This document shows, one piece after another, positions 1-64,000 of a DNA stretch of 64,000 nucleotides (position 1 is its first letter; each line of letters begins with the position of its first letter). Source of the DNA: an uncultured Ignavibacteriota bacterium (GTDB lineage Bacteria > Bacteroidota > Ignavibacteria > UBA10030 > UBA8401); the NCBI GenBank assembly GCA_903861125.1, contig CAIOTF010000023.1, positions 1 through 64,000 of the forward strand, in the 5' to 3' direction. The notes under the pieces were generated by a model. That model was not told the origin of the DNA. It did not search any database and saw only the letters and a list, made by a program, of their open reading frames with translations. The position numbers and the translations under genes were made by a program.

Positions 1-942
1 ATCGACCAAACTTTGAAGTTCTTTCGAGTTAGGTAACCGCCAATCGTTGTGCCCCAGGTAATTTGCGTTATTCTGGGTTTGAGCATACGCCAGCGCGTGT
101 TCCCAATCTATACCTGAACCGTTATCGGTTTGCTGCCACATTAAACCGGTAGCCAAATCAGAAATAGTTTCGTCGCTATTGTTTTGAAATAAATTGACAC
201 CAAACGCAAGATTGCCACGTACACAACGGACAAAGTGCTTTGGTCCGACACTGATAGTATACGCCTTGATATGTCCGGTACCGAAATTCACGCCAAAGGC
301 AAGCTCCGCTCCGGGCGTATCCCCGCTTATATTGCCCAATACTCCGGTATATTTGTCGCTGCTCCAAAATATGGCGTGACTGAGATCTTGTTCATCGGAA
401 TATTTAATGTCAAAATAGTTAATATCAATATATGGCCATCCGGTACTTGCATTCCACAAAGAGTATAGCTCCTTTATGGTTGGCACGCGCCAGTCGTTGT
501 AGCCGCCGTAGTTTTGTTTGTTAAGATTGTCAACCACCGTTTGAGTTTCTGCCCAGTAATACATACCACCGAATGAACCCTTTTCATACGTTTTCTGCCA
601 TGTTAAGCCGGTAACGCCATCTTTTACAGTTAGTCCATCGCTGCTTTTGGTGTATGCGGGAGCTGTATGTGTAAACTGAGCATCCTGACCATACAATGCC
701 GAACCGATAACAGGCGCGGTGATCTTGGTGCCAATACTGTCCCAACATCCGGTTTGACTTGTGCCTACAATCGGAAAGCTTCCTTTATATGCCGGTTCGC
801 GCGCAACGATCTGCATTACGCCCGTGGTGTTTGCCGTACTGTTGGTTGTCGTATCATCATTTTTACATCCGGCTATTGATAAAAGAATTCCAGCGAAAAG
901 AATGAACGATGCACAATGGAAGAACAATTTTATTTTTTTCAT
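1..942 (-). CDS. DUF1566-domain lipoprotein, 3' end beyond the window
   Basis: Reading the minus strand from an ATG at 942 gives 314 open codons that run off the left edge, so the C-terminus is missing. The N-terminus is a lipoprotein signal (MKKIKLFF..., lipobox SIAGC). The rest carries DUF1566 signatures: GLTWQKT, GGYNDWRVPTIKELYSL, IFWSSD, VRCVRG, then a second unit with GLMWQQTD and HNDWRLPNSKELQSLVD. DUF1566 units are usually found in secreted or surface proteins of unknown function. It lies 22 bp downstream of a paralogous gene on the same strand, so the two are probably one transcript. No strong ribosome binding site is visible before the ATG. Confidence 0.85.
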   Translation of the reverse strand, partial: MKKIKLFFHCASFILFAGILLSIAGCKNDDTTTNSTANTTGVMQIVAREPAYKGSFPIVGTSQTGCWDSIGTKITAPVIGSALYGQDAQFTHTAPAYTKSSDGLTVKDGVTGLTWQKTYEKGSFGGMYYWAETQTVVDNLNKQNYGGYNDWRVPTIKELYSLWNASTGWPYIDINYFDIKYSDEQDLSHAIFWSSDKYTGVLGNISGDTPGAELAFGVNFGTGHIKAYTISVGPKHFVRCVRGNLAFGVNLFQNNSDETISDLATGLMWQQTDNGSGIDWEHALAYAQTQNNANYLGHNDWRLPNSKELQSLVD

Positions 943-964
943 AGGGTTGTCTTTTCTAAATTGA

Positions 965-2275
965 TTATTGAATATTTCTTACGAGTCTCACATGATTTAG
1001 AATTCGTATTGCATCGCCTTGAGGTCCGCGTCCCTGCGGATAATCTTTTGCACTCCCTGTTTTTGGATCGCTTCTCTGCACACCGGCACCATGAACATCA
1101 GACCAGCCGCCAAACTCAGGCATATACCCCATGCCTCTCCCAAAACTAATGTACGCGGCAGTCCTGCCACCGCCCATAATAGATACATGCGTTGTACTGC
1201 TCCAATAAAAAGGAAAATCTTTAACACCAGCTTCATTTGTTATTTCGGTGCATTTTAAAAGAGGGTCTATTGCCGCCGAGTTTGAAGTTGCGGGGGAGCG
1301 TGTGTAATCAACAATACTTTCCAACTCTTTTGTATCCGGTAAACGCCAATCGCTGTATCCGGCATATTTCGCATTCTCTGCATACTGTAACGCATCGCTC
1401 CAGTTCATCCCTTTACTGCTGTCGGTTTGCATCCACATAAGCCCTGTTGCGTTATCGCTTACGGTTCCGTTTCCATTATCAACAAAACTATTTTTTCCAT
1501 AATTTGAATTTCCTCTTACATATCGTACATAGAAATAATTCGTTGTCAGTTTCCCCGGAAATATTATCGGATATCCTTTAATGCGGCCATCGGCAAAGTT
1601 TACACCAAAAACAGCATCAACAGCTTCTCCACAAGTTTTACTGACAGATCTGGTTGATGACACAAAATTACCATCGATAATTCTTTCGCCTGCAGACAAG
1701 TCACCATATCCGAATTTGAAATACGTAGTATCGATAAATGGAACTAATCCTGCGTCCGAAATAGCTTGGGGATTCGGGTCAAGTCCGGTAAACATAATAA
1801 GGGAATAAAGCTCTTTGATGGTTGGCAATCTCCAGTCGGTATATCCGCCTAATTGATATTTTGCGGCTTCTGCAACCGCCTCGGAATAACTTAGTTTGTC
1901 GGAATAATTTATTACGCCATCGCCGTTTCTATCCGGACTTTGCTGCCACATCAACCCGGTCACGAGATCGGTAATAGTGCCGTCACTGTTGTTTTTATAC
2001 TTTGGTTCATTTTTAATGTATGTTGCGTTTTGGCCATAGAAAGGAGTTCCTTGTGCAGGTGCAGATATTTCATTGAGACTGTCATAATATATTTTTTGGT
2101 TCGTGCTTACAATTGGATACCCTGAAATATTTGTCGGCATCGGATTGTTCGTTGTCGATACTTCTTTGGTAGGTGTTTCATCTTTCGTGCAGGCAAAAGC
2201 AGAAAAAAGGATGAAAGAAAAAGCAGCGAAACTGCCGATTATTTGAAATATTTTCGACGATTTTATCCGGGGCAC
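965..2275 (-). CDS. DUF1566-domain lipoprotein with two repeat units
   Basis: The 436-residue protein starts with GTG at 2275, preceded at normal spacing by AAGGAGA; an overlapping ATG a few bases upstream is out of frame. The N-terminus is a signal ending in SAFAC, a slightly atypical lipobox. Two DUF1566 units follow: GLMWQQSPDRNGDG with YTDWRLPTIKELYSL (around residues 105-160), and GLMWMQTDSSKG with YSDWRLPDTKELESIVDY plus FYWSSTTH (around 280-370). The C-terminus has the usual IRILNHVRLVRN strand. It is probably anchored at the cell surface or in the periplasm. Function is unknown. It is the upstream partner of the paralogue at 1-942. Confidence 0.88.
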   Translation of the reverse strand: MPRIKSSKIFQIIGSFAAFSFILFSAFACTKDETPTKEVSTTNNPMPTNISGYPIVSTNQKIYYDSLNEISAPAQGTPFYGQNATYIKNEPKYKNNSDGTITDLVTGLMWQQSPDRNGDGVINYSDKLSYSEAVAEAAKYQLGGYTDWRLPTIKELYSLIMFTGLDPNPQAISDAGLVPFIDTTYFKFGYGDLSAGERIIDGNFVSSTRSVSKTCGEAVDAVFGVNFADGRIKGYPIIFPGKLTTNYFYVRYVRGNSNYGKNSFVDNGNGTVSDNATGLMWMQTDSSKGMNWSDALQYAENAKYAGYSDWRLPDTKELESIVDYTRSPATSNSAAIDPLLKCTEITNEAGVKDFPFYWSSTTHVSIMGGGRTAAYISFGRGMGYMPEFGGWSDVHGAGVQRSDPKTGSAKDYPQGRGPQGDAIRILNHVRLVRNIQ

Positions 2276-2414
2276 AACATTCTCCTTTTTCTGTTTTTAG
2301 GTTCACCATCAATATAAAGCATCAGTCATCCGGCGCAAAGCATCTTCGCTGGAACCGGCAGTTCTATCACCGTATGCTGGAATTTTGTCACCGAAAAAAC
2401 AGGAGGGTTATTAA

Positions 2415-2585
2415 ATGTATGAAAGGAAGAGTGCAACGAATGGAAAGGCTATAGAAAAGACAGAATGCGTAATATTGCGTCTTTTTATTCAATACCGTAC
2501 CTTGGTTCATATAGAGACGATCTTTCCCCTCAACTTCCCTTCAGTGCCTCATATTTCACAACGCAAACAAAGGAAGGTTCTATGA
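2415..2585 (+). CDS. possible 56-residue leader ORF upstream of the desaturase
   Basis: An AGGAGG at 2401-2406 sits eight bases before an ATG at 2415. The ORF (MYERKSATNGKAIEKTECV...) ends in TGA at 2583-2585, overlapping the desaturase ATG as ATGA. That arrangement is typical of translational coupling. The peptide has no signal, membrane segment or motif I recognise and its composition looks unselected, so it may be a leader, a chance ORF or the remnant of a gene. It occupies most of the otherwise gene-free 2276-2581 stretch, where I see nothing else. Confidence 0.3.
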   Translation: MYERKSATNGKAIEKTECVILRLFIQYRTLVHIETIFPLNFPSVPHISQRKQRKVL

Positions 2586-3592
2586 CACAGCAACCATTCT
2601 TTCAGTCTCAGCAGGAATCATGGCGGACCATGATCGCGAAATATCAGCACTCCGATCTTAAAAGAAGCATAGCGCAGATTGTTGATACATTCGGACCGTA
2701 CTTCCTGCTGCTTACGGCAATGTATTTCAGTCTTGAGTATTCATACTGGATCACACTTGCGCTGGCTATACCGGCGGCAGGATTTCAGGTAAGAACATTC
2801 ATCATTTTTCATGACTGCACGCACGGTTCATTTTTCAAATCGCAAAAAGCCAACGATATTGTCGGCATCCTGAGCGGACTTCTGACACTCACTCCGTACT
2901 ATGAATGGCGGCACAATCATTCCATTCATCATGCAACGGGCAGCGATCTTGACAACCGCGGAACCGGCGATGTGTGGATGCTGACGGTAAAGGAATATTT
3001 GGCGCTCACACCGTGGAACCGGATTAAATATCGCGTGTACAGAAATCCGTTCGCCATGTTCATTGTCGGTCCGTTATTTATGTTCTTTATTGCACACCGT
3101 TTCACATCCGAGCATTCCGGTCCGCGCGAAAAACGGAGCGTTCACTGGACAACCGTAGCTCTTGCATTTATCACTATTGGAATGAGTTATGTGATCGGAT
3201 TTGTTCCGTTCGTGAAGGTAATGCTGCCGACAATCTGGATCGCCGGTATGTCGGGGTTATGGCTCTTCTACGTTCAGCATCAGTTTGAAGGAACATACTG
3301 GGTTCATCATAATGAATGGAATTTTTTTGAATCCGCACTGAAAGGAAGTTCGTTCTACAAACTTCCAAAGGTGCTGCAGTTTTTCAGCGGCAACATCGGC
3401 TTTCACCATATTCACCATCTCAGTCCAAAAATTCCAAACTACTGGCTGGACAATGCGCAGAAGGAAGTTCCACTCTTCCAGACAGTGAAACCGATAACGC
3501 TGATTTCAAGCTTCCGTTTCCTTGTGCTGCGGTTGTGGGATGAGGAACAGCAAATGTTGGTCGGATTTCCCGCATCGAAGAATATACAGTGA
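2582..3592 (+). CDS. membrane fatty-acid desaturase
   Basis: This 336-residue integral membrane di-iron enzyme should introduce a double bond into an acyl chain using electrons from ferredoxin or cytochrome b5-type donors. The three histidine boxes are clear: HDCTHGSFF (about residue 76), HNHSIHH (about 113) and HHIHHL near the C-terminus (about 276). Hydrophobic stretches flank them. An open frame extends upstream to 2465, but the ATG at 2582 has AAGGAAGG just before it and gives a normal soluble N-terminus (MTQQPFFQSQQ), so I choose it. The layout resembles omega-6 / delta-12-type bacterial desaturases; regioselectivity cannot be read from the sequence. No partner reductase is adjacent. Confidence 0.9.
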   Translation: MTQQPFFQSQQESWRTMIAKYQHSDLKRSIAQIVDTFGPYFLLLTAMYFSLEYSYWITLALAIPAAGFQVRTFIIFHDCTHGSFFKSQKANDIVGILSGLLTLTPYYEWRHNHSIHHATGSDLDNRGTGDVWMLTVKEYLALTPWNRIKYRVYRNPFAMFIVGPLFMFFIAHRFTSEHSGPREKRSVHWTTVALAFITIGMSYVIGFVPFVKVMLPTIWIAGMSGLWLFYVQHQFEGTYWVHHNEWNFFESALKGSSFYKLPKVLQFFSGNIGFHHIHHLSPKIPNYWLDNAQKEVPLFQTVKPITLISSFRFLVLRLWDEEQQMLVGFPASKNIQ

Positions 3593-3616
3593 AATCAACA
3601 CGTGTCTGCTTAAAAA

Positions 3617-3765
3617 ACTGACGTTACGCTCTACGAGCCATAGGCAAAACAAATAAACCGGTCATGGTAAGCAAGTCCCGATTCTGTTCATCGGGACGCG
3701 CCTCACGAAGTGATGTCTTTGGCAGAACCATTGTAACAAAAACCCCATTTATGCATAACATCATT
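3617..3765 (+). repeat. MITE-like dispersed repeat, copy 1
   Basis: This stretch is repeated, inverted, at 55625-55757. Its ends are imperfect terminal inverted repeats (left ACTGACGTTACGC, right GCATAACATCAT). The interior is strongly conserved between copies and includes two small hairpins: GTCCCGAT...ATCGGGAC and the CACGAAGTG-centred one. Copy 1 carries about 15 extra bases near the left end (TCTACGAGCCATAGG). There is no coding capacity. It occupies the middle of the 349-bp gap between the desaturase and the next gene; the rest of that gap shows only probable promoter sequence. Confidence 0.8.
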
Positions 3766-3941
3766 TAATAATTTTCGAGGAGTATTTTTGCCGAACTGTT
3801 TTTTTCCGAGAATACAACTGACACTCATTCCGTGACAATTTTTTACAACTCCTGACGCATCGAACACATCTTTTGCTTTTCAAGCTCCGTAGATCAAGCT
3901 ACAAAACAAAGATGCACGAACAATAATCTACGGAGGATGTC

Positions 3942-4367
3942 ATGAAAACAAGAATAGCGTTAGTGGCAGTAATAGTGATGATGGCGATACAATTTACCGC
4001 CTCTCAAGGAACAGCGAAAAGATTCGACACAGAGGAGAAGAAAATTATCTTTGCAACAAAGAATTTACTGAATGCCTTTCGTACAGCGAACACCGGGGTG
4101 ATCGAGTCGGCTTTGCGAATCACCGCCCAAATGAAAATGCGATATCCCGCCGCAGATGTTTCGGAATTAACATCCGTCATGAACAAAGTGTGGCAGAATC
4201 ATCCTTCCGGAACGACGCGATACAAAGCGTATCTTGCAATTTCCGTTTGCGAAAATCCTGAATGGTATTCGAATGAAAAAAACCTTTTAACAGCGAATGA
4301 AGAAAATTTCTTTCATGCTGCTTCAGCCCGGATGCAGGAACAATTACTGAGCGCTAATGAAGAGTAA
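3942..4367 (+). CDS. small secreted protein of unknown function
   Basis: The 141-residue protein begins with ATG preceded by ACGGAGGATGTC, a strong ribosome binding site. A Sec signal (MKTRIALVAVIVMMAIQFTA) is followed by a mostly helical mature part of about 120 residues with one cysteine (SVCENPEW). I do not recognise the family. It stands alone between the MITE-like repeat and a good intrinsic terminator, so it is likely a monocistronic periplasmic protein. Confidence 0.75.
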   Translation: MKTRIALVAVIVMMAIQFTASQGTAKRFDTEEKKIIFATKNLLNAFRTANTGVIESALRITAQMKMRYPAADVSELTSVMNKVWQNHPSGTTRYKAYLAISVCENPEWYSNEKNLLTANEENFFHAASARMQEQLLSANEE

Positions 4368-4390
4368 CTTTCCTTTCTCATCCTCCTCAT

Positions 4391-4422
4391 AAAAACCCGA
4401 AGTCTGCATGATTCGGGTTTTT
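4391..4422 (+). terminator. intrinsic terminator after the secreted protein
   Basis: Inverted arms AAAAACCCGAA and TTCGGGTTTTT with a ten-base loop, ending in a T run on the plus strand. It lies 24 bp after the stop of the 3942-4367 gene. Confidence 0.85.
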
Positions 4423-4521
4423 CTCTGCCAAACTGACGGATTAACGGATTATAATATGAATACAATTGGAATTGGCGGTAAATATGATGATACTATATTC
4501 TAAGCAGCACAGGAGGTTCGT

Positions 4522-4842
4522 ATGGCACAAATTGCATTCCGGGGAGAGTCCGGTAAAAAATATTCATTCGCCATCCATCCGATGACGACATTGTTCAAGC
4601 AGGTTGCTGCGGTGTACGTGATTACGCATCGGGCGACAGATGAGATGAATAAAGTTTCGCATAAACATATCTTTGTCGGCGAGACCGACAATCTCGGTAA
4701 ACAGTTCGACGGCATGAAAGATCAGTTCTTTACACGTTACGATGCAAACTGTATTTGCGTGTATCACGAAGATGATAAGAAGGTGCGGTTGAAGATCGAA
4801 TCCGATCTCGTGGGAAACTATAATCCGCCCGGCAACAGTTAA
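4522..4842 (+). CDS. small GIY-YIG-like protein, probably catalytically degenerate
   Basis: The 106-residue protein starts six bases after AGGAGG. The segment AAVYVITHRA ... HIFVGETDNLGKQF ... IESDLVGNYNPPGN follows the GIY-YIG pattern: two short strands with the Y and G, then a helix, a conserved Glu and the terminal Y-N-P..N. The helix arginine expected after the second strand appears as Gln (GKQF rather than KKRL), and the first motif is VYVI rather than GIYYI, so nuclease activity is doubtful. The conserved NANCICVY-like block (here DANCICVY) is, to my memory, found in a family of small uncharacterised proteins. The family assignment is an inference from pattern. Confidence 0.6.
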   Translation: MAQIAFRGESGKKYSFAIHPMTTLFKQVAAVYVITHRATDEMNKVSHKHIFVGETDNLGKQFDGMKDQFFTRYDANCICVYHEDDKKVRLKIESDLVGNYNPPGNS

Positions 4843-4891
4843 CCGATCAACACGGTCCCCATCTGCACCAGGCACATACTTGGAGCGTTTA

Positions 4892-5131
4892 TCAAAGCTC
4901 TGAGTGAAGAATATTCAGCTCTTCGTTCTTGTCCAATCCTTTGATATGTACTTCACCGGCAGGGTATTGCTTTTTTATCTGATGATACGCCAGCACCAGT
5001 GAGAACTGGTCGCCGCGGATAATGGTGAATTCTTTCTTCTTTACTTCTTTTCCGTTCACGAATGTCCTGGCATTGTATTTTTTGTCCGGATTTTTGCTGC
5101 ACCGTAATTCGATCGTTTGTTGTTCCGTCAT
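4892..5131 (-). CDS. conserved hypothetical protein
   Basis: A 79-residue, charged, soluble protein (MTEQQTIELRCSKNPDKKY...) with GAGG about nine bases before the ATG. It has no signal peptide or membrane segment and alternates short strands and a helix. I do not recognise a domain. It is convergent with the GIY-YIG-like gene, and no terminator lies between them. Confidence 0.6.
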   Translation of the reverse strand: MTEQQTIELRCSKNPDKKYNARTFVNGKEVKKKEFTIIRGDQFSLVLAYHQIKKQYPAGEVHIKGLDKNEELNILHSEL

Positions 5132-5389
5132 AAGTTATTCCTCTTCTCTTTCAGTGGTTCAATGCATACAAGATACGATAAATAAACCAATCTCTCACGC
5201 CGGCACATCGATCTATTTTCACTGATGGAATTTTGTGTAAAAAGACGCATGTTCATGTGCCAATTCCTCCATACCTGGATATTGCGATAGACATCAGCGT
5301 GCAATTTGTATCATACTGCTAAGTATTATACATTATGGGAAAGGTTTATTCATTCTTCAGTAAAAAAATACAACACTCAAGGAATTCTT

Positions 5390-6481
5390 ATGCTAGTCGA
5401 CATTACCACCGCATCACCTCCATTCATGGTAGAGCAGGCTAAGGCAACGGAAGAACTGAAAAAACGGATGGCGGTGACACCTGTTGCCGGACGCATGATT
5501 GATATGGCATCGCACCATTCTGGAATTTCCCAGCGCTATTTTGTTGTTCCCGACGGCGGATCCGGAACGGAGAAAAAATTCTATTCCAATTCCGGTGGAT
5601 ATATCTCTCCAGACACCGGAACTAGGATGAACGAGTATGAACGTTGGTCGAAAGAGCTGACGGGAAACGCGGTTGCAGAGATTCTTGCAAAGAATTCTGT
5701 CGATCCCGGCAGCGTGGAACGATTGATCACTATTTCCTGCACCGGATTCTTCGCCCCCGGCCTTGATTATTATCTGATCGACCGGTTCAATTTTCCCGCA
5801 TCGGTGAAAAGAACGAATATCGGATTTATGGGATGCGCCGCTTCGCTGATCGGATTCAACACCGTGCTGGAATCAATGTCGCAGCTTCGCAGTGCGAACG
5901 GAAAGACACTTCTTGTGAGCGTTGAACTCTGCTCTCTTCATCTTCAAACTGAGCCGACACGCGACAATATACTTGCTAACATGATCTTTGCCGACGGTTG
6001 TGCGGCTGCATTGTTCAACAGCCCGTCCGCAGCCTCTACCGGATTGCAGTTACTCTTCACCTCTTCATATCTCTTTAAAGACTCTGCAGAATATATGGGA
6101 TGGAAGATCGGCAATACCGGATTTGAGATGGTGCTTTCATCGGAACTTCCGAAGATCATCCTGAACAATGCTGCGCCGGCATTGAAAGATATTCTTTCAC
6201 AACACCAGCTTTCTCCGGAACAGATCACTCATTGGGCGCTGCATCCCGGCGGACGCGCAATACTCGATTCATTACAGAACGGCATGAATATTTCCGATGA
6301 AAAAATGATCCCGTCAAGAACGGTATTGAAGAACTACGGAAATCTCTCATCCGCATCGATCCTTTTTGTGCTGAAGGAACTGATGAAGAATACACCGCTG
6401 AAGAATGATGAACTCATCTGCGCAGTGGCGTTCGGTCCCGGCTTAACAATGGAAGTTGCACTTCTCAAGGTCAGAGCATAA
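5390..6481 (+). CDS. type III polyketide synthase (chalcone/stilbene synthase family)
   Basis: The 363-residue protein is close to the usual family length. Type III PKSs condense malonyl-CoA units onto a CoA starter in a single active site. The Cys-His-Asn triad is present: C117 in ISCTGFFAPG, H285 in HWALHPGGRA and N318 in YGNLSSAS. The frame is open upstream to 5306, but the internal ATG at 5390 follows AAGGAATTCTT and begins a normal N-terminus. Its stop overlaps the next ATG by one base, so it is coupled to the methyltransferase and probably the FAD oxidoreductase. The product cannot be deduced; similar three-gene sets in bacteria are usually inferred to make alkylresorcinol- or alkylpyrone-derived quinones or lipids. 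Confidence 0.92.
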   Translation: MLVDITTASPPFMVEQAKATEELKKRMAVTPVAGRMIDMASHHSGISQRYFVVPDGGSGTEKKFYSNSGGYISPDTGTRMNEYERWSKELTGNAVAEILAKNSVDPGSVERLITISCTGFFAPGLDYYLIDRFNFPASVKRTNIGFMGCAASLIGFNTVLESMSQLRSANGKTLLVSVELCSLHLQTEPTRDNILANMIFADGCAAALFNSPSAASTGLQLLFTSSYLFKDSAEYMGWKIGNTGFEMVLSSELPKIILNNAAPALKDILSQHQLSPEQITHWALHPGGRAILDSLQNGMNISDEKMIPSRTVLKNYGNLSSASILFVLKELMKNTPLKNDELICAVAFGPGLTMEVALLKVRA

Positions 6482-7143
6482 TGCAGCGGAAGAATGATCC
6501 GGAAATAATGGATGATTTTTCCATCCGGGATGACCGGATCGACCAGGCACTGCGCGAACTGAAAACGATCAACATCCTTCTCGGTGGAAGAGGAACAACG
6601 CGAAAAGGCTTTCGCTTGCTCACCAAGAAAAAATCCCTCTCCGGCCGACTGACCGTGCTTGATGCCGGTGCCGGCGGAGCAGACGTTTTCGGAGATGGTG
6701 ACGAACCGTATACAGTCACTGCGCTGGATAGGAATCCCCGAGCATGTTCGTTTCTGCTTGAACATACTCAGCATTCCGTTGTGTGCGGGGATGCCATGGA
6801 AATCCCGTTCAAAGAAAAATCATTTGATATTGTTCACGTTTCCCTGTTTCTTCATCATTTTCGGGAAGAAGAGATCGTGCATCTGATGCAGTCGTTCATG
6901 CGCGTTGCCCGCCGCGGGATTATCATCAACGATCTGCGCCGTTCCGCGCTTGCGTTGTTTGGAATAAAAATTCTGACGATATTATTTTCACGCAGCGGAA
7001 TGGTACAACACGATGCACCGTTATCCGTTCAACGAGGATTCACCAGAAGTGAACTGTTGCATATATTAGCTCTCTGTTCTATAAAACAATTCACCATACA
7101 ACGAACCTGGGCTTTTCGATGGCTTGTTGTTGTTGAATTATGA
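6481..7143 (+). CDS. class I SAM-dependent methyltransferase of the polyketide cluster
   Basis: A 220-residue methyltransferase. Motif I (LTVLDAGAGGADVFG, about residues 58-72), the acidic residue after strand 2 (ALDRN), and motif post-I/II (VVCGDAMEIPFKEKSFDIV, then SLFLHHF) are present. The gene begins on the last base of the polyketide synthase stop, which indicates translational coupling. The likely substrate is the aromatic or pyrone product of the upstream synthase, but O- versus C-methylation is not evident. No signal or membrane segment is seen. Confidence 0.88.
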   Translation: MQRKNDPEIMDDFSIRDDRIDQALRELKTINILLGGRGTTRKGFRLLTKKKSLSGRLTVLDAGAGGADVFGDGDEPYTVTALDRNPRACSFLLEHTQHSVVCGDAMEIPFKEKSFDIVHVSLFLHHFREEEIVHLMQSFMRVARRGIIINDLRRSALALFGIKILTILFSRSGMVQHDAPLSVQRGFTRSELLHILALCSIKQFTIQRTWAFRWLVVVEL

Positions 7144-7181
7144 CAGAATGATTCAATGGAATACTACACAGGTGTTAAACC

Positions 7182-8324
7182 ATTACTAAACATTTTGACA
7201 TATTGATCATTGGCGGAGGTCCGGCCGGTTCGAGCGCGGCGATCTCGCTGGCAAACAACGGATTGAGCGTTGCTGTCATCGAGAAAAGATCTTTCCCGCG
7301 CGACGTGTTGTGCGGCGAATTCCTTTCGCATGAGGTGATCTTCGCGTTACGGTCATTCGGATTGTTCGACGAATTTCTTGCGTTGAAACCGAACCGTATC
7401 ACCAATTTCCGTTTCATACCGGAAAACGGATCGTCAGCGGTGCATCCATTAGGATTTGAAGGATTTGCACTCAAGCGTTCGCTGCTTGACCAATTGCTAT
7501 TGAAAAAAGCGGTATCGGCAGGGGCAACGGTGGTTCAACCGGCCGAAGTAGTTTCCCTGAACCGTGTCAACAATATCTTCGAGATCCTCTGCAAAACACC
7601 GAATGGTGTCAATTCCTACACCGGAGATTTTGTTGTCGGCGCGTACGGGAGACAAAGCATCATCGATAAATCACTGAAGCGGAAGTTTGTATCATCGCGT
7701 TCGGGATACAGCGGCATAAAATATCATGTGCCGAAAGAGCTATTGAACAATATCTCCCGCGATGAAATACAGATCTTTTCGTCCAACGGAATTTATTGCG
7801 GCGTGAATTGCGTCAGCGAAAGTGAGTCAACCCTCTGTTTCCTTTCCGACAGGAACATCAATCAGCTTGATCCGAAATATGCACTCTACGAACTCTTGGA
7901 GAGAAATCCGGCGTTCAAAGCATTGTTCTTCCGTGACCCGATTCCCGCGTTGTCGAAACTTCCGGTCTATGGTACGGGCAATATTTATTTCGGAAAAAGA
8001 GATGTTGTTGAAAACGGCATCTTTATGATCGGAGATGCTGCGCGGGTTATTGCTCCGCTGGCCGGAGACGGCATCGGCATGGCGATGGAGAGCGGAATAC
8101 TTGCAGCGCGGATCCTGACCGAATCCAAAAAAATCGGTCTTACGGCCGCAGCAACTGAATCCCTTTATAAAAAAGAATGGAAAAAGCTTTTTTCAAAACG
8201 GCTCCGCATTGCGTTGAACCTGCAGCGTTTTGCGCTGAACTCACGCGGAGGAAATATCGGCGGGCAATTGATCGAACATTTCCCATCACTCGCCGAAATA
8301 ATGATTCGGTGGACCCGCAGATAA
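7182..8324 (+). CDS. FAD-dependent oxidoreductase (geranylgeranyl-reductase / UbiH-like) of the polyketide cluster
   Basis: The N-terminal dinucleotide-binding motif IIGGGPAGSSAA and the second FAD motif GDAARVIAPLAGDGIGMAMESG are clear, as is CGEFLS after the first motif. The start is odd. The first conventional codon in frame is TTG at 7203, inside the first Rossmann strand. The codons before it read ATT ACT AAA CAT TTT GAC ATA and would encode TKHFDI, the expected N-terminus of this family. The natural start is therefore most likely the ATT at 7182, or an ATG changed by a single base. The gene lies 38 bp after the methyltransferase and presumably hydroxylates or reduces the polyketide. Confidence 0.85.
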   Translation: MTKHFDILIIGGGPAGSSAAISLANNGLSVAVIEKRSFPRDVLCGEFLSHEVIFALRSFGLFDEFLALKPNRITNFRFIPENGSSAVHPLGFEGFALKRSLLDQLLLKKAVSAGATVVQPAEVVSLNRVNNIFEILCKTPNGVNSYTGDFVVGAYGRQSIIDKSLKRKFVSSRSGYSGIKYHVPKELLNNISRDEIQIFSSNGIYCGVNCVSESESTLCFLSDRNINQLDPKYALYELLERNPAFKALFFRDPIPALSKLPVYGTGNIYFGKRDVVENGIFMIGDAARVIAPLAGDGIGMAMESGILAARILTESKKIGLTAAATESLYKKEWKKLFSKRLRIALNLQRFALNSRGGNIGGQLIEHFPSLAEIMIRWTRR

Positions 8325-8342
8325 CTTGAAGCCTTCCAAATA

Positions 8343-8945
8343 TTAATCACCAAACAGACGGCAGATCAAACGTATCTGAAATGAAATAATGGAAACTTGT
8401 TGCTCAACAATATTATTCCATTTTACTTCTGCGCCTAATCCGTAATTGGAAAACAATGGCCGGGCATACCCCAAAGAAAGAATGTATCCTAAATTCCATT
8501 CAGAGCTTTGCATTGTTGATCCTGCAATGGTTACCGTAGAGTTCATACGATAGTAACCCAATCCTGCGTGCAGTTGAATTCCCATCCGCTGGATTGAAAA
8601 TACAGCAAGCACCGGAACCGCAGAAAGAGAAGCAGAAACATTCATCGTCCCAAATTCCGAAAGCAGAGCACTATTTTTTGTTGATGATACCGGAATCCAT
8701 CCTGTTTCAACTCCAATTCCCAATAAATTGCTTGAACCCCATTTTAAACGAACGGTGCCGGCAATTCCATCACGCGTGTATATCCCCAGTGTTGTCTTGG
8801 GCTCATTAAGTTTGTAGGAATATCCGCTACCCAGTTCGGCAACCAATCGAAATGAGGTAGGGACAGTATCTTGTTCTTGAGCAAACACTACAAGTGAGCA
8901 AAATATTGAAACGATAATGAAATATGTTTGCTTAATGGAAAGCAT
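8343..8945 (-). CDS. secreted outer-membrane beta-barrel-like protein
   Basis: The true start is probably the ATG at 8945, which gives a signal peptide (MLSIKQTYFIIVSIFCSLVVFA) and a 200-residue product; the frame is open further upstream only because it runs antisense-free through the previous gene. The mature part alternates short amphipathic strands and turns (GSGYSYKLN, GLGYYRMNS, GYILSLGYARPL) and ends SIISFQIRLICRLFGD. This suggests a small eight-stranded barrel. It overlaps the 3' end of the GDPD gene by 14 bp and is probably co-transcribed with it. Confidence 0.7.
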   Translation of the reverse strand: MLSIKQTYFIIVSIFCSLVVFAQEQDTVPTSFRLVAELGSGYSYKLNEPKTTLGIYTRDGIAGTVRLKWGSSNLLGIGVETGWIPVSSTKNSALLSEFGTMNVSASLSAVPVLAVFSIQRMGIQLHAGLGYYRMNSTVTIAGSTMQSSEWNLGYILSLGYARPLFSNYGLGAEVKWNNIVEQQVSIISFQIRLICRLFGD

Positions 8946-10176
8946 AATATTCAAAGGCGACAAGCGCCGGATAGTTTGTGAGTATTCCATCAAGGTTCCC
9001 TCCGGTAATAAAGGGAAGGATAAATTCTCGTTGATCGAGAGTCCACACAAATGTCTTCCGTCCTTCCGAACGCATTTGTTGAGCATCGGCCGGTAACGGT
9101 CCAAGCGTCCACCGCGGCGCCCATACTTTTGCTTTAATATCACGGACATTATTCACGGACAATTCGCATAATGCACCGGCGGAAGTGATCAAGTCCTCTT
9201 TCTTATATCGTGCAACCAATTCCTCGGTGGCCAGGCCAAGATATATATCCAATGTACGACCCATTGACGATGCTTTTTGTTTATACTCTTTTTGTATTTC
9301 CGCCGCTTGAGCTATTACATCTGGTGATTTAATATCCAGCCAAACTACGGATAGTGTGGTTTTATTCAGAACAACATCGAGCGCCTCCCTCAATGTTGGC
9401 ACCCGTTCTCCGTTCTTTAATGTACACAGTGTCCGGATGGCTGCAAACGTATAATTTGAAACAGGGCCGACGCAATATTCGCCATCTACCAAACGTGGAC
9501 TAAAATTCTCGTCATGAAAGAGAATAGGAACACCGTCTTTTGTCGGACGCACATCAATCTCAATTCCATTTGCACCAAAACTTTCGGCAAGTTGAATTAT
9601 TCCAAGACTGTTCTCCGATTCCGCCAACCGATCAGAGTTTCTTCCACCGCCTCGATGAGCAAGAATAACAAACGACGTATCGGAAATTGGCCGATTATAT
9701 TGTAAGGTAATCTTCGTCGTCGGTTCTGATGAGGCATCGCCAATCACGCCACGAAATTGAAACGACATCGTTGGGGGTATTCCCCGCAACAATGATTTCC
9801 CGTTATCTTCTGCTGATATTTCAAATTGTGCCAGACCAGATTCGCTTCCCTGTGTATAACGCCAATATCCTTCAAATATTAAAGAGGAATCTATTTTTCC
9901 ACAATGGAAAACTACCAACCCTGCATTCTTTCCCGTAAAAATAGAGAGTGTATTTCCCGTTTGTTTTACGACAACTATTTTCCCGAATTGATCGGTTCCA
10001 TCGATCACGTCATAAATTCCGTTTAGCATCTGAATCTGCTTCCGCTCCAATGGAAGTGCACCTGCAAGCTTTCCCCCATTGGAAAATTCCGGAACGACGA
10101 TGCTGTTATCCGTCTCGCATGATATCAGCACAATTGAAACAGTCACGACCATGATTAACAATAATATTATTTTCAT
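8932..10176 (-). CDS. glycerophosphodiester phosphodiesterase-like lipoprotein
   Basis: The 414-residue protein has a lipoprotein signal ending LISC. About 140 residues of beta-rich extra domain precede a GDPD TIM barrel. The catalytic signatures are ILAHRGGGRN (first His and Arg), AESENSLGIIQLA, GIEIDVRPTKDGVPILFHD (metal-binding Glu/Asp and second His) and VWLDIKSP. The family hydrolyses glycerophosphodiesters to glycerol-3-phosphate and an alcohol. The protein should be anchored in the periplasm or at the surface. It sits in a minus-strand run with two beta-barrel proteins and a phosphoesterase. Confidence 0.88.
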   Translation of the reverse strand: MKIILLLIMVVTVSIVLISCETDNSIVVPEFSNGGKLAGALPLERKQIQMLNGIYDVIDGTDQFGKIVVVKQTGNTLSIFTGKNAGLVVFHCGKIDSSLIFEGYWRYTQGSESGLAQFEISAEDNGKSLLRGIPPTMSFQFRGVIGDASSEPTTKITLQYNRPISDTSFVILAHRGGGRNSDRLAESENSLGIIQLAESFGANGIEIDVRPTKDGVPILFHDENFSPRLVDGEYCVGPVSNYTFAAIRTLCTLKNGERVPTLREALDVVLNKTTLSVVWLDIKSPDVIAQAAEIQKEYKQKASSMGRTLDIYLGLATEELVARYKKEDLITSAGALCELSVNNVRDIKAKVWAPRWTLGPLPADAQQMRSEGRKTFVWTLDQREFILPFITGGNLDGILTNYPALVAFEYYAFH

Positions 10177-10182
10177 AGTGTC

Positions 10183-10884
10183 TTAAAATAAAAAAGAAAT
10201 CTGCAAATCGGGAAATAGCAACCACTTGTCTTGAACAGAAAATGCTAGCCATACTTGATAGTTTGGCCTTGCATAATTTGCCCGCAACGCGAAGGACATA
10301 AATGTCGATTTCCAAACATCTTGTTCAAGAATGATAGACGAAACAATGCCAGATATTTCCGGTTTTAACCGGCCTACCGATGCCGAACCAAAGTATGTAT
10401 GCTGAGAAAGTAACACCAGCATTTCTGTTTTTGCTGTTATCTTATAGGCGTCGATATCAATTCCTGCGCTGATTCCTGGACGGTTCATCAGTCCCATTGT
10501 CTTTGTGTCGAAACCTTCAAAATCTGCAAAACCAAACCAGTATGAAAAATCATCCGTAAGTGCCAGTGATACATTCCCAATGCGATATGACCACATCGCT
10601 CCCGCAGAAACAACATTGGTGATAAAGACGGTTGATATTTGCAAAGTCAGAGATACGTTTGATGGTAGACCATATCGAGCCGTAAAATTTACCATTGGTA
10701 TTTGACGAATCTCTTCTTCGACAACAAAACGAGGAAAAATAGTTATTGATGCACCGAACGAATAATGCAACGCATTTTCTTCAAATGAACGCGGATAACT
10801 TATATACGGATCTGATCTGTTATCTCCGCTGTACGAGCGCGAAAATAAAAAAAACAGCAGCAACATCATGGTAATGAATCGCAT
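10183..10884 (-). CDS. secreted beta-barrel-like outer-membrane protein
   Basis: The 233-residue protein has a signal peptide (MRFITMMLLLFFLFSRSYS) and a mature part rich in alternating hydrophobic and polar residues (SFGASITIF, VSLTLQISTVF, MWSYRIGNVSLAL). It ends in WLLFPDLQISFLF, a typical terminal barrel strand with C-terminal Phe. No specific family is recognised. It is six bases upstream of the GDPD gene and nine bases after the metallophosphoesterase, consistent with an operon. Confidence 0.65.
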   Translation of the reverse strand: MRFITMMLLLFFLFSRSYSGDNRSDPYISYPRSFEENALHYSFGASITIFPRFVVEEEIRQIPMVNFTARYGLPSNVSLTLQISTVFITNVVSAGAMWSYRIGNVSLALTDDFSYWFGFADFEGFDTKTMGLMNRPGISAGIDIDAYKITAKTEMLVLLSQHTYFGSASVGRLKPEISGIVSSIILEQDVWKSTFMSFALRANYARPNYQVWLAFSVQDKWLLFPDLQISFLF

Positions 10885-10893
10885 AAAGATTTC

Positions 10894-11805
10894 TTACTTC
10901 CTATAGACAACAGAGACCGTGTCAACAACATCAAAACCCGTTGCATCGTTTCGTAATTTTTTTATTGAGAACAGTAAGGAATTCGGACGAAAACTGCATT
11001 CGGCGAAGTGAAAATATCGCAAAGACAATGTTTGACTATACACATCATGGAAACGCTGTTGAGTTTCCGTCAATAACGTGTGCAGTAAACCACCTCCGCC
11101 GCCTATCACCAGAAACTCTTTTCCAGCCTTTTGAAAATGTTCATACGCATGCGCATGACCGGACAAAAATGCAATTGTTTTGCGATACGACACAAACGGT
11201 ACTACAAACCGGCGTTGTACCTCCTGCGACGGATCAACGATAGTGCTGTTTGTGTACGGTGAATGATGACTAAGAACGATAACTGCACGGACAGTGCTGT
11301 CGTTCTCAAAATCTGAAAGTTGAGCGCTATACCACCGATCTTGCTGCGTTTTTTCGTCGTCGGAAAGTTTGCTAAAATTCGAATTCAGTATAATAATGGC
11401 AACAGATTTTATGACAACAGAATACCATGTGGTTGTTACTTCCGGAAAGCGATTTTGGAATTGGTCAAGAGCAGGTTTTTTGAACAGGTAGTATTCATGA
11501 TTGCCAATAACCGGATAGAACGGCACGCGTATATTTTTACGAAATTCGTCGAACGTATGCCAGTATGAATCGAACATCCCCATCGACGTGATATCTCCAA
11601 GATGGAAGATACCAACCGCTGTTGATTCTTGCTCTATTGCCTTGAAAATTGTCCGGGCCGCTTTTTCATTATCATGTTCTTTCAATCGAAGCGTTTCAAT
11701 CCACAGAGGCTGCTGTGTATCGGAAACGAAGATGATTGACGGAACCTGCTGCTGGGCAAGAACTGAACACGCGACAAAAAGAACAACGAGGATAGTTTTC
11801 GTCAT
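10894..11805 (-). CDS. secreted calcineurin-like metallophosphoesterase
   Basis: A 303-residue protein with a signal peptide (MTKTILVVLFVACSVLA). The metallophosphoesterase motifs are in order: FVSDTQQP (DxQ in place of DxH), LGDITSMG, GNHEYY, VLSHHSPY and GHAHAYEH. This set of metal ligands fits purple-acid-phosphatase-like and related periplasmic phosphatases; the substrate is unknown. Its ATG shares one base with the stop of the upstream SDR gene. Confidence 0.88.
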   Translation of the reverse strand: MTKTILVVLFVACSVLAQQQVPSIIFVSDTQQPLWIETLRLKEHDNEKAARTIFKAIEQESTAVGIFHLGDITSMGMFDSYWHTFDEFRKNIRVPFYPVIGNHEYYLFKKPALDQFQNRFPEVTTTWYSVVIKSVAIIILNSNFSKLSDDEKTQQDRWYSAQLSDFENDSTVRAVIVLSHHSPYTNSTIVDPSQEVQRRFVVPFVSYRKTIAFLSGHAHAYEHFQKAGKEFLVIGGGGGLLHTLLTETQQRFHDVYSQTLSLRYFHFAECSFRPNSLLFSIKKLRNDATGFDVVDTVSVVYRK

Positions 11806-12827
11806 TATTTTCCGTACCGCTGTTTCACGGCAGGAATAAGATATTCATCGAACGACCGTTTGAAATCATATTCAGCTTTCCATCCCCATTCCCGCTGCGC
11901 CAATGAATCATCAACATCAGCGGGCCAGCTGTCAACGATCTTTTGCCGCAAAGCGTCCGGTTTGAAGTTCACTTTTGCATCGGGGAATGCTTTCTTGATT
12001 ACATCGTAGAAATCCTTAGCGGAAACCGAGAACGCGCCGATATTATAGACAACCTGCGTAAGATTCTTTGCCGGCGTTGCTTCAAGTTTCAATAGCGCAT
12101 TGATTGCATCGGGCATGACCATAAACGGAAGCGTTGCACTTTCGGGTACAAAACAATCATACACTTTTCCCTGCGCCGCATAATGCATCATCTCGGGACC
12201 ATAGTCGCTTGTTCCGCCGGTGGGAAGCGTAACAGCGCTGATCAGTCCGGGAAAACGGATGCCGCGAAAATCAACATGCGCCGTCGTCGGCTGCGGATCG
12301 ATCTGACGGTAGTACCAGTTGTAATAACGTCCGAGATCCTCGCAATATTTTTTATTGATGCCGTACATTGTGCGGGCATCGAGCCATTGATTCTCACGTA
12401 CTTTTCCCGCCTTCATCTTCGCCGGAACATCGGGCAATCCGTACGCAGCGATAGAACTCGGAAAAAGGAATTTCACATTCTCTCCGGTAGCACGCGCCTG
12501 CCGTGCCGCAAGTTCCAGAAGTCCGAGCGTTCCGTCCACATTTACACGGTGTCCGAGCACCGGTTCGCGCTCTGCTTTTGTTGAAAGAATCGCCGCAAGA
12601 TGATAAATGGTGCCGAAATCATAAAATGCGGCCAAACGATCGAGCAGCGACGAATCCATGATGTCGCCGACGATCACCTCGTGGCATTTTTCCTGTAATG
12701 TTTTGCTGAGAGGATGAACATCTATCGCGACGATGCGGATATCAGGACTTTTTTCGGTAAGACTCGCAACAAGTCCGTGACCGATCTCTCCGTTGGCGCC
12801 GGTAATAAGCACTGCTTTTGTGGACAT
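11805..12827 (-). CDS. NAD-dependent SDR, probably L-threonine 3-dehydrogenase type
   Basis: The 340-residue extended short-chain dehydrogenase has the nucleotide motif ITGANGEIG at the N-terminus and the catalytic YGINKK (YxxxK) near residue 155. The later blocks DFRGIRFPGLIS, GGTSDYGPEM, LPFMVMPDAINALL and DSWPADVDDSLAQREWGW match my recollection of the SDR-type L-threonine 3-dehydrogenases, which oxidise threonine to 2-amino-3-ketobutyrate. A UDP-sugar epimerase is less likely given those blocks. It is cytoplasmic and first in the minus-strand run. Confidence 0.8.
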   Translation of the reverse strand: MSTKAVLITGANGEIGHGLVASLTEKSPDIRIVAIDVHPLSKTLQEKCHEVIVGDIMDSSLLDRLAAFYDFGTIYHLAAILSTKAEREPVLGHRVNVDGTLGLLELAARQARATGENVKFLFPSSIAAYGLPDVPAKMKAGKVRENQWLDARTMYGINKKYCEDLGRYYNWYYRQIDPQPTTAHVDFRGIRFPGLISAVTLPTGGTSDYGPEMMHYAAQGKVYDCFVPESATLPFMVMPDAINALLKLEATPAKNLTQVVYNIGAFSVSAKDFYDVIKKAFPDAKVNFKPDALRQKIVDSWPADVDDSLAQREWGWKAEYDFKRSFDEYLIPAVKQRYGK

Positions 12828-12918
12828 GATAAACCTTTCAAATTTAATAGTGTGGAAATATAAGGAATTTTTTCTGCGGGAAGGAGGAAGAATTGAACAG
12901 AATATTTACACGATGTTA

Positions 12919-14271
12919 CTATTTGAGATATACCATCTTTGCTGTCCGGAGTGCACTCCCTGTTTGCAGGCGTACAAAATACACGCCGCCGGCATACGCT
13001 GATGCATTAAATTGAACCGAATAATTACCCGCGGTCCGTTCATCGTTGACCAATTGAGCAACCTCTTTGCCGAGCACATTGAATATTTTCAGCGAAACAA
13101 ATCCGGACACAGGAATTGAAAACCGGATCGTAGTCGAAGGATTGAAAGGATTCGGATAGTTCTGATATAACTGCACATTGGCGGGAATAACGGCAGCTAC
13201 CTGATCGTGCATGCCGGTCAGGATCCTTTGTTTCAATCGTTGGATGCGTTCATATGCCGAATCGATCATTGCGGAAGGGATCTCACCGGTATTTACTTTT
13301 TTGCTGATAACGTTAACAATATACGCGGTCAACGATTGGTTGTTGTAAATGGATTTATTAAACAGCAAAATGTCCGTTCCTGATTGTACGCACAGTTTCA
13401 GTGCATCGTCAAATTGAAAATTCAAAGCGATCGCATTCATGGAGAGTTCGTCACTGATCACTACTCCATTGAACTTCAGAGAATCCCTCAGGAGTTTGGT
13501 GATGGTTTTGTACGAAAGCGAAGCAGGATATTGCGAATCGATCTTTGCATTAAACAGATGTCCGGCCATTACAATATCGGCTTCACCATTTGTTATTGCG
13601 GAACGGAACGGCTGAAGTTCTTTTGCCGTCCATGTATTCGTAACATCGGTAAATCCAAGATGTGAATCTGCAGAGGCGCTTCCGTGTCCGGGAAAATGTT
13701 TCAGCGTTGTAATAATCTTTTTTTTATGAAACTCATCGATAAACCACGAGACATGTTTCGAAACCGTATCGGGATTGGACGAAAAACTCCGTTCATTCTT
13801 GCCGATCGCCGGACTGAGTGGATTTACATTCACATCGGCAACCGGAGCAAAATTTATGTTGAAACCTGTTTTACTCAGCCAGCCTGCCATCAAGGCCGCC
13901 GTCGCACGGGTTGAATCTTCGCGATTTACTTGCGTTCCCAAATGGAAAGCGGTCGGCGTAGAAGAAAATCCGTTCGTTGACCCAAACCGGGCAACTTTTC
14001 CCCCTTCCTGATCCACAGCCAGCAGAAGCTGCGACTTACTGAAGGATGATAATTGAGATGTTAAAGAAGTGATCTGATTTGAAGAAACGATATTGTTTGC
14101 AAAGAGAACGATGCCGCCGAGTCCACGCTGCTGCAGATCGACTTTGACCGATTCCGGAATGACCGTACCGGTAAAACTGACCATCACCATTTGAGCAATT
14201 TTTTGCTGCAGAGTCGGTTGAGATACAAGAATCAGCGGAAAACAAAGAAAGAGTACAACAATTCGTTTCAT
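12919..14271 (-). CDS. secreted glycoside hydrolase family 3 protein with C-terminal sorting domain
   Basis: The 450-residue protein has a signal peptide (MKRIVVLFLCFPLILVSQ) and a GH3 catalytic domain of the NagZ-like (beta-N-acetylhexosaminidase) type. Visible motifs are VDQEGGKVARF, NFAPVADVN, ERSFSSNPD, the His-containing KHFPGHGSASADSHLG and the nucleophile Asp in VISDELSMNAI. About residues 365-450 form a type A sorting domain (YQNYPNPFNPSTTIRF... GGVYFVRL... KMVYLK), so it is probably exported across the outer membrane by a type IX-like system. No second GH3 domain is present. Confidence 0.92.
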   Translation of the reverse strand: MKRIVVLFLCFPLILVSQPTLQQKIAQMVMVSFTGTVIPESVKVDLQQRGLGGIVLFANNIVSSNQITSLTSQLSSFSKSQLLLAVDQEGGKVARFGSTNGFSSTPTAFHLGTQVNREDSTRATAALMAGWLSKTGFNINFAPVADVNVNPLSPAIGKNERSFSSNPDTVSKHVSWFIDEFHKKKIITTLKHFPGHGSASADSHLGFTDVTNTWTAKELQPFRSAITNGEADIVMAGHLFNAKIDSQYPASLSYKTITKLLRDSLKFNGVVISDELSMNAIALNFQFDDALKLCVQSGTDILLFNKSIYNNQSLTAYIVNVISKKVNTGEIPSAMIDSAYERIQRLKQRILTGMHDQVAAVIPANVQLYQNYPNPFNPSTTIRFSIPVSGFVSLKIFNVLGKEVAQLVNDERTAGNYSVQFNASAYAGGVYFVRLQTGSALRTAKMVYLK

Positions 14272-14435
14272 ATCAAAACAGGTTCAACTAAAAGAGCAGA
14301 TAAAAGAGAGCAATAACGGAGTAATCATTGATAATCTACGATCTTTGATCTACAGAACCAAACCCGCATGTATATTCGGATGCGAATGCTGCAACTATTT
14401 CCTATTTTACGACAAAACAAATTATGGTGATCAGT

Positions 14436-17342
14436 ATGCGGTCTTTCATTGCACTCATTTTTTCAACAATGTTCCTCATCGGTCAGCAGCACTATACCGG
14501 TCTTGTAGATCCATTCATCGGTACGGACGGGCACGGACACACTTTTCCCGGCGCAACGGCGCCGTTCGGAATGGTTCAGCTCAGTCCCGACACGCGCGTT
14601 GAAGGATGGGATGCGTGCGGCGGGTACCATTATTCCGATACGACAATACTGGGATTTACACACACGCATTTAAGCGGAACAGGATGCGCTGATTATGGCG
14701 ACATCCTGTTCATGCCGATGACGAAGCAGCCGAAACTTGATCCTTCCCTATACCGATCCTCATTCTCACATACCAATGAATCTGCTTCTCCGGGATTTTA
14801 CCATGTGCAGCTGAACGACGATTCTATTAGTGTTGACCTGACGGCCACAACACGCGTGGGCATTCACCGGTACCGTTTCCCGAAAGGTGATACATCATTT
14901 GTCATCATTGATCTAAAGCACGGCATCGGTCCGGATGTCGTCATCGATTCGCGGATGAACCGCAGCGGAACAACGGAAATCACCGGTTACAGACGATCCA
15001 AAGGCTGGGCGCAGGATCAGATGCTCTATTTTGCGGCGCAATTTTCGCTGCCAATCAAAGACATTTCGATCACCGGTAATGATTCAATCGTGTGGAAGAG
15101 TAATTCGGCGCACGATGTAAATATAAAAGCGGCAGTCATGTTCGATACAAAAAAGAAGCATGAACTGATCGTTAAGGTTGCGTTGTCGTCGGTAAGCATT
15201 GAGGGTGCACGAAATAATCTGCGGACTGAAGCACCGGAATGGAATTTTGAAACGATCCGTGAAAAAACAAAAAATAAATGGAACAAGGAACTGAGCAAGA
15301 TCTACGTCAGCGGAGGGACCAAACAGCAGCAAAGAACATTTTATACCGCTTTGTATCATTGCATGATCGCACCGAACACCTATTCCGACGTTGACGGAAC
15401 ATACCGTGGGATATACGGTAATATTCATACAGCCAAGAACGGTACTCATTACACTGTCTTCTCACTGTGGGATACATTCCGTGCGCTGCATCCGCTGCTG
15501 ACGATCATTAATCCGGTGCTGACACGCGATTGTATCAACACATTCCTGGCGCAGTATGACGAAGGCGGATTACTTCCGGTATGGGAACTCTCTTCCAACG
15601 AAACATATTGCATGATCGGATATCACTCAGTTTCCGTTATCGCCGATGCGGTTGCCAAAAATATTTCAGGCTTCGACAGAACGAAAGCATTACGCGCAAT
15701 GGTCACGAGTGGTGAAAAAGATCATTTCGGTTTGAAATACTACCGGAAGAACGGTTACGTGCCTGGCGAAAAAGAATCCGAATCTGTCTCAAAGACGCTG
15801 GAGTATGCATACGATGATTGGTGCATTGCCCGAACAGCGGAGTCGGTTGGAGAAATTGATCTGGCAAAACTATTTTACAGCCGTTCCCAGCAATTCCGGA
15901 ATGTATTCGACCCTGTCTCCGGATTCATGCGGGGAAAAAAGAACGGAATATGGAACGAGCCTTTCTCCCCCGCTTCAGTTTCGCTTGATTTCACGGAGGC
16001 AAATTCCTGGCAATACAGCTTCTTTATCCCTCATGACATCGACGGGATGATGGAATTGTACGGTGGACAAACTTCATTCATTAAAAAACTTGATGAACTT
16101 TTCACTACCGAAAGCAGACTTGAAGGAAGGCAACAGTCCGACATTACCGGACTGATCGGGCAATACGCACATGGAAACGAACCGAGCCATCACATGGCGT
16201 ATCTGTTCACATACGCCGGTGCGCCATCTAAGACCCAGGAGCGTACCCGTCAGATATTGAATGAAATGTATTCCGACAAGCCGGACGGACTTTCGGGAAA
16301 CGAGGATTGCGGTCAGATGTCTGCGTGGTATGTGATGAGCGCCATGGGATTCTATCAGGTCGCTCCGGGAAATCCCGAATATGTTTTGAGTTCACCCATT
16401 TTTGATTCGGTGACGATCACTCTGGAAAATAAAAAACGATTCGTCATTTCCACTGAGCGGAATATACCCGGCGATCTTTATATTCAATCCGCGACGAAGA
16501 ACGGAAAAGAGATGAACGAGCTATTCTTTTCACATGACGATATCCTAAACGGTGCATCAATCCGTCTTGCGCTTGGAGCCACCCCTTCAAAACGATTTGA
16601 TGAAAAGAAAAAAATAGCGATCAATACTATCCCATTCACTGCTGTTCCGTATTTTGTATCGTCGGGATTGTCGTTCAAAGAGTCAACAAGTGTAACAATC
16701 CATTCAACCGAAAAGAATGCAGCATTGTTTTATACAACCGATGGGTCAACACCATCAAACGCATCTTTACTCTATCATCAGCCGATCGTCATTAAAGACA
16801 GTACGACCATACGTGCCATTGCGGTCCGTAAGAATATCCACAGCGCAGTAACAGAAGCGACATTCATTAAAACAAAAGGGATTGGAACGATCCGTTTAGG
16901 AACACAGTTCAGTCCGCAGTACACGGCTGGAGGAAATGATGCATTGATCGACGGGATTTGCGGCGTTGAGGATTTTCGCGTCGGCCATTGGCAGGGATAT
17001 GAACAATCCGATCTTGATGCTGTCATCGATCTGGGATCCGTAAAAAATATTGAACGGATAAGCGCGCGATTCCTTCAGGATAACAACGCGTGGATTTTCT
17101 TCCCGGTGAAGATTGATTACGATGTTTCGACAGACGGAATAACATACGAGAATGTATTTTCAGGAACGGCCGGTGTGCCTCCTGAACAAACCGGCGCTAT
17201 AATTCGCTCCGTCGATCAGGATGTTCGCCGGCCGCTCCGCTTTGTACGTATCCGCGCGAAAAATATCGGCACATGTCCGGCTTGGCATAAAGGAAGCGGT
17301 GAAAAAGCGTGGCTGTTTGCGGATGAAATTGTCGTACAATAA
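14436..17342 (+). CDS. secreted GH92 family alpha-mannosidase with C-terminal accessory domains
   Basis: GH92 enzymes are calcium-dependent exo-alpha-mannosidases. The start at 14436 gives a clean signal (MRSFIALIFSTMFLIGQQ); the ATG at 14424 adds four residues and has no better ribosome site. Diagnostic blocks are DPFIGTDGHGHTFPGATAPFG, GFTHTHLSGTG, FSLWDTFRALHP, YGHGNEPSHH-like (QYAHGNEPSHHMAY) and GLSGNEDCGQMSAWYV. After about residue 750 come a chitobiase/hexosaminidase C-terminal-like unit (FYTTDGSTPS) and a discoidin-like unit (GHWQGYEQSDLDAVIDLG). No sorting domain follows. The upstream 150 bp is presumably its promoter. Confidence 0.92.
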   Translation: MRSFIALIFSTMFLIGQQHYTGLVDPFIGTDGHGHTFPGATAPFGMVQLSPDTRVEGWDACGGYHYSDTTILGFTHTHLSGTGCADYGDILFMPMTKQPKLDPSLYRSSFSHTNESASPGFYHVQLNDDSISVDLTATTRVGIHRYRFPKGDTSFVIIDLKHGIGPDVVIDSRMNRSGTTEITGYRRSKGWAQDQMLYFAAQFSLPIKDISITGNDSIVWKSNSAHDVNIKAAVMFDTKKKHELIVKVALSSVSIEGARNNLRTEAPEWNFETIREKTKNKWNKELSKIYVSGGTKQQQRTFYTALYHCMIAPNTYSDVDGTYRGIYGNIHTAKNGTHYTVFSLWDTFRALHPLLTIINPVLTRDCINTFLAQYDEGGLLPVWELSSNETYCMIGYHSVSVIADAVAKNISGFDRTKALRAMVTSGEKDHFGLKYYRKNGYVPGEKESESVSKTLEYAYDDWCIARTAESVGEIDLAKLFYSRSQQFRNVFDPVSGFMRGKKNGIWNEPFSPASVSLDFTEANSWQYSFFIPHDIDGMMELYGGQTSFIKKLDELFTTESRLEGRQQSDITGLIGQYAHGNEPSHHMAYLFTYAGAPSKTQERTRQILNEMYSDKPDGLSGNEDCGQMSAWYVMSAMGFYQVAPGNPEYVLSSPIFDSVTITLENKKRFVISTERNIPGDLYIQSATKNGKEMNELFFSHDDILNGASIRLALGATPSKRFDEKKKIAINTIPFTAVPYFVSSGLSFKESTSVTIHSTEKNAALFYTTDGSTPSNASLLYHQPIVIKDSTTIRAIAVRKNIHSAVTEATFIKTKGIGTIRLGTQFSPQYTAGGNDALIDGICGVEDFRVGHWQGYEQSDLDAVIDLGSVKNIERISARFLQDNNAWIFFPVKIDYDVSTDGITYENVFSGTAGVPPEQTGAIIRSVDQDVRRPLRFVRIRAKNIGTCPAWHKGSGEKAWLFADEIVVQ

Positions 17343-17367
17343 AAAACCTCCGTCATCCGGAGGTTTT
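17343..17367. terminator. bidirectional intrinsic terminator
   Basis: Arms AAAACCTCCG and CGGAGGTTTT with a five-base loop lie between the convergent GH92 and FKBP genes. T runs on both sides allow it to serve either strand. Confidence 0.85.
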
Positions 17368-17393
17368 CTGTCGCCAAAGAACATATCAAAAAT

Positions 17394-18137
17394 TTATTTC
17401 ACTGCAAGCAATTCCACTTCGAAGATCAGCATTGATCCGGGCGGAATGAGCTGACCGGCAGGCTGTTCGCCGTACGCCAGATTGTTCGGGATATAAAACT
17501 CGAACTTTGCTCCTACTTTCATTAACTGCAGTCCTTCCGTCCATCCTTTAATTACCTGGTTCAATTTGAATGTGGTCGGCTCGCCGCGTCCATACGATTC
17601 ATCGAAAACAACGCCGTTAATCAAACGTCCGCGGTAATGCACGGTCACCGTGCTGGTATCGGCCGGCAAAGCTCCGGTTCCTTCACGCAGGATCTTATAC
17701 TGCAAACCGCTTGCTGTGGTCTTCACACTGTCTTTTTTTGCGTTCTCCGCCAGGAATTCTTCACCCTCTTTTTTATATTTTGCAGACATAGCGGCCAGTT
17801 TTTCCTGATCTTTCGCCTGCGGATTCATCTTTTGGAAAACCTCCACCACCTGCTGGATCTCTTCGGGAGTAAGCTGGTTTTCCTTACCATCCAGAGCTTC
17901 CTGCATGCCCAGCACGAACAGTGCACTGCGGAAAGGAAAACTATTCGCCTTCACATTGCTGGCAACTTTCAATCCAAGATCGTAACCGCTTAAATAACTC
18001 ATCTTGTCTTCGCTGGTCTTGAGCACCGACACTTTCGCTTTTGCTTTCGGTTTAGCCGGACTGGTTTTCGGCTGCTGTGCAACAGCGGTGAATGAGAAAA
18101 TCAATATCACGATGATACATACAAACGATTGCTTCAT
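17394..18137 (-). CDS. periplasmic FKBP-type peptidyl-prolyl isomerase (FkpA/Mip-like)
   Basis: Starting at the ATG at 18137, preceded by AAGGAGATGTTGTA, the product is 247 residues with a signal peptide (MKQSFVCIIVILIFSFTAVAQ). An upstream start at 18209 would bury that signal. The N-terminal half is helical (MSYLSGYDLGLKVASN..., FQKMNPQAKDQ) as in the dimerisation arm of FkpA and Mip. The C-terminal half is the FKBP fold (VTVHYRGRLINGVVFDES, IKGWTEGLQLMKVGAKFE, IPPGSMLIFEVELL). It should assist folding of exported proteins. Confidence 0.92.
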   Translation of the reverse strand: MKQSFVCIIVILIFSFTAVAQQPKTSPAKPKAKAKVSVLKTSEDKMSYLSGYDLGLKVASNVKANSFPFRSALFVLGMQEALDGKENQLTPEEIQQVVEVFQKMNPQAKDQEKLAAMSAKYKKEGEEFLAENAKKDSVKTTASGLQYKILREGTGALPADTSTVTVHYRGRLINGVVFDESYGRGEPTTFKLNQVIKGWTEGLQLMKVGAKFEFYIPNNLAYGEQPAGQLIPPGSMLIFEVELLAVK

Positions 18138-18198
18138 TACAACATCTCCTTGTGTAAGAAAATAAAATGGTGACTGAATATAAGGAATCTTGAAGGGA

Positions 18199-18870
18199 TT
18201 ACAAACCATGTTTTTTCAGGACGGGTAATAGAAGCTCGCGCCAGAGTCCGTATGCGGGTGCATTCAGGTGAACGCCGTCAACGGTAAACTCATCGCGCAG
18301 AACTCCGTTCAGCGAAAGAACTGCATTCACATCGATGAACTCGATACTGTTCTTTGACGCGAATTCCTTCAGCATCACGTTCAACGCTGCCACTACCGGA
18401 TTTTTTTCTTCCGTCCGTTTCCATTTGGGATTGACGTGAAGAGTGGATTGGATAACGGGAATAATCGAATGTGCACGGAGTGTATCAATGATCTTAACAT
18501 AATTGCGGAATATCGTTTCCGCCGATGCATCGGAATAAATGTCGTTGATTCCGGCCATAATAAAACACAATTTCGGTTTCACCTGATAGACGTATTGCAT
18601 CCGGTGAAGCATTCCGACGGTGTTATCTCCTCCGATACCGCGGTTGATCACCCGGTCGCGGCCGAGCAATTCGCTCCAGTTTCCGCCAAATGTAATGGAG
18701 TTACCGAGAAAGACAATATCGGCGGATTCTGTTTTTGATAGAGCGAACATAGCAATAAGATTTTTATATACCGCGCTTTTCAGATAGAGGGAATCATACG
18801 GCGTTTGAGACCTGGCGATACCGGACAATAACAAAATGCAAAGTAGTCTGTTTTTCATTTTCAGATTCAC
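18199..18870 (-). CDS. secreted SGNH/GDSL-family hydrolase
   Basis: The SGNH blocks are present: IVFLGNSITFGG (Ser), NRGIGGDNT (Gly), MAGINDIY (Asn) and DGVHLN (Asp and His). This indicates an esterase or carbohydrate deacetylase of the GDSL family. The signal peptide is MKNRLLCILLLSGIARSQ. Translation may start at GTG 18870, whose last bases overlap the upstream TGA (GTGA), or at ATG 18858 four codons later. The overlap points to coupling with the dienelactone hydrolase gene. Confidence 0.88.
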   Translation of the reverse strand: MNLKMKNRLLCILLLSGIARSQTPYDSLYLKSAVYKNLIAMFALSKTESADIVFLGNSITFGGNWSELLGRDRVINRGIGGDNTVGMLHRMQYVYQVKPKLCFIMAGINDIYSDASAETIFRNYVKIIDTLRAHSIIPVIQSTLHVNPKWKRTEEKNPVVAALNVMLKEFASKNSIEFIDVNAVLSLNGVLRDEFTVDGVHLNAPAYGLWRELLLPVLKKHGL

Positions 18871-19706
18871 GGATTGAATTTCGATTTCAGAAATGCCAGC
18901 GCGGCGGCATTTGCTTCCGCTGTTTTTTCCTTATCGTGATTGGGATTGCTCGGATTGGCAAACGCGTGCACGGCATCAAAATTTTTCACCGTAAGTTTCT
19001 TCTTTGCTGCTTTCATATTTTTTTCAAACTCCGCAACAACTTTCGGATTGATGAACCCATCCTTTGTACCGAAAATGCCAAGAACATCGCAGTTCAACGT
19101 CTTTAATTTCGTTACATCCTTTTCCGGCATACCGTAATAGATCACGCATCCAGACGCTTGTTTACCCAGCATCAATGCTGTCTGCATAGACCACCCGCCG
19201 CCGAAACACCATCCCAATGTTGCAATCTTCGCATTTTCTCCTGCATAATCGATCGCCGCTTTTATGATCGCACGCGCACGCTCTTCCTTTACCTCACCAA
19301 CATATTTCTTTGCCGAATCAGGCACCTCGGCGATCTTCCCGTCATACAGATCCAATGCGATGATGTTTACATTTTTCAAGTCGCGTCTCCATTGTTCCGC
19401 CTCCTGTTTAATGTAATCGTTCAATCCCCACCATTCATGGAAAACAAAAAGATAATTGTCCGATTTCTTGATCGACTTCACTTCGTAGATGTTAGCATCG
19501 GATCCATCGAAAGTTTTAATGGTCTTCATTTCGCCGGCAACAGCCTCAAAGACAAACGGCACCGGTGCTTCATGAAGCGCAACAAATGCCATGTCCTTTC
19601 CGAACGCCGCAAATTCTTCCGTTGCTGTTGGAGCGCAGCACGGTTTTTTATCTCCCGCAAATGCCCCGCTCAATAACACGATTACCATCAGCATCATGTT
19701 CTTCAT
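18867..19706 (-). CDS. secreted dienelactone hydrolase family protein
   Basis: The 279-residue protein has a signal peptide (MKNMMLMVIVLLSGAFA) followed by a short Cys-containing linker (DKKPCCAP). The alpha/beta hydrolase domain carries the Cys-Asp-His triad of this family: GWCFGGGW, GTKDGFI and DAVHAFANP. Canonical dienelactone hydrolases are cytoplasmic and act in aromatic degradation. An exported form is more likely a general esterase. Upstream GGGGGAA is the ribosome site. Confidence 0.88.
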   Translation of the reverse strand: MKNMMLMVIVLLSGAFAGDKKPCCAPTATEEFAAFGKDMAFVALHEAPVPFVFEAVAGEMKTIKTFDGSDANIYEVKSIKKSDNYLFVFHEWWGLNDYIKQEAEQWRRDLKNVNIIALDLYDGKIAEVPDSAKKYVGEVKEERARAIIKAAIDYAGENAKIATLGWCFGGGWSMQTALMLGKQASGCVIYYGMPEKDVTKLKTLNCDVLGIFGTKDGFINPKVVAEFEKNMKAAKKKLTVKNFDAVHAFANPSNPNHDKEKTAEANAAALAFLKSKFNP

Positions 19707-19732
19707 AGTTCCCCCGGATGAAAAATAATTGA

Positions 19733-20800
19733 TTATGAAATTACGTTCGCTTCCAATTCAAGATGCAAATTGAACATCTTCTCAACGCCGTTGCGTATCT
19801 CTTCTGCCAACTCCAATAATGCTTTTGTTGTTCCATTGTAATTCACCAACGCAAGAGTGTGATTCCCGGAAATACCCACGCCGTTTACCGTATACCCTTT
19901 TTTGAAACCGGATTTTTCAATCAGCCATGCCGCAGACACTTTCGTTTTATCCTCAAACGGAAAAGTAGGCACCGGCGTGCCGCCTCCGCTTTTTTTCCAC
20001 ACAGCTATGATCTGTGTGAGCATAGCATCATCAACGATCGGATTCAAGAAGAATGAGCCGACAGAGCGCGTATTCGGATCATTCGGATCGATCACCATCG
20101 ACTTCTTTTTCCGGAGCGACAGAACAACATTTCGCACCGCTTCAAGCGATTCTTTTCCGTCGGCAAGCGAAGAAAGATTCACCGATGTTTCAACGATCTT
20201 TCTTACTTCGGGATAATGAAATGCCGGCCGGCCGTTCTTCGTCAGACGAAATTTTACCTCTATAACAATATATTTTCCTGAATCATGCGTCTTAAAACGG
20301 CTTGTTCTGTATGAAAAACCGCACTCTTCGTTTTTTAATTCGGTTTCTTTCAGTGTTTCCCGTTCCAGCACAGTCACCGATTCAATGGCATCCTTCACTT
20401 CCTGCCCATACGCACCAACATTCTGTATCGGCGTTGCACCAACCATTCCCGGTATTCCGGAAAGACATTCGATTCCCGCAAAACCTTTCTCCACGGTCAG
20501 TCGAACAAATGGATCCCACCCCTCTCCTGCCTGAACACGCGCAAGAACATCATTTCCTGTTTCGTAAAACGAAATTCCTTTAAGATTGATCTTCACAACA
20601 AAACCGTTGAATCCATTGTCCGAAAAGATAGTATTGCTGCCGCCGCCAAGAATGTGCACCGGAAGATTTTTTGACCGGGCCGTACGAAGTGCTTCCTTCA
20701 AATCTTCAACGGATGAGCAGGAACAGAAGTATTTCGCCGGTCCGCCGAGACGCATCGATGTGAATTCTTTGAGTGAAATATTTTCCTGGATCAATACCAT
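19733..20800 (-). CDS. murB: UDP-N-acetylenolpyruvoylglucosamine reductase MurB
   Basis: The enzyme reduces UDP-GlcNAc-enolpyruvate to UDP-MurNAc with NADPH and FAD in peptidoglycan synthesis. At 355 residues it matches type I MurB. Seen in order: TSMRLGGPAKYF, GGGSNTIFSD, the FAD-binding LSGIPGMVGATPIQNVGAYG, SYRTSRFK, the catalytic Ser in SVGSFFLNP, and the C-terminal Glu in LELEANVIS. It starts only a base or two after the stop of the Sua5 gene, so they are probably co-translated. Confidence 0.95.
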   Translation of the reverse strand: MVLIQENISLKEFTSMRLGGPAKYFCSCSSVEDLKEALRTARSKNLPVHILGGGSNTIFSDNGFNGFVVKINLKGISFYETGNDVLARVQAGEGWDPFVRLTVEKGFAGIECLSGIPGMVGATPIQNVGAYGQEVKDAIESVTVLERETLKETELKNEECGFSYRTSRFKTHDSGKYIVIEVKFRLTKNGRPAFHYPEVRKIVETSVNLSSLADGKESLEAVRNVVLSLRKKKSMVIDPNDPNTRSVGSFFLNPIVDDAMLTQIIAVWKKSGGGTPVPTFPFEDKTKVSAAWLIEKSGFKKGYTVNGVGISGNHTLALVNYNGTTKALLELAEEIRNGVEKMFNLHLELEANVIS

Positions 20801-20801
20801 A

Positions 20802-21743
20802 TTATTGCACCGCTGCTTTACGTATTCTGTCCATTAATGCAAGACCTATTCCGTCTTCGCTTACCTGTTCGCAGTAAATTGTCTGAATTTTTTTTGCATC
20901 ACATTCGCGAAAGAAGTGGAATAATGACCGGGCATATTCCGCCTGATTACGGCAGATCTTTTTCATTCCGAATGTATTTCGCTGTACCGACTGCGTTCCA
21001 ATATACGCAGAACTTTTCATCGGAACAGTCTCGCTCACTCCGCTGACGATGAACACATACGCAAGAGGCGAATAATGCCGGTATTTCAATCCCGGACTTT
21101 TCGGAATAGCCGCCTGGTGTTTTTGCAGGCGCGTGGATGAAATTATTCCGCGCAATTGCTCCAGCGTAACGCCGCCCGCCCGCAAAATAACCGGCCTGCT
21201 GCCGGTGCAATCCACGACGGTTGATTCAACGCCAACGCGCGACGGATTCCCCTTCAGTATGCATGGTATTCTTCCATTCAAATCACTTCTTACCGCCTGC
21301 CATGTTGTAGGACTCGGTGAACCGGAAAGATTTGCCGAAGGAGCAGCCACCGGAACTCCGCATTCATTTAAAAATTTTTGCGCAAGCGTATGTTTTGGAA
21401 TTCTTACGCCGACGGTTGATAAACCGGCAGTAACGAGAGATGATATTTTTTTATTCTTAGGCAGCACCAGGGTTAACGGTCCGGGAAAAAATTCCTGGAT
21501 AAATTTTTCGGCATAGTGCGGCATGGATGAGATCACCGATGATATTTGATCCACCGATCCGATATGCACAATCAATGGATTGTCCGAAGGTCTTCCTTTG
21601 GCGATGAAAATCTTCTTTACCGCATCGGGGACAAATGCATTGGCGCCGAGACCGTATACGGTTTCCGTTGGGAACGCGGCAACATTGTTATGAGCAATGG
21701 CTTCGGCGGCAGATCTGTATGATGAAGTGATTTGTGTGCGCAT
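20802..21743 (-). CDS. L-threonylcarbamoyladenylate synthase (Sua5/YwlC)
   Basis: Forms threonylcarbamoyl-AMP from threonine, bicarbonate and ATP for t6A37 modification of tRNA. The YrdC domain is clear (FPTETVYGLGANAF, KGRPSDNPLIVHIG, APSANLSGSPSPTTW, VESTVVDCTGSRPVILR GG). The 313-residue length includes a C-terminal Sua5 domain (GLKYRHYSPLAYVFIV onward), as in YwlC. It is the first gene of a minus-strand pair with murB and shares a divergent promoter region (21744-21965) with the TonB receptor. Confidence 0.93.
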   Translation of the reverse strand: MRTQITSSYRSAAEAIAHNNVAAFPTETVYGLGANAFVPDAVKKIFIAKGRPSDNPLIVHIGSVDQISSVISSMPHYAEKFIQEFFPGPLTLVLPKNKKISSLVTAGLSTVGVRIPKHTLAQKFLNECGVPVAAPSANLSGSPSPTTWQAVRSDLNGRIPCILKGNPSRVGVESTVVDCTGSRPVILRAGGVTLEQLRGIISSTRLQKHQAAIPKSPGLKYRHYSPLAYVFIVSGVSETVPMKSSAYIGTQSVQRNTFGMKKICRNQAEYARSLFHFFRECDAKKIQTIYCEQVSEDGIGLALMDRIRKAAVQ

Positions 21744-21965
21744 AGCGGATAATAAAATATTTTGGATCTATTCTTTTGAGAATCTGCCATTATTTGTTTT
21801 TAAAGGCACAAAATGCAGCATTCGGGAAAAATACAATGCGCGTATGGTGTTCGAATATAACGAATTTTACAAAAAATAAACCCCGAAAAACCGCATCTTT
21901 TTCTACTTTTCTGCATCTTATCAACAACAATACTTCTACCATTTGAATAGACGGGACATTCTTCA

Positions 21966-24209
21966 ATGAAATACTACTATCTTTTTGCCTTCATTTTTAT
22001 ATCTTTTCAATTCTCTTTTGCAGAGGTCAATAACGGTTCTGTGTCCGGCGAAGTCCGCGATGCTGTAACAAAACAGCCTCTTCCCGGAGCAAATATCGTA
22101 ATTGCCGGAACATCACTCGGCACGACATGCAATGAACAAGGATACTACGTGATCAAAAACGTTCAGCCGGGAAAATATCAATTAAAAGCGACACTGATCG
22201 GGTATGAAAGCTCGGTCAATTCCGATGTTGTGGTCAGTCCGCAACGGAATAAAAAAATCTCGTTCGAATTGAAAACTACGGACATTGAAATGAGTGCTGT
22301 GGATGTTCAAAGTGATTACTTTGCGCGTCCGGCGGAGAATGTTGTGAGCATGAGAACATTGTCACCCGAAGAGATACGCCGCTCGCCCGGATCGGCAGAG
22401 GATATCTTCCGCGTGATGCAGTCGATGCCCGGCGTTGCAACTGCCGGCGGTAAAAGTGCACAACTCATCGTTCGCGGAGGAAATCCTGATGAAAATCTTA
22501 CGCTGCTGGATAATATCGAGATATACAATCCGATCCATTTTGCGCGGACCGGCGAATCGATGGGGATCATCAGCATTGTGAATCCTGCTCTGCTTGAGAA
22601 AGTCGATTTTCTTACGGGAGGATTTCCCGCAAAGTACGGCGATAAGATGTCCTCCGTATTCGATATGACGCTGCAGGACGGGAATAAAGAATTGTATAAT
22701 TCCGATGTGAACTTGAACATTGCAGGATTCGGAGTGATGGTCGATGGTCCGCTTATTGAGAACAGCTCGATGATTTTTTCGGTGCGGCGCGGTTTTTTAG
22801 ATGTTCTCACTTCACTTATGGGTAAACCTGCCGCACCGCGTTATTATGATGCCGTAGGAAAGATCACGTATGATATTGACGTCAATAACCGTTTGAGTTT
22901 TGTCGGCTTCTATTATATCGATCAAATAGATAAGATCGGAACGACGAAGGAATCATCGGCAATGAGTAAATATGATTATCTTGCACGCGATGATTACGGC
23001 TCCGCATTCGGATTGAACTGGCGTTCGCTCCTGTCCGAACGGGCATTTGTGATGACGACCGTGTCGCGTACCGGCAACGGCTGGACAACAAATCAGGGAA
23101 CGCAAGCCAATCACACGCTGCGCGGCGAAGAAATCCTCGAAAACGAGTTCACATTGAAATCAGAACTGACCTATCAGTTTTCTTCCACGCTCGACATGAA
23201 GATCGGTGTGATGGGAAAGACAATTGATTCCAGAAATATCTCGTGGACACCGGAGGATACAACGCGAACCGGAACAATCGTTCCTGCAACTACGATTTCA
23301 TTCCAGCCGGATGTAACAACAAAATCTGCATTGTATATTCAATCCACATACCGGATTATACAACCGTTAACTCTTTCCGCCGGTCTGCGGTTCGATAATT
23401 TTAAACTGATAAACGAGAACGATATCAGTCCTCGCCTTGCACTTTCTTACAGAATTATGGAATCGACCTCATTAAATTTTGCGTGGGGAAAATTTGTGCA
23501 GACACCGGCAAGTTATCAGATCTCACCGGACCCGAGAAATCTTTTACTGAAGAGCAGCAAAGCAATCCATTATGTTGCGGGAATTGAACATCGTCTTGCT
23601 GATGATACTCGTGTAACGATCGAAGCATATCAAAAAGATATCCATGATGTCATCGTCGGTACGGACAGTTCGAATCTTTTAGTCAACACGGGCAGCGGAT
23701 TTGCACGCGGAATCGAATTATCACTGCAGAAAAAATTCAATGATGGATTTGTGGGAAGTGCTTCATATTCCTATTCGGTTTCACGTCGCCGGGATATGAC
23801 GACACAACCGGAATATGATTTTGAGTACGACCGTCCGCATATCGTCAATATTCTTGCCGGTATGGAAATTGGCGAAGGATGGCAGATCGGCGCCAAATTT
23901 CAGTTTGCTTCAGGCAATCCGTACACACCGGTGGCCGGTGTCGTGAAAAAAGGGGGCATTTTCTATCTCGTCGATGGTCCGGTTAATTCAGCTCGGTATC
24001 CCGATTATCATAAGATCGACATTCGCGTTGACAAACAATTCATTCTTGCTGGATGGGCGCTGACGGCTTATTTAGATCTGTGGAACGTGTATAACCGCGA
24101 CAACATCATGTCCTATTCATATAAAGCCGATGTGAACGGAGCCGTGATTATGACACCGAAATACGATTTCGGTATCATGCCAATTGTCGGGATAACGGCA
24201 AAGTTTTAA
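21966..24209 (+). CDS. TonB-dependent outer-membrane receptor with regulatory-like N-terminal domain
   Basis: The 747-residue protein starts with a signal peptide (MKYYYLFAFIFISFQFSFA). A carboxypeptidase-regulatory-like beta-sandwich follows (GSVSGEVRDAVTKQPLPGAN ... GYESSV). Then come the plug (AENVVSMRTLSPEEIRRSPG, QLIVRGGNPDENLTLLDNI) and the barrel, ending YDFGIMPIVGITAKF with terminal Phe. Substrate is unknown; no SusD-like partner is adjacent. No clear ribosome site precedes the ATG, which is common in Bacteroidota. Confidence 0.92.
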   Translation: MKYYYLFAFIFISFQFSFAEVNNGSVSGEVRDAVTKQPLPGANIVIAGTSLGTTCNEQGYYVIKNVQPGKYQLKATLIGYESSVNSDVVVSPQRNKKISFELKTTDIEMSAVDVQSDYFARPAENVVSMRTLSPEEIRRSPGSAEDIFRVMQSMPGVATAGGKSAQLIVRGGNPDENLTLLDNIEIYNPIHFARTGESMGIISIVNPALLEKVDFLTGGFPAKYGDKMSSVFDMTLQDGNKELYNSDVNLNIAGFGVMVDGPLIENSSMIFSVRRGFLDVLTSLMGKPAAPRYYDAVGKITYDIDVNNRLSFVGFYYIDQIDKIGTTKESSAMSKYDYLARDDYGSAFGLNWRSLLSERAFVMTTVSRTGNGWTTNQGTQANHTLRGEEILENEFTLKSELTYQFSSTLDMKIGVMGKTIDSRNISWTPEDTTRTGTIVPATTISFQPDVTTKSALYIQSTYRIIQPLTLSAGLRFDNFKLINENDISPRLALSYRIMESTSLNFAWGKFVQTPASYQISPDPRNLLLKSSKAIHYVAGIEHRLADDTRVTIEAYQKDIHDVIVGTDSSNLLVNTGSGFARGIELSLQKKFNDGFVGSASYSYSVSRRRDMTTQPEYDFEYDRPHIVNILAGMEIGEGWQIGAKFQFASGNPYTPVAGVVKKGGIFYLVDGPVNSARYPDYHKIDIRVDKQFILAGWALTAYLDLWNVYNRDNIMSYSYKADVNGAVIMTPKYDFGIMPIVGITAKF

Positions 24210-24216
24210 TATCAAC

Positions 24217-24247
24217 ACCATCCGGTCACTACGTGCGGCCGGATGGT
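24217..24247. terminator. hairpin between convergent genes
   Basis: Nine-base arms ACCATCCGG and CCGGATGGT with a 13-base spacer lie between the TonB receptor and the lipocalin gene. No long T run follows on either strand, so termination strength is uncertain. Confidence 0.6.
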
Positions 24248-24254
24248 ATGCTTC

Positions 24255-24779
24255 TTACTGACAGTCATGCGCGGTTTTATTGAACCGGGTAATGTCGAAC
24301 CCCTTCGCTTTCACGCGTTCCAAAATACCGGCATACGTTTCATCGCTCATTGTTTTGGTGCGGGATAAGATCCAGCAATATTTCCTGCTCGGCATGCCGA
24401 CGACAGCATACGAATAATCTTCGGCAAGATCGATCACCCAATAATCACCTTTGAACGGCCAGAAGAACTGTACTTTAAGTTTTGTGTTGTTCGTTCCTTC
24501 AATAACGAACGCTTTCCCTACTGCCTGATCGAACCCATCCCCTTTTTTACATCTGTTCGTTACGCTAAGAACTCCGTCGTCAAGAATATCATATTCAGCC
24601 GTAGTGCAGGAGCATCCTTCCTGCCGTGAAAAAGGCAATGACGCAATCTCGTACCATTTTCCGATATATTTTTTTACGTCAACAGAAGGAACTGTTTCCA
24701 GCGGAGCATAATTGTTGGACGAAAAAATTGAACAGCCTGCGAACAGAAAAACCGATAGACAAAATACTGTTACGTTCAT
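24255..24779 (-). CDS. outer-membrane lipocalin lipoprotein (Blc type)
   Basis: The ATG at 24779, preceded by AGAGGTGC, gives 174 residues. The lipoprotein signal ends LFAGC. The lipocalin signature GKWYEIASLPFSRQ, the TAEYDILDDGVLSVTNRC strand pair and the YAVVGMPSRKYCWILSRT block match bacterial Blc-like lipocalins, which bind lysolipids or other small hydrophobic ligands. An upstream start at 24812 is less likely because it would extend the signal by 11 polar residues. Confidence 0.92.
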   Translation of the reverse strand: MNVTVFCLSVFLFAGCSIFSSNNYAPLETVPSVDVKKYIGKWYEIASLPFSRQEGCSCTTAEYDILDDGVLSVTNRCKKGDGFDQAVGKAFVIEGTNNTKLKVQFFWPFKGDYWVIDLAEDYSYAVVGMPSRKYCWILSRTKTMSDETYAGILERVKAKGFDITRFNKTAHDCQ

Positions 24780-24851
24780 ATGCACCTCTTTGTTTTTTAC
24801 AAATGTAATCATTCTCTACCCATAATTCACGATTCTTCAGTATATTCGTAC

Positions 24852-25688
24852 ATGCAAAACGGAACATTTAGTCTTCAGCTTCAAACAACGCAGATCGGTT
24901 ATTCCATAATCGGACAGGGCGAACCGCTATTCATTTGTCCTGTTTCGTGGGGCATTGACGGTCACCGCTGGACATCACTCGACCGGCTTGCCGAACATTT
25001 TACCGTAATCCGCCTTGATCCGCGCGGAACAGGAACATCCGGCAATGTTACCGAAAAAAATGAATACGGAATTCCAACGCTCGTGCATGATATTGAAGCA
25101 CTGCGCCTGCACCTTGGTCTTGAACGATGGAACATCATGGGTCAATCCGCCGGCGGGTGGTCTGCTTTGGAATACACTCTTGCACATCAATCTCACGTCA
25201 ACAAATTGGCCATCGTCTGCTCGGCACCTTCGGGAAAATTCCACAAAGGAACATTCCGCGATCCTGTCCATCCATCATATAAAGAGTTTGAAAGAATCTC
25301 AAAAGAGGTCCGTTCTCTTCCCGCTCAGAAACGGGTGAAAGCATTCAACCGGGCGGTGTATAAATTGGACGCACAAACAGTGGAAGCAAAACAAATTATC
25401 GATGAGATTTTTGCGCATGCAGAATTCAACACACAGCGGAATCAATATTTTGTCATGCATGAATTGAACCGCTACGATGTCTCGGAACGACTACAGGATA
25501 TTTCTGTGCCTACGCTGGTCATCGGAGGAAAATACGATGTGCACGTATCGCCGGCGTGGAGCGGAGTGATGGCGGAGAGGATTCCGGGTGCACAACTGTT
25601 CATGATGGAACATTCGGGACACTTTCCATGGCTCGATGAACCGTTGCCTTTTTTTGATTCGTTGATACATTTTATGAAAAACGGATAA
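24852..25688 (+). CDS. alpha/beta hydrolase
   Basis: The product is 278 residues from the ATG at 24852. The nucleophile elbow is MGQSAGGWSAL, the oxyanion region is CPVSWGIDGHRW, and the catalytic His is in MEHSGHFPWLDEP with a preceding Asp in GGKYDVHVSP. The layout resembles proline iminopeptidase-like or haloperoxidase-like hydrolases. The substrate cannot be told. It has no signal peptide. The upstream frame to 24780 is open but lacks a ribosome site and overlaps the divergent lipocalin promoter. Confidence 0.85.
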   Translation: MQNGTFSLQLQTTQIGYSIIGQGEPLFICPVSWGIDGHRWTSLDRLAEHFTVIRLDPRGTGTSGNVTEKNEYGIPTLVHDIEALRLHLGLERWNIMGQSAGGWSALEYTLAHQSHVNKLAIVCSAPSGKFHKGTFRDPVHPSYKEFERISKEVRSLPAQKRVKAFNRAVYKLDAQTVEAKQIIDEIFAHAEFNTQRNQYFVMHELNRYDVSERLQDISVPTLVIGGKYDVHVSPAWSGVMAERIPGAQLFMMEHSGHFPWLDEPLPFFDSLIHFMKNG

Positions 25689-25865
25689 TACAGAGTGGCA
25701 GATGTTCATCCGCCTGCATTATATTTGCGTTTGCGGAAATTGTTCGTTACTGTTATGCATTATATCAACGGAAAGACCCATCGAACCGCCATCCTAATGC
25801 AGCACGACGATAGACGCGGGGACTTCACAGATTTTTGTAATGAATATTAAGTACGCTTTCAGGTT

Positions 25866-27887
25866 ATGAACCGGTTTTTATTATTAATTGTTGTTTTCCC
25901 GTTATCGGTTCTTTCGCAAACGGAAACGAAGATTCTTTCGTATGATGTTTCCGCCGTCATGAACAGCCGTACGCGGGAAATTACCGGCCGCATTCATGTG
26001 GAAACACGCCCCGTTGACAGCTCTTCGACACAATTCGTTTTTTTTGTCCCGAAAGAATGGACCATCAATTCCCTGCGGAACAGGAACAATGATTCGTATG
26101 ATGACGACCGAACTACTTCTGTAACCGGCAATGTTGATCAGATCAGTCTTGACCTTTCCGACGAAAAACTGTCAATCGATACTCTCATCCTGGACATAGA
26201 ATTCAAGACGATCCTCGATTCTTCCTCCTTTGGGAGCATCTTCATCAATCAAAAGGAATTCCTGCTTCCATACAACACTTTGCAGTCATGGCTGCCGCAG
26301 TTCGGTTCATTGACGGCCGACCATTTCTCTTTGGGAATCACCGTGCCTCAGCAATTCACCGTTGTTGCCGAACAACAGTTGGATACCGTTTCAACGGAAG
26401 GATCCAGAACCTGGTCACGGAGTGATTCGCAGTCAACAGTGCTCTCCTCTGCGTTTACGTTGTGCGGTCTTTCCAACGCAATGAAACAGCGATCCTGCAG
26501 TTCCGATTCTTTATACTCGGTCACGATAATTTCATCTCCGGCAAAATTCAATCAGCAGTATGCCGCCGCAGTTACACGTCAGTTGTGCGATGCCATACAA
26601 TTTTTTACTACCGTAACTAAACAGCAAAGGGTCGCACACATCACATATGCCGTTGTTGGAGAAAGAAAATATGACAGAACCATTTCCACGACAAAAAAGT
26701 TTGCCATTCTGAGAAATTCCCCGGCATACACGGCATTTGATTCAGCGGCCCTCACAAGAACATCGTATAATTTTTGGCTGAACCGGCTGGCGGAACACTT
26801 CTGCCCGACGGTCAATGATTCCTCAGAAGTATTTCAACCGGGATTTTCATCATACCTCGCAATGCGTTTTCTTCGCGCATCGTTTCCTCAGATGGAAAAA
26901 CAGGAACAATACAACACCATCTCTAGTGCGCTGACGTTTTTTCCTTTCGGCACCGTTGCTGCCGGATATTCTTCAAAAGCCAATACTAAGGATATCCTCT
27001 CGCTGAAAGGACGATATTTCTTTCTTATGCTGGAAAATCTTCTCGGCAGGGAATCATTTGATGCAGTGATCGCGGCAATGTCGGAACGGTCTATTGAAAC
27101 ACATATCACATTCCCTGAATTCAGGAAACTCTGCGAGGAACAGTACGGTTCATCATTGGATTTGTTTTTCACTCAATGGCTGTACCGGTCCACCGTTCCG
27201 GAATACGTTATGCAATGGAAAAGCGAAACAACGCCAAGGGGAATGTCGATTGTTCGTGCAACTATTGAACAGCGGGGTGACCTTTTTTCCATGCCTGTAC
27301 CACTTCTCTTTTCTTTTGGAAACAGAAAGATTACCAAACGGATTTTCGTTGATCAGAAAAAGCAGGACTTCACATTTACTTTTCCGCAGATACCAACCGG
27401 CGTTGAACTTGATCCGCACTACACCATCCTCCGCTGGCTGTTGGAAATCCGTATTTCGGCGCACGCAAAGACCTCGCTGCAGTTTCTCTCCATCAACCGG
27501 GATGCTGCTAACGCAGAACGGGAAGCCTTGTATGCATTGCAGCTCGATCCGAATAATTCTACCGGAAGCGCACCGCTGGCATACTACGTGCTGGGAAACA
27601 CCGCTGCCATCGCCGGCAACAGCGAGAAAGCAAAAGAATATTTTCTGAAAGCAGCTTCGTCCCTCGCAACGGAAGAGACCGACCAATACCGGCTCTTAAG
27701 TTCCATCCGTTATGCCAATATACTGGAAGGTGATGGAAAGCGTGAAGAAGCCGTTGCTCTGTACCATCGTGCATCGGCAGAAGGAATGAACAATCCGTTA
27801 ATCCTCGAACGGGCAGTTATTGAAGCTGAATATTGTATCCGTGAACTGTTCACTCCGAACAATGATGTATGGTTCAACATTCATTGA
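25866..27887 (+). CDS. M1 aminopeptidase-like protein with a lost zinc site, plus C-terminal TPRs
   Basis: The 673-residue protein has a signal peptide (MNRFLLLIVVFPLSVLSQ) and an N-terminal beta domain. A middle region is built like the M1 gluzincin fold: LLGRESFDAVIAAM, TFPEFRKLCEEQYGSSLD, LFFTQWLYRSTVPEY are typical M1 C-terminal blocks. The place where M1 enzymes have HExxH-18-E instead reads FWLNRLAEHFCP ... VFQPGFSSYLAMRF, without the metal-binding His pair and Glu. After about residue 550 come TPR-like helices (AEREALYALQLDPNN, YYVLGNTAAIAGNSEKAKEY). It is probably a periplasmic non-catalytic binding protein. Its 3' end is close to the next gene. Confidence 0.75.
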   Translation: MNRFLLLIVVFPLSVLSQTETKILSYDVSAVMNSRTREITGRIHVETRPVDSSSTQFVFFVPKEWTINSLRNRNNDSYDDDRTTSVTGNVDQISLDLSDEKLSIDTLILDIEFKTILDSSSFGSIFINQKEFLLPYNTLQSWLPQFGSLTADHFSLGITVPQQFTVVAEQQLDTVSTEGSRTWSRSDSQSTVLSSAFTLCGLSNAMKQRSCSSDSLYSVTIISSPAKFNQQYAAAVTRQLCDAIQFFTTVTKQQRVAHITYAVVGERKYDRTISTTKKFAILRNSPAYTAFDSAALTRTSYNFWLNRLAEHFCPTVNDSSEVFQPGFSSYLAMRFLRASFPQMEKQEQYNTISSALTFFPFGTVAAGYSSKANTKDILSLKGRYFFLMLENLLGRESFDAVIAAMSERSIETHITFPEFRKLCEEQYGSSLDLFFTQWLYRSTVPEYVMQWKSETTPRGMSIVRATIEQRGDLFSMPVPLLFSFGNRKITKRIFVDQKKQDFTFTFPQIPTGVELDPHYTILRWLLEIRISAHAKTSLQFLSINRDAANAEREALYALQLDPNNSTGSAPLAYYVLGNTAAIAGNSEKAKEYFLKAASSLATEETDQYRLLSSIRYANILEGDGKREEAVALYHRASAEGMNNPLILERAVIEAEYCIRELFTPNNDVWFNIH

Positions 27888-27895
27888 AGCTGATT

Positions 27896-28777
27896 ATGAC
27901 CATACAGCTTCCGCAGAACTTTAATTTTACCTCGACCATATTTTCTCACGGATGGTACGATCTCCCTCCGTTCGCAGCCAACGAAACAAAAAAGCAACTG
28001 CATACCGTGATTTCGTTGTCTAAGACAAAGCATGTCTGTGTGCGGATCCGGGTACATCATGCTCTCCTTACTATTACCGTCGAGAATAGTGTGCGACTCA
28101 CCATTACGGAAAAAGAACGCTTAAAGAACAACATCCGTTCCATGCTGAGGATCGATGAATCCCTTGATGAGTTCTATACGCTCTGCAGAAAGGAAGCGCA
28201 CCTTCGCTGGATCCCGAAAAAGGGTGCCGGGCGGATACTTCGTTCACCAACACTCTTTGAGGATATTGTGAAGATGATATTCACCACAAATTGCAGCTGG
28301 GCTCTTACAAAGATCCAAACAACCAATCTTACAAAAAAACTGGGTATCGAAGCCGCCGAACACATTTATTCTTTTCCCGCACCCGAAACAATCGCAAAAA
28401 AATCCGAGCAATGGCTGCGCAAAGAGATTTCGTGCGGTTACCGTGCACCCTATCTTCTGGAGCTGTGTAAAAGCATCACTAATAAAAAGATCGAGCTGGA
28501 GTCGCTGCGTCATTCCGCCCTTTCTTCGGAAGAATTGTATTGGAAACTCCGTTCCATCAAAGGCGTGGGGCATTATGCGGCAGGAAACCTTTTGAAACTT
28601 CTCGGCCGGTACGATTTTCTCGGGATCGATTCATGGGTCCGCAAACGGTTCTCTGTGCTCCATGGAAAGGGACGCCGCATTTCCGATGCGGCGATCGAAA
28701 AATATTATGACCGGTACGGTACATGGCGCGGACTTGTCTGCCTGATGGAAGTCACCTCCGATTGGCATGAATCGTAA
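27896..28777 (+). CDS. HhH-GPD family DNA glycosylase (AlkA/OGG-like)
   Basis: The product is 293 residues from the ATG at 27896; a start at 27869 would overlap the previous gene by 19 bp. The helix-hairpin-helix is LRSIKGVGHYAAGNLLKLLG and the catalytic Asp follows in FLGIDSWVRKRF. The Lys of bifunctional OGG1-type enzymes is replaced (GVGHY), which fits a monofunctional glycosylase. The N-terminal ~100 residues form a TBP-like beta domain as in AlkA and OGG1. It probably removes alkylated or oxidised bases in repair. Confidence 0.85.
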   Translation: MTIQLPQNFNFTSTIFSHGWYDLPPFAANETKKQLHTVISLSKTKHVCVRIRVHHALLTITVENSVRLTITEKERLKNNIRSMLRIDESLDEFYTLCRKEAHLRWIPKKGAGRILRSPTLFEDIVKMIFTTNCSWALTKIQTTNLTKKLGIEAAEHIYSFPAPETIAKKSEQWLRKEISCGYRAPYLLELCKSITNKKIELESLRHSALSSEELYWKLRSIKGVGHYAAGNLLKLLGRYDFLGIDSWVRKRFSVLHGKGRRISDAAIEKYYDRYGTWRGLVCLMEVTSDWHES

Positions 28778-28876
28778 TACGACACAGCTCCGTTTTGCGG
28801 CTAACCCGCCCGCCTTCTAGTTTTGCAATTTGCTTTCTGTTTTTTGATATTGGTACACCATTTTTCAGGATTTCCC

Positions 28877-30340
28877 ATGAAAGTTGCAATTATTGCATCC
28901 GAATGTACTCCGTTCGCCAAGACGGGCGGACTTGCCGATGTTGTTGGCGCTCTTCCAAAACACCTTGCCGCGCTTGGTATCGACGTAAAGGTTTTTATCC
29001 CGAAGTACGATTCCATTGACGAAAAGAAATTCGGCCTGACACTTCTTGATGCGGTCGGCGAACTGCAAGTGCGCGTGAATGGGCCCCCGCGTCCGGTACA
29101 CGTGTACACGTCAAAGATTCCGCAGTCAAACGTGAATATTTATTTCATCGACTGCAAAGAATATTTTCACCGCGGTACAATCTATACGGAAAATTGGGAT
29201 GAAGATGAACGATTTATTCTTTTGAACAAAGCAGTAATCGAACTGTGCCAGCATCTGCAATGGGCACCTAATGTATTTCACTGTAACGACTGGCAGACGG
29301 GATTAATGCCGATCCTGGTAAAGGACAATTATGGCTGGGACAAAATGTTCGCACATTCAGCATTCCTCTATTCCATCCACAATATCGGCTATCAGGGAAG
29401 ATTTTCTTTCGATACACTGACGAAAGCGGAATTGCGTCCGGAATACGGAAACGGCGGTATCCTTGATTACGATAATTCCTTCTGCATGATGAAGGGGGGA
29501 ATTATGCTCTCCGAAGTGATCAGCACAGTCAGTGAAACGTATGGTCAAGAGGTGCTCACACCGGAATACGGCGCCGGAATGGAAACGTATCTGCGATTAC
29601 GCGAATCGGATTTCTTCGGAGTGCTGAACGGTATCGACACGGAAGAATGGAATCCTGAAACAGACAAGCATATTCCGTTTCATTTTTCAAAAAATGATAC
29701 CGGCAATAAGAAAAAAAACAAACAATTCCTTTTAAACAAAACGCCGTTGACATTCAACGAGAATGTTCCGGTTATCGGCATCATATCACGCCTTGTTGAT
29801 CAAAAAGGATTCGACCTGATCGCTGACGCCATTCAAGAGCTGATGGATCTTGATGCGCAGTGGGTCATACTCGGCAGCGGTGATGAAAAATTTGAAAGTA
29901 TGTTCAGGAAGTTGAGCAGCACCCTGCCGCAGAAATGCTGGACGTATCTTGGATTCAACAACGAGCTTGCACATTTGATCGAAGCCGGTGCCGATATGTT
30001 CCTGATGCCGTCCCATTATGAACCGTGCGGTCTCAATCAAATGTACTCTCTCCGGTACGGAACAGTTCCCATTGTCCGGAAAACAGGCGGCCTCGCCGAT
30101 ACCGTACAGGATTGGCACGAATATCGATCGCTTGGTGAAGATACCGGCAACGGCTTTTCATTCTCCGATACAACCGGTACCGCTTTGTATGCCGCGGTTC
30201 AACGGGCTATCGATTCATATCACATACCGGAAGAGTGGAAAAAAATCCGGCTTAACGGCATGTCGAAAGATCTTTCGTGGGAACATTCGGCAAAAAAATA
30301 TGTTGAGTTGTACGAACGAGCTGTCGCAAAGCGGAAATGA
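28877..30340 (+). CDS. glgA: glycogen synthase (ADP-glucose type, GT5)
   Basis: The enzyme transfers glucose from ADP-glucose to alpha-1,4-glucan. From the ATG at 28877 (AGGA upstream) it is 487 residues, a normal GlgA length. The ADP-glucose-binding KTGGLADVVGALPK is at residues 15-28. Other family blocks are FHCNDWQTGLMP, SIHNIGYQGRF, SEVISTVSETYGQE, LNGIDTEEWNP and the C-terminal EPCGLNQMYSLRYGTVPIVRKTGGLADTV. It precedes an aldo/keto reductase by six bases; no other glycogen gene is in the window. Confidence 0.96.
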   Translation: MKVAIIASECTPFAKTGGLADVVGALPKHLAALGIDVKVFIPKYDSIDEKKFGLTLLDAVGELQVRVNGPPRPVHVYTSKIPQSNVNIYFIDCKEYFHRGTIYTENWDEDERFILLNKAVIELCQHLQWAPNVFHCNDWQTGLMPILVKDNYGWDKMFAHSAFLYSIHNIGYQGRFSFDTLTKAELRPEYGNGGILDYDNSFCMMKGGIMLSEVISTVSETYGQEVLTPEYGAGMETYLRLRESDFFGVLNGIDTEEWNPETDKHIPFHFSKNDTGNKKKNKQFLLNKTPLTFNENVPVIGIISRLVDQKGFDLIADAIQELMDLDAQWVILGSGDEKFESMFRKLSSTLPQKCWTYLGFNNELAHLIEAGADMFLMPSHYEPCGLNQMYSLRYGTVPIVRKTGGLADTVQDWHEYRSLGEDTGNGFSFSDTTGTALYAAVQRAIDSYHIPEEWKKIRLNGMSKDLSWEHSAKKYVELYERAVAKRK

Positions 30341-30346
30341 GTATCT

Positions 30347-31225
30347 ATGATTAGAAACCATTACGGCGATACAAACATTGCTCTCCCCATTCTCGGATTT
30401 GGAGCCGGATTGATCGGCGATGCGGCGATGGACGAGAACTATGCCGGTTCTTTTGTCAATCAAATCGTCGATCTCGGCATCACCTTTGTTGATACTGCAC
30501 GCGGATACGGATTATCGGAAGAACGGATCGGCAGACATTTATCGTGGCGCAGAAATGATTACATTCTTTCTACGAAGGTCGGTTACGGCATTCCCGGATA
30601 TCAGGATTGGACATATGACTGCGTTGTTGCCGGAGTTCACCACGCGCTGCAATTGATGAGAACCGATCATATCGATATCGTCCATCTTCACTCTTGTCCC
30701 AAAGAAACGCTTGAACATGGCGAGGTTGCTGCCGCTCTTCAAAAGATGGTTCAGGACGGAAAGATACGTGTTGCTGCATACTCCGGAGAAAATGACGCAC
30801 TGGAATTCGCTTTAACGTCGAAGAAGTTCGGCGGATTGATGAGTTCGGTGAATGTATTCGATCAACGGTCGATCGATTCGGTCATTTTCCCCGCTTCAAT
30901 GCAGGGAATCGGATACATCGCAAAACGCCCGATCGGTAATGCACCATGGCTCCATGCATCACCGCCGTCCGGACAGTACTGCGAAGAATACTGGAATCGT
31001 ATGAAAGCAATGCAGCTTGATTTCGGCAGCGAATGGGCGGATATTGCACTGCGGTTCACGGCATTTACACAAGGTGTAAACTGCTCAATTGTCGGCACAA
31101 CAAACCTTGACCATATCAAAAAAAATATTGCAGCAATATCAAGAGGACCGCTCCCCGACGATACGATAGCGAAGATCAGGAATGCATTCAAACTCTGTGA
31201 TACCGGTTGGATAGGACAACTCTGA
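30347..31225 (+). CDS. aldo/keto reductase
   Basis: The 292-residue TIM-barrel oxidoreductase carries the catalytic tetrad of the family: D49 and Y54 in FVDTARGYGLSEERIG, K77 in LSTKVGYG, and a His in DIVHLHSC. The late block NCSIVGTTNLDHIKKNI is the NADP-phosphate binding region. Substrate is unknown. It sits between glycogen synthase and carbonic anhydrase on the same strand, and the anhydrase ATG follows its stop by two bases. Confidence 0.9.
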   Translation: MIRNHYGDTNIALPILGFGAGLIGDAAMDENYAGSFVNQIVDLGITFVDTARGYGLSEERIGRHLSWRRNDYILSTKVGYGIPGYQDWTYDCVVAGVHHALQLMRTDHIDIVHLHSCPKETLEHGEVAAALQKMVQDGKIRVAAYSGENDALEFALTSKKFGGLMSSVNVFDQRSIDSVIFPASMQGIGYIAKRPIGNAPWLHASPPSGQYCEEYWNRMKAMQLDFGSEWADIALRFTAFTQGVNCSIVGTTNLDHIKKNIAAISRGPLPDDTIAKIRNAFKLCDTGWIGQL

Positions 31226-31227
31226 AG

Positions 31228-31869
31228 ATGACAACACTTTCAAACTTACTGGATAACAATCGCCGCTGGGCTTCAGACAAAATTGCCGGGCAGCATGACT
31301 TTTTCAAGAGACTTGAAAAGATCCAGTCGCCGCAATATCTGTGGATCGGCTGCTCTGACAGCCGCGTTCCGGCAAACGAAATTGTAGCTCTCGACCCCGG
31401 AGAGTTGTTCGTTCACCGCAATGTTGCCAATGTTGTCGTTCATTCGGATCTGAACTGTCTTTCGGTTATTCAATACGCCGTTGATGTACTGAATGTGAAA
31501 CATATCATGGTAGTCGGACATTACGGCTGCGGGGGCGTACGTGCAGCTCTGACAAATAAGCGTTATGGATTGATCGATAACTGGCTGCGGCATATCCAGG
31601 ATATCCATCAAAAATACCGGACGATCGTTGATGCAGCCGGCGATGAGAACAAACAGGTCGACCGTCTCTGCGAATTAAATGTAATCGAGCAGACGCTGAA
31701 TGTATGCGAAACGACCGTCATTCAGGATGCATGGGCACGCGGCCAATCCCTTAAAGTGCACGGATGGATCTACGGATTGAACGACGGATTGATCCGGGAC
31801 TTGAAGATTACGATGGATTCCGCCGACGACATGGCGGCAATCTACCAACACGCGATTACAATTCTTTAA
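31228..31869 (+). CDS. can: beta-class carbonic anhydrase
   Basis: Interconverts CO2 and bicarbonate. From the ATG at 31228 it has 213 residues. Zinc ligands C42, H98 and C101 are in GCSDSRVPANE and GHYGCGGV; the D44-R46 dyad is intact, and ELFVHRNVANVV follows. The C-terminal HGWIYGLNDGLIRDL is as in Can. A start at 31207 is possible but overlaps the aldo/keto reductase. It is cytoplasmic. Confidence 0.95.
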   Translation: MTTLSNLLDNNRRWASDKIAGQHDFFKRLEKIQSPQYLWIGCSDSRVPANEIVALDPGELFVHRNVANVVVHSDLNCLSVIQYAVDVLNVKHIMVVGHYGCGGVRAALTNKRYGLIDNWLRHIQDIHQKYRTIVDAAGDENKQVDRLCELNVIEQTLNVCETTVIQDAWARGQSLKVHGWIYGLNDGLIRDLKITMDSADDMAAIYQHAITIL

Positions 31870-31981
31870 TCCAACCGTCACGTATACCTTGCGGCGGTAA
31901 AACTTATGCCAATTATTTTTGTGCGGTTTTGCCCTTTGTGTTTTCCTGCTTATATTATTAAAATATTTTTCTGAGGAACCA

Positions 31982-32707
31982 ATGTACCGCGAGATCCGCC
32001 AGTGGCAAAGTTCGAGCCTGAATAAGAATATGGAGATTGCCGTGTACGGCCATTACGGTCCGGCGCTGCTCATGTTTCCCACAGCTGCGGCCGATTACCT
32101 TGAATATGAACGTTTTCAGTTGATCGAAGCAATCGCCCCGTTCATCAATGAAGGAAAATTGAAGGCCTTTTCCATCAACAGCATCAATAACGAAAGCTGG
32201 ATGAACAAGTCGATGCTGCCTCATCATAAAGGGATCCGCCATCAGCAATTCAACGATTATGTGATCAACGAGGTTGTGCCGTTCATCCATGATCACAACA
32301 AGGGATTGACGCCGATCGTTACAACGGGTGCTTCGCTTGGGGCATTGCATGCATTAAATATGTTTTTCCGCCGGCCCGATATCTTTGCCGGAACCATCGC
32401 CATGAGCGGAGACTACAATCTGCAGTCATATACAAAAGGACATTACGACGAGAATGTTTTTTTCAATTCACCGGAACAATATCTTCCCGGCGTCACCGAT
32501 CACGAATATCTCGAACAAATGAGGAGGGGAAAGATCATTATTGCCGCAGGTCAGGGAAATTTCGAAAATCCCGATGCATCGCGCCGTCTTTCGGGAATAC
32601 TTCACTCAAAATCGATCCCGCATTGGCTGGATGTTTGGGGAGAGGATATGCCGCACGATTGGCCGACATGGCGCTTAATGCTTCCGTATTTTTTGAGCAC
32701 TCTGTAA
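31982..32707 (+). CDS. putative esterase of the D-like family
   Basis: The 241-residue protein starts at ATG 31982, preceded by GAGGAACC. The fold is alpha/beta hydrolase of the PF00756 type: a nucleophile elbow TTGASLGALHALN, a central VPFIHDHN helix and a terminal His in MPHDWPTWR. There is no signal peptide. Similar cytoplasmic proteins are often called esterase or S-formylglutathione-hydrolase-like; the substrate is open. Confidence 0.82.
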   Translation: MYREIRQWQSSSLNKNMEIAVYGHYGPALLMFPTAAADYLEYERFQLIEAIAPFINEGKLKAFSINSINNESWMNKSMLPHHKGIRHQQFNDYVINEVVPFIHDHNKGLTPIVTTGASLGALHALNMFFRRPDIFAGTIAMSGDYNLQSYTKGHYDENVFFNSPEQYLPGVTDHEYLEQMRRGKIIIAAGQGNFENPDASRRLSGILHSKSIPHWLDVWGEDMPHDWPTWRLMLPYFLSTL

Positions 32708-32742
32708 AAAATACTATCGTAAAAATTACCGTGTTACAATAT

Positions 32743-33639
32743 TTATATTTCTAAATAACCTTCCGTCATCATCACAGCGCCTCCTCCAACCCGAACGGCT
32801 GTTGTGAAACCGGCCTTCTTATCAGCTTCAATATACAGCAAACTCGGGCGTCCCATTTCGAATCCCTGCTCAATATTCCATTTCAATGTTCCGTCACGCA
32901 GCGGATCTTTTGCGGCAAGATACCCGGCGAACGCCGCTGCAGCGCTTCCTGTTGCAGGATCTTCGGTGATACCAAGCAGCGGTGCAAACATACGCGCACG
33001 ATAATGAAAATTTTTCTGTTCTGCTTCATCCGTAAAGACAAACACTTCCTTTAAGTGATATTTTTCCATCGCTGCAACATTCACGCGGAGGCGTTCCAAT
33101 GATCCTCTGCTCTTTACAGCAACGAACAAAAATGGAAATCCCACCGAAACATTTTGGAGAGGAAACTTCATATCAGCAATTTCATCGCGCGGCAATGTTA
33201 ATACTGATGCGAGTTGTTCGGGTGAAAGAATATTTTCGCTAAACTCAGGCAGTTTCGCCGCCGTCAATTGTGCAAAAAATGGTTTTCCGTTTACGGAACT
33301 GATCGTAACCGGAACAGAACCGACAATTTCTTCAAAAACGATCTTTGTTGTATCTCCGGAGAGTTTAATATCGCCAATCATACCAAGGGTGATCGCCGTT
33401 CCCACCGTTGGATGACCGGCAAACGGAAGTTCTCCGCCCGGAGTGAATATCCGCACCCTCTTGGTGTTGCCGGAATTAACAGGCGGATAGACGAATGTTG
33501 TTTCCGAGAAATTAAATTCTCTTGTTATTGGCTCAAGCAGATGCTCGGGAATATTAACCGCGTCTGGAAAGACCGCAAGCTGGTTTCCACCGAACGGTGT
33601 ATTTGTAAAGACATCACACGTATAATAATGGTGTTTCAT
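32743..33639 (-). CDS. PhzF-family isomerase/epimerase-like protein
   Basis: The product is 298 residues from ATG 33639, preceded by GGGAAGACC. The family has a double diaminopimelate-epimerase-like fold. Seen are the N-terminal DVFTNTPFGGNQLAVF, the catalytic Glu in REFNFSETTFV, FTPGGELPFAGHPTVGTA and EDPATGSAAAAFAGYL. Most PhzF-like proteins outside phenazine clusters are of unknown function and no other phenazine gene is here. The gene lies 71 bp downstream of an NTF2-like gene. Confidence 0.9.
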   Translation of the reverse strand: MKHHYYTCDVFTNTPFGGNQLAVFPDAVNIPEHLLEPITREFNFSETTFVYPPVNSGNTKRVRIFTPGGELPFAGHPTVGTAITLGMIGDIKLSGDTTKIVFEEIVGSVPVTISSVNGKPFFAQLTAAKLPEFSENILSPEQLASVLTLPRDEIADMKFPLQNVSVGFPFLFVAVKSRGSLERLRVNVAAMEKYHLKEVFVFTDEAEQKNFHYRARMFAPLLGITEDPATGSAAAAFAGYLAAKDPLRDGTLKWNIEQGFEMGRPSLLYIEADKKAGFTTAVRVGGGAVMMTEGYLEI

Positions 33640-33710
33640 TGAAGGTCTTCCCGGATTTAATAATCGTGAGCATGCTGTACGGCAGTCAGAACTGTAGCGG
33701 AAAAAATAAT

Positions 33711-34154
33711 TTACTCCTGCGGTTTCATTTCCCATAAGACATTGATGATCTTCCACTCGCCATTCCAGCGACCAAGATGCATAAAATCATACCAGTCCGC
33801 CATTTCCGTTTTTACGCTTGCGGTGTTGTTATAGATGCTCAGTATGGTAATCTTTTTGATTTGCCGTTCTTTTGGAATTTTTGTGCCAAATCCTTTTTTC
33901 GTACCATCAATAAGTTGGTCGCCGTTCATTTCACTCATCACGTTTTCATTTTTTGTAATGTCCATACTCCATCCGATAATACGTTTTACCAGTTTCGGAT
34001 GAATTGCTTTTGCCATTTTATCAGCGTTCCCTTCATACCATCCCTCCACATAGTTCAGCGCTGCAGCGCGTATATCAGCACTGTCCTTTACTGATTGCCC
34101 GTACCCTTTGAAAACGACGGCGGCAAAGAATGTAAGCAATATTATTTTTTTCAT
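33711..34154 (-). CDS. secreted NTF2-like (lumazine-binding-like) protein
   Basis: The 147-residue protein has a signal peptide (MKKIILLTFFAAVVFKGYGQ) and a cone-shaped NTF2-like domain: ALNYVEGWYEGNADKMAKAIHPKLVKR, then strands IKKITILSIYNNTASVKTEM and GEWKIINVLWEM. Members are often annotated as putative lumazine-binding or DUF4440 proteins. The ligand is unknown. The 155-bp gap to the response regulator shows no clear element. Confidence 0.8.
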   Translation of the reverse strand: MKKIILLTFFAAVVFKGYGQSVKDSADIRAAALNYVEGWYEGNADKMAKAIHPKLVKRIIGWSMDITKNENVMSEMNGDQLIDGTKKGFGTKIPKERQIKKITILSIYNNTASVKTEMADWYDFMHLGRWNGEWKIINVLWEMKPQE

Positions 34155-34309
34155 TTGCTACTCCAATATAGCTATGACTGAATTTGTAAATCCAACTGGA
34201 GGTGATACATGATAGTAAAAAAAGAAAAACCAAGTTCCAAATTCAGAATACCAAATATTAAATTGCTGATAAGTGAAATTGGAATGATGACAATTGTCAT
34301 TTGGGATTG

Positions 34310-35056
34310 TTAGAGCAGTTCCTTCAATTTGTCGTATCCTGTCCGGCTGACGGCAAGCCGCGTTCCGTCTTTCAGCACGGCCGTGCGGGAATCCTTCGCA
34401 TAGAGTTCCAATTTGGAGAGACAATCGATATTAAGTATGTACGAACGATGAATGCGGACAAACCGCCTGTTGTCGAGCAGAGTTTCCAATTCGGCGAGAC
34501 GCTGCATTTTCAAATGCGCTCTCCCCTCGGCATGGAACGAAGCGTAATCATCCTGCGCTTCAATGTAATCTATCTTTTCAACCGGTAGAATGAGCACTTT
34601 GCTCCCCTCTTTGATCAGCACCCGTTCAAGCGGTTGATTGCTTTGTTGCACCTCTGCCGCAATTTTTTTTGCTTTGTTCTGTTGATGACTTTTTAAACGT
34701 TGAACAGCAAGTTCCAGTGCTGCGTTGAACCGTTCTTTTCCGTACGGTTTGAGAAGATAATCAACTGCATGCACGTTAAACGCTTTCAAAGCATATTGAT
34801 CGTATGCCGTAACAAAGATTACGGCCGGCGGTTCCTCAAGCAGTTCTATCACTTCAAAACCGCTCAGCTTAGGCATCTGAATATCCAGAAACATCAGATC
34901 CGGTTTCAGTTCCGTCACCGCTTTCACCGCTTCAAATCCGTTCGAACACTCGGCAACGATCTCAATTCCGGAACGATGCGTAAGATATTCACGAAGAAGA
35001 TCCCGTGCCAACTCTTCATCATCCACGATAATTATTTTGATCTTCTTTGTTTTCAT
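34310..35056 (-). CDS. LytTR-family response regulator
   Basis: The 248-residue protein has a receiver domain (acidic D12/D13 in IIVDDEELA, phospho-acceptor D58 in MFLDIQMPK, conserved Lys in LLKPYG). It is followed by a LytTR DNA-binding domain (VEKIDYIEAQDDYASFH, RFVRIHRSYILN). Its ATG overlaps the stop of the kinase gene by four bases, so the two are translationally coupled. It probably controls the adjacent LiaF/LiaI-like genes or other envelope genes. Confidence 0.93.
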   Translation of the reverse strand: MKTKKIKIIIVDDEELARDLLREYLTHRSGIEIVAECSNGFEAVKAVTELKPDLMFLDIQMPKLSGFEVIELLEEPPAVIFVTAYDQYALKAFNVHAVDYLLKPYGKERFNAALELAVQRLKSHQQNKAKKIAAEVQQSNQPLERVLIKEGSKVLILPVEKIDYIEAQDDYASFHAEGRAHLKMQRLAELETLLDNRRFVRIHRSYILNIDCLSKLELYAKDSRTAVLKDGTRLAVSRTGYDKLKELL

Positions 35057-36114
35057 TTCTTCAAGGATGTAGGCAAAAAGATAATTACTTGAAACGTATT
35101 TCCGTTCACAATGGTTTTCAGATCGCCGTCGTTTCCGTAGATCGTCTGCAGCCGTTTCCGTACAATCTCCATTCCCATACCGGCCCCTTTTTTCTTCGGC
35201 ATATTATCTTCCACAGAATTTTCCACCGTAATAAAAAGGCGGTCGTTCTTTTTTTGTGTTGCGATCACAATTTTTCCGCCGTCAATACTGTCAGAAATTC
35301 CGTGTTTTATGGCATTTTCCACCAGCGGCTGCAGCAGCAGCGGCGGCACGTGGTCCGAAAGGGTCTCGGGTTCGATCTGTTCCTCAACGCGCAGCCGTTT
35401 GCCGAATCGTATCTTTTCAATATCGAGATAATGGTTGAGAAGGGAAAGTTCTTCCTTCAACGGGATCGTTTCTTTTACACCGTACGATAAACTTTTACGG
35501 AAAAAATCTGCCAGAGTGGTTGTCATTGTCCGTGCCAGTTCCGGATTTGTCGTTGTCAAAGCGCTGATGGAGTTAAGACTGTTGAAGAGGAAATGAGGAT
35601 CGATCTGCATCCGCAAGGCCTTCAGTTCGGCATGCTGCGCCAGTAAACGAGCCTCATAGGCGGCATTGTCGGATTCTTTCGTCCGCTCAAATGCGGCGAT
35701 CAGATAACTGACCGCAAGTGAAAAAAGGAACAACGGTATTCCGGTAATAAAAACGATCAGAAGCGATTGGTTCAGCGGAAGAGGCGAAAGTGTTACCGAA
35801 AAAAATTGTTCAATGGCATTTTTTATTCCCCATCCCAGCAAAGTCCACAATGAACTGATGATGACAACAGAAACAGACGCGATAAGAATAACTTTTCCAA
35901 GAGAAGTCCTCTCAATCGGAAATGCTCGGCAAAGGTACCAGGCAGATAAGTTTACTTCACCGTAAATAAGCATCATTGGCAGCGCCAATGCAATGGAATA
36001 CTGCGCCTGAAGTCCGTTGAAGTAGGAAATGATGAAGCCGCTTAGAATTCCGATGCCGCCCCACACAACGAGATAGACAAAAAGTTTATTTTTATCGGAA
36101 AGGATTGGATGCAT
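35053..36114 (-). CDS. LytS-type membrane sensor histidine kinase
   Basis: The 353-residue protein has four or so hydrophobic segments in the first 150 residues (VYLVVWGGIGILSGFIISYF, IASVSVVIISSLWTLLGW, LLIVFITGIPLFLFSLAVSYLI). A His_kinase domain follows with the phospho-acceptor in IDPHFLFNSLNSISAL. The ATPase part has LLLQPLVENAIKHGI and KKGAGMGMEIVRKRL. It lacks a large extracellular sensor, so it likely senses within the membrane, perhaps through the LiaF-like protein encoded just upstream. Confidence 0.93.
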   Translation of the reverse strand: MHPILSDKNKLFVYLVVWGGIGILSGFIISYFNGLQAQYSIALALPMMLIYGEVNLSAWYLCRAFPIERTSLGKVILIASVSVVIISSLWTLLGWGIKNAIEQFFSVTLSPLPLNQSLLIVFITGIPLFLFSLAVSYLIAAFERTKESDNAAYEARLLAQHAELKALRMQIDPHFLFNSLNSISALTTTNPELARTMTTTLADFFRKSLSYGVKETIPLKEELSLLNHYLDIEKIRFGKRLRVEEQIEPETLSDHVPPLLLQPLVENAIKHGISDSIDGGKIVIATQKKNDRLFITVENSVEDNMPKKKGAGMGMEIVRKRLQTIYGNDGDLKTIVNGNTFQVIIFLPTSLKK

Positions 36115-36125
36115 GGTTACAAAAG

Positions 36126-36149
36126 AAGACCGGCATTCACGCCGGTCTT
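36126..36149 (-). terminator. hairpin between the LiaF-like and kinase genes
   Basis: Nine-base perfect arms AAGACCGGC and GCCGGTCTT with a six-base loop. On the minus strand the hairpin is followed by a short CTTTTG. It lies in the 44-bp gap between two same-strand genes and may be a partial terminator or an mRNA-processing element that lowers kinase expression relative to the upstream pair. Confidence 0.7.
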
Positions 36150-36158
36150 GCTAAGAAT

Positions 36159-36872
36159 TTAATTTTTAATTTCCACGCCGCCCATTATTATGGTTCCCGT
36201 AATAATCAATTTTTTCGTTGCCCCTTCTTTCGCAGGATATGTTTTATCCTCCACCGCCCCCATGATCGGCGTTGCTTCTGCGGAGACCATCCAGCCCATC
36301 GGAACGCGAAGTTCAACCCCTCCCATAATGACATTTACATCGATCTGCGCTTCGTTCCCTTTCATCTCCGCTTCGCGAAGGTCAATTTCACACCCTCCCA
36401 TTAATGAGGAGATCTCTCCTCCGCGGAATTCTTTCGATGTGATGATCCGTTTCACGCCGCTCATAAATGCCATATTCTTGATGTACGAATCGGAATCGGT
36501 GGATACATCTTGGAACGGATGACCGGAAAAATCTTTCTTCCGGTTCCATGATCCGCGAAGAAAATTGACACCGATGATAATGAGAATCACCGGCCACAGA
36601 TTCCAGATGTTAAAATTGATGAAGTACATACGTTCAAGCAGCATAAGAGCACCGACCGCAGCAATGATCCATCCGAACAGTTGTCCTGAATTGTGCGGTG
36701 ATTGTAGGGCTTTTGTAACACCATACACCACGAGGATCGCCGGCCAATATCGAAGGATGCTTCCTGCATAGATGATGTCAAGATTGTCAAGCATGAACAC
36801 AACCCCGACGGCAATGATCATCACACCAAGGGCAAATTGCGGCGAAAAGAGTGAAGGCTTATTGTTTTCCAT
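36159..36872 (-). CDS. LiaF-like membrane protein
   Basis: The 237-residue protein has four N-terminal membrane segments (ALGVMIIAVGVVFMLDNLDI, YWPAILVVYGVTKAL, LFGWIIAAVGALMLLERM, LWPVILIIIGVNFL). The C-terminal domain has repeated beta strands (SLMGGCEIDLREAEM, VNVIMGGVELRVPMGW, GTIIMGGVEIKN), as in LiaF and the cell-wall-active antibiotic response domain. In Firmicutes LiaF inhibits the LiaS kinase. Here it overlaps the next membrane gene by 14 bp and precedes a LytS/LytTR pair, so a similar control is plausible. Confidence 0.88.
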   Translation of the reverse strand: MENNKPSLFSPQFALGVMIIAVGVVFMLDNLDIIYAGSILRYWPAILVVYGVTKALQSPHNSGQLFGWIIAAVGALMLLERMYFINFNIWNLWPVILIIIGVNFLRGSWNRKKDFSGHPFQDVSTDSDSYIKNMAFMSGVKRIITSKEFRGGEISSLMGGCEIDLREAEMKGNEAQIDVNVIMGGVELRVPMGWMVSAEATPIMGAVEDKTYPAKEGATKKLIITGTIIMGGVEIKN

Positions 36873-37254
36873 AATTTTCTCCCGAATTAAATTTTCTGGA
36901 ATTCTTTGTCAGCGAATCCCACATCAAACTAACACCCCACGCAATCAGCATTGCCGGCCATGTTTCGCTGAAACTCAAGCCGAACACGTGATTGATCGAA
37001 ACATAGAGCCACAAACCCAGAAATACCAACCAGAATCCCTTGTTAATGTGGTAAAGAGACGGCGCATCCGCAAGTTTACCGATCCCGATAAAGACCAGGA
37101 TGAACGGCCACAATTGCCAGATGGATGACAATCCCAGATCGTACCAATTTACAATATTCAAATGCTGAAGAAGTAGAATAGTGCCAAATGCAATAAACAA
37201 ACTTCCGGTCACTGCATTCTGAACACTGAAACGACGGCGGCGAATATCATTCAT
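36859..37254 (-). CDS. small LiaI/LiaF-TM-like membrane protein
   Basis: The 131-residue protein has about four hydrophobic segments with the pattern typical of the DUF5668 / LiaF transmembrane region (TGSLFIAFGTILLLQHLNIV, IWQLWPFILVFIGIGKL, WLVFLGLWLYVSINHVFG, WPAMLIAWGVSLMWDSL). It resembles the N-terminal half of its downstream neighbour, which suggests a duplication. It is the first gene of a four-gene minus-strand operon ending with the response regulator. Confidence 0.85.
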   Translation of the reverse strand: MNDIRRRRFSVQNAVTGSLFIAFGTILLLQHLNIVNWYDLGLSSIWQLWPFILVFIGIGKLADAPSLYHINKGFWLVFLGLWLYVSINHVFGLSFSETWPAMLIAWGVSLMWDSLTKNSRKFNSGENYGKQ

Positions 37255-37352
37255 AATTATTTCCTCCCTGTTTATTGAACTGTATCAACTTACTCAGGTT
37301 TCAGGAAAAAGTTTCCAGAAATTCGGCGAATGGAGGAGTTACATCGGTGAAT

Positions 37353-38168
37353 TCAGCTTTTCATTAATCCGTTCTTACAGCACGGCTGTGAACGAGTCCG
37401 GACAGCCTCAAACCGCTTCCGGTTGACATCGGAGACCGTGGTAAATGGATGCCACAGATGATATTGAATGGCAAGATTCCGCAGTGATTTTCCGGACACA
37501 CCGGTCAAATTCATGCGGTAAAATATATCGGTATCTTCTCCGAAACCGGGTCCAACATACAATTCGTCAAATCCATTCACCCTGAAAAGATGTTCTTTGA
37601 ACGTGGAAAAATTACATCCGAGTATGCCGGTCGATTTTTCCGTGAAGGATCTCAAAAAGGGATTTGTCACACGAATTCCGTGCTCCAGACGAACCGATGT
37701 TCCTTCTATTGCATCAATGATATCACGGAGTGTATAGTGCTCAAATTCGCCGGAAGATATTTTACCAATGGTCAGTGAGTCAGCCCAGCGCTTTCCATGT
37801 TCCACTCTTCTGCCGAGAAGCACTTTTCCTTTTTCGCGATTCGCAAAATGATCTTCAATAAAATGCTCTGAAGGAATGCAGTCGCCGTCGATGAATACAA
37901 GATATTCCGTTGAAGATTCCCTGATCGCATAATTCAGCATTGTGTTCTTACGCCATCCTTTATCGGCATGCCAAAGGTGTTTTATGCAGAATTGACTGGT
38001 CCGTTTCGCCCTGTTCACAACATCAGCTACAGCTTGCCCGGAACCGTCGTCCGCAATGATCACCTCAAATTTTTTGAATGTTTGCCGCGTAAGAGCGGTT
38101 AAAATAAACTGCAGTGCGCGGCTGTTGTTATACACGGCTACAACAAGAGTGATGAGTGGCGTGTTCAT
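37353..38168 (-). CDS. family 2 glycosyltransferase
   Basis: A 271-residue GT-A transferase. Motifs seen: TLVVAVYNNSRALQFIL, FEVIIADDGSG, YLVFIDGDCIPSEHFI (the metal-binding DxD region) and GFDELYVGPGFGEDTDIFYR, the galactosyltransferase-type C-terminal block. The acceptor is unknown; it is likely a cell-surface polysaccharide or lipid. Its ATG shares one base with the upstream stop. Confidence 0.88.
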   Translation of the reverse strand: MNTPLITLVVAVYNNSRALQFILTALTRQTFKKFEVIIADDGSGQAVADVVNRAKRTSQFCIKHLWHADKGWRKNTMLNYAIRESSTEYLVFIDGDCIPSEHFIEDHFANREKGKVLLGRRVEHGKRWADSLTIGKISSGEFEHYTLRDIIDAIEGTSVRLEHGIRVTNPFLRSFTEKSTGILGCNFSTFKEHLFRVNGFDELYVGPGFGEDTDIFYRMNLTGVSGKSLRNLAIQYHLWHPFTTVSDVNRKRFEAVRTRSQPCCKNGLMKS

Positions 38169-39433
38169 TACGTCTTCTGTTGCTTCTTCTTTGCTGCGGG
38201 AAAAAGGATATTGTTTAAAATGATCCTGTATCCGGGAGAATTTTTATGCAGGTTCAGATCGGTCGGCGGGTCTCCTACGGCATGCTGATAATCTTCAGGA
38301 TCGTGGCCACCGTAGAATGTAAAAGTGCCGCGGCCGTAATTTCCGTGGATATACCGCACTTCATCCGATCCTTCCCGTTCTCCCAAAATGATCACGCTTG
38401 GTTTAATCAACGATTTTTTAAACATCGTCGTCTGCCCCATGAATCCTTTCAAAATGTTTACATGATTCTGGGTAAGCATGGTCGGCACGGGATCGTACTT
38501 TGCCGAGAATTCGAACAATGTGAAATAGTCGGAATTCGGATCGCGGAGCGGCACAGGATCACTGGGAGGATTATCGATGTCGGAAAATTCGTAACGGAGA
38601 GGATTCATTTCGAGCGTAAAATTCTGGAATGCAAATGATTTTGAGAAATCGAGTTTTTGCTGCGCATTTCTGTCGGCAGGATCGCCGTCAAACATCGTCT
38701 CGGCAATATCTACATTCTCTGCGGCGAGTGCAATGTCGTAACTGTCCGTTGCGGAACACATTGCGAACATAAATCCGCCGCTCGCTACGTAATCACGAAT
38801 CCCCCTTGCAACAGCTTTTTTTTCATCCGAAACTTTTTTATAACCGAGTTCCCGGGCTGTCTTTTCGTAGCTTATTTGCTGTTCAATGTACCACGGAGAA
38901 TTGCGGTGTGAAGCATAGAACTTGCCGTATTGACCGGTAAAATCCTCGTGATGAAGATGGAGCCAGTCATACTCAGACAGTTTACCATGCAATACTTCCG
39001 GGTCCCACAGTTTTGTATACGGTATCTCGGCATATTCAAGAGCGAGCGTCACCGCATCGTCCCACGGTTTGAATCCCGGAGGAACATAGACGGCAACTTT
39101 CGGAGACTTTTCCAGACGGACAACATCCATATTGTTGTTCTCTCCGGCTATCTCACCAAGTATCTGCGTTGCATTGGCTCCGCTGATCAGTTCGAATGCA
39201 ACACCGCGAATCCGGCACTCATTGGCAACGGTTGAAGCATTGTCTATCAAAAATGACCCGCCGCGGTAATTCAGCAACCAGTCGATTTCCACCCCTTTTT
39301 CCAGCGTCCAGAATGCGATGCCGTACGCTTTCAGATGATTCGTCTGCGTCAGATCCATGGGAATAAGGATCTTCTGCTGAGCTGCAGCGGTCAGTGGAAG
39401 CAGAAGCAATATTATGAACAGTAATTTTTTCAT
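38168..39433 (-). CDS. secreted protein of the family often labelled 'asparagine synthetase B'
   Basis: From ATG 39433 the product is 421 residues with a signal peptide (MKKLLFIILLLLPLTAAAQ); a start 10 codons earlier has a slightly better ribosome site. Family blocks are ILIPMDLTQTNHLKAYGIAF, VDWLLNYRGGSFLI, KPWDDAVTLALEYAEIPY, YDWLHLHHEDFTGQYGKFYA, GGFMFAMCSATDSYDIALAAE and FYGGHDPEDYQH. These proteins carry the asparagine synthetase B name in databases, but none of the glutaminase or ATP-pyrophosphatase motifs is present, and the protein is exported. The layout resembles a class I glutamine-amidotransferase-like fold. True function is unknown. Confidence 0.8.
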   Translation of the reverse strand: MKKLLFIILLLLPLTAAAQQKILIPMDLTQTNHLKAYGIAFWTLEKGVEIDWLLNYRGGSFLIDNASTVANECRIRGVAFELISGANATQILGEIAGENNNMDVVRLEKSPKVAVYVPPGFKPWDDAVTLALEYAEIPYTKLWDPEVLHGKLSEYDWLHLHHEDFTGQYGKFYASHRNSPWYIEQQISYEKTARELGYKKVSDEKKAVARGIRDYVASGGFMFAMCSATDSYDIALAAENVDIAETMFDGDPADRNAQQKLDFSKSFAFQNFTLEMNPLRYEFSDIDNPPSDPVPLRDPNSDYFTLFEFSAKYDPVPTMLTQNHVNILKGFMGQTTMFKKSLIKPSVIILGEREGSDEVRYIHGNYGRGTFTFYGGHDPEDYQHAVGDPPTDLNLHKNSPGYRIILNNILFPAAKKKQQKT

Positions 39434-39471
39434 GCTATTCAACTTACGAACTTTGCTTTTCATCCTCAACT

Positions 39472-39503
39472 AAAATAAAAAGCGAATGATTGCTCATTCG
39501 CTT
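39472..39503 (-). terminator. intrinsic terminator downstream of the ECF sigma gene
   Basis: Ten-base perfect arms AAGCGAATGA and TCATTCGCTT with a four-base loop, followed on the minus strand by TTTATTTT. It lies between the sigma factor and the following minus-strand gene. Confidence 0.88.
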
Positions 39504-39544
39504 ATCCACTCCACCGCAAGCACTGTTCCGCGCCGGTATAGTTC

Positions 39545-40174
39545 TTATACTATCGCTAATGCAATATCCGTTTTGAGTTTCCCCGATTTGAATTCCGCGG
39601 CAGTTTTCTTTGTTATATATCCGTGGTGTACCGCAAAATTATACAATTTCTCCTGCATCACTTTGCGGGCGCGGTGTAAGCGCGAGCGGACAGTGCCGAG
39701 CGGGATTTCCAGTATTTCTGCAATCTCTTCGTACGTCATCTCTTCAAGATCCGAAAGAATGAGAATGGTGCGGAATTCTTCGTTTAGCGATTCCATCGCA
39801 CGCACAACATCGTCGCCGAGTAGATGGTCGAACATATCTCTCCGCATATCGGTTATCGGGGCCGATTCATCTTTCAACAGGTCCACAAACTCTTCCACCT
39901 CGGAATATTCCACCTGATCCGGCGTGCGGCTGTTCTTCCGGTAATTATTGATAAACGAATTTTTCAGGATACGAAAAAGCCATGCCTTCGCATTTGTATC
40001 GTTCTGATACTTATCAATGAAGCGATATGCTTTTAAGTATGTATCCTGAATTAGGTCTTTTGCGTCATCTTCGTTATTCGTCAACCGAAGTGCGTAATTG
40101 TAGAGAAGACTCATATGCGGAATCATCTCTTTATGATATAATTTGTCAAAACTTGCTCGGTGTGCGTCAGTCAT
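39545..40174 (-). CDS. ECF-family RNA polymerase sigma factor
   Basis: From ATG 40174 (AAAGG upstream) it is 209 residues. Region 2 is visible in LLYNYALRLTNNEDDAKDLIQDTYLKAYRFI and AWLFRILKNSFIN. Region 4 is visible in LNEEFRTILILSDLEEMTYEEIAEILEIPLGTVRSRLHRAR. A short C-terminal extension (HHGYITKKTAAEFKSG...) follows. No anti-sigma gene is adjacent, so its control is not evident. Confidence 0.94.
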   Translation of the reverse strand: MTDAHRASFDKLYHKEMIPHMSLLYNYALRLTNNEDDAKDLIQDTYLKAYRFIDKYQNDTNAKAWLFRILKNSFINNYRKNSRTPDQVEYSEVEEFVDLLKDESAPITDMRRDMFDHLLGDDVVRAMESLNEEFRTILILSDLEEMTYEEIAEILEIPLGTVRSRLHRARKVMQEKLYNFAVHHGYITKKTAAEFKSGKLKTDIALAIV

Positions 40175-40331
40175 ACAGTTGCCTTTCAATTTTGAGTGAT
40201 ATATATATTAGCGTTTCTATATATCTCAACGAAACCGAGTTCCCGAATAACTGAATGCCATGAAATTGACGAATATTGGGGGTATTTAAGAATCGCCTGC
40301 CCGATATGAACGATTTTACCAAAAAAGGTCT

Positions 40332-42083
40332 TCAGACCCGTTCTGCTCCGAAATCATTATAGAGCTTTTTGACCAGTGGGTGGTCATCATTCTGTGCAGG
40401 TTTTGAAGCAGGAACAATCGTAGATACTTTAGGATCCGGCTGTTGATGAGCACCATTGCCGCTTTTTAAACCAGCCGCCTGAATAATTGGTTCAATCCGC
40501 AACCGTGAGTTGAGCATCGAATTGATTGTTTCTGCAAGAATCTCTTTATTGCGGAAGAGTGTACCACAATGGAAATCATCCGTACATGCAATCTGGAGCG
40601 TTCCATTCACTATGTCCACGGGTGTAGTTTCACCAAGAATCGTTCCGACGGAGATCTTTTTCTTCCGCATCTCATCAACAATCGTGTTCCACTTTTGCTG
40701 GACGTCCGATAACGATACAGTGCTGGTTCGCTGAACAGGCTCGGTTTCCGTTCTCTGCTCTTCGGCGGTTTTTTTTGCAGGAACAACAAACGTGTACCGG
40801 GATGTCGCTTCCTGAACGGATAATTTTGGAGCGGCCGGTGCGGTATGTTCACGAGCGATTTCCGGAACTTTCTGAACCGTCTGAGGTTTTTCGGTATACG
40901 CTTCCTGCGGTTTCGGAATAAACGAGGGTTTCAGATCAGACTGAAGTTTTTTTTTCAGGTCATCTATCTGCATCAGAAGATCGTCGATCTTTACCGATTG
41001 TTCCATCTTCGTCAACTGCACGACCATCACTTCAAGTTTGAAACGGGGTTGCGGACTAAAGCGAATTGAATTTTCAGTATCGGTTGTTACTTTCAGTATC
41101 CGCAGAATATCCTGAAGCGAGAACGATGCCGCATCGGCAGCATATCTCTTGCGGTGAAGTTCAGACTCTTCAATGAGATTGGTCATGTTCGTCGTCTGCG
41201 CGATGAGCATATTGCGGAAATGTTCTGTAAGTCCGGAAACGAATTCCTTGATATCAAATCCGCTGTTGATCACTTCCTTCACCAGATCGAGCGCCGCTTT
41301 AGTGTCCTTTGCACGAAGAACATCGGAAACACGGAAGTAGAGTTCCTGATCAACAATATTCAGCGCATCACCCACCTGTTTTGAGGCGATCGTTGTTCCG
41401 CAGAATGAGACAACCTGATCGAAGATGCTCTGGGCATCGCGCATCGAGCCGTCTCCCTTTTTAGCAATAATGAGGAGTGCATCATCATCAATCGTGATCT
41501 TCTCTTCAATAGCAATGAACTTTAATCGTCCGACGATCTCTTCCAATCCGATCCGCCGGAAATCGTACCGCTGACAACGGGAAAGAATGGTGGCGGGAAC
41601 TTTATGTAGTTCCGTTGTTGCAAAAATGAACAATACATGCGGAGGTGGCTCTTCCAATGTTTTCAAAAGTGCATTGAAGGCACTCATTGACAGCATGTGC
41701 ACTTCGTCAATGATATACACTTTTCTTTTGCCGCGTGTCGGTAAATAACGGACTGATTCGCGCAAATTACGGATCTGCTCCACCCCATTATTCGACGCTC
41801 CGTCGATTTCGATCACATCAAGCGAGCGTCCGTCGATAATCTCTTTGCATACTTCGCATTCATTACAGGGCTCAAAATTCTGCGGATTGAGACAGTTCAC
41901 GGCGCGGGCCAGAATGCGGGCCGTGGTCGTTTTGCCGCAGCCGCGCGTTCCGCTGAAGATAAACGCATGCGCCAGACGATTCTGCGCCAGCGCATTGCGC
42001 AGCGTTTCGGAGACATGTGATTGTCCGATAACATCATCGAACAACATGGGACGCCATTTACGTGCTGTAACTTGATAGCTCAT
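40332..42083 (-). CDS. dnaX: DNA polymerase III subunits gamma/tau
   Basis: The clamp-loader ATPase. Walker A is GTRGCGKTTTARIL; the zinc-binding cysteines are in CLNPQNFEPCNECEVC; Walker B is VYIIDEVHMLS; sensor 1 is LFIFATTELHKVPATILSRCQRYDFR (SRC motif). At 583 residues it has the C-terminal tau-like extension. The stop codon lies in a small GGTC-TGAA-GACC hairpin followed by six T on the minus strand, a weak terminator. I saw no programmed-frameshift slippery run. Confidence 0.95.
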   Translation of the reverse strand: MSYQVTARKWRPMLFDDVIGQSHVSETLRNALAQNRLAHAFIFSGTRGCGKTTTARILARAVNCLNPQNFEPCNECEVCKEIIDGRSLDVIEIDGASNNGVEQIRNLRESVRYLPTRGKRKVYIIDEVHMLSMSAFNALLKTLEEPPPHVLFIFATTELHKVPATILSRCQRYDFRRIGLEEIVGRLKFIAIEEKITIDDDALLIIAKKGDGSMRDAQSIFDQVVSFCGTTIASKQVGDALNIVDQELYFRVSDVLRAKDTKAALDLVKEVINSGFDIKEFVSGLTEHFRNMLIAQTTNMTNLIEESELHRKRYAADAASFSLQDILRILKVTTDTENSIRFSPQPRFKLEVMVVQLTKMEQSVKIDDLLMQIDDLKKKLQSDLKPSFIPKPQEAYTEKPQTVQKVPEIAREHTAPAAPKLSVQEATSRYTFVVPAKKTAEEQRTETEPVQRTSTVSLSDVQQKWNTIVDEMRKKKISVGTILGETTPVDIVNGTLQIACTDDFHCGTLFRNKEILAETINSMLNSRLRIEPIIQAAGLKSGNGAHQQPDPKVSTIVPASKPAQNDDHPLVKKLYNDFGAERV

Positions 42084-42129
42084 TGTCTCTCAAAAAAGTG
42101 AATCCTGAATTGCTGATGCAAAATATTTA

Positions 42130-44505
42130 TTATTTTCCAAAGACGATCGGCAATGCATCGTCGATCTTTTCAACCGGAATAATCTTCAATCCTTCTTTAA
42201 CACTTGGCTGAATCTCCGTCAGGTCCTTTACATTCTCTTTCGGAATCAGCACAATTTTAATGCCAGCCCGTTTCGCCGCAAGTAATTTTTCGTTCAAACC
42301 GCCAATCGGCAGCACCTCACCGCGCAGGGTGATTTCACCGGTCATGGCAACATCCGCACGCGCCGGCTTGCCGCTGATTGCAGAAATCATCGCCATTGTC
42401 ATCGTTATGCCGGCAGAAGGTCCGTCCTTTGGAATAGCACCTTCCGGTAAATGGATGTGGATCTCGTGCTTCTTGAAAAATTCCGGGTTCAACTTCAATT
42501 TCTTCGCGTTCGACCGGATGTAACTCAACGCCGCCTGTGCCGATTCTTTCATCACATCGCCAAGCTGACCGGTCAGAGTCAATTTTCCCGCACCGTTCAT
42601 CAGCGTTACATCCACATGCAGAATATCGCCGCCAACGCTCGTCCAAGCCAAGCCCGTAACGGACCCTATCTGCGCTTTTTTATCCGCCTCTTTGTTCCTG
42701 AATTTCGGTACGCCAAGATATTCTTCAATCTTTTTTTCATCGACGATCAGCAGCCGGCGTTTCTTTTTCCCGTTTTTCTGCTTTGCCAGCACAGTCTCTT
42801 TTGCCGCTTTCCGGCACACCGATGCGATCTCACGCTCGAGATGACGCACGCCGCTTTCGCGCGTGTACTCCGTAATGATCTTCTGGATCGCCTCGTCGCG
42901 AATCTCAAGCTCTTTACCGCTCATCCCATGTTCAACGATCAGCCGGGGAACAATATGCTTCTTTGCAATCTCCTTTTTTTCGAAATCCAGATAACTGGAG
43001 AGTTCGATTACTTCCATCCTGTCCAGCAGCGGCAGCGGTATCTGATACCGCACATTCGCCGTGGTGATAAACATAACCTTTGAAAGATCGTAATCCACTT
43101 CCAGATAATGATCGTTGAATGTCGAATTCTGCTGCGGATCAAGAACTTCCAGCAGCGCACTGGATGGATCGCCGCGAAAATCCATGCTCATCTTATCCAC
43201 TTCATCCATAAGAATAACGGGATTTACTACGCCGGCCCGTTTCATGGATTGAATTATCTTGCCCGGCATGGAACCGATATACGTACGTCGATGACCGCGG
43301 ATCTCCGCTTCATCGCGCACGCCGCCAAGCGACATACGCACAAATTTTCTTCCCATTGCCCGCGCAATGGATTTCGCCAAAGACGTTTTGCCAACACCCG
43401 GCGGACCCACGAGACAGAGAATCTGTCCTTTCATTTCTTTCACAAGATTAAGAACGGCAATGTGTTCAAGAATCCGGTCCTTCGGCTTTTCCAGTCCGTA
43501 ATGGTCTTCGTCAAGAATCTTTTTTACATGGTCGATCTCAAGATCGTCCTTCGTTTTTTTCTTCCATGGAAGGCTAACGAGCCAATCCAGATAATTGCGG
43601 ATCACGCCAAACTCGGGGGACATCGACGGAGTCTTCTTCAGTTTATTGAATTCTTCCATCGCTTTATCGTATGCATCCTTCTTCATACCGGACTTTTCGA
43701 TATCCTCTTTCAGTTTTGCCAGTTCCGGTGTTCCTTCTTCGTCTCCCAATTCATCCTGCAGTATCTTGATCTGCTCCTGAATGAAATACTTCCGTTGTGT
43801 TTTCTGGATATTCTCATGCACCTTCGTATCAATCTCGCGTTCAATCTTCAATATGGATATTTCGGAATTGAGTATGCGGATCACTTCCAGATATTGTTCT
43901 TTTAAGACGTTGAGCCGCAGGATCTTTTGCTTCACCTCAACGGTCTGCAGAATGTTCGCCGCTATATAATAGAGCCGGCGTTGAACATCTTTAATATTTT
44001 CGAATGCTGCAAGTGCTTCGGGTGGAATGTTGCGGTTCGCGCGGACATATTCCGAGAATAAAGACGACGCATGCCTTACGATCGCATCCATCTCCGTCGA
44101 TTTGTCGTCGGATGAAAACGTTGTCGAGATATCCGCCATCATAAATTTATCGTTGGGCAGAAATTCTTTGATCACTCCCTGAACCGTCCCATCCACAAGT
44201 ATTTTCATCAGATTGTTCGGCAGTTTCAGTATTTGAACGATCTTTGCAACCGTTCCCTCCATATAAATATCATCTTTGCCCGGATCTTCAACGGTCGGGT
44301 CCTTTTGGGAGACAAGAAAGATAAATTTGTTGTTCTCCAATGCATGGTTTGCGGCGCGCAGCGACGTTTCGCGTCCGACCAGCACCGGAAAAATCATATA
44401 GGGGAAAATAACGACATCCCGCAGCGGCAGCACAGGAAGCGTCTTGGGAATGGAATCGAGAGTTTCTATTGTTATTTCGGGTTTAATGACGATTTCTTGG
44501 GCCAT
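42130..44505 (-). CDS. lon: ATP-dependent protease Lon
   Basis: The 791-residue length is normal. The N-terminal substrate-binding domain (LPVLPLRDVVIFPYMIFPVLVGR), the AAA+ domain (CLVGPPGVGKTSLAKSIARAMGR, VILMDEVDKM) and the protease domain with the Ser-Lys dyad (PKDGPSAGITM and GEVLPIGGLNEKLLAAKRAG) are all clear. It degrades misfolded and regulatory proteins in the cytoplasm. The upstream gap of 133 bp holds the terminator of the next gene and presumably the lon promoter; no HSF- or CIRCE-like site was seen. Confidence 0.96.
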   Translation of the reverse strand: MAQEIVIKPEITIETLDSIPKTLPVLPLRDVVIFPYMIFPVLVGRETSLRAANHALENNKFIFLVSQKDPTVEDPGKDDIYMEGTVAKIVQILKLPNNLMKILVDGTVQGVIKEFLPNDKFMMADISTTFSSDDKSTEMDAIVRHASSLFSEYVRANRNIPPEALAAFENIKDVQRRLYYIAANILQTVEVKQKILRLNVLKEQYLEVIRILNSEISILKIEREIDTKVHENIQKTQRKYFIQEQIKILQDELGDEEGTPELAKLKEDIEKSGMKKDAYDKAMEEFNKLKKTPSMSPEFGVIRNYLDWLVSLPWKKKTKDDLEIDHVKKILDEDHYGLEKPKDRILEHIAVLNLVKEMKGQILCLVGPPGVGKTSLAKSIARAMGRKFVRMSLGGVRDEAEIRGHRRTYIGSMPGKIIQSMKRAGVVNPVILMDEVDKMSMDFRGDPSSALLEVLDPQQNSTFNDHYLEVDYDLSKVMFITTANVRYQIPLPLLDRMEVIELSSYLDFEKKEIAKKHIVPRLIVEHGMSGKELEIRDEAIQKIITEYTRESGVRHLEREIASVCRKAAKETVLAKQKNGKKKRRLLIVDEKKIEEYLGVPKFRNKEADKKAQIGSVTGLAWTSVGGDILHVDVTLMNGAGKLTLTGQLGDVMKESAQAALSYIRSNAKKLKLNPEFFKKHEIHIHLPEGAIPKDGPSAGITMTMAMISAISGKPARADVAMTGEITLRGEVLPIGGLNEKLLAAKRAGIKIVLIPKENVKDLTEIQPSVKEGLKIIPVEKIDDALPIVFGK

Positions 44506-44531
44506 AACACAGATTCTATTACGCGGATGAT

Positions 44532-44556
44532 AAAAAAAGCGGACTATGCCGCTTTT
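44532..44556 (-). terminator. intrinsic terminator of the YeeE/YedE pair
   Basis: Arms AAAAGCGG and CCGCTTTT with a six-base loop, followed on the minus strand by further T residues. It separates the transporter genes from lon. Confidence 0.8.
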
Positions 44557-44638
44557 ATGTTGATTACTGTTTGAAGATACTCAGATTTTCGTGTTGATGC
44601 AAACATGCGGTTTTTAACACATTTTTGACCTCCATGCT

Positions 44639-45049
44639 TCAGTGTGGAAGTTTATCCTTCAATGAATGGTATAAAAATGCACCGGTCAAAGCGCCGGCCA
44701 ACGTAAACAGTGCCGGAAATTCTCCGGCCCCTATCTGTGCAAAGATCGGTCCCGGGCAAGCACCGGTGATAGCCCAGCCGAAACCGAATAGCATACCGCC
44801 GATGATGAATCCTTTATGGAATTTCTTCCCCTGAAAGCGAAGTGCTTCGCCGCTCAGTGCTTTCAGTTTTAAGCGCTGAACGATCTGCATGGAAATTGCT
44901 CCGACTACAACTGCGGAACCGATGATAAGATACATATGCCATTCCTTGAATTGGAACATGTTCTGGATCCTGAACCAGCTTACAACTTCAGCTTTCGTAA
45001 GGACGATGCCAAAGAGAGTGCCATAAATAATAGAGATTAAGTTTTTCAT
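44639..45049 (-). CDS. YeeE/YedE (DUF395) sulfur transporter, second half
   Basis: The product is 136 residues from ATG 45049, preceded by GGAGAAACG. It has three or four membrane segments and the conserved GFGWAITGACPGPIFAQIG, whose Cys is the sulfur-relay residue in YeeE-type thiosulfate/sulfur carriers. The other half is encoded ten bases upstream. Such PmpA/PmpB-like two-gene forms are common in Bacteroidota and Proteobacteria. Confidence 0.88.
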   Translation of the reverse strand: MKNLISIIYGTLFGIVLTKAEVVSWFRIQNMFQFKEWHMYLIIGSAVVVGAISMQIVQRLKLKALSGEALRFQGKKFHKGFIIGGMLFGFGWAITGACPGPIFAQIGAGEFPALFTLAGALTGAFLYHSLKDKLPH

Positions 45050-45059
45050 CGTTTCTCCG

Positions 45060-45533
45060 TTACAAATACGTTGCAATAAATGTGTATAGCAATCCGCCGG
45101 CAAAGAATGCAAGCGTTGCTTTTAGACTTGATGATTGCAGAATGGATAATCCAAAGATCGAATGTCCGGACGTACAGCCGTTAGCGTACCGAGTTCCGAA
45201 TCCTACAAGAATTCCGCCGAAGAATAATTTCGCATATCCTTGCAGTGTGTGGTATTGTTCCGGCAGGAAATGAAGCGGAGTCGGCGACATATACTGCGCG
45301 ACAATGAAAGCTCCGATCCCAATTCCGACCATGAACGATAGTTTCCATCCGTTCTCCTGCATATTGAATTTGAACATCTCCCGTCTGTTCTGCGGCAAAA
45401 TTAGAATACAGAGATGCTCAAACGACGATGAAAGACCAAGCATCTTGTTTGTGGTTATTAATAAAAGCGGCACAAAAAGACCGATAAGCGGTCCGGCAAC
45501 ATACCAGTTCCATGGTTCATAAAGCCAATTCAT
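45060..45533 (-). CDS. YeeE/YedE (DUF395) sulfur transporter, first half
   Basis: The 157-residue inner-membrane protein has four hydrophobic segments and the conserved block GTRYANGCTSGHSIFGLS with the key Cys. Together with the following gene it should move reduced sulfur (thiosulfate or a sulfane-sulfur donor) into the cell. No rhodanese or TusA gene is adjacent. It is next to the AT-rich island but its codon use and base composition match the rest of the window. Confidence 0.88.
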   Translation of the reverse strand: MNWLYEPWNWYVAGPLIGLFVPLLLITTNKMLGLSSSFEHLCILILPQNRREMFKFNMQENGWKLSFMVGIGIGAFIVAQYMSPTPLHFLPEQYHTLQGYAKLFFGGILVGFGTRYANGCTSGHSIFGLSILQSSSLKATLAFFAGGLLYTFIATYL

Positions 45534-45595
45534 ACAATGATCCTTTGTTGGTTAAATTATTCGTAAAACGTCCTGTTGCATCGTCTACTATAACG

Positions 45596-45625
45596 AAAAA
45601 GTCTTCCGTTTCCGAAAGACTTTTT
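45596..45625. terminator. terminator hairpin at the left edge of the AT-rich island
   Basis: AAAAAGTCTT and AAGACTTTTT arms around a ten-base loop, with A and T runs that suit both strands. A base-for-base identical copy lies at 49717-49746 on the other side of the island. Confidence 0.85.
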
Positions 45626-45786
45626 CAAAAAGCGAAGAGCGAATTAGTCGGTCACTCAATATACCCGGATTACCGGAAAAGACCGTTGTGCGTTATTATC
45701 GTATAATACTTTCGCACCTTTGAATATACTAAATTCGTCCTTTTTATGTAAATATGTTTTTATTCTGCAGAACCTCAAGATATTTA

Positions 45787-46121
45787 CTAAAATAAAAATT
45801 CTCCGACCAATTTATCGTCAATAAATACTTCAATAATCTCATCCTTTGTTTGCGAGTTATAGAGCATCATCGATTTAATTTTTCTACCCTTATACTCTGC
45901 GTTATATTCAATTTTTTTGTCTTTCCCGCTATTCCCTTTTATTACTTCATTACCATCAATGAGTATACATATTTTTCTATTAAACACATGATACTCTTCC
46001 CGCACTTTTACTTTTATTTCTCCACCTGCCTCCGACGAGATATTCCACAACACATGTTGTTCGGAGCCGCAACCTGCAATAAAGGCCGATAGAAAGAATA
46101 TAACTATTACACTGTTTTCAT
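45787..46121 (-). CDS. small lipoprotein, start frameshifted by one base
   Basis: The clean frame from the GTG at 46053 encodes 88 residues. Upstream in the same frame the codons read NSVIVIFFLSAFIAGCGSEQHV, a clear lipoprotein signal, but no start codon is available before a stop. An ATG at 46121, five bases after the preceding gene, is in a different frame and hits a stop after four codons. Adding one A to the run in ATGAAAAC restores MKNSVIVIFFLSAFIAGC. The mature part is a small charged beta-rich domain (KVREEYHVFNRKICILIDG). It is the last gene of the island and could be an immunity or binding lipoprotein; that is conjecture. Confidence 0.6.
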
Positions 46122-46125
46122 GATT

Positions 46126-46560
46126 TTATTTTTTTCCCCGGTTATGTTCGCTCTTTACAAATATCCAGTAGAGAAACACTCCCAATATCATATTTCGCAA
46201 AACGCTCCACCAGTTTATTTCACTTGATATCGTACTCCCAAAACAGCCGCACTCTACAATGTTTCCACGGAATAGATTAAATAACATTGCGGCGGTAAAT
46301 ACGGACAACAATATAACCAATACAAAGCTAAACATTTTTGACATTCCGCAGATACATAAACCTATTCCGGCAACGACTTCGGTCATTACAATACATATCG
46401 ATAAAGGAATGATCATCTTAAGAGGGAGTAAATCGAAATGCTCTACATCTGATACGAAGAGCGGAAATGATAATGCTTTGGCGACACCGGAATAAATAAA
46501 TAAAGCAGAAGCTATGATTACGGCAATACGTTTTCTATCTACAGGAATATTATATTTCAT
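46126..46560 (-). CDS. MauE/DoxX-like redox-associated membrane protein
   Basis: The 144-residue protein has four membrane segments (IIASALFIYSGVAKAL, MIIPLSICIVMTEVVAGIGLCI, FSFVLVILLSVFTAAMLFNLF, NMILGVFLYWIFV). The loop motif VECGCFGS before the last segment is the hallmark of MauE-like proteins. These are thought to pass electrons to periplasmic thioredoxin-like partners during disulfide formation. A TlpA-like thioredoxin is encoded at the head of the same island, which fits a shared role. Confidence 0.82.
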   Translation of the reverse strand: MKYNIPVDRKRIAVIIASALFIYSGVAKALSFPLFVSDVEHFDLLPLKMIIPLSICIVMTEVVAGIGLCICGMSKMFSFVLVILLSVFTAAMLFNLFRGNIVECGCFGSTISSEINWWSVLRNMILGVFLYWIFVKSEHNRGKK

Positions 46561-46564
46561 GTTT

Positions 46565-47230
46565 TTATTTTACCCATCTTAACAAATTAAATAACATTAT
46601 TTTGATACTTGTTTCAACAATAGCTATTACAAGGACGATAACAGATGTTTTTTTTATGCTAATACGTAATATTGTTGATATTCCGGTGATTAAAGCAGTG
46701 TAGAACCATAAATCAAAAACATTAATATCCTGTGCGGTTTTTTGAATTGCATCCGAAGTATTTACGAACAATATACTGTTTGCCCCTGCGGCATTTGGCA
46801 TTGTTATATAATTATCTGTTTTGTTTATATATCTTATTAGTCCAATTATTAAAGAGAAACATTTTTCAAACATTTTGATTAATGTACAATACATTGTTAC
46901 AGTAAATATTCGTTTAAATACACTGGGTTGGATTGATTTCGATACAATTACAAGTAACAAATAAAACAAAGTGGATACCCATAAAACAATAACTATATAT
47001 TTAAATAATATGCCAAAAGGCAATAAAATGAATATTATTTCATAATGACCGACCTTACTTACTTTAGATATTGTCCTTGCTAAAGCTTCAACTGAAGATA
47101 TATATAACAAGTATTTGCCCCACATCCATCGATGATTATCCTGGGCAATATTATAGTATGCTGAAGGTGATAACATCATACTATTATTAAAAATGTGAAT
47201 ATTAATATTTTTCAAAAATGTGTTTCTCAT
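46565..47230 (-). CDS. multi-pass membrane protein, Yip1-like
   Basis: The 221-residue protein has about five hydrophobic segments (IIFILLPFGILFKYIVIVLW, FYLLLVIVS, around 105-130, LWFYTALITGISTILRI, TSVIVLVIAIVETSIKIMLF). The N-terminal MLSPSAYYNIAQDNHRWMWGKYLL and the later INVFDLWFYTALITGIS resemble bacterial Yip1-family proteins. No active-site residues can be named. In this context it could be an export or immunity membrane protein. Five bases separate it from the MauE-like gene. Confidence 0.6.
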   Translation of the reverse strand: MRNTFLKNINIHIFNNSMMLSPSAYYNIAQDNHRWMWGKYLLYISSVEALARTISKVSKVGHYEIIFILLPFGILFKYIVIVLWVSTLFYLLLVIVSKSIQPSVFKRIFTVTMYCTLIKMFEKCFSLIIGLIRYINKTDNYITMPNAAGANSILFVNTSDAIQKTAQDINVFDLWFYTALITGISTILRISIKKTSVIVLVIAIVETSIKIMLFNLLRWVK

Positions 47231-47347
47231 TGATTTTACATGACTTGGTTAGTTGTCTTGATAATAGATTTAACGAATTAATCAGAGAATAATTTGTATT
47301 TGATCCATCAACGGCTATTTATATAAATGGTCCATATCTTTGCTGTA

Positions 47348-47460
47348 TGTTTATTAGATTAATAATCACTACTGTCCTGTTTTTTGACAAGAATAATTAT
47401 AATGACATTTGCTTGAATATTGGTCCGTTATTTAACATGACAGCAGTGATTTAATAAACA
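47348..47460. repeat. long-spaced inverted repeat inside the island
   Basis: TGTTTATTAGATTAATAATCACTACTGTC at the left (quoted as TGTTTATTAG then ATCACTACTGTC) is mirrored by GACAGCAGTGATTTAATAAACA at 47439-47460, with one mismatch in the 12-base core and about 62 bases between. It fills the 262-bp gap between the peptide gene and the Yip1-like gene. It may be an attenuator hairpin or the remnant of a small mobile element. Confidence 0.55.
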
Positions 47461-47492
47461 TTTCTTACACAACAATAATTATTTTAAGGTGT

Positions 47493-47741
47493 TCAGAAGA
47501 TTATGCATATTATTCGAATATATTTGCACCACTCTGAACCATAGATCACATCGCAAATAAATTCGCTTAGTTTACATATCCACGCAGGAAGTCCTCCAAC
47601 ATTTTGCGCAAGATCTTGTTGGGTCATCATTTTAGTCTGTTGAGTCATGTTTTGCTGGATTTCCTTACTTTGTACCACTTCAGCCGATATCATTGTCAAT
47701 GCCAATGCAATTAATAATAATATTTTTGGTAGATGCTTCAT
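47493..47741 (-). CDS. candidate peptide precursor with double-glycine leader and four-Cys core
   Basis: From ATG 47741, preceded by a strong AGGAGGAAAG, the product is 82 residues. Residues 1-20 look like a Sec signal (MKHLPKILLLIALALTMISA). Residues 39-50 read MTQQDLAQNVGG, which fits the class II bacteriocin leader pattern: M/L at -12, T/S at -11, acidic at -8, L at -7, GG at -2/-1. The 32 residues that follow contain four Cys spaced CX6C-X8-CX6C and are otherwise hydrophobic and aromatic (LPAWICKLSEF...). The gene sits in an island with a C39-type peptidase and two redox proteins. A processed, disulfide-bonded secreted peptide is the simplest reading; activity is unknown. Confidence 0.65.
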   Translation of the reverse strand: MKHLPKILLLIALALTMISAEVVQSKEIQQNMTQQTKMMTQQDLAQNVGGLPAWICKLSEFICDVIYGSEWCKYIRIICIIF

Positions 47742-47881
47742 CTTTCCTCCTGTTTGATTATATGGTTTAGTAGGTTGATCAATTTGCTGCGGCCATACCA
47801 TTTAATGCAAATATCGTTTCACATTCAGGGCCGTCTAAACGTTTATGACATTTTCAATAAATAATACTAGCAAATTGAATT

Positions 47882-48436
47882 TTATTCTAGGGCGCTATAT
47901 TCAATAAAACCAATTGTAACTCCTAAATTAATGGTTACCATTTTAATTTTCGAGTTAAGATTTTCCCAACTAATATTTTTTGCTTCTATTCCCATGAGTG
48001 ATTTACGATCTTCGTTTGTTGGTTTGCCATACCGTAATAAATAATCGTTTTGAATAAATAATAGTACTTTGCTAACAATATTGTTTTCCTCTTTGATTAA
48101 CGGCATAATCATATATGTTTTTTTAACTAATAATGATTCTTTGCGTGTAAATTCAAATCCCAACATTCCATGTTTGTATAAAGACGTATCAGCAAATAGC
48201 ATTACAATATTATGATCACCATTGTTATCATTATCTTTCAATTGGTCATATATTTTTTCTACCTGGTCTGCATTAGGTAGTGTATGAATACTTAAATATT
48301 TATTTGTGTTTATCTCAGACAGTTTCGTTTTCCAGCATATTTTTTCGAATTCATACTTAAATTTTTGATTTGCCTGAGGCAAAAGGAGGTTACTAACCGT
48401 AACCATGTAAATAATAGTCATATATATATATATCAT
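47882..48436 (-). CDS. secreted or anchored protein of unknown function in the island
   Basis: The 184-residue protein starts at ATG 48436, with GGAG seven bases upstream. The N-terminus is hydrophobic (MIYIYMTIIYMVTVSNLLL), so it is exported or anchored. The rest is a mixed alpha/beta domain (NIVMLFADTSLYKHGML, VSKVLLFIQNDYLLRYG) with one Cys (KICWKT). I recognise no family. It lies between the peptidase and the peptide gene and could be an immunity, accessory or scaffold protein. Confidence 0.65.
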   Translation of the reverse strand: MIYIYMTIIYMVTVSNLLLPQANQKFKYEFEKICWKTKLSEINTNKYLSIHTLPNADQVEKIYDQLKDNDNNGDHNIVMLFADTSLYKHGMLGFEFTRKESLLVKKTYMIMPLIKEENNIVSKVLLFIQNDYLLRYGKPTNEDRKSLMGIEAKNISWENLNSKIKMVTINLGVTIGFIEYSALE

Positions 48437-48475
48437 TGTGTTACTCCATATTAGAATATTTACAGATCTGTATAA

Positions 48476-49021
48476 TTATTTTGTAATAGTATTATTTGTT
48501 TTAAATATTATTGCTTCACCATCCCAGTGCTTTAGCAGATTAATAATTTGTATTTTGTATTTGCCAATCCCTGGATCTCGTATAAATATATAATCATCTG
48601 CACCCATGCTGTCTGCTACTACAAAATGATTTTTGTTGACGTATATTATTGCGGGCATATTAATTTTGTTATATTCATTTGGTGCATATTTCCAACCTTC
48701 AGCTTCTAAGCCATTCGCTATTGACATTTGTATCAAAGAAAGCATGGATGTTCCTTTTTCGCTTAAATTTAGATTCTTTTCCATTTCTTTCATTGTTAAG
48801 TTAATTTTATAATGGTCATAAATCATTTTTAACGCTGTTGGTCCACAATTATTGTTTTTAGATTGAATGATTACACCGACTGTATCCATAAAAACACCAC
48901 CATAAGACCAAACAGCAATTTTTTTACTTAAAACTATCATATAGTCAATATTAAAGCTGTAAATCAACGCGCATCCCCCTGAGACAATAATATAAATCCG
49001 TGACCGTATTTTGTGTTTCAT
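48476..49021 (-). CDS. membrane-anchored C39-family (double-glycine) peptidase-like protein
   Basis: The 181-residue protein has a basic N-terminus (MKHKIRSR) followed by a hydrophobic segment (IYIIVSGGCALIYSFNIDYM), which suggests the remainder faces the periplasm. The C39 papain-like domain is recognisable: the Gln of VIIQSKNNNCGPTALKMIYDHY with the catalytic Cys, MLSLIQMSIANGLEAEGW, PAIIYVNKNHFVVADS with the catalytic His, and IRDPGIGKYK with the Asp. C39 enzymes normally cut after GG in bacteriocin leaders and are fused to ABC transporters; here no transporter is attached or nearby. Its ATG overlaps the thioredoxin stop by four bases. Confidence 0.82.
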   Translation of the reverse strand: MKHKIRSRIYIIVSGGCALIYSFNIDYMIVLSKKIAVWSYGGVFMDTVGVIIQSKNNNCGPTALKMIYDHYKINLTMKEMEKNLNLSEKGTSMLSLIQMSIANGLEAEGWKYAPNEYNKINMPAIIYVNKNHFVVADSMGADDYIFIRDPGIGKYKIQIINLLKHWDGEAIIFKTNNTITK

Positions 49022-49581
49022 TTTGGCAATATTTTATTTTGCATAAATATTGCTGCTAAATTGCTATCGTTGCTAAATGAACGTTCACCCAAAAGTCGAT
49101 ATGCTATTTTACCTTCTTCGCTCACAAATAGTATTGATGGCACCGCAGTAATTTTGAATATTTGTCTATATGTATTATTGGAATCTAAAATAAACTCATA
49201 AATAACCTGTTTATTTATGAGTTTAAGGAACTCAGATGTTCCCGAAGAAATTGCAATCACTATAATATTTTGGTCCTTCTTTATCTGAGAATAATTTTTC
49301 ATTTCAACTTTGCAATGCTCGCACGCAGGGGATACAAAAAGCATAATATATTTTTTCCCTTTGAGATTATCGGATGATATTGTGTTATTCATACTCGTTA
49401 CAAACGAAAAGGATGGAATGTCAGAGCCAATAGGCAATGGTTCAAGAAATACATTGTATTTCAAAAAAAGGAATATAGATATTGGTGCACCGAACAACAG
49501 AATAAGATAAATATACGCATAGTGCTTGCTTCCCTGCGGGTTGGTAATATTAGCATCAAAGGTGGGATAATTATTTATCAT
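49018..49581 (-). CDS. membrane-anchored TlpA-like thioredoxin
   Basis: The 187-residue protein has an anchor at about residues 22-42 (YIYLILLFGAPISIFLFLKY) and a thioredoxin-fold domain with the active site FVSPACEHCKVEM (CxxC with EH between), SSDNLKGKKYIMLF and the cis-Pro region ITAVPSILFVSEEGKI. The domain should lie in the periplasm. With the MauE-like protein it could form or reshuffle disulfides in the four-Cys peptide. It is the first gene of the island's minus-strand operon. Confidence 0.88.
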   Translation of the reverse strand: MINNYPTFDANITNPQGSKHYAYIYLILLFGAPISIFLFLKYNVFLEPLPIGSDIPSFSFVTSMNNTISSDNLKGKKYIMLFVSPACEHCKVEMKNYSQIKKDQNIIVIAISSGTSEFLKLINKQVIYEFILDSNNTYRQIFKITAVPSILFVSEEGKIAYRLLGERSFSNDSNLAAIFMQNKILPK

Positions 49582-49625
49582 CGTATCTTTAAATCAAAAA
49601 ATGAACTTGAATATTTATCACAATG

Positions 49626-49654
49626 TAGATAATGAAAATATGAACCCGTGTCAA
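49626..49654 (-). promoter_or_regulatory. candidate sigma70-type promoter of the island operon
   Basis: On the minus strand TTGACA is followed after 17 bases by TATCTA, 45 bases before the ATG at 49581. The -35 box is perfect and the -10 box is weak. No other good candidate lies in this gap. Confidence 0.4.
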
Positions 49655-49716
49655 CAATATTCAATTGCTATTAGCGGTTGCAAATGCATGGTTGCTCTTC
49701 GGCAGTCTTAAAACAA

Positions 49717-49746
49717 AAAAAGTCTTCCGTTTCCGAAAGACTTTTT
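49717..49746. terminator. terminator hairpin at the right edge of the AT-rich island
   Basis: Identical over 30 bases to the hairpin at 45596-45625 and in the same orientation. It lies after the methyltransferase gene on the minus strand and before the island promoter, so it may end methyltransferase transcription and insulate the island. Confidence 0.85.
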
Positions 49747-49841
49747 TATGCGGTGAAGAATATGATGACCGGTTGATTAATCCGATAGATGCAGCGGCGG
49801 GAGAATGGTGATGTTCACCATTTCATCTCTCTTTTAATTGA

Positions 49842-50549
49842 TCAAGATGTTTTCTTCAAGAGAAACATTACTTTGTCCCGATTTACCAACAGGAGTGCTT
49901 TGATAAGGTCATTTTTCGTGCGTGCAAACAGTTCCCGTTTCCAACGCTGATAATATCCGGAGCGTCTGATACTGAGAATGGATAGATGATTCGATGTGAC
50001 AAGATCCTGAAGAGTCGAAAAAGTGAATGTGTGAGGATGTCCTTTATCGATCTCGACCATTTCCATCAGTTGGCGGATAAATTTACCCCACCAATGATAG
50101 ACATTCTGACGGAAAAAGATGGTCCCGTTCGGTTTCAGAACACGGATCATCTCTTTCACAACCTGCAGCGGATCCTCGCAATGATCCAGCACATTATCCA
50201 TGATGATCAGGTCGAAAAATTCCTTGTCGAATTGAAGCTGCTCTCCTTTTGCCGTGAAATAATTAACCGCAGGATCACGATACGCGGAGAACTCCGGAAC
50301 ATCCGCATAAAAATTCTCCAGTGGATCAACGGCATACCGGTGATCGCTCTTAAGAAAGGTAAGGATGCCGGCTGCGCCGCTGCCGATCTCTAAGATATAC
50401 GTATCTTTCTTAATCTCCATCACTCCGGAGAGTTGCTGCTGAAGATCCTTGGCATAATCTTCATAAAACTCAAGATTCATACCGGCTTTTCGGTGGTCCC
50501 ACCACTGCTTTTCGTAGCCTTGCGCTTTTTCCCAGCGACTTTTTTCCAT
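49842..50549 (-). CDS. class I SAM-dependent methyltransferase
   Basis: From ATG 50549 it is 235 residues. Motif I is YILEIGSGAAGILTFL, the acidic strand-2 end is AVDPLENF, and later motifs are FDLIIMDNVLDHCEDP and MIRVLKPNGTIFFRQNVYHWWGKF. It resembles lipid- or quinone-type methyltransferases. The substrate is unknown. It follows the DPP III gene by ten bases on the same strand. Confidence 0.85.
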   Translation of the reverse strand: MEKSRWEKAQGYEKQWWDHRKAGMNLEFYEDYAKDLQQQLSGVMEIKKDTYILEIGSGAAGILTFLKSDHRYAVDPLENFYADVPEFSAYRDPAVNYFTAKGEQLQFDKEFFDLIIMDNVLDHCEDPLQVVKEMIRVLKPNGTIFFRQNVYHWWGKFIRQLMEMVEIDKGHPHTFTFSTLQDLVTSNHLSILSIRRSGYYQRWKRELFARTKNDLIKALLLVNRDKVMFLLKKTS

Positions 50550-50558
50550 GCTCACCAA

Positions 50559-52661
50559 TTATTTCCCCCGCAATGTTTTGCGGGCTTTTTCTTTTTCTTC
50601 TTTTGTGAATTGTGAATATTCGAGCATCTGTTTTCCCAGATCCAGCGGATAGGAAATGTTTACATCGGTGACCGTTCCCTTTGCATCATTCACCGGTTCC
50701 AATTTCGGCATCACAAATCCGGTGTAGACGGCGCGATCCAGCTTTTCCATGCGCACAAGCACTTCATCGCGCAATGCTGTATCGATCTTGAAGCCGTAAG
50801 TATCAATCAGACTCTTTGCGCCGGCCAGATCACTTTCGGATTTAATCCGTTGGATTTCGGAGAGCAGTTTGGCAACACCATCACGCATTTTTTCATAACT
50901 GGTCACGCGGAAGAATGTTTTTCCTCCCCTTTGTCCTCGTTCGATGCAATCGGCATTTTTCAACAGCCAGTGGATGATGGTCTGTCGGTTCTTCATATGA
51001 TCTTCCTCGAGCTGATCGTGTCCTTTGGGAACGCGCTGCAGCTGAACCATACCCGCATTCCGCACTTCTTTGTCGTACATCGCTTTCACAACATCCATCG
51101 TGTTTGGAACGAGCCCAATCTCGACAAGCTTCGGATCCCAAATATGATAGAGCGCCACAAGATCTGCACGCGCTTCTTCAAGCGTGGAATAATATCCCGG
51201 CAGTGCGGCCTGCGGATCGGTCTTTAAATTCGGAGAGACCTTTCCTGATGCATGCCCAAGTACTTCATGGAGTGCGGTATGCAAATTATCAGCAAGCGAG
51301 GCAAATTTGTCCGCGCGTTCAACTTCTTGCTGATCATACGCAAATTCTTTCAGTATATCTTTTCCCCCTGTCTTATCGTACGCATCCACGATATTGAAGA
51401 GTGTGACCGATTTGCTGCCGTACTGCTCCCGCACATCCTGTTCGTTCGGAAGATTGATCCCGATAGCACTGACAGGTCCTGCATCGCCCGTTTCTACGAC
51501 AACATTAATTACGGTGTATTTCAACGGCTTCACGTCGGATTTTTTATACTTCGCATCCCACGGCATCCTGTCTTCAAAATACTGCGCATTGGTTCCGACC
51601 TGTTGAAAGAGTTGTGTCAGTTCAGGATTGGCGAAATTCACGACCGATTCAAATTGTCCTTTTGCGCCGCGCGCATCAAGATACACTTCAATAAATCCGT
51701 GGATCATATCAACTTGCGACTCGGTTTCCTTCACCCACCCGATATTGTATTCGCGCCAATCGTTGAGATCACCGGTTCGGTAAAATTTAATCAGCTTGTC
51801 CAGATTGGCGGCTTGCCGGGGATTGTGAGCGTATGCTTTTGCTTTTTCCAAATATGAGACCGCGGCCTGAAGATCTTCGGCATACATTCCTGCGGGGACC
51901 GATCCGCCCATATGCTTGTTTCCTGTGCGGTATACTTTTTCAATAAGTTTTCCTCCGGATAAATTTTCTTTCACTACTTTTGAATTGAGCGGATATTTTT
52001 CATTTCCGGCCTTTGCCCAGGCTTCTACTTCGTCGACCGTTGTTCCTTCATAATTATTATTGGCGCTCCCCGCGATCATATCTTCACCCGGAGTTTTATT
52101 TGTTTGCACCGGTTCAGATGAACTGTCGAATATTGAACGGTTCAAACGTACCAGTTTCCGGTCAAGAGTTTCTCCTTTATTCAGAGCAACCAATCCGCCG
52201 TTTTTTACTGCAGTCTTCACAGCGGCGGAAAATTCTTCCGCAGAACACATTGGAACGAATTTTCGTGATGTGATATTATCGTAATTGGAATTGTTTACCC
52301 AGAATAATTTTGTATAAAGAATAATTTTATCCAGAACTGTTTGGTCAATCCCCTGCTGATGCTGATACACAACTTCAAGCAGTTCACGGATCTCAAGCGC
52401 GTTACGGTGTCGTTGATCGACGGCAATATCGCGTGCGGCAATGGCGGATTGATATAAATAATAGGTGAATATTTTTTCCTTCACCGTCAGTTTTTCAAAT
52501 CCATCGGCATATAATTGTACGATCCGAACAGGACCTACATCACTCATCTGTAATTTTTCAATTGTGTATTTTCGTTCCATGAGGTTTGGTTGTTTTGGTT
52601 TGTCTGTCTGCTGTGAAAATAGTTGCATAACGATGCATAGTGCTATAAAAATATTTTTCAT
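50559..52661 (-). CDS. dipeptidyl-peptidase III family zinc peptidase (M49)
   Basis: M49 enzymes release dipeptides from the N-terminus of peptides. The product is 700 residues from ATG 52661 (TATGGAGAAGAA before it) with a signal peptide (MKNIFIALCIVMQLFSQ). The hallmark hexapeptide HEVLGH is near residue 464, followed by the second zinc motif in LEEARADLVALYHIWD (EEARAD, cf. EECRAE). FEDRMPWDAKYKK and GINLPNEQDVREQYGSKSV are further M49 blocks. The signal implies a periplasmic enzyme, unlike the cytosolic eukaryotic forms. The upstream frame to 52754 is open but lacks a start site. Confidence 0.93.
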   Translation of the reverse strand: MKNIFIALCIVMQLFSQQTDKPKQPNLMERKYTIEKLQMSDVGPVRIVQLYADGFEKLTVKEKIFTYYLYQSAIAARDIAVDQRHRNALEIRELLEVVYQHQQGIDQTVLDKIILYTKLFWVNNSNYDNITSRKFVPMCSAEEFSAAVKTAVKNGGLVALNKGETLDRKLVRLNRSIFDSSSEPVQTNKTPGEDMIAGSANNNYEGTTVDEVEAWAKAGNEKYPLNSKVVKENLSGGKLIEKVYRTGNKHMGGSVPAGMYAEDLQAAVSYLEKAKAYAHNPRQAANLDKLIKFYRTGDLNDWREYNIGWVKETESQVDMIHGFIEVYLDARGAKGQFESVVNFANPELTQLFQQVGTNAQYFEDRMPWDAKYKKSDVKPLKYTVINVVVETGDAGPVSAIGINLPNEQDVREQYGSKSVTLFNIVDAYDKTGGKDILKEFAYDQQEVERADKFASLADNLHTALHEVLGHASGKVSPNLKTDPQAALPGYYSTLEEARADLVALYHIWDPKLVEIGLVPNTMDVVKAMYDKEVRNAGMVQLQRVPKGHDQLEEDHMKNRQTIIHWLLKNADCIERGQRGGKTFFRVTSYEKMRDGVAKLLSEIQRIKSESDLAGAKSLIDTYGFKIDTALRDEVLVRMEKLDRAVYTGFVMPKLEPVNDAKGTVTDVNISYPLDLGKQMLEYSQFTKEEKEKARKTLRGK

Positions 52662-52834
52662 TTCTTCTCCATATTTTAACGATGACAAAGTATGGAGAGA
52701 ATGGTGTAAATGCAATTGAAGATTGTTACTGCTTTTCTTTCCCAATTTCGCCATTCAATTGTAAATATTTCCCAACTCTAAAAAATCAACAGTCAAATTA
52801 CACTGAATTTTTGCAATTTGAACTCGGCACATAA

Positions 52835-54001
52835 ATGGCTATTGTTATGGTAGAAAACATCGAAAATACTATGAACCCATCCTCTATAAAAATCCGAACC
52901 GGAAACCAAATGATCGCCGAAGGTGCGTTGCACGCCGGCTGTCAGTTCTTTGCCGGATATCCCATTACACCTGCATCGGGTGTTTACAAAGCTATGATCG
53001 AGCAGCTGCCGCAGCGCAACGGTGTTGCGATATCGGCGCCAGACGAAATATCAGCTCTTGCCTACTGCGTGGGAGCCTCAGGCCGCGGCGCAAAAGCTAT
53101 GACCGCATCATCGGGTCCCGGCTGGTCGCTGATGATCGAAACGGTTCAATATGCACTGATGACCGAACTGCCGGTAGTGATTGCTCTTGTGCAGCGTTTA
53201 GGACCAAGCACCGGCGGGGCAACGCAAAACGGTCAGGCGGATATTCTTTTCACCGAATTCTGTACTTCGGGGGGATATACGATTCCGATCTTCGCGCCAA
53301 GCACCCCACAGGAATGTTTTGAAGTGACAACGATCGCCTTCAAATGGGCAGAGCTTTTGCGAACACCGGTAATCATCCTCTCCGATAAAGAAGTAGGAAT
53401 GATGTCCGAAGATGTCGATTTTGCTCAATTAAAAAGTTCGCCCGCGTGGTACCGCAAAGAATTTTCGACACAGAACGGCAAGGAACATCTCACGTATGAT
53501 TTTCAGGAACTAGAGGATGTTCCTCTATTTTCACCGGTCGGCGGTAACTATAAAGTAACCATGACCGGTTCCGCGCATGATAAACGGGGAACATTACAAA
53601 AGAATTCCACCGAAACTCTGGACGTGCTTATTCATCTTCAGAAAAAAATTGAAGCACATAGAGAGGAAATGGCAATCGTCCGCGTGGACGAGCAGGAAAA
53701 CGCCGACACATTACTGTTAAGTTTTGGTATCACGGCCCGCACGGCAAAAGAAGCAGCACGGCGTGCAAACGCAGAGGGAAAGAAAGTTCGCAACGCAAAT
53801 ATCATTACGCTGTTCCCCATACCCGAAACACTGCTGAAAGAAGCAGCGCGCGGCGTACGGCGGATCGTTGTAGCAGAAGAAAATATGACCGGACAATACC
53901 GAAGCGTGATTCAATCACTCTTCGCAGGAAAAGAGATCGTTGGTGTGAACTCCGTCGGGAAAATGATTACCCCGGGAATGATCATGGAGGCATTGGTATA
54001 A
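52835..54001 (+). CDS. korA: 2-oxoacid:ferredoxin oxidoreductase, alpha subunit
   Basis: The 388-residue alpha subunit has the pyrimidine-binding domain with GYPITPASGVYKAM, DEISALAYCVGAS and TASSGPGWSLMIET, and the LVQRLGPSTGGATQNGQAD block. Downstream lies the transketolase C-like domain. It most resembles the 2-oxoglutarate enzymes (KorA), as used in the reductive TCA cycle or in anaerobic 2-oxoacid oxidation; pyruvate or branched-chain substrates are not excluded. It is followed four bases later by the fused beta-gamma gene. Confidence 0.88.
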   Translation: MAIVMVENIENTMNPSSIKIRTGNQMIAEGALHAGCQFFAGYPITPASGVYKAMIEQLPQRNGVAISAPDEISALAYCVGASGRGAKAMTASSGPGWSLMIETVQYALMTELPVVIALVQRLGPSTGGATQNGQADILFTEFCTSGGYTIPIFAPSTPQECFEVTTIAFKWAELLRTPVIILSDKEVGMMSEDVDFAQLKSSPAWYRKEFSTQNGKEHLTYDFQELEDVPLFSPVGGNYKVTMTGSAHDKRGTLQKNSTETLDVLIHLQKKIEAHREEMAIVRVDEQENADTLLLSFGITARTAKEAARRANAEGKKVRNANIITLFPIPETLLKEAARGVRRIVVAEENMTGQYRSVIQSLFAGKEIVGVNSVGKMITPGMIMEALV

Positions 54002-54005
54002 GTTT

Positions 54006-55337
54006 ATGACAGAAGAAACCGTTCAGCAATATGCATATAAAAAAGAAAATGCATCCTTTCCGTTTTGCAAAGGGTGCGGACACCATCATTATGTCAATCA
54101 TTTGGATGATGCCCTTGTAAAACTGAACCTTGATCCGAAAAAAGTATGCATCGTCAGCGACATCGGCTGCATCGGCATCCTTGATTCACTGTTTGCTACA
54201 CCGCATACATTCCATACCACGCATGGACGCTCCACAGCATTTGCTACCGGAATTGAACTCGCGGACGGAATTTTAAACGACTCGAAAATGAAAACGATCG
54301 TCGTCATCGGTGACGGGGGTGCAACGATCGGTCTGCTGCATCTCGTGAATGCGGCGATGATGAATGTTGACGTAACCGTGCTGCTGGCAAATAATTTTCT
54401 TTACGGAATGACCGGCGGACAACATTCGCAATTTTCTCCGCTTGATTTTGTAACGCCGACTACACCGGCGGGTAATATCGTTCCTCCAATGGATATTTGT
54501 TCCATCGTGAAGACCTGCGGCGCATCATTTGTCCGGCAGGCGGCGGCAACGGATAAAAATCTGGGTAACATCATCGCGGAAGCGATCGCTCATCCCGGTT
54601 TTGCACTGGTGGAGATCCTGGAACTCTGCACTGAGTGGGCTACTCCATTCAATAAGATTGACGGAAAAACAATCAACGGGAAAATTCAGTATTCCGAAAG
54701 CGACAGTACACCCGGCAGATCGGATTTTTCATCTTTATACAAAGAGAAAGTGCTCGGCGCACAGAAAAAAAATATAGACGATACGATCACGCCAAAATTC
54801 ACTTCACCTTTACAGGGAACCCGGCGCATTGTGCTATCGGGAACTGCGGGCGAGAAGGTGCAGTTGGCTTCGTTCCTCTTTATGAAGTCAGCGATCTCCA
54901 GCGGATTGCATGCAACGCAAAAGAATGATAATCCTGTTACGCAGGGATCGGGATTCTCCGTATCAGAACTTTGTATCAGCAGTGAAATGATACTATATAC
55001 CGGCATTGATGAACCTGATGCCGTGATCATTTCTTCACCGGAAGGATTAAAAGAGGCGCGGGCTAATGGAACGCTCTTAAAATGCAGCTCAAAAACAGTT
55101 GTTATTGCTGAACAAACTCTTCCGGAATTTGAATGTCCTGGAAAGGTTTTTCGTCTGCCGCTGCGTGCCACATGCACCGGAAGCAGGGCTGCATTGAGTG
55201 CGCTTGCTTCACTTAATGTTAAAAAAGGCTGGGTAGCACAGGAAGCATTAATGGAAATGATCGATTCAAAATTCAAAGAAAAATCACTATTATATCATCG
55301 GGATATCGAAACGTTGATCCCGCTCATCAACATTTAA
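54006..55337 (+). CDS. korB: 2-oxoacid:ferredoxin oxidoreductase, fused beta and gamma subunits
   Basis: Residues 1 to about 260 are a beta subunit: FPFCKGCGHHHYV, VSDIGCIG, THGRSTAFATGIELA, the TPP motif VIGDGGATIGLLHLVNAA ... NNFLYGMTGGQ and LELCTEWATPF. Residues 270-443 form a gamma-type domain (RRIVLSGTAGEKVQLASFLF, QGSGFSVSELCISSEMI, DAVIISSPEGLKEA). Most Kor systems encode gamma separately or fused to alpha; a beta-gamma fusion is less usual. No 4Fe-4S ferredoxin motif is present, as in Kor-type beta subunits whose cluster uses the CKGCGH cysteines. Confidence 0.88.
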   Translation: MTEETVQQYAYKKENASFPFCKGCGHHHYVNHLDDALVKLNLDPKKVCIVSDIGCIGILDSLFATPHTFHTTHGRSTAFATGIELADGILNDSKMKTIVVIGDGGATIGLLHLVNAAMMNVDVTVLLANNFLYGMTGGQHSQFSPLDFVTPTTPAGNIVPPMDICSIVKTCGASFVRQAAATDKNLGNIIAEAIAHPGFALVEILELCTEWATPFNKIDGKTINGKIQYSESDSTPGRSDFSSLYKEKVLGAQKKNIDDTITPKFTSPLQGTRRIVLSGTAGEKVQLASFLFMKSAISSGLHATQKNDNPVTQGSGFSVSELCISSEMILYTGIDEPDAVIISSPEGLKEARANGTLLKCSSKTVVIAEQTLPEFECPGKVFRLPLRATCTGSRAALSALASLNVKKGWVAQEALMEMIDSKFKEKSLLYHRDIETLIPLINI

Positions 55338-55362
55338 TGAATGAGCATCCACAGAGGTAACT

Positions 55363-55593
55363 ATGAAAACAAACGATGACTTTTCTTCTGTTCCATGCGT
55401 CATAGGAGCATTTATTGAGCGCGAGAATGAAACCATCGCAATGTATGAGCGTTCGCTTCATACACTCGGCGATACGATTGTCACACCTGTCATCCATCGT
55501 TTGATCGAAGAAAAGAAACAGCAGCGCCGCCAATTGGAGCAGACGCTGGAAGAAGTAAACGAACAGTTTACACTTGACGAAGCAATTATCTAA
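55363..55593 (+). CDS. small ferritin-like helical protein
   Basis: A 76-residue protein with AGAGGT before its ATG. Two helices (IGAFIERENETIAMYERSLHTL and PVIHRLIEEKKQQRRQLEQTLEEV) recall half of a rubrerythrin/ferritin-like bundle, but the second iron motif (ExxH) reads EEKKQQ, so metal binding is unlikely. It is 25 bp downstream of the fused oxidoreductase gene. Function unknown. Confidence 0.65.
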   Translation: MKTNDDFSSVPCVIGAFIERENETIAMYERSLHTLGDTIVTPVIHRLIEEKKQQRRQLEQTLEEVNEQFTLDEAII

Positions 55594-55624
55594 GAGCATT
55601 CACCATCGCTTAATGAATTACTGA

Positions 55625-55757
55625 CTGATATTACGCATAAATGGATTTTTTTGTTGAAATGGTTCTGCCAAAGGCATCACTTCGTGAGGCGCGTCCCGAT
55701 AAAAAGAATCGGGACTTGCTCACCATGACCATTTTATTTGTTTTGCATAACATCAGT
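55625..55757 (-). repeat. MITE-like dispersed repeat, copy 2
   Basis: The reverse complement of 3617-3765, with a shorter left end. Terminal inverted repeats are clear here: ACTGATATTACGCATAAA at the left and TTTTGCATAACATCAGT at the right. The interior again holds GTCCCGAT...ATCGGGAC, with a changed loop, and the CACTTCGTG hairpin. Non-coding; it lies between the ferritin-like and globin genes. Confidence 0.8.
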
Positions 55758-55792
55758 TACTGATTAATACGCGGTAATACCAAAGGAGTTTT

Positions 55793-56227
55793 ATGACAAC
55801 AAAACAGCAAGAACTTGTCCGCACAACATTTGCACAACTTGTTCCACATGAAGGCCGGCTTGCCGACCTGCTGTATCAAGAATTATTCCGGCTTGAACCG
55901 AATGCCAAAGCTCTGTTCCGCGGCGACCTGCCGGAACAACAGAAGAAACTGATGCGTATGCTGCGCGTAGCCGTAGAGAATATTGATGACCCGGCACAGC
56001 TGCAGCCGATGCTCTATAACCTGGGGATGATCCATAAATCCTACGGGATCGAACCGCATCATTTTATCTCGTTCGGCGCGGCGTTGAATTCCGCCATCCG
56101 CACTGTCTTACAAGAAAAGTTTACGAGTGAAGTGGAAGAGAGCTGGAGTGCAGCTTATCAGTATTTTGTGACAACAATGAAGAATTTCCCTCATTCAGAC
56201 GAACAGATTCAGCTCCCGCACAATTAA
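55793..56227 (+). CDS. single-domain bacterial globin
   Basis: The 144-residue protein, with AAAGGAGTTTT before its ATG, has the flavohaemoglobin-type globin pattern: RTTFAQLVPHEGRLADLLYQELFRLEPNAKALFRGD, LGMIHKSYGIEPHHFISFGAAL with the proximal His in the IHKSYGI block. There is no reductase domain. Such globins bind oxygen or nitric oxide. It stands alone between the repeat and the metal cluster. Confidence 0.85.
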   Translation: MTTKQQELVRTTFAQLVPHEGRLADLLYQELFRLEPNAKALFRGDLPEQQKKLMRMLRVAVENIDDPAQLQPMLYNLGMIHKSYGIEPHHFISFGAALNSAIRTVLQEKFTSEVEESWSAAYQYFVTTMKNFPHSDEQIQLPHN

Positions 56228-56290
56228 ACTGAAATAATGGGAACGTACGCGGTATTGGCACCTGTTCTATAGATTGAGTCTCTTGATTTA

Positions 56291-56674
56291 ATGAAAAATA
56301 TCCTGACCATATTGTTTTTGATTCTTTACACGACCTTTTCCGTCGGTTTGAACATTGTTGTTCATACCTGCGGCGGAGAATCGGAAGCAACGCTGGCAAC
56401 AACAACATATGAAGATCCGTGCGGATGCAACGACGAGTCGTCGGCAGATAAATGCTGCACAACGGTAATCACAACAATCCAGCTTGATGATACGCAAAAA
56501 TCGAGCATCGCACCGAACATTGAACAGCTTGTTGCCCTTGACGCCGTTTCAATGGAGGCATCATTCAGTCAGTCGACCCTTGATTCAAAATTTGAGACAC
56601 ATTTTCTTTCATCCTTTTCACCACCCCCACCCAATAACGATCTCTGTATCGGTAATTCCGTTTTCCGTATTTGA
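56291..56674 (+). CDS. HYC_CC_PP-type small secreted protein
   Basis: The 127-residue protein has a signal peptide (MKNILTILFLILYTTFSVG), then IVVHTCGGE, PCGCNDESSADKCCTT and the near-terminal FSPPPPNND. This order of a His-x-Cys, Cys-Cys and Pro-Pro elements matches the Bacteroidota family named for those motifs; the first motif is HTC rather than HYC. The family is often found beside heavy-metal-associated proteins and TonB receptors, as here. The role is presumed to be metal handling. Confidence 0.75.
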   Translation: MKNILTILFLILYTTFSVGLNIVVHTCGGESEATLATTTYEDPCGCNDESSADKCCTTVITTIQLDDTQKSSIAPNIEQLVALDAVSMEASFSQSTLDSKFETHFLSSFSPPPPNNDLCIGNSVFRI

Positions 56675-56815
56675 TCCTCTGAGAACTCCGCGATCTCTTA
56701 CCGTTTCGGATCACTGTTTTTTCAACAAGGTCCGTTCAACGCAAAGACATCCTGTCGGATGCGACGTTCTATTTTCACATTATCTCATTCTCAGAACATT
56801 TAAATAAGGAAAACT

Positions 56816-57163
56816 ATGAAAACCAAATTATTCTTGACCGTCATCATTCTCTCTCTCGTTTCAGTTCTTGCCTTTGCAGGCGATCCCGTTAAAGAAACCG
56901 AATTTAAGGTCTTCGGCAACTGCGGTATGTGCAAAACACGCATTGAAAAAACACTGAAGATCCCGGAAGTAAAGCTTGCCAAATGGGATAAGAAATCGAA
57001 GATGCTGAAGCTCGCTTATCTCCCTGGTAAAATTTCCGTTGATTCACTGCAGCAGCTTCTTGCTTCCGTCGGACACGACACGGAAAAGTTCAAGGCAGCC
57101 GATTCCGTATATGCCAATCTTCCACCTTGCTGCCTCTATCGCGGCGGAGACAGTTCACACTAA
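56816..57163 (+). CDS. periplasmic heavy-metal-associated (HMA) domain protein
   Basis: The 115-residue protein has a signal peptide (MKTKLFLTVIILSLVSVLAFA) and an HMA domain with the metal motif GNCGMCKTRIEKTLK (CxxC). A C-terminal LPPCCLYRG block adds two cysteines. Soft metals such as copper are the probable ligands. It is followed by a TonB receptor gene, and together with the upstream protein they form a likely metal-related operon. Confidence 0.88.
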   Translation: MKTKLFLTVIILSLVSVLAFAGDPVKETEFKVFGNCGMCKTRIEKTLKIPEVKLAKWDKKSKMLKLAYLPGKISVDSLQQLLASVGHDTEKFKAADSVYANLPPCCLYRGGDSSH

Positions 57164-57253
57164 CGGTAAATTTTGAAATCATTATTCTCAACACGAAACG
57201 ATTGCCGTTCCGTGTTGAGGATGAATTTTTATGTATGTTTCGAAAGAGAGACT

Positions 57254-59506
57254 ATGAAGATTTTTCTATTTTTAATTACGTTCTTTTCCTTTCTTAGCGC
57301 TCAGCAATTAACGGGTGTTGTATTGGAAAAGACAGATGAAGGTACATTCCATGCTATTGTTGGCGCAAATGTCTATTGGCTCAACACTGCCAACGGCACA
57401 ACAACAGATACCAGCGGTGTGTTTCACTTGCCGGTGAACACACAAAGTAACCGCCTTGTTGTCAGTTACATCGGCTACGTATCCGATACCGTCACCATTA
57501 GCGATCAGTCAAAAATAAACATCATCTTGAAACCGGAAGCACACGGTGTTGCCGAGGTGGAAATTGTCGGCGAACGGCAAAGCACGTTCGTCAACTATCT
57601 GGCGCCGCAAAAAACATTGGTCATGTCGGAAAAAGAATTGTTCAAAGCAGCATGCTGTAATCTGTCCGAAAGTTTTGAAACAAATCCCTCGATCGATGTT
57701 TCCTTCACTGATGCGATCACAGGAACAAAACAGATAGAAATGCTGGGACTTTCCGGGACCTATACGCAGATCACTCTCGAGAATCTTCCCGCCATTCGCG
57801 GACTGACATCGAGCGTAGGACTAACGTACATTCCCGGAACGTGGGTAGAGAATATCCAGGTTTCAAAAGGTGTCGGATCTGTTGCAAACGGGTACGAATC
57901 GATCACCGGACAGATCAACGTTGAACTGCGCAAACCGCAAAAGACCGATGAGAAGCAATTTTTCTTCAACTTTTTCGGCAACCAGGAACAACGGATGGAA
58001 GCGAACCTGAATGTACGCACTCCGCTCAGCGATGAATGGTCGTCAATGACACTTCTCCATGCCAGCACACAACAGCAGATCATTGACGGAAACGGTGATA
58101 ATTTTTTAGATATGCCGCTCTACAAAACGATCAATGCCATCCAGCGGTTCCATTTCACTAATCATACCGGATGGGAAGGTCAGCTAGGCGTGCAATTTGT
58201 CAACGATGATAAACAAGGAGGTACAACGCACGGTTACAATCTGGACAATGCGTCGCTGGCGCTTCACCCCGCAGAATATTCTTTCGCGATGAATGGCAAT
58301 CAATTGCGCGTATGGGGCAAGACCGGATATGTCTTTCCGCAAAAACAATATCAAAGCATCGGATTGCAATGGTCGTTAACACGGAACAGACAGAACTCTT
58401 TCTTCACCACACACGATTATAATGCGAATGAAGAAGCAGGATATCTGAATTTGATCTACCAATCGATCTTGGATAATACGATGCATAAGTTCCGAACCGG
58501 ACTAAGTTTGCTCTATGATAAGTATGATGAAACATTCATGCATCTCCGGTATCAGCGAACGGAACAGGTTCCCGGGGCATTTTTCGAATACACGTACACT
58601 CCCGGAGATGAGTTCTCGATGATCGCCGGTATCCGTGCGGATAATCATAATCTCTTTGGAACATTCTTCACACCGAGACTGCATCTTCGCTATACTCCGC
58701 AGGAAGACTGGGTCTTACGAGCTGTTGCCGGCCGCGGACAAAGAACATCGAACATTTTCGCAGAAAACATGGCATATTTTGCAAGCTCACGAAATGTGGT
58801 GGTACTTCCCTCCAACACCAATTCGGTCTACGGACTCGATCCTGAAGTTGCGTCGAACGTAGGATTTAATGTGACACACTATTTTACGTGGGATTACCGG
58901 GAAGCAACGATCGCCGTTGATTTTTACCGGACAGTATTCGACAAACAAGTGGTTGCCGATCTAGATGCGAATGCGCATCAGGTACGTTTCTATAATCTAA
59001 AAGGAGAATCGTATTCCAACAGTGTTCAGGTGGAGTTGAACATACAACCGATCGAAAAATTGGATACACGCATTGCATATCGGTTTTACGATGTCCGCCA
59101 GACAATCAACGGAACACTGCGCGAACGCCCCTTTGTTGCACAGCACCGTGCGTTTATCAATTTCGGATATGCAACTGATCGTGACGATGAAAACTCTTCA
59201 CAAATGTTGTATGACCTGACGCTGCAGTGGTTCGGTACTAAACGTCTTCCCGACACACAAACGAATCCGGCAGGATTACAATCACGGAGTTCATCGCCGA
59301 ATTTTGTTTTGGCAAACACGCAGATCACCCGTTCATTCTTTGCCGGATTAGATCTCTATTTCGGCATAGAAAACCTGCTGAACTTCCGGCAGACGAACCC
59401 GATTATTGATGCGGCGCATCCGAATGGAAGTTATTTTGACAGTGCATTACTTTGGGGACCGATCTATGGTCGGACAGCGTATATCGGGTTGAGATGGAGA
59501 ATGTAA
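57254..59506 (+). CDS. TonB-dependent receptor of the metal-linked cluster
   Basis: From ATG 57254 the product is 750 residues: signal (MKIFLFLITFFSFLSAQ), carboxypeptidase-regulatory-like domain (GTTTDTSGVFHLPVN, VVSYIGYVSDTV), plug (SEKELFKAACCNLSESFETNPSIDVSFT, ITGQINVELRKP) and barrel ending GRTAYIGLRWRM. The CC in the plug region is notable beside the CC-rich neighbours. The substrate is probably a metal complex. The track-open start at 57173 lacks a signal peptide. Confidence 0.9.
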   Translation: MKIFLFLITFFSFLSAQQLTGVVLEKTDEGTFHAIVGANVYWLNTANGTTTDTSGVFHLPVNTQSNRLVVSYIGYVSDTVTISDQSKINIILKPEAHGVAEVEIVGERQSTFVNYLAPQKTLVMSEKELFKAACCNLSESFETNPSIDVSFTDAITGTKQIEMLGLSGTYTQITLENLPAIRGLTSSVGLTYIPGTWVENIQVSKGVGSVANGYESITGQINVELRKPQKTDEKQFFFNFFGNQEQRMEANLNVRTPLSDEWSSMTLLHASTQQQIIDGNGDNFLDMPLYKTINAIQRFHFTNHTGWEGQLGVQFVNDDKQGGTTHGYNLDNASLALHPAEYSFAMNGNQLRVWGKTGYVFPQKQYQSIGLQWSLTRNRQNSFFTTHDYNANEEAGYLNLIYQSILDNTMHKFRTGLSLLYDKYDETFMHLRYQRTEQVPGAFFEYTYTPGDEFSMIAGIRADNHNLFGTFFTPRLHLRYTPQEDWVLRAVAGRGQRTSNIFAENMAYFASSRNVVVLPSNTNSVYGLDPEVASNVGFNVTHYFTWDYREATIAVDFYRTVFDKQVVADLDANAHQVRFYNLKGESYSNSVQVELNIQPIEKLDTRIAYRFYDVRQTINGTLRERPFVAQHRAFINFGYATDRDDENSSQMLYDLTLQWFGTKRLPDTQTNPAGLQSRSSSPNFVLANTQITRSFFAGLDLYFGIENLLNFRQTNPIIDAAHPNGSYFDSALLWGPIYGRTAYIGLRWRM

Positions 59507-59516
59507 ATCATCATAC

Positions 59517-59544
59517 CATCCGGAGTGTTCGAACACTCCGGATG
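59517..59544. terminator. perfect 28-bp palindromic terminator
   Basis: CATCCGGAGTGTTC followed directly by its reverse complement, between convergent TonB receptor and HEAT-repeat genes. It is followed by TTTG on the plus strand. Confidence 0.75.
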
Positions 59545-59572
59545 TTTGCTCTGCACCTGTGTTCTATGGAGT

Positions 59573-60136
59573 TCACACCAATAACCTGTGGCGACGGATC
59601 GGTATATGAGAGCGGACGTGATCCAATACCCTGTTGGCGATAAACGCTGCTTTGGAGGAAACTTCCATCGGTCTCAACGCATCCATCACTTGTTCTGTTT
59701 TATCGTCAAGCAGACGGCTCTCCTTCAATGAATGAAGAACATGATGCGCCGCTTCGCGAAAAATAACAGAATCAAAATTTTCTTCAATGGTTTCCAGCAG
59801 CGGAACAATGGCATGATGCTCCAATTCAACCAACGCATCGGCCGCTACCCAACGGACATCCATATCTTCGTCCATAAGCATTGTTGCCAACAATGAAGCA
59901 GTCTTCGGATCCCTGATCCTCTGAAGCGTCTTGCATGCTTCCCACCGTACATGGCTTTCGGGATGCGTCATCAATTCCGTAATAAGCGGAACCACCGATT
60001 TTCCTATCTTCACCAATGCCTCACGCGCATGTTTTCGTTCCGCACCAATATCTGATTGCAAGCGTGAAACAAGCAGTTCCATGCACAACGGCATCATATT
60101 TTCGCCGGAACATATTGTGATCTTTTCCCGTTTCAT
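59573..60136 (-). CDS. HEAT-repeat protein
   Basis: The 187-residue protein is built of repeated helical pairs with the HEAT pattern: ARKHAREALVKIGKSVVPLI, VRWEACKTLQRIRDPKTASLL, VRWVAADALVELEHHAIVPLL, FREAAHHVLHSLKE. There is no signal peptide. Such proteins act as interaction scaffolds and, in some cases, phycobilin-lyase-like or unknown functions. The ATG is preceded by GGAGGAGG. Confidence 0.82.
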   Translation of the reverse strand: MKREKITICSGENMMPLCMELLVSRLQSDIGAERKHAREALVKIGKSVVPLITELMTHPESHVRWEACKTLQRIRDPKTASLLATMLMDEDMDVRWVAADALVELEHHAIVPLLETIEENFDSVIFREAAHHVLHSLKESRLLDDKTEQVMDALRPMEVSSKAAFIANRVLDHVRSHIPIRRHRLLV

Positions 60137-60508
60137 GACCTCCTCCTTTCGGAAGCTCGTCTATATGATTGGGCTGAATTATTGTTGAGTGATTTTTGAA
60201 ACTATTTGAGAGCTAACATGGCTCGTGAGGAAAGAACAACGGATCGGGAGTAATGTTAGAGAGAGTCCCTTGCTGCGGAACTGCTCCGTTAACCATTTCA
60301 TGATGGAAAGTTATTTCATTTCTTTGGTCTTGTCAAGAGGGAACTGTGTTGAAATTAAATGATGGACAGTCTGGTTGGGTGCAAACGGGATAGAAAAGTC
60401 TCTAATCGCAAAATATTAACAAATTGCGCCATAAATGGAATCAAGAACATTTATTCGGCCACCGCGTTCAACAATGTTCCGGAATTGATATATGAATGCA
60501 AGCTGATA
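60137..60508. other. 372-bp gene-free stretch
   Basis: The stretch between the HEAT-repeat gene start and the GH18 gene stop has no ORF, strong hairpin or repeat that I can recognise. It must hold the promoter for the HEAT gene at its left side. Confidence 0.5.
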
Positions 60509-62554
60509 CTATTTGATCAATAACAATTTTTTTGTCGCCGAATAATTGCCGGCCCGCATTGTGTAAAAATAGAGTCCGCTGGCAATTCCTGATGCATTCC
60601 ACTGAAGTGAATACCGACCTGATTCTTTTTGCTCATCCATCAACGTAACAACTAACCGGCCCAGCCGATCGTACACTTTCATACTCACAATACTGCCGCC
60701 GGATGTTGAAGGAATTCCAAAACGGATCGTTGTTGTTGGATTGAACGGGTTAGGATAATTCTGTTCCAGCGTAAACGTTTCAGGAGTGCTGCTTATCTTT
60801 TCCAATTTAACCGGAAGTGTTCCGGATACATTCTGCGAAACATCGTCGATATAGAATATCCAATCGGGAGAGGCATCCGGCGCATAGATCATGACCGCAT
60901 CCAGGGAGAGCACCGTGCTGTCCAGAAAACCATTTCCGCCGGAAAAACTTGACCAACCGTTTCCGTTCAGATTCCATTCATAGAGATGCCATGCACCGTC
61001 GTTGACAACATCCTGTTTGAGAGACAGCTCCGTTTGATCGGAGGAACCGTTTCGCTGATCGTCGATCGTCAAAGCAACTTGTGCTCCGGCCGGTGCGGTG
61101 CGGGTTTTCATCCAAAATCCAATAAATCCTGCGTTTGGGAATTGAATATTGTTTGTCCGGGCACCACCGCCGGAAGTCAGTCTAACTGTCCAGTTTTGTT
61201 GTGCCTCAATACTATCTTTTAGAACAACAACAAGTGATCCGTGTCCGTTGTGCGAAACGTCGTTCGTCCACGTTTGCGACGAGGCTATATCAATTCCAGT
61301 CGTACTGCCGCTCCAACGTGGATATTTATCAAATCTGCCGACATTCAGCTCAAAATCTTCGAACGACGTGTGAGATGGATTTTTCTTTTGTGCGAATGCT
61401 GTTTTTAACGCGCCCCACATCTCCGGTTCACTGCCATCGTACCCAAGCGCCCACATTCCGGTACCGGCAACATTTTTCACCTTGATTGAATCGAACTTCC
61501 TGGCCCAACTCAAAGAATCGTCGTACCATGTTTGCCTCAAGACTCCGCCACCGACATAATTGTAATAGCGCGTATTGTATGTAGTGCTCCAATATTGACG
61601 ATTTGCCGGGATTGTATCGATATAATTATTTTTCACCACCGTATACGTCCTTGAAGAACTTGTATAACCTCCAAGCGTGTCGGAATTTGCTGTGGTAGTT
61701 TTCACTGCCCACTCGCGACCATAATTCGGGAAACCGGCGATAAACTTATTTGCCGGACATCCTTTGGTTTTAATATACGTATCAATACTGCGGAGAACGT
61801 GCCATTCCGATGTAATATTCGACGCGCGCAGCGGAGCGTTCGGACCTGCCGTGGCGCTTCCCGACCACCAATAATCATACAGCATGGCAAAATAGAAATC
61901 GGTGACAGGATTAAGTGTAGAAAAGAATGTCGCATCGAAGACGTTGGACCAATCCACTGCCGGAAGTTCGATCACAAATTCATAACCGTGCGCTTTCAAT
62001 GAATCACCGAACTGTTTCATATACACGCGGAAATCGGTCTTCACGGTAGATGACATACTCTCAAAATCGATATTCACACCGTCCGCATTCCGTGCGGCCA
62101 GCTGAGCAAGCGTGTTTGCAATCAGTGCGTTTTTTGCGGCTGTGTTGCCGAGCAGTGTTGCGTGGCTGCTAAACAGCGTTAGACATAAGTGCACTTTCAC
62201 TCCATATTGCTTTGCCTGAGTAACGGCGGCCGCTGTCCCCCAATTGTTGGTAGTAGTAAATCCGCCGGTTGCCGCATTAATATCAGCACTGAAATACACC
62301 AAATGCGTCAGCAATGAAAAATAGTAATTGCTTTCCGAACCGTTCTGCCAGTACGGATGAAAACCATAGACGATCTTATCCAGCGTCTGCGTTTTCATCA
62401 GATCGGTCCGTTTAGAAAGAGACGGAGGAACAATATCTTTTCCAACTTTTTCAGGATGATCTTTATAATACTCCCACTGAAGTTGGTTGGTAGACTTAAA
62501 CTGTTCCTGTGCCAGCAGAAAAACGGGGAGGAAGAAAAATAAAATATATCGCAT
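60509..62554 (-). CDS. secreted GH18 family glycosidase with C-terminal sorting domain
   Basis: From ATG 62554 (a GTG two codons earlier is possible) the product is 681 residues. Signal: MRYILFFFLPVFLLAQ. The GH18 barrel has VYGFHPYWQNG, LTHLVYFSADI and the catalytic DGVNIDFESM with Asp and Glu near residues 158-165, then YFAMLYDYWW, FIAGFPNYGREW and GMWALGYDGSEPEMW. A carbohydrate-binding-like beta region follows (EDFELNVGRFDKYP...). The end is a type A sorting domain (LEQNYPNPFNPTTTIRFGIP ... KLLLIK). It probably acts on chitin-like or peptidoglycan-derived glycans outside the cell. Confidence 0.92.
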   Translation of the reverse strand: MRYILFFFLPVFLLAQEQFKSTNQLQWEYYKDHPEKVGKDIVPPSLSKRTDLMKTQTLDKIVYGFHPYWQNGSESNYYFSLLTHLVYFSADINAATGGFTTTNNWGTAAAVTQAKQYGVKVHLCLTLFSSHATLLGNTAAKNALIANTLAQLAARNADGVNIDFESMSSTVKTDFRVYMKQFGDSLKAHGYEFVIELPAVDWSNVFDATFFSTLNPVTDFYFAMLYDYWWSGSATAGPNAPLRASNITSEWHVLRSIDTYIKTKGCPANKFIAGFPNYGREWAVKTTTANSDTLGGYTSSSRTYTVVKNNYIDTIPANRQYWSTTYNTRYYNYVGGGVLRQTWYDDSLSWARKFDSIKVKNVAGTGMWALGYDGSEPEMWGALKTAFAQKKNPSHTSFEDFELNVGRFDKYPRWSGSTTGIDIASSQTWTNDVSHNGHGSLVVVLKDSIEAQQNWTVRLTSGGGARTNNIQFPNAGFIGFWMKTRTAPAGAQVALTIDDQRNGSSDQTELSLKQDVVNDGAWHLYEWNLNGNGWSSFSGGNGFLDSTVLSLDAVMIYAPDASPDWIFYIDDVSQNVSGTLPVKLEKISSTPETFTLEQNYPNPFNPTTTIRFGIPSTSGGSIVSMKVYDRLGRLVVTLMDEQKESGRYSLQWNASGIASGLYFYTMRAGNYSATKKLLLIK

Positions 62555-62737
62555 GTTCACGTGATGACCGGACCGATGTTAATGAATAGTAAAAAGTAGA
62601 TAATGTTGCGGGAATAAGAAATGCTAATTACCTGTCCGTTGTGCCCCGGATCAACGTCGATACGAAATACTCGCCTACCTATAGAACAAAGACGAATACC
62701 TAATCAACCCGGCGGCTCAGAGCAAAATCAGTACATA

Positions 62738-64000
62738 CTATTTCATCAACAGCATTTTTTTTGTTTCGGTGAAGATCTTTTCACCATTTGAAATAACATG
62801 GACTTTATAAAAATAAACACCGGTAGAAACTGTGATACCGGAATCATCGTTTCCATCCCATTCAACACTGTACGTTCCGATCGTTTGGAATTCATTCCTC
62901 AGCGTACGCACGCGCTGGCCGAGAATGTTATAGATCTCGAGCATAACATGACCGCTATGACCGAGAACGTACCGAATTTGGGTTGAGGGATTGAACGGGT
63001 TCGGATAATTCTGCAGCAATGAATAATCAAGAGCAAGAAGAGGAATGCCCTGTGTATTTTTTTCCACAAATTCCGTTTTCCCCGCGATCAAACGGAAATT
63101 TCGCCGTGTTTCATTCTTCATCATCGAGAACTGATACTGATATGATGTTCCAAGCAGCACTGCTTTTTCCGTTGTTTTATCGATCAGATATAATGAAAAA
63201 TTATTAGGCACATATCCGAACTCGGTCAATGTAAGATCGATGCTCGATTGCACATTTGAAGAGATCACTTCAAAGTCCCAGTATACACCCTCTTCGTTTG
63301 CCGCTCGGATATCTGTTGCATACGATCCCGGCTGCTGCTTCCACTGTTTGTTCGGAAACCGTACGATCACGTAATCGGTCGGTGTCGGAGGCGGCTCCGC
63401 TATATCATAGCTGTCGAACTCGTCTTTCGCGCCGGGAGCAACACCGGCAAAGTTTTCGCTGTCGCCGGACTTACCGGATGCTGCAGAGATGCCGACTTTC
63501 CATTCACCGGCATTCAGAGAAGCGGTTACAGATGAATTCTTGCCGAGGTTCGCATTCGGAAGATTTGTGATATCCTGAGGATTGATCTTGATCGTCAGAC
63601 TGTCCGCGGAATAATTCTTCACAAAGTATCCTGAGAATGGTTCCATCGCCAACGATTCCGGTTTAAAACCAGTTCCGTCGTATCCCCAAAGTACGTTCTG
63701 CACCGAGTCGTGAACGGAGTGTTTCCAGCTTACCTTGTACGGAAACGGATTTCCGATAATAGAATATCCGGGACCGATCTTGATCTCATAAAAATTCTTT
63801 ACCGGCACAATAGTGGCATTTCCCGGAGTGATGTCGAATTGACCGCGCGTAATAAGCCAGTACGCCTCTCCTCGACGGAAGGAGTTGAATTTCTCACTCG
63901 GAAACTCAGCATATTTAGCCAACGCCGGATCGTAGCGTCCAAACAATCTCCAAATCAACGGATTCGGATCGCCTAATCCTTTCAGCACCGATTTAACGTC
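62738..64000 (-). CDS. secreted protein with C-terminal sorting domain, 5' end beyond the window
   Basis: The frame is open through the right edge (the codons at 63989-64000 read DVKS), so the N-terminus is missing and the GTG at 63988 is not a start. At least 420 residues are seen: repeated beta-rich stretches with FYEIKIGPGYSIIGNPFPYK, FRRGEAYWLITRG and PFSGYFVKNYSADSLTI. The end is a sorting domain: LLQNYPNPFNPSTQIRYVLG ... WDGNDDSGITVSTGVYFYKV. It is probably a large exported surface protein. Function is unknown. Confidence 0.85.
   Translation of the reverse strand, partial: DVKSVLKGLGDPNPLIWRLFGRYDPALAKYAEFPSEKFNSFRRGEAYWLITRGQFDITPGNATIVPVKNFYEIKIGPGYSIIGNPFPYKVSWKHSVHDSVQNVLWGYDGTGFKPESLAMEPFSGYFVKNYSADSLTIKINPQDITNLPNANLGKNSSVTASLNAGEWKVGISAASGKSGDSENFAGVAPGAKDEFDSYDIAEPPPTPTDYVIVRFPNKQWKQQPGSYATDIRAANEEGVYWDFEVISSNVQSSIDLTLTEFGYVPNNFSLYLIDKTTEKAVLLGTSYQYQFSMMKNETRRNFRLIAGKTEFVEKNTQGIPLLALDYSLLQNYPNPFNPSTQIRYVLGHSGHVMLEIYNILGQRVRTLRNEFQTIGTYSVEWDGNDDSGITVSTGVYFYKVHVISNGEKIFTETKKMLLMK

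Follow-up and report, generated by a model that had tools for sequence, protein, structure and literature searches.

We describe a gene cassette, carried on the minus strand of a 64,000-nucleotide stretch of DNA from an uncultured Ignavibacteriota bacterium (hereafter, the window), whose best overall explanation, held with moderate confidence, is the production of a small bacteriocin-like peptide through a Sec-first route in which cleavage, disulfide formation and antibacterial activity are all inferred. The gene order, its conservation, the catalytic-type residues of a C39 peptidase, the lack of a C39-ABC exporter and the two-part leader of the precursor are shown. Taken by itself, the maturation route (Sec export, periplasmic C39 cleavage and oxidation) is a likely inference, and an antibacterial function is likely given that route, the activity being untested. 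The ordinary description of the locus is that of a bacteriocin-like cassette; what sets it apart is, in all likelihood, that Sec-first export is combined with a C39 peptidase that is uncoupled and apparently periplasmic. Cleavage of double-glycine leaders normally takes place in the cytoplasm and is the work of a C39 domain that forms part of the exporter; a Sec-first version, if true, separates export from maturation. No description of this cassette was found in the literature searched, subscription papers lying mostly outside that search.

The cassette is transcribed in the order redoxin, C39 peptidase, SecU, precursor, Yip1-like protein and MauE (Table 1), with the gene of the TlpA-like redoxin overlapping that of the C39 peptidase by 4 nt. 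Its flanks encode a Lon protease, two sulphur-transport (YeeE-type) proteins, a methyltransferase and an M49 peptidase. PADLOC returned no match among the five cassette proteins scanned, and no outer-membrane exporter was recognized for the cassette.

Table 1. Cassette features and boundaries, in window coordinates.
Feature	Coordinates	Strand	Evidence
30-bp palindromic repeat, copy 1, cassette boundary	45596..45625	.	repeat search
Small ORF, 88 aa; cassette membership uncertain	45787..46053	-	no relative among ORFs of the 24 other loci
P0006, MauE family membrane protein, CGCFG; candidate disulfide/redox partner	46126..46560	-	Pfam PF07291 E 1.8e-21, 77.2 bits vs cut-off 27
P0005, Yip1-like multi-TM protein; candidate immunity protein	46565..47230	-	Pfam Yip1 just below cut-off; YknW family sub-threshold
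P0001, precursor peptide, 82 aa: Sec-like signal, GG leader, 4-Cys core	47493..47741	-	ORF reading, relatives, chance test
Mature core (predicted), 32 aa, Cys gaps 6-8-6; AF2 model of two helices	47496..47591	-	sequence and AF2
Leader motif MTQQDLAQNVGG, residues 39-50; predicted C39 cut after GG	47592..47627	-	GG invariant in 9 aligned precursors
AGGAGG ribosome binding site	47746..47751	-	sequence
SecU, secreted protein, 184 aa, no known family; candidate immunity protein	47882..48436	-	position, relatives; AF2 mean pLDDT 79
Free-standing C39 peptidase, 181 aa, N-terminal TM-like segment	48476..49021	-	Pfam PF03412 E 3.6e-29
Thioredoxin/redoxin, membrane-anchored, TlpA-like, CEHC	49018..49581	-	Pfam Redoxin E 1.8e-11; sub-threshold MauD match
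30-bp palindromic repeat, copy 2, cassette boundary	49717..49746	.	repeat search

The precursor opens with a signal (MKHLPKILLLIALALTMISA...), continues through a hydrophilic spacer to the leader motif MTQQDLAQNVGG and ends in the core, which is thus preceded by 50 residues, signal included. The Sec-signal form of the N-terminus was judged by eye and by a hydropathy rule only. Set against the consensus LSxxELxxIxGG, the motif has M, T, D and L at -12, -11, -8 and -7 and Gly-Gly at -2 and -1; L at -7 and the two glycines are identical to the consensus, M, T and D are conservative, and the non-hydrophobic Asn at -4 departs from it. An earlier note, made without database searches, had proposed a four-cysteine precursor here with a "canonical" double-glycine leader. 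The precursor held, and so, for the most part, did the description of the leader; the Asn at -4 makes the word slightly generous. Also borne out were the placement of Cys at core positions 6, 13, 22 and 29 (CX6C-X8-CX6C), the hydrophobic C-terminus and the expected size of about 3.8 kDa minus four hydrogens, the computed core mass being 3839.65 Da in the reduced form and 3835.62 Da once two disulfides are formed. The ribosome binding site lies 4 nt upstream of the precursor ATG and is strong, as the note had said; the high expression drawn from it is not shown. A purine-rich stretch was seen by eye upstream of all 14 of the 14 precursor starts inspected. A longer version of the window precursor could begin at 47801; we consider the 82-residue form the probable one because the ribosome site is present and its start resembles the MKK/MRK-type starts of relatives.

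A detector combining K/R near the start, a hydrophobic stretch, a leader score of at least 6 and four or more Cys following GG or GA was used to assess chance occurrence. Its signal and GG-leader elements were passed by a single one of the 404 small ORFs of the window, namely P0001, which also has at least four core Cys, and 40 first-order Markov sequences of the window, of the same length, gave 0.025 such passes on average and four Cys in none (0/40). A chance origin of P0001 is therefore excluded. The best NCBIfam match of the precursor, NF053514 (BLB8/JUQZ-1), reached 18.6 bits against a curated cut-off of 40 and covered residues 1-49 only; homology to JUQZ-1, a Brevibacillus bacteriocin, was rejected, the match being below threshold and restricted to the leader part.

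The C39 peptidase retains the catalytic-type residues Q53, C59, H132 and D149, which are invariant among nine aligned sequences. A basic N-terminus precedes its single TM-like segment, from which we infer that the peptidase domain probably lies on the periplasmic side of the membrane. The protein has no ABC domain and is the sole PF03412 match in the 4.19-Mb host genome, which leaves the P0001 leader without an available peptidase-ABC exporter. The earlier note had remarked that a Sec-type signal stands beside the double-glycine leader, a feature that normal bacteriocins of this kind lack, and had left the surrounding cassette undescribed. As an observation this held, with support from the gene neighborhood and from relatives, and the cassette resolves the apparent contradiction: because the nearby C39 peptidase is membrane-anchored and ABC-free, cleavage can follow Sec export.

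Conservation was examined in 25 C39 loci by means of an HMM survey (L012-L019, L029, L061-L075 and the window; L061 and L062 come from one genome). Own genome included, C39 matches occurred in 10 of 41 nearest genomes (E 0.001; one partial, at 26%), in 19 of 98 from the order (E 1e-12) and in 6 of 395 from the phylum (E 1e-28); at class level they occurred in 26 of 391 genomes (E 1e-25), three of them in open frames of 732-758 aa, which were set aside. Named records with matches were nine Ignavibacteria/Ignavibacteriales and 'Bacteroidota/Bacteroidetes' MAGs and one Holophagales MAG; weaker matches came from four Staskawiczbacteria/Nealsonbacteria MAGs, outside the locus comparison. Also outside the 25 are L011, L030-L033, L058-L060 (C39 in 732-758-aa frames), L101 and L078-L079 (glanced at only); L078 has a short Cys-rich ORF near its C39 gene and L079 an ABC transporter.

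A signal-plus-leader precursor lies no more than 735 bp from the C39 gene in 23 of the 25 loci. The predicted cleavage site is Gly-Gly, Gly-Ala or Gly-Ser in 21 of these and variant in two (Ala-Gly in L061; Gly-Thr, or a later Gly-Gly, in L029); a downstream Met was taken as the precursor start in L016 and L017. The strict detector requiring at least four Cys was passed by 16 of 23 fetched loci, the other precursors resting on relaxed rules and inspection. No precursor was seen near the C39 gene on inspection of L075. A TlpA-like gene adjoins the C39 gene in 22 loci (21 by the positional rule, which L073 misses by 23 bases), being missing in L018, L063 (contig start) and L075; Yip1 occurs in 20 loci, and MauE in 10, several records ending early. 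The SecU gene sits between the C39 gene and the precursor in the window and in L013. One genome of the same genus, G004, has no C39 match: its contig stops inside the TlpA gene of the same cassette, so this absence is an assembly edge and not a loss. Outside Bacteroidota, the Holophagales locus L029 contains TlpA, C39, a signal-plus-leader peptide with two Cys (precursor 5170-5439), an ABC transporter and Yip1. A P0005 query finds no Yip1 in that genome, though the Yip1 protein at the locus passes Pfam.

The exact 6-8-6 Cys spacing of the window core was found in no relative examined, which bears on the refuting condition set by the earlier note (no conserved homologue with the same spacing); the CX6C arms recur, around a middle gap that varies. 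Near-palindromic Cys spacing characterizes 10 of 23 cores. Seven have exactly equal outer gaps (6-8-6 in the window, 6-9-6 in L013, 6-12-6 in L012 and L018, 10-9-10 in L016, L017 and L019), L062 (12-13-13) and L064 (12-15-14) come within one or two residues, and L068 (first seen as L045) has a six-Cys palindrome, 6-3-30-3-6. Under random Cys placement, the seven exact cores would show equal outer gaps with a frequency of 4.3-6.4%, differences as small as those observed would arise in 13% (L062) and 19% (L064) of cases, and the L068 palindrome in 0.16%; the pattern was noticed post hoc, and several of the symmetric cores are mutually related. The other 13 cores are not near-palindromic. Nine cores are of a second type, with gaps of 13/14-0-8 or 7-0-0-8-1 and a CCxDLWIFxxC-like motif, and four have two Cys only. 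This second precursor type, likewise with a Sec-type signal and C39, was observed in L069-L074, which form one genus group.

AF2 modeling on four sequences placed helices at model residues 15-28 and 35-43, with a block pLDDT of 69-84 from residue 11 on; the core model has a mean pLDDT of 69.5 and a pTM of 0.41. The rung spacing, equal on both arms, changes together from 6 to 10, which suggests a nested helical hairpin. We thus entertain two antiparallel helices joined by nested C1-C4 and C2-C3 bonds as a possibility, inferred from spacing and a model of modest confidence, the disulfide pairing itself not having been seen. Fold comparison of the core model was uninformative (Z of at least 2 for 7 of 30 chains; best Z 2.7).

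The genes accompanying the precursor differ among cassettes in a manner suggestive of immunity. A SecU family member is present by position in 13 of 25 loci (14 with L012, where SecU lies upstream), the L069-L074 branch being linked to the family through L014, L015 and L063. An ABC ATPase occurs in seven (L029, L061, L062 and L064-L067; Pfam ABC_tran was confirmed for L029, L061, L062 and L065), alongside putative permeases that matched no Pfam family where scanned. No locus has both (0/25), and five have neither by position: three whose records end less than 1 kb from C39, plus L012 and L075. The Fisher p value for this exclusion is 0.0016; the loci being related, it serves as description rather than as a test. 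Cores are glycine-rich in the ABC cassettes and mostly shorter and Cys-rich in the others.

Such a core-specific partner is what would be expected of immunity, and Yip1 together with either SecU or an ABC transporter looks like immunity, so a bacteriocin is the likely product, its activity untested. A precedent for linking Yip1 to immunity is YknW, the Yip1 protein of the pump that protects against the SDP toxin (PMC4887032). These immunity roles rest on position and on weak family matches. P0005 scored 27.4 bits against the Pfam Yip1 cut-off of 28.6 and 21.9 against the NCBIfam YknW cut-off of 110, and its counterparts in L012, L029, L065, L066 and L070 pass the Pfam Yip1 cut-off. SecU has no Pfam or NCBIfam match, none of six family members passed a Pfam cut-off, and a Foldseek search with its AF2 model returned nothing at an E value of 0.001 or below. 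Assigning a fold from its best VIA hit, YjgB (4ygt; Z 7.0, 129 residues, 4.9 A rmsd), was rejected as below trust level; further matches were 1vr8 (Z 6.3) and DcrB (Z 5.8), with no fold assigned.

The mechanism we propose is inferred throughout, save for the pairing of the genes, which is shown. Sec would export the precursor and the signal peptide would be removed. Once in the periplasm, the remaining LSxxEL-type leader would be recognized, and cut after Gly-Gly, by the C39 peptidase, which is anchored in the membrane and free of an ABC domain; the TlpA-like thioredoxin and MauE would oxidize the four Cys. The core would then fold into two antiparallel helices with nested C1-C4 and C2-C3 bonds, and the resulting hydrophobic 3.8-kDa hairpin would leave through an unknown outer-membrane step, most likely to act on the envelope of related bacteria. 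The producer would be protected by the Yip1 protein, together with SecU here or with an ABC transporter in other cassettes. As a side observation on exit, L013 (5225-7618) encodes a DUF5686/CarboxypepD_reg protein between precursor and Yip1, a possible outer-membrane receptor or exit route.

A bolder reading, slightly more likely to stand than to fail, is that these loci represent an unrecognized maturation route for antibacterial peptides of Gram-negative bacteria: Sec export first, then GG cleavage in the periplasm, where the C39 peptidase is ABC-free, and oxidation by dedicated MauE/TlpA proteins would yield disulfide-zipped helical hairpins, with Cys rungs shifting in step on both helices, from an exchangeable cassette with swappable immunity modules. 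If true, the Sec-first route suggests what a periplasmic C39 peptidase can do. E. coli, with Sec and Dsb already serving its periplasm, would be a host in which to reconstruct the route, and the 25 loci constitute a short list of cassettes for a disulfide peptide family in little-studied Ignavibacteria-type bacteria.

Several known systems share parts of this arrangement. Double-glycine (class II type) bacteriocins share with the window locus the leader pattern, but for position -4, and a cognate C39 domain; theirs is part of a C39-ABC exporter, whereas the 181-residue window protein has no ABC domain. Bacteroidetocins (class IIf), also from Bacteroidota, likewise combine a GG leader with two or more Cys (four in the case of A and B), and their small clusters encode both a thiol oxidoreductase and a protein with multiple TM segments (PMC6671954). 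Their leader is 15-16 aa long, with no Sec signal described in the relevant sections, and their C39 domain is fused to an ABC exporter (PMC6671954); the window core, in contrast, follows 50 residues that include a signal, in a genome without a C39-ABC protein. FapD of the Pseudomonas Fap system is a free-standing C39 peptidase active in the periplasm (PMC5557850); its substrate is left open, the Fap proteins are without canonical C39 sites, and it serves amyloid secretion (PMC5557850). The SDP toxin (42 aa) resembles the inferred mature window peptide as a small disulfide peptide with a Yip1 protein in the protecting ABC system (PMC4887032); SDP and YknWXYZ differ in being Gram-positive and in having no GG leader or C39 in the relevant sections (PMC4887032). 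A disulfide-forming role for MauE has been the subject of speculation, and the protein is present in candidate RiPP clusters found with decRiPPter (PMC7794033). In candidate Streptomyces families MauE (in one, MauD too) adjoins candidate precursors, as in the cassette; these families are predictions only, with C39 or a GG leader unmentioned in the relevant sections (PMC7794033). Two other candidate precedents were rejected: Ax21, proposed for Sec plus GG, has no GG motif (PMC3897388), and the C39 mention in a polymorphic-toxin survey concerns toxin domains (PMC3482391).

Among alternative explanations, the one that survives best, unlikely as we judge it to be, retains the same export and maturation and makes the peptide a pheromone-like signal instead of a killer. 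Pheromones do occur among GG-leader peptides, and one of nine precursors gave a weak match to the ComC model (best E 0.0037). Against this, no sensor kinase or regulator was found among the seven window proteins scanned or, by eye, in the relatives' translations; the cassettes contain Yip1 plus SecU or an ABC transporter instead, and the cores are hydrophobic and very diverse. The choice between bacteriocin and signal, both of which the earlier note had allowed for, is not settled experimentally, and the immunity-type neighbors favor a bacteriocin.

A structural or envelope role for the peptide, for example as a membrane-associated or Fap-like fiber subunit, is very unlikely. FapD provides a published periplasmic C39 peptidase, and P0003 matches the FapD model at E 7.5e-10, below the FapD cut-off. 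No pore or amyloid-repeat protein was recognized in the cassette, however; most cores have 26-50 residues with paired Cys, and thiol partners are absent from the relevant Fap sections (PMC5557850).

Less likely still is a strict glycocin, that is, a homologous helical hairpin glycosylated at a loop Ser. Glycocins are like the cassette in their C39 processing, thioredoxin-like partners and paired CX6C; nested disulfides are published for glycocin F and sublancin (PMC12457901). The first gaps of glycocin F (PDB 2KUY; 6-8-6-14) equal those of the window core, sublancin (PDB 2MIJ; 6-7-6-6) shares the paired CX6C, and glycocin F and the window core both start xPAW and have a Ser at the same loop position. 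Unlike glycocins, the cassette has no glycosyltransferase (none among the scanned cassette and flanking proteins), a C39 peptidase outside any ABC transporter, a Sec signal and a Gram-negative host. From the first Cys onward, the window core and glycocin F agree at only 3 of 23 non-Cys positions (shuffle p 0.12), and a PDB sequence search with the window core gave no match; homology was accordingly rejected in favor of resemblance only. Glycosylation in trans is not excluded, the host genome having 32 PF00535 glycosyltransferase matches; among a partial set of PF00535 matches from 13 genomes, none was at a cassette. Finally, a chance or degenerate ORF, for which one could cite the short length and the frame-disrupted precursor of L066 (6447-7029; sequencing error or decay), is all but excluded, since 23 of the 25 loci conserve both the build and its position. 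A Sec-first, bacteriocin-like peptide thus remains the preferred reading.

The cassette occupies what is probably a hotspot of exchanged genes, some for competition or defense, with no integrase recognized. This reading follows from the repeats that flank an AT-rich cassette and from the different cargo held at the same site by G004 and G005. The two 30-bp copies are identical, their central 28 bp has no further occurrence in the host assembly even when up to three mismatches are allowed, and the repeat can fold into a hairpin on both strands, the right-hand copy appearing terminator-like in a scan. GC content is 27-36% across the cassette (1-kb windows starting at 45.5 to 49.0 kb) versus 40-50% outside it (starts at 41.0-44.5 and 50.0-53.0 kb). 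At the same site in G004 (L087), a 99-nt repeat at 98%, hairpin included, flanks other cargo, one of whose proteins bears a type IX secretion tail; beyond it the window cassette begins, matching at 96.5% nucleotide identity as far as the contig extends. In G005 (L088, 1236-6324), the interval between M49 peptidase and YeeE/lon is occupied by a type IIG restriction enzyme-methyltransferase, matched by PADLOC at E 4.6e-260, and its small neighbors. No flanking repeats of 28 nt or longer were found in L013-L016, and the remaining repeats near the cassette, 20-34 nt long and some 71-82% identical, were taken as chance. An origin from phage or plasmid was considered and set aside: a search for viral relatives gave one weak viral contig match at 25% identity, and in a plasmid search the 10 records inspected, of 555, were peptidase- or bacteriocin-type ABC transporters. 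Inside the repeat-bounded region, the 88-residue ORF showed a weak match, below cut-off, to a 6-fold beta flower protein (E 0.0018).
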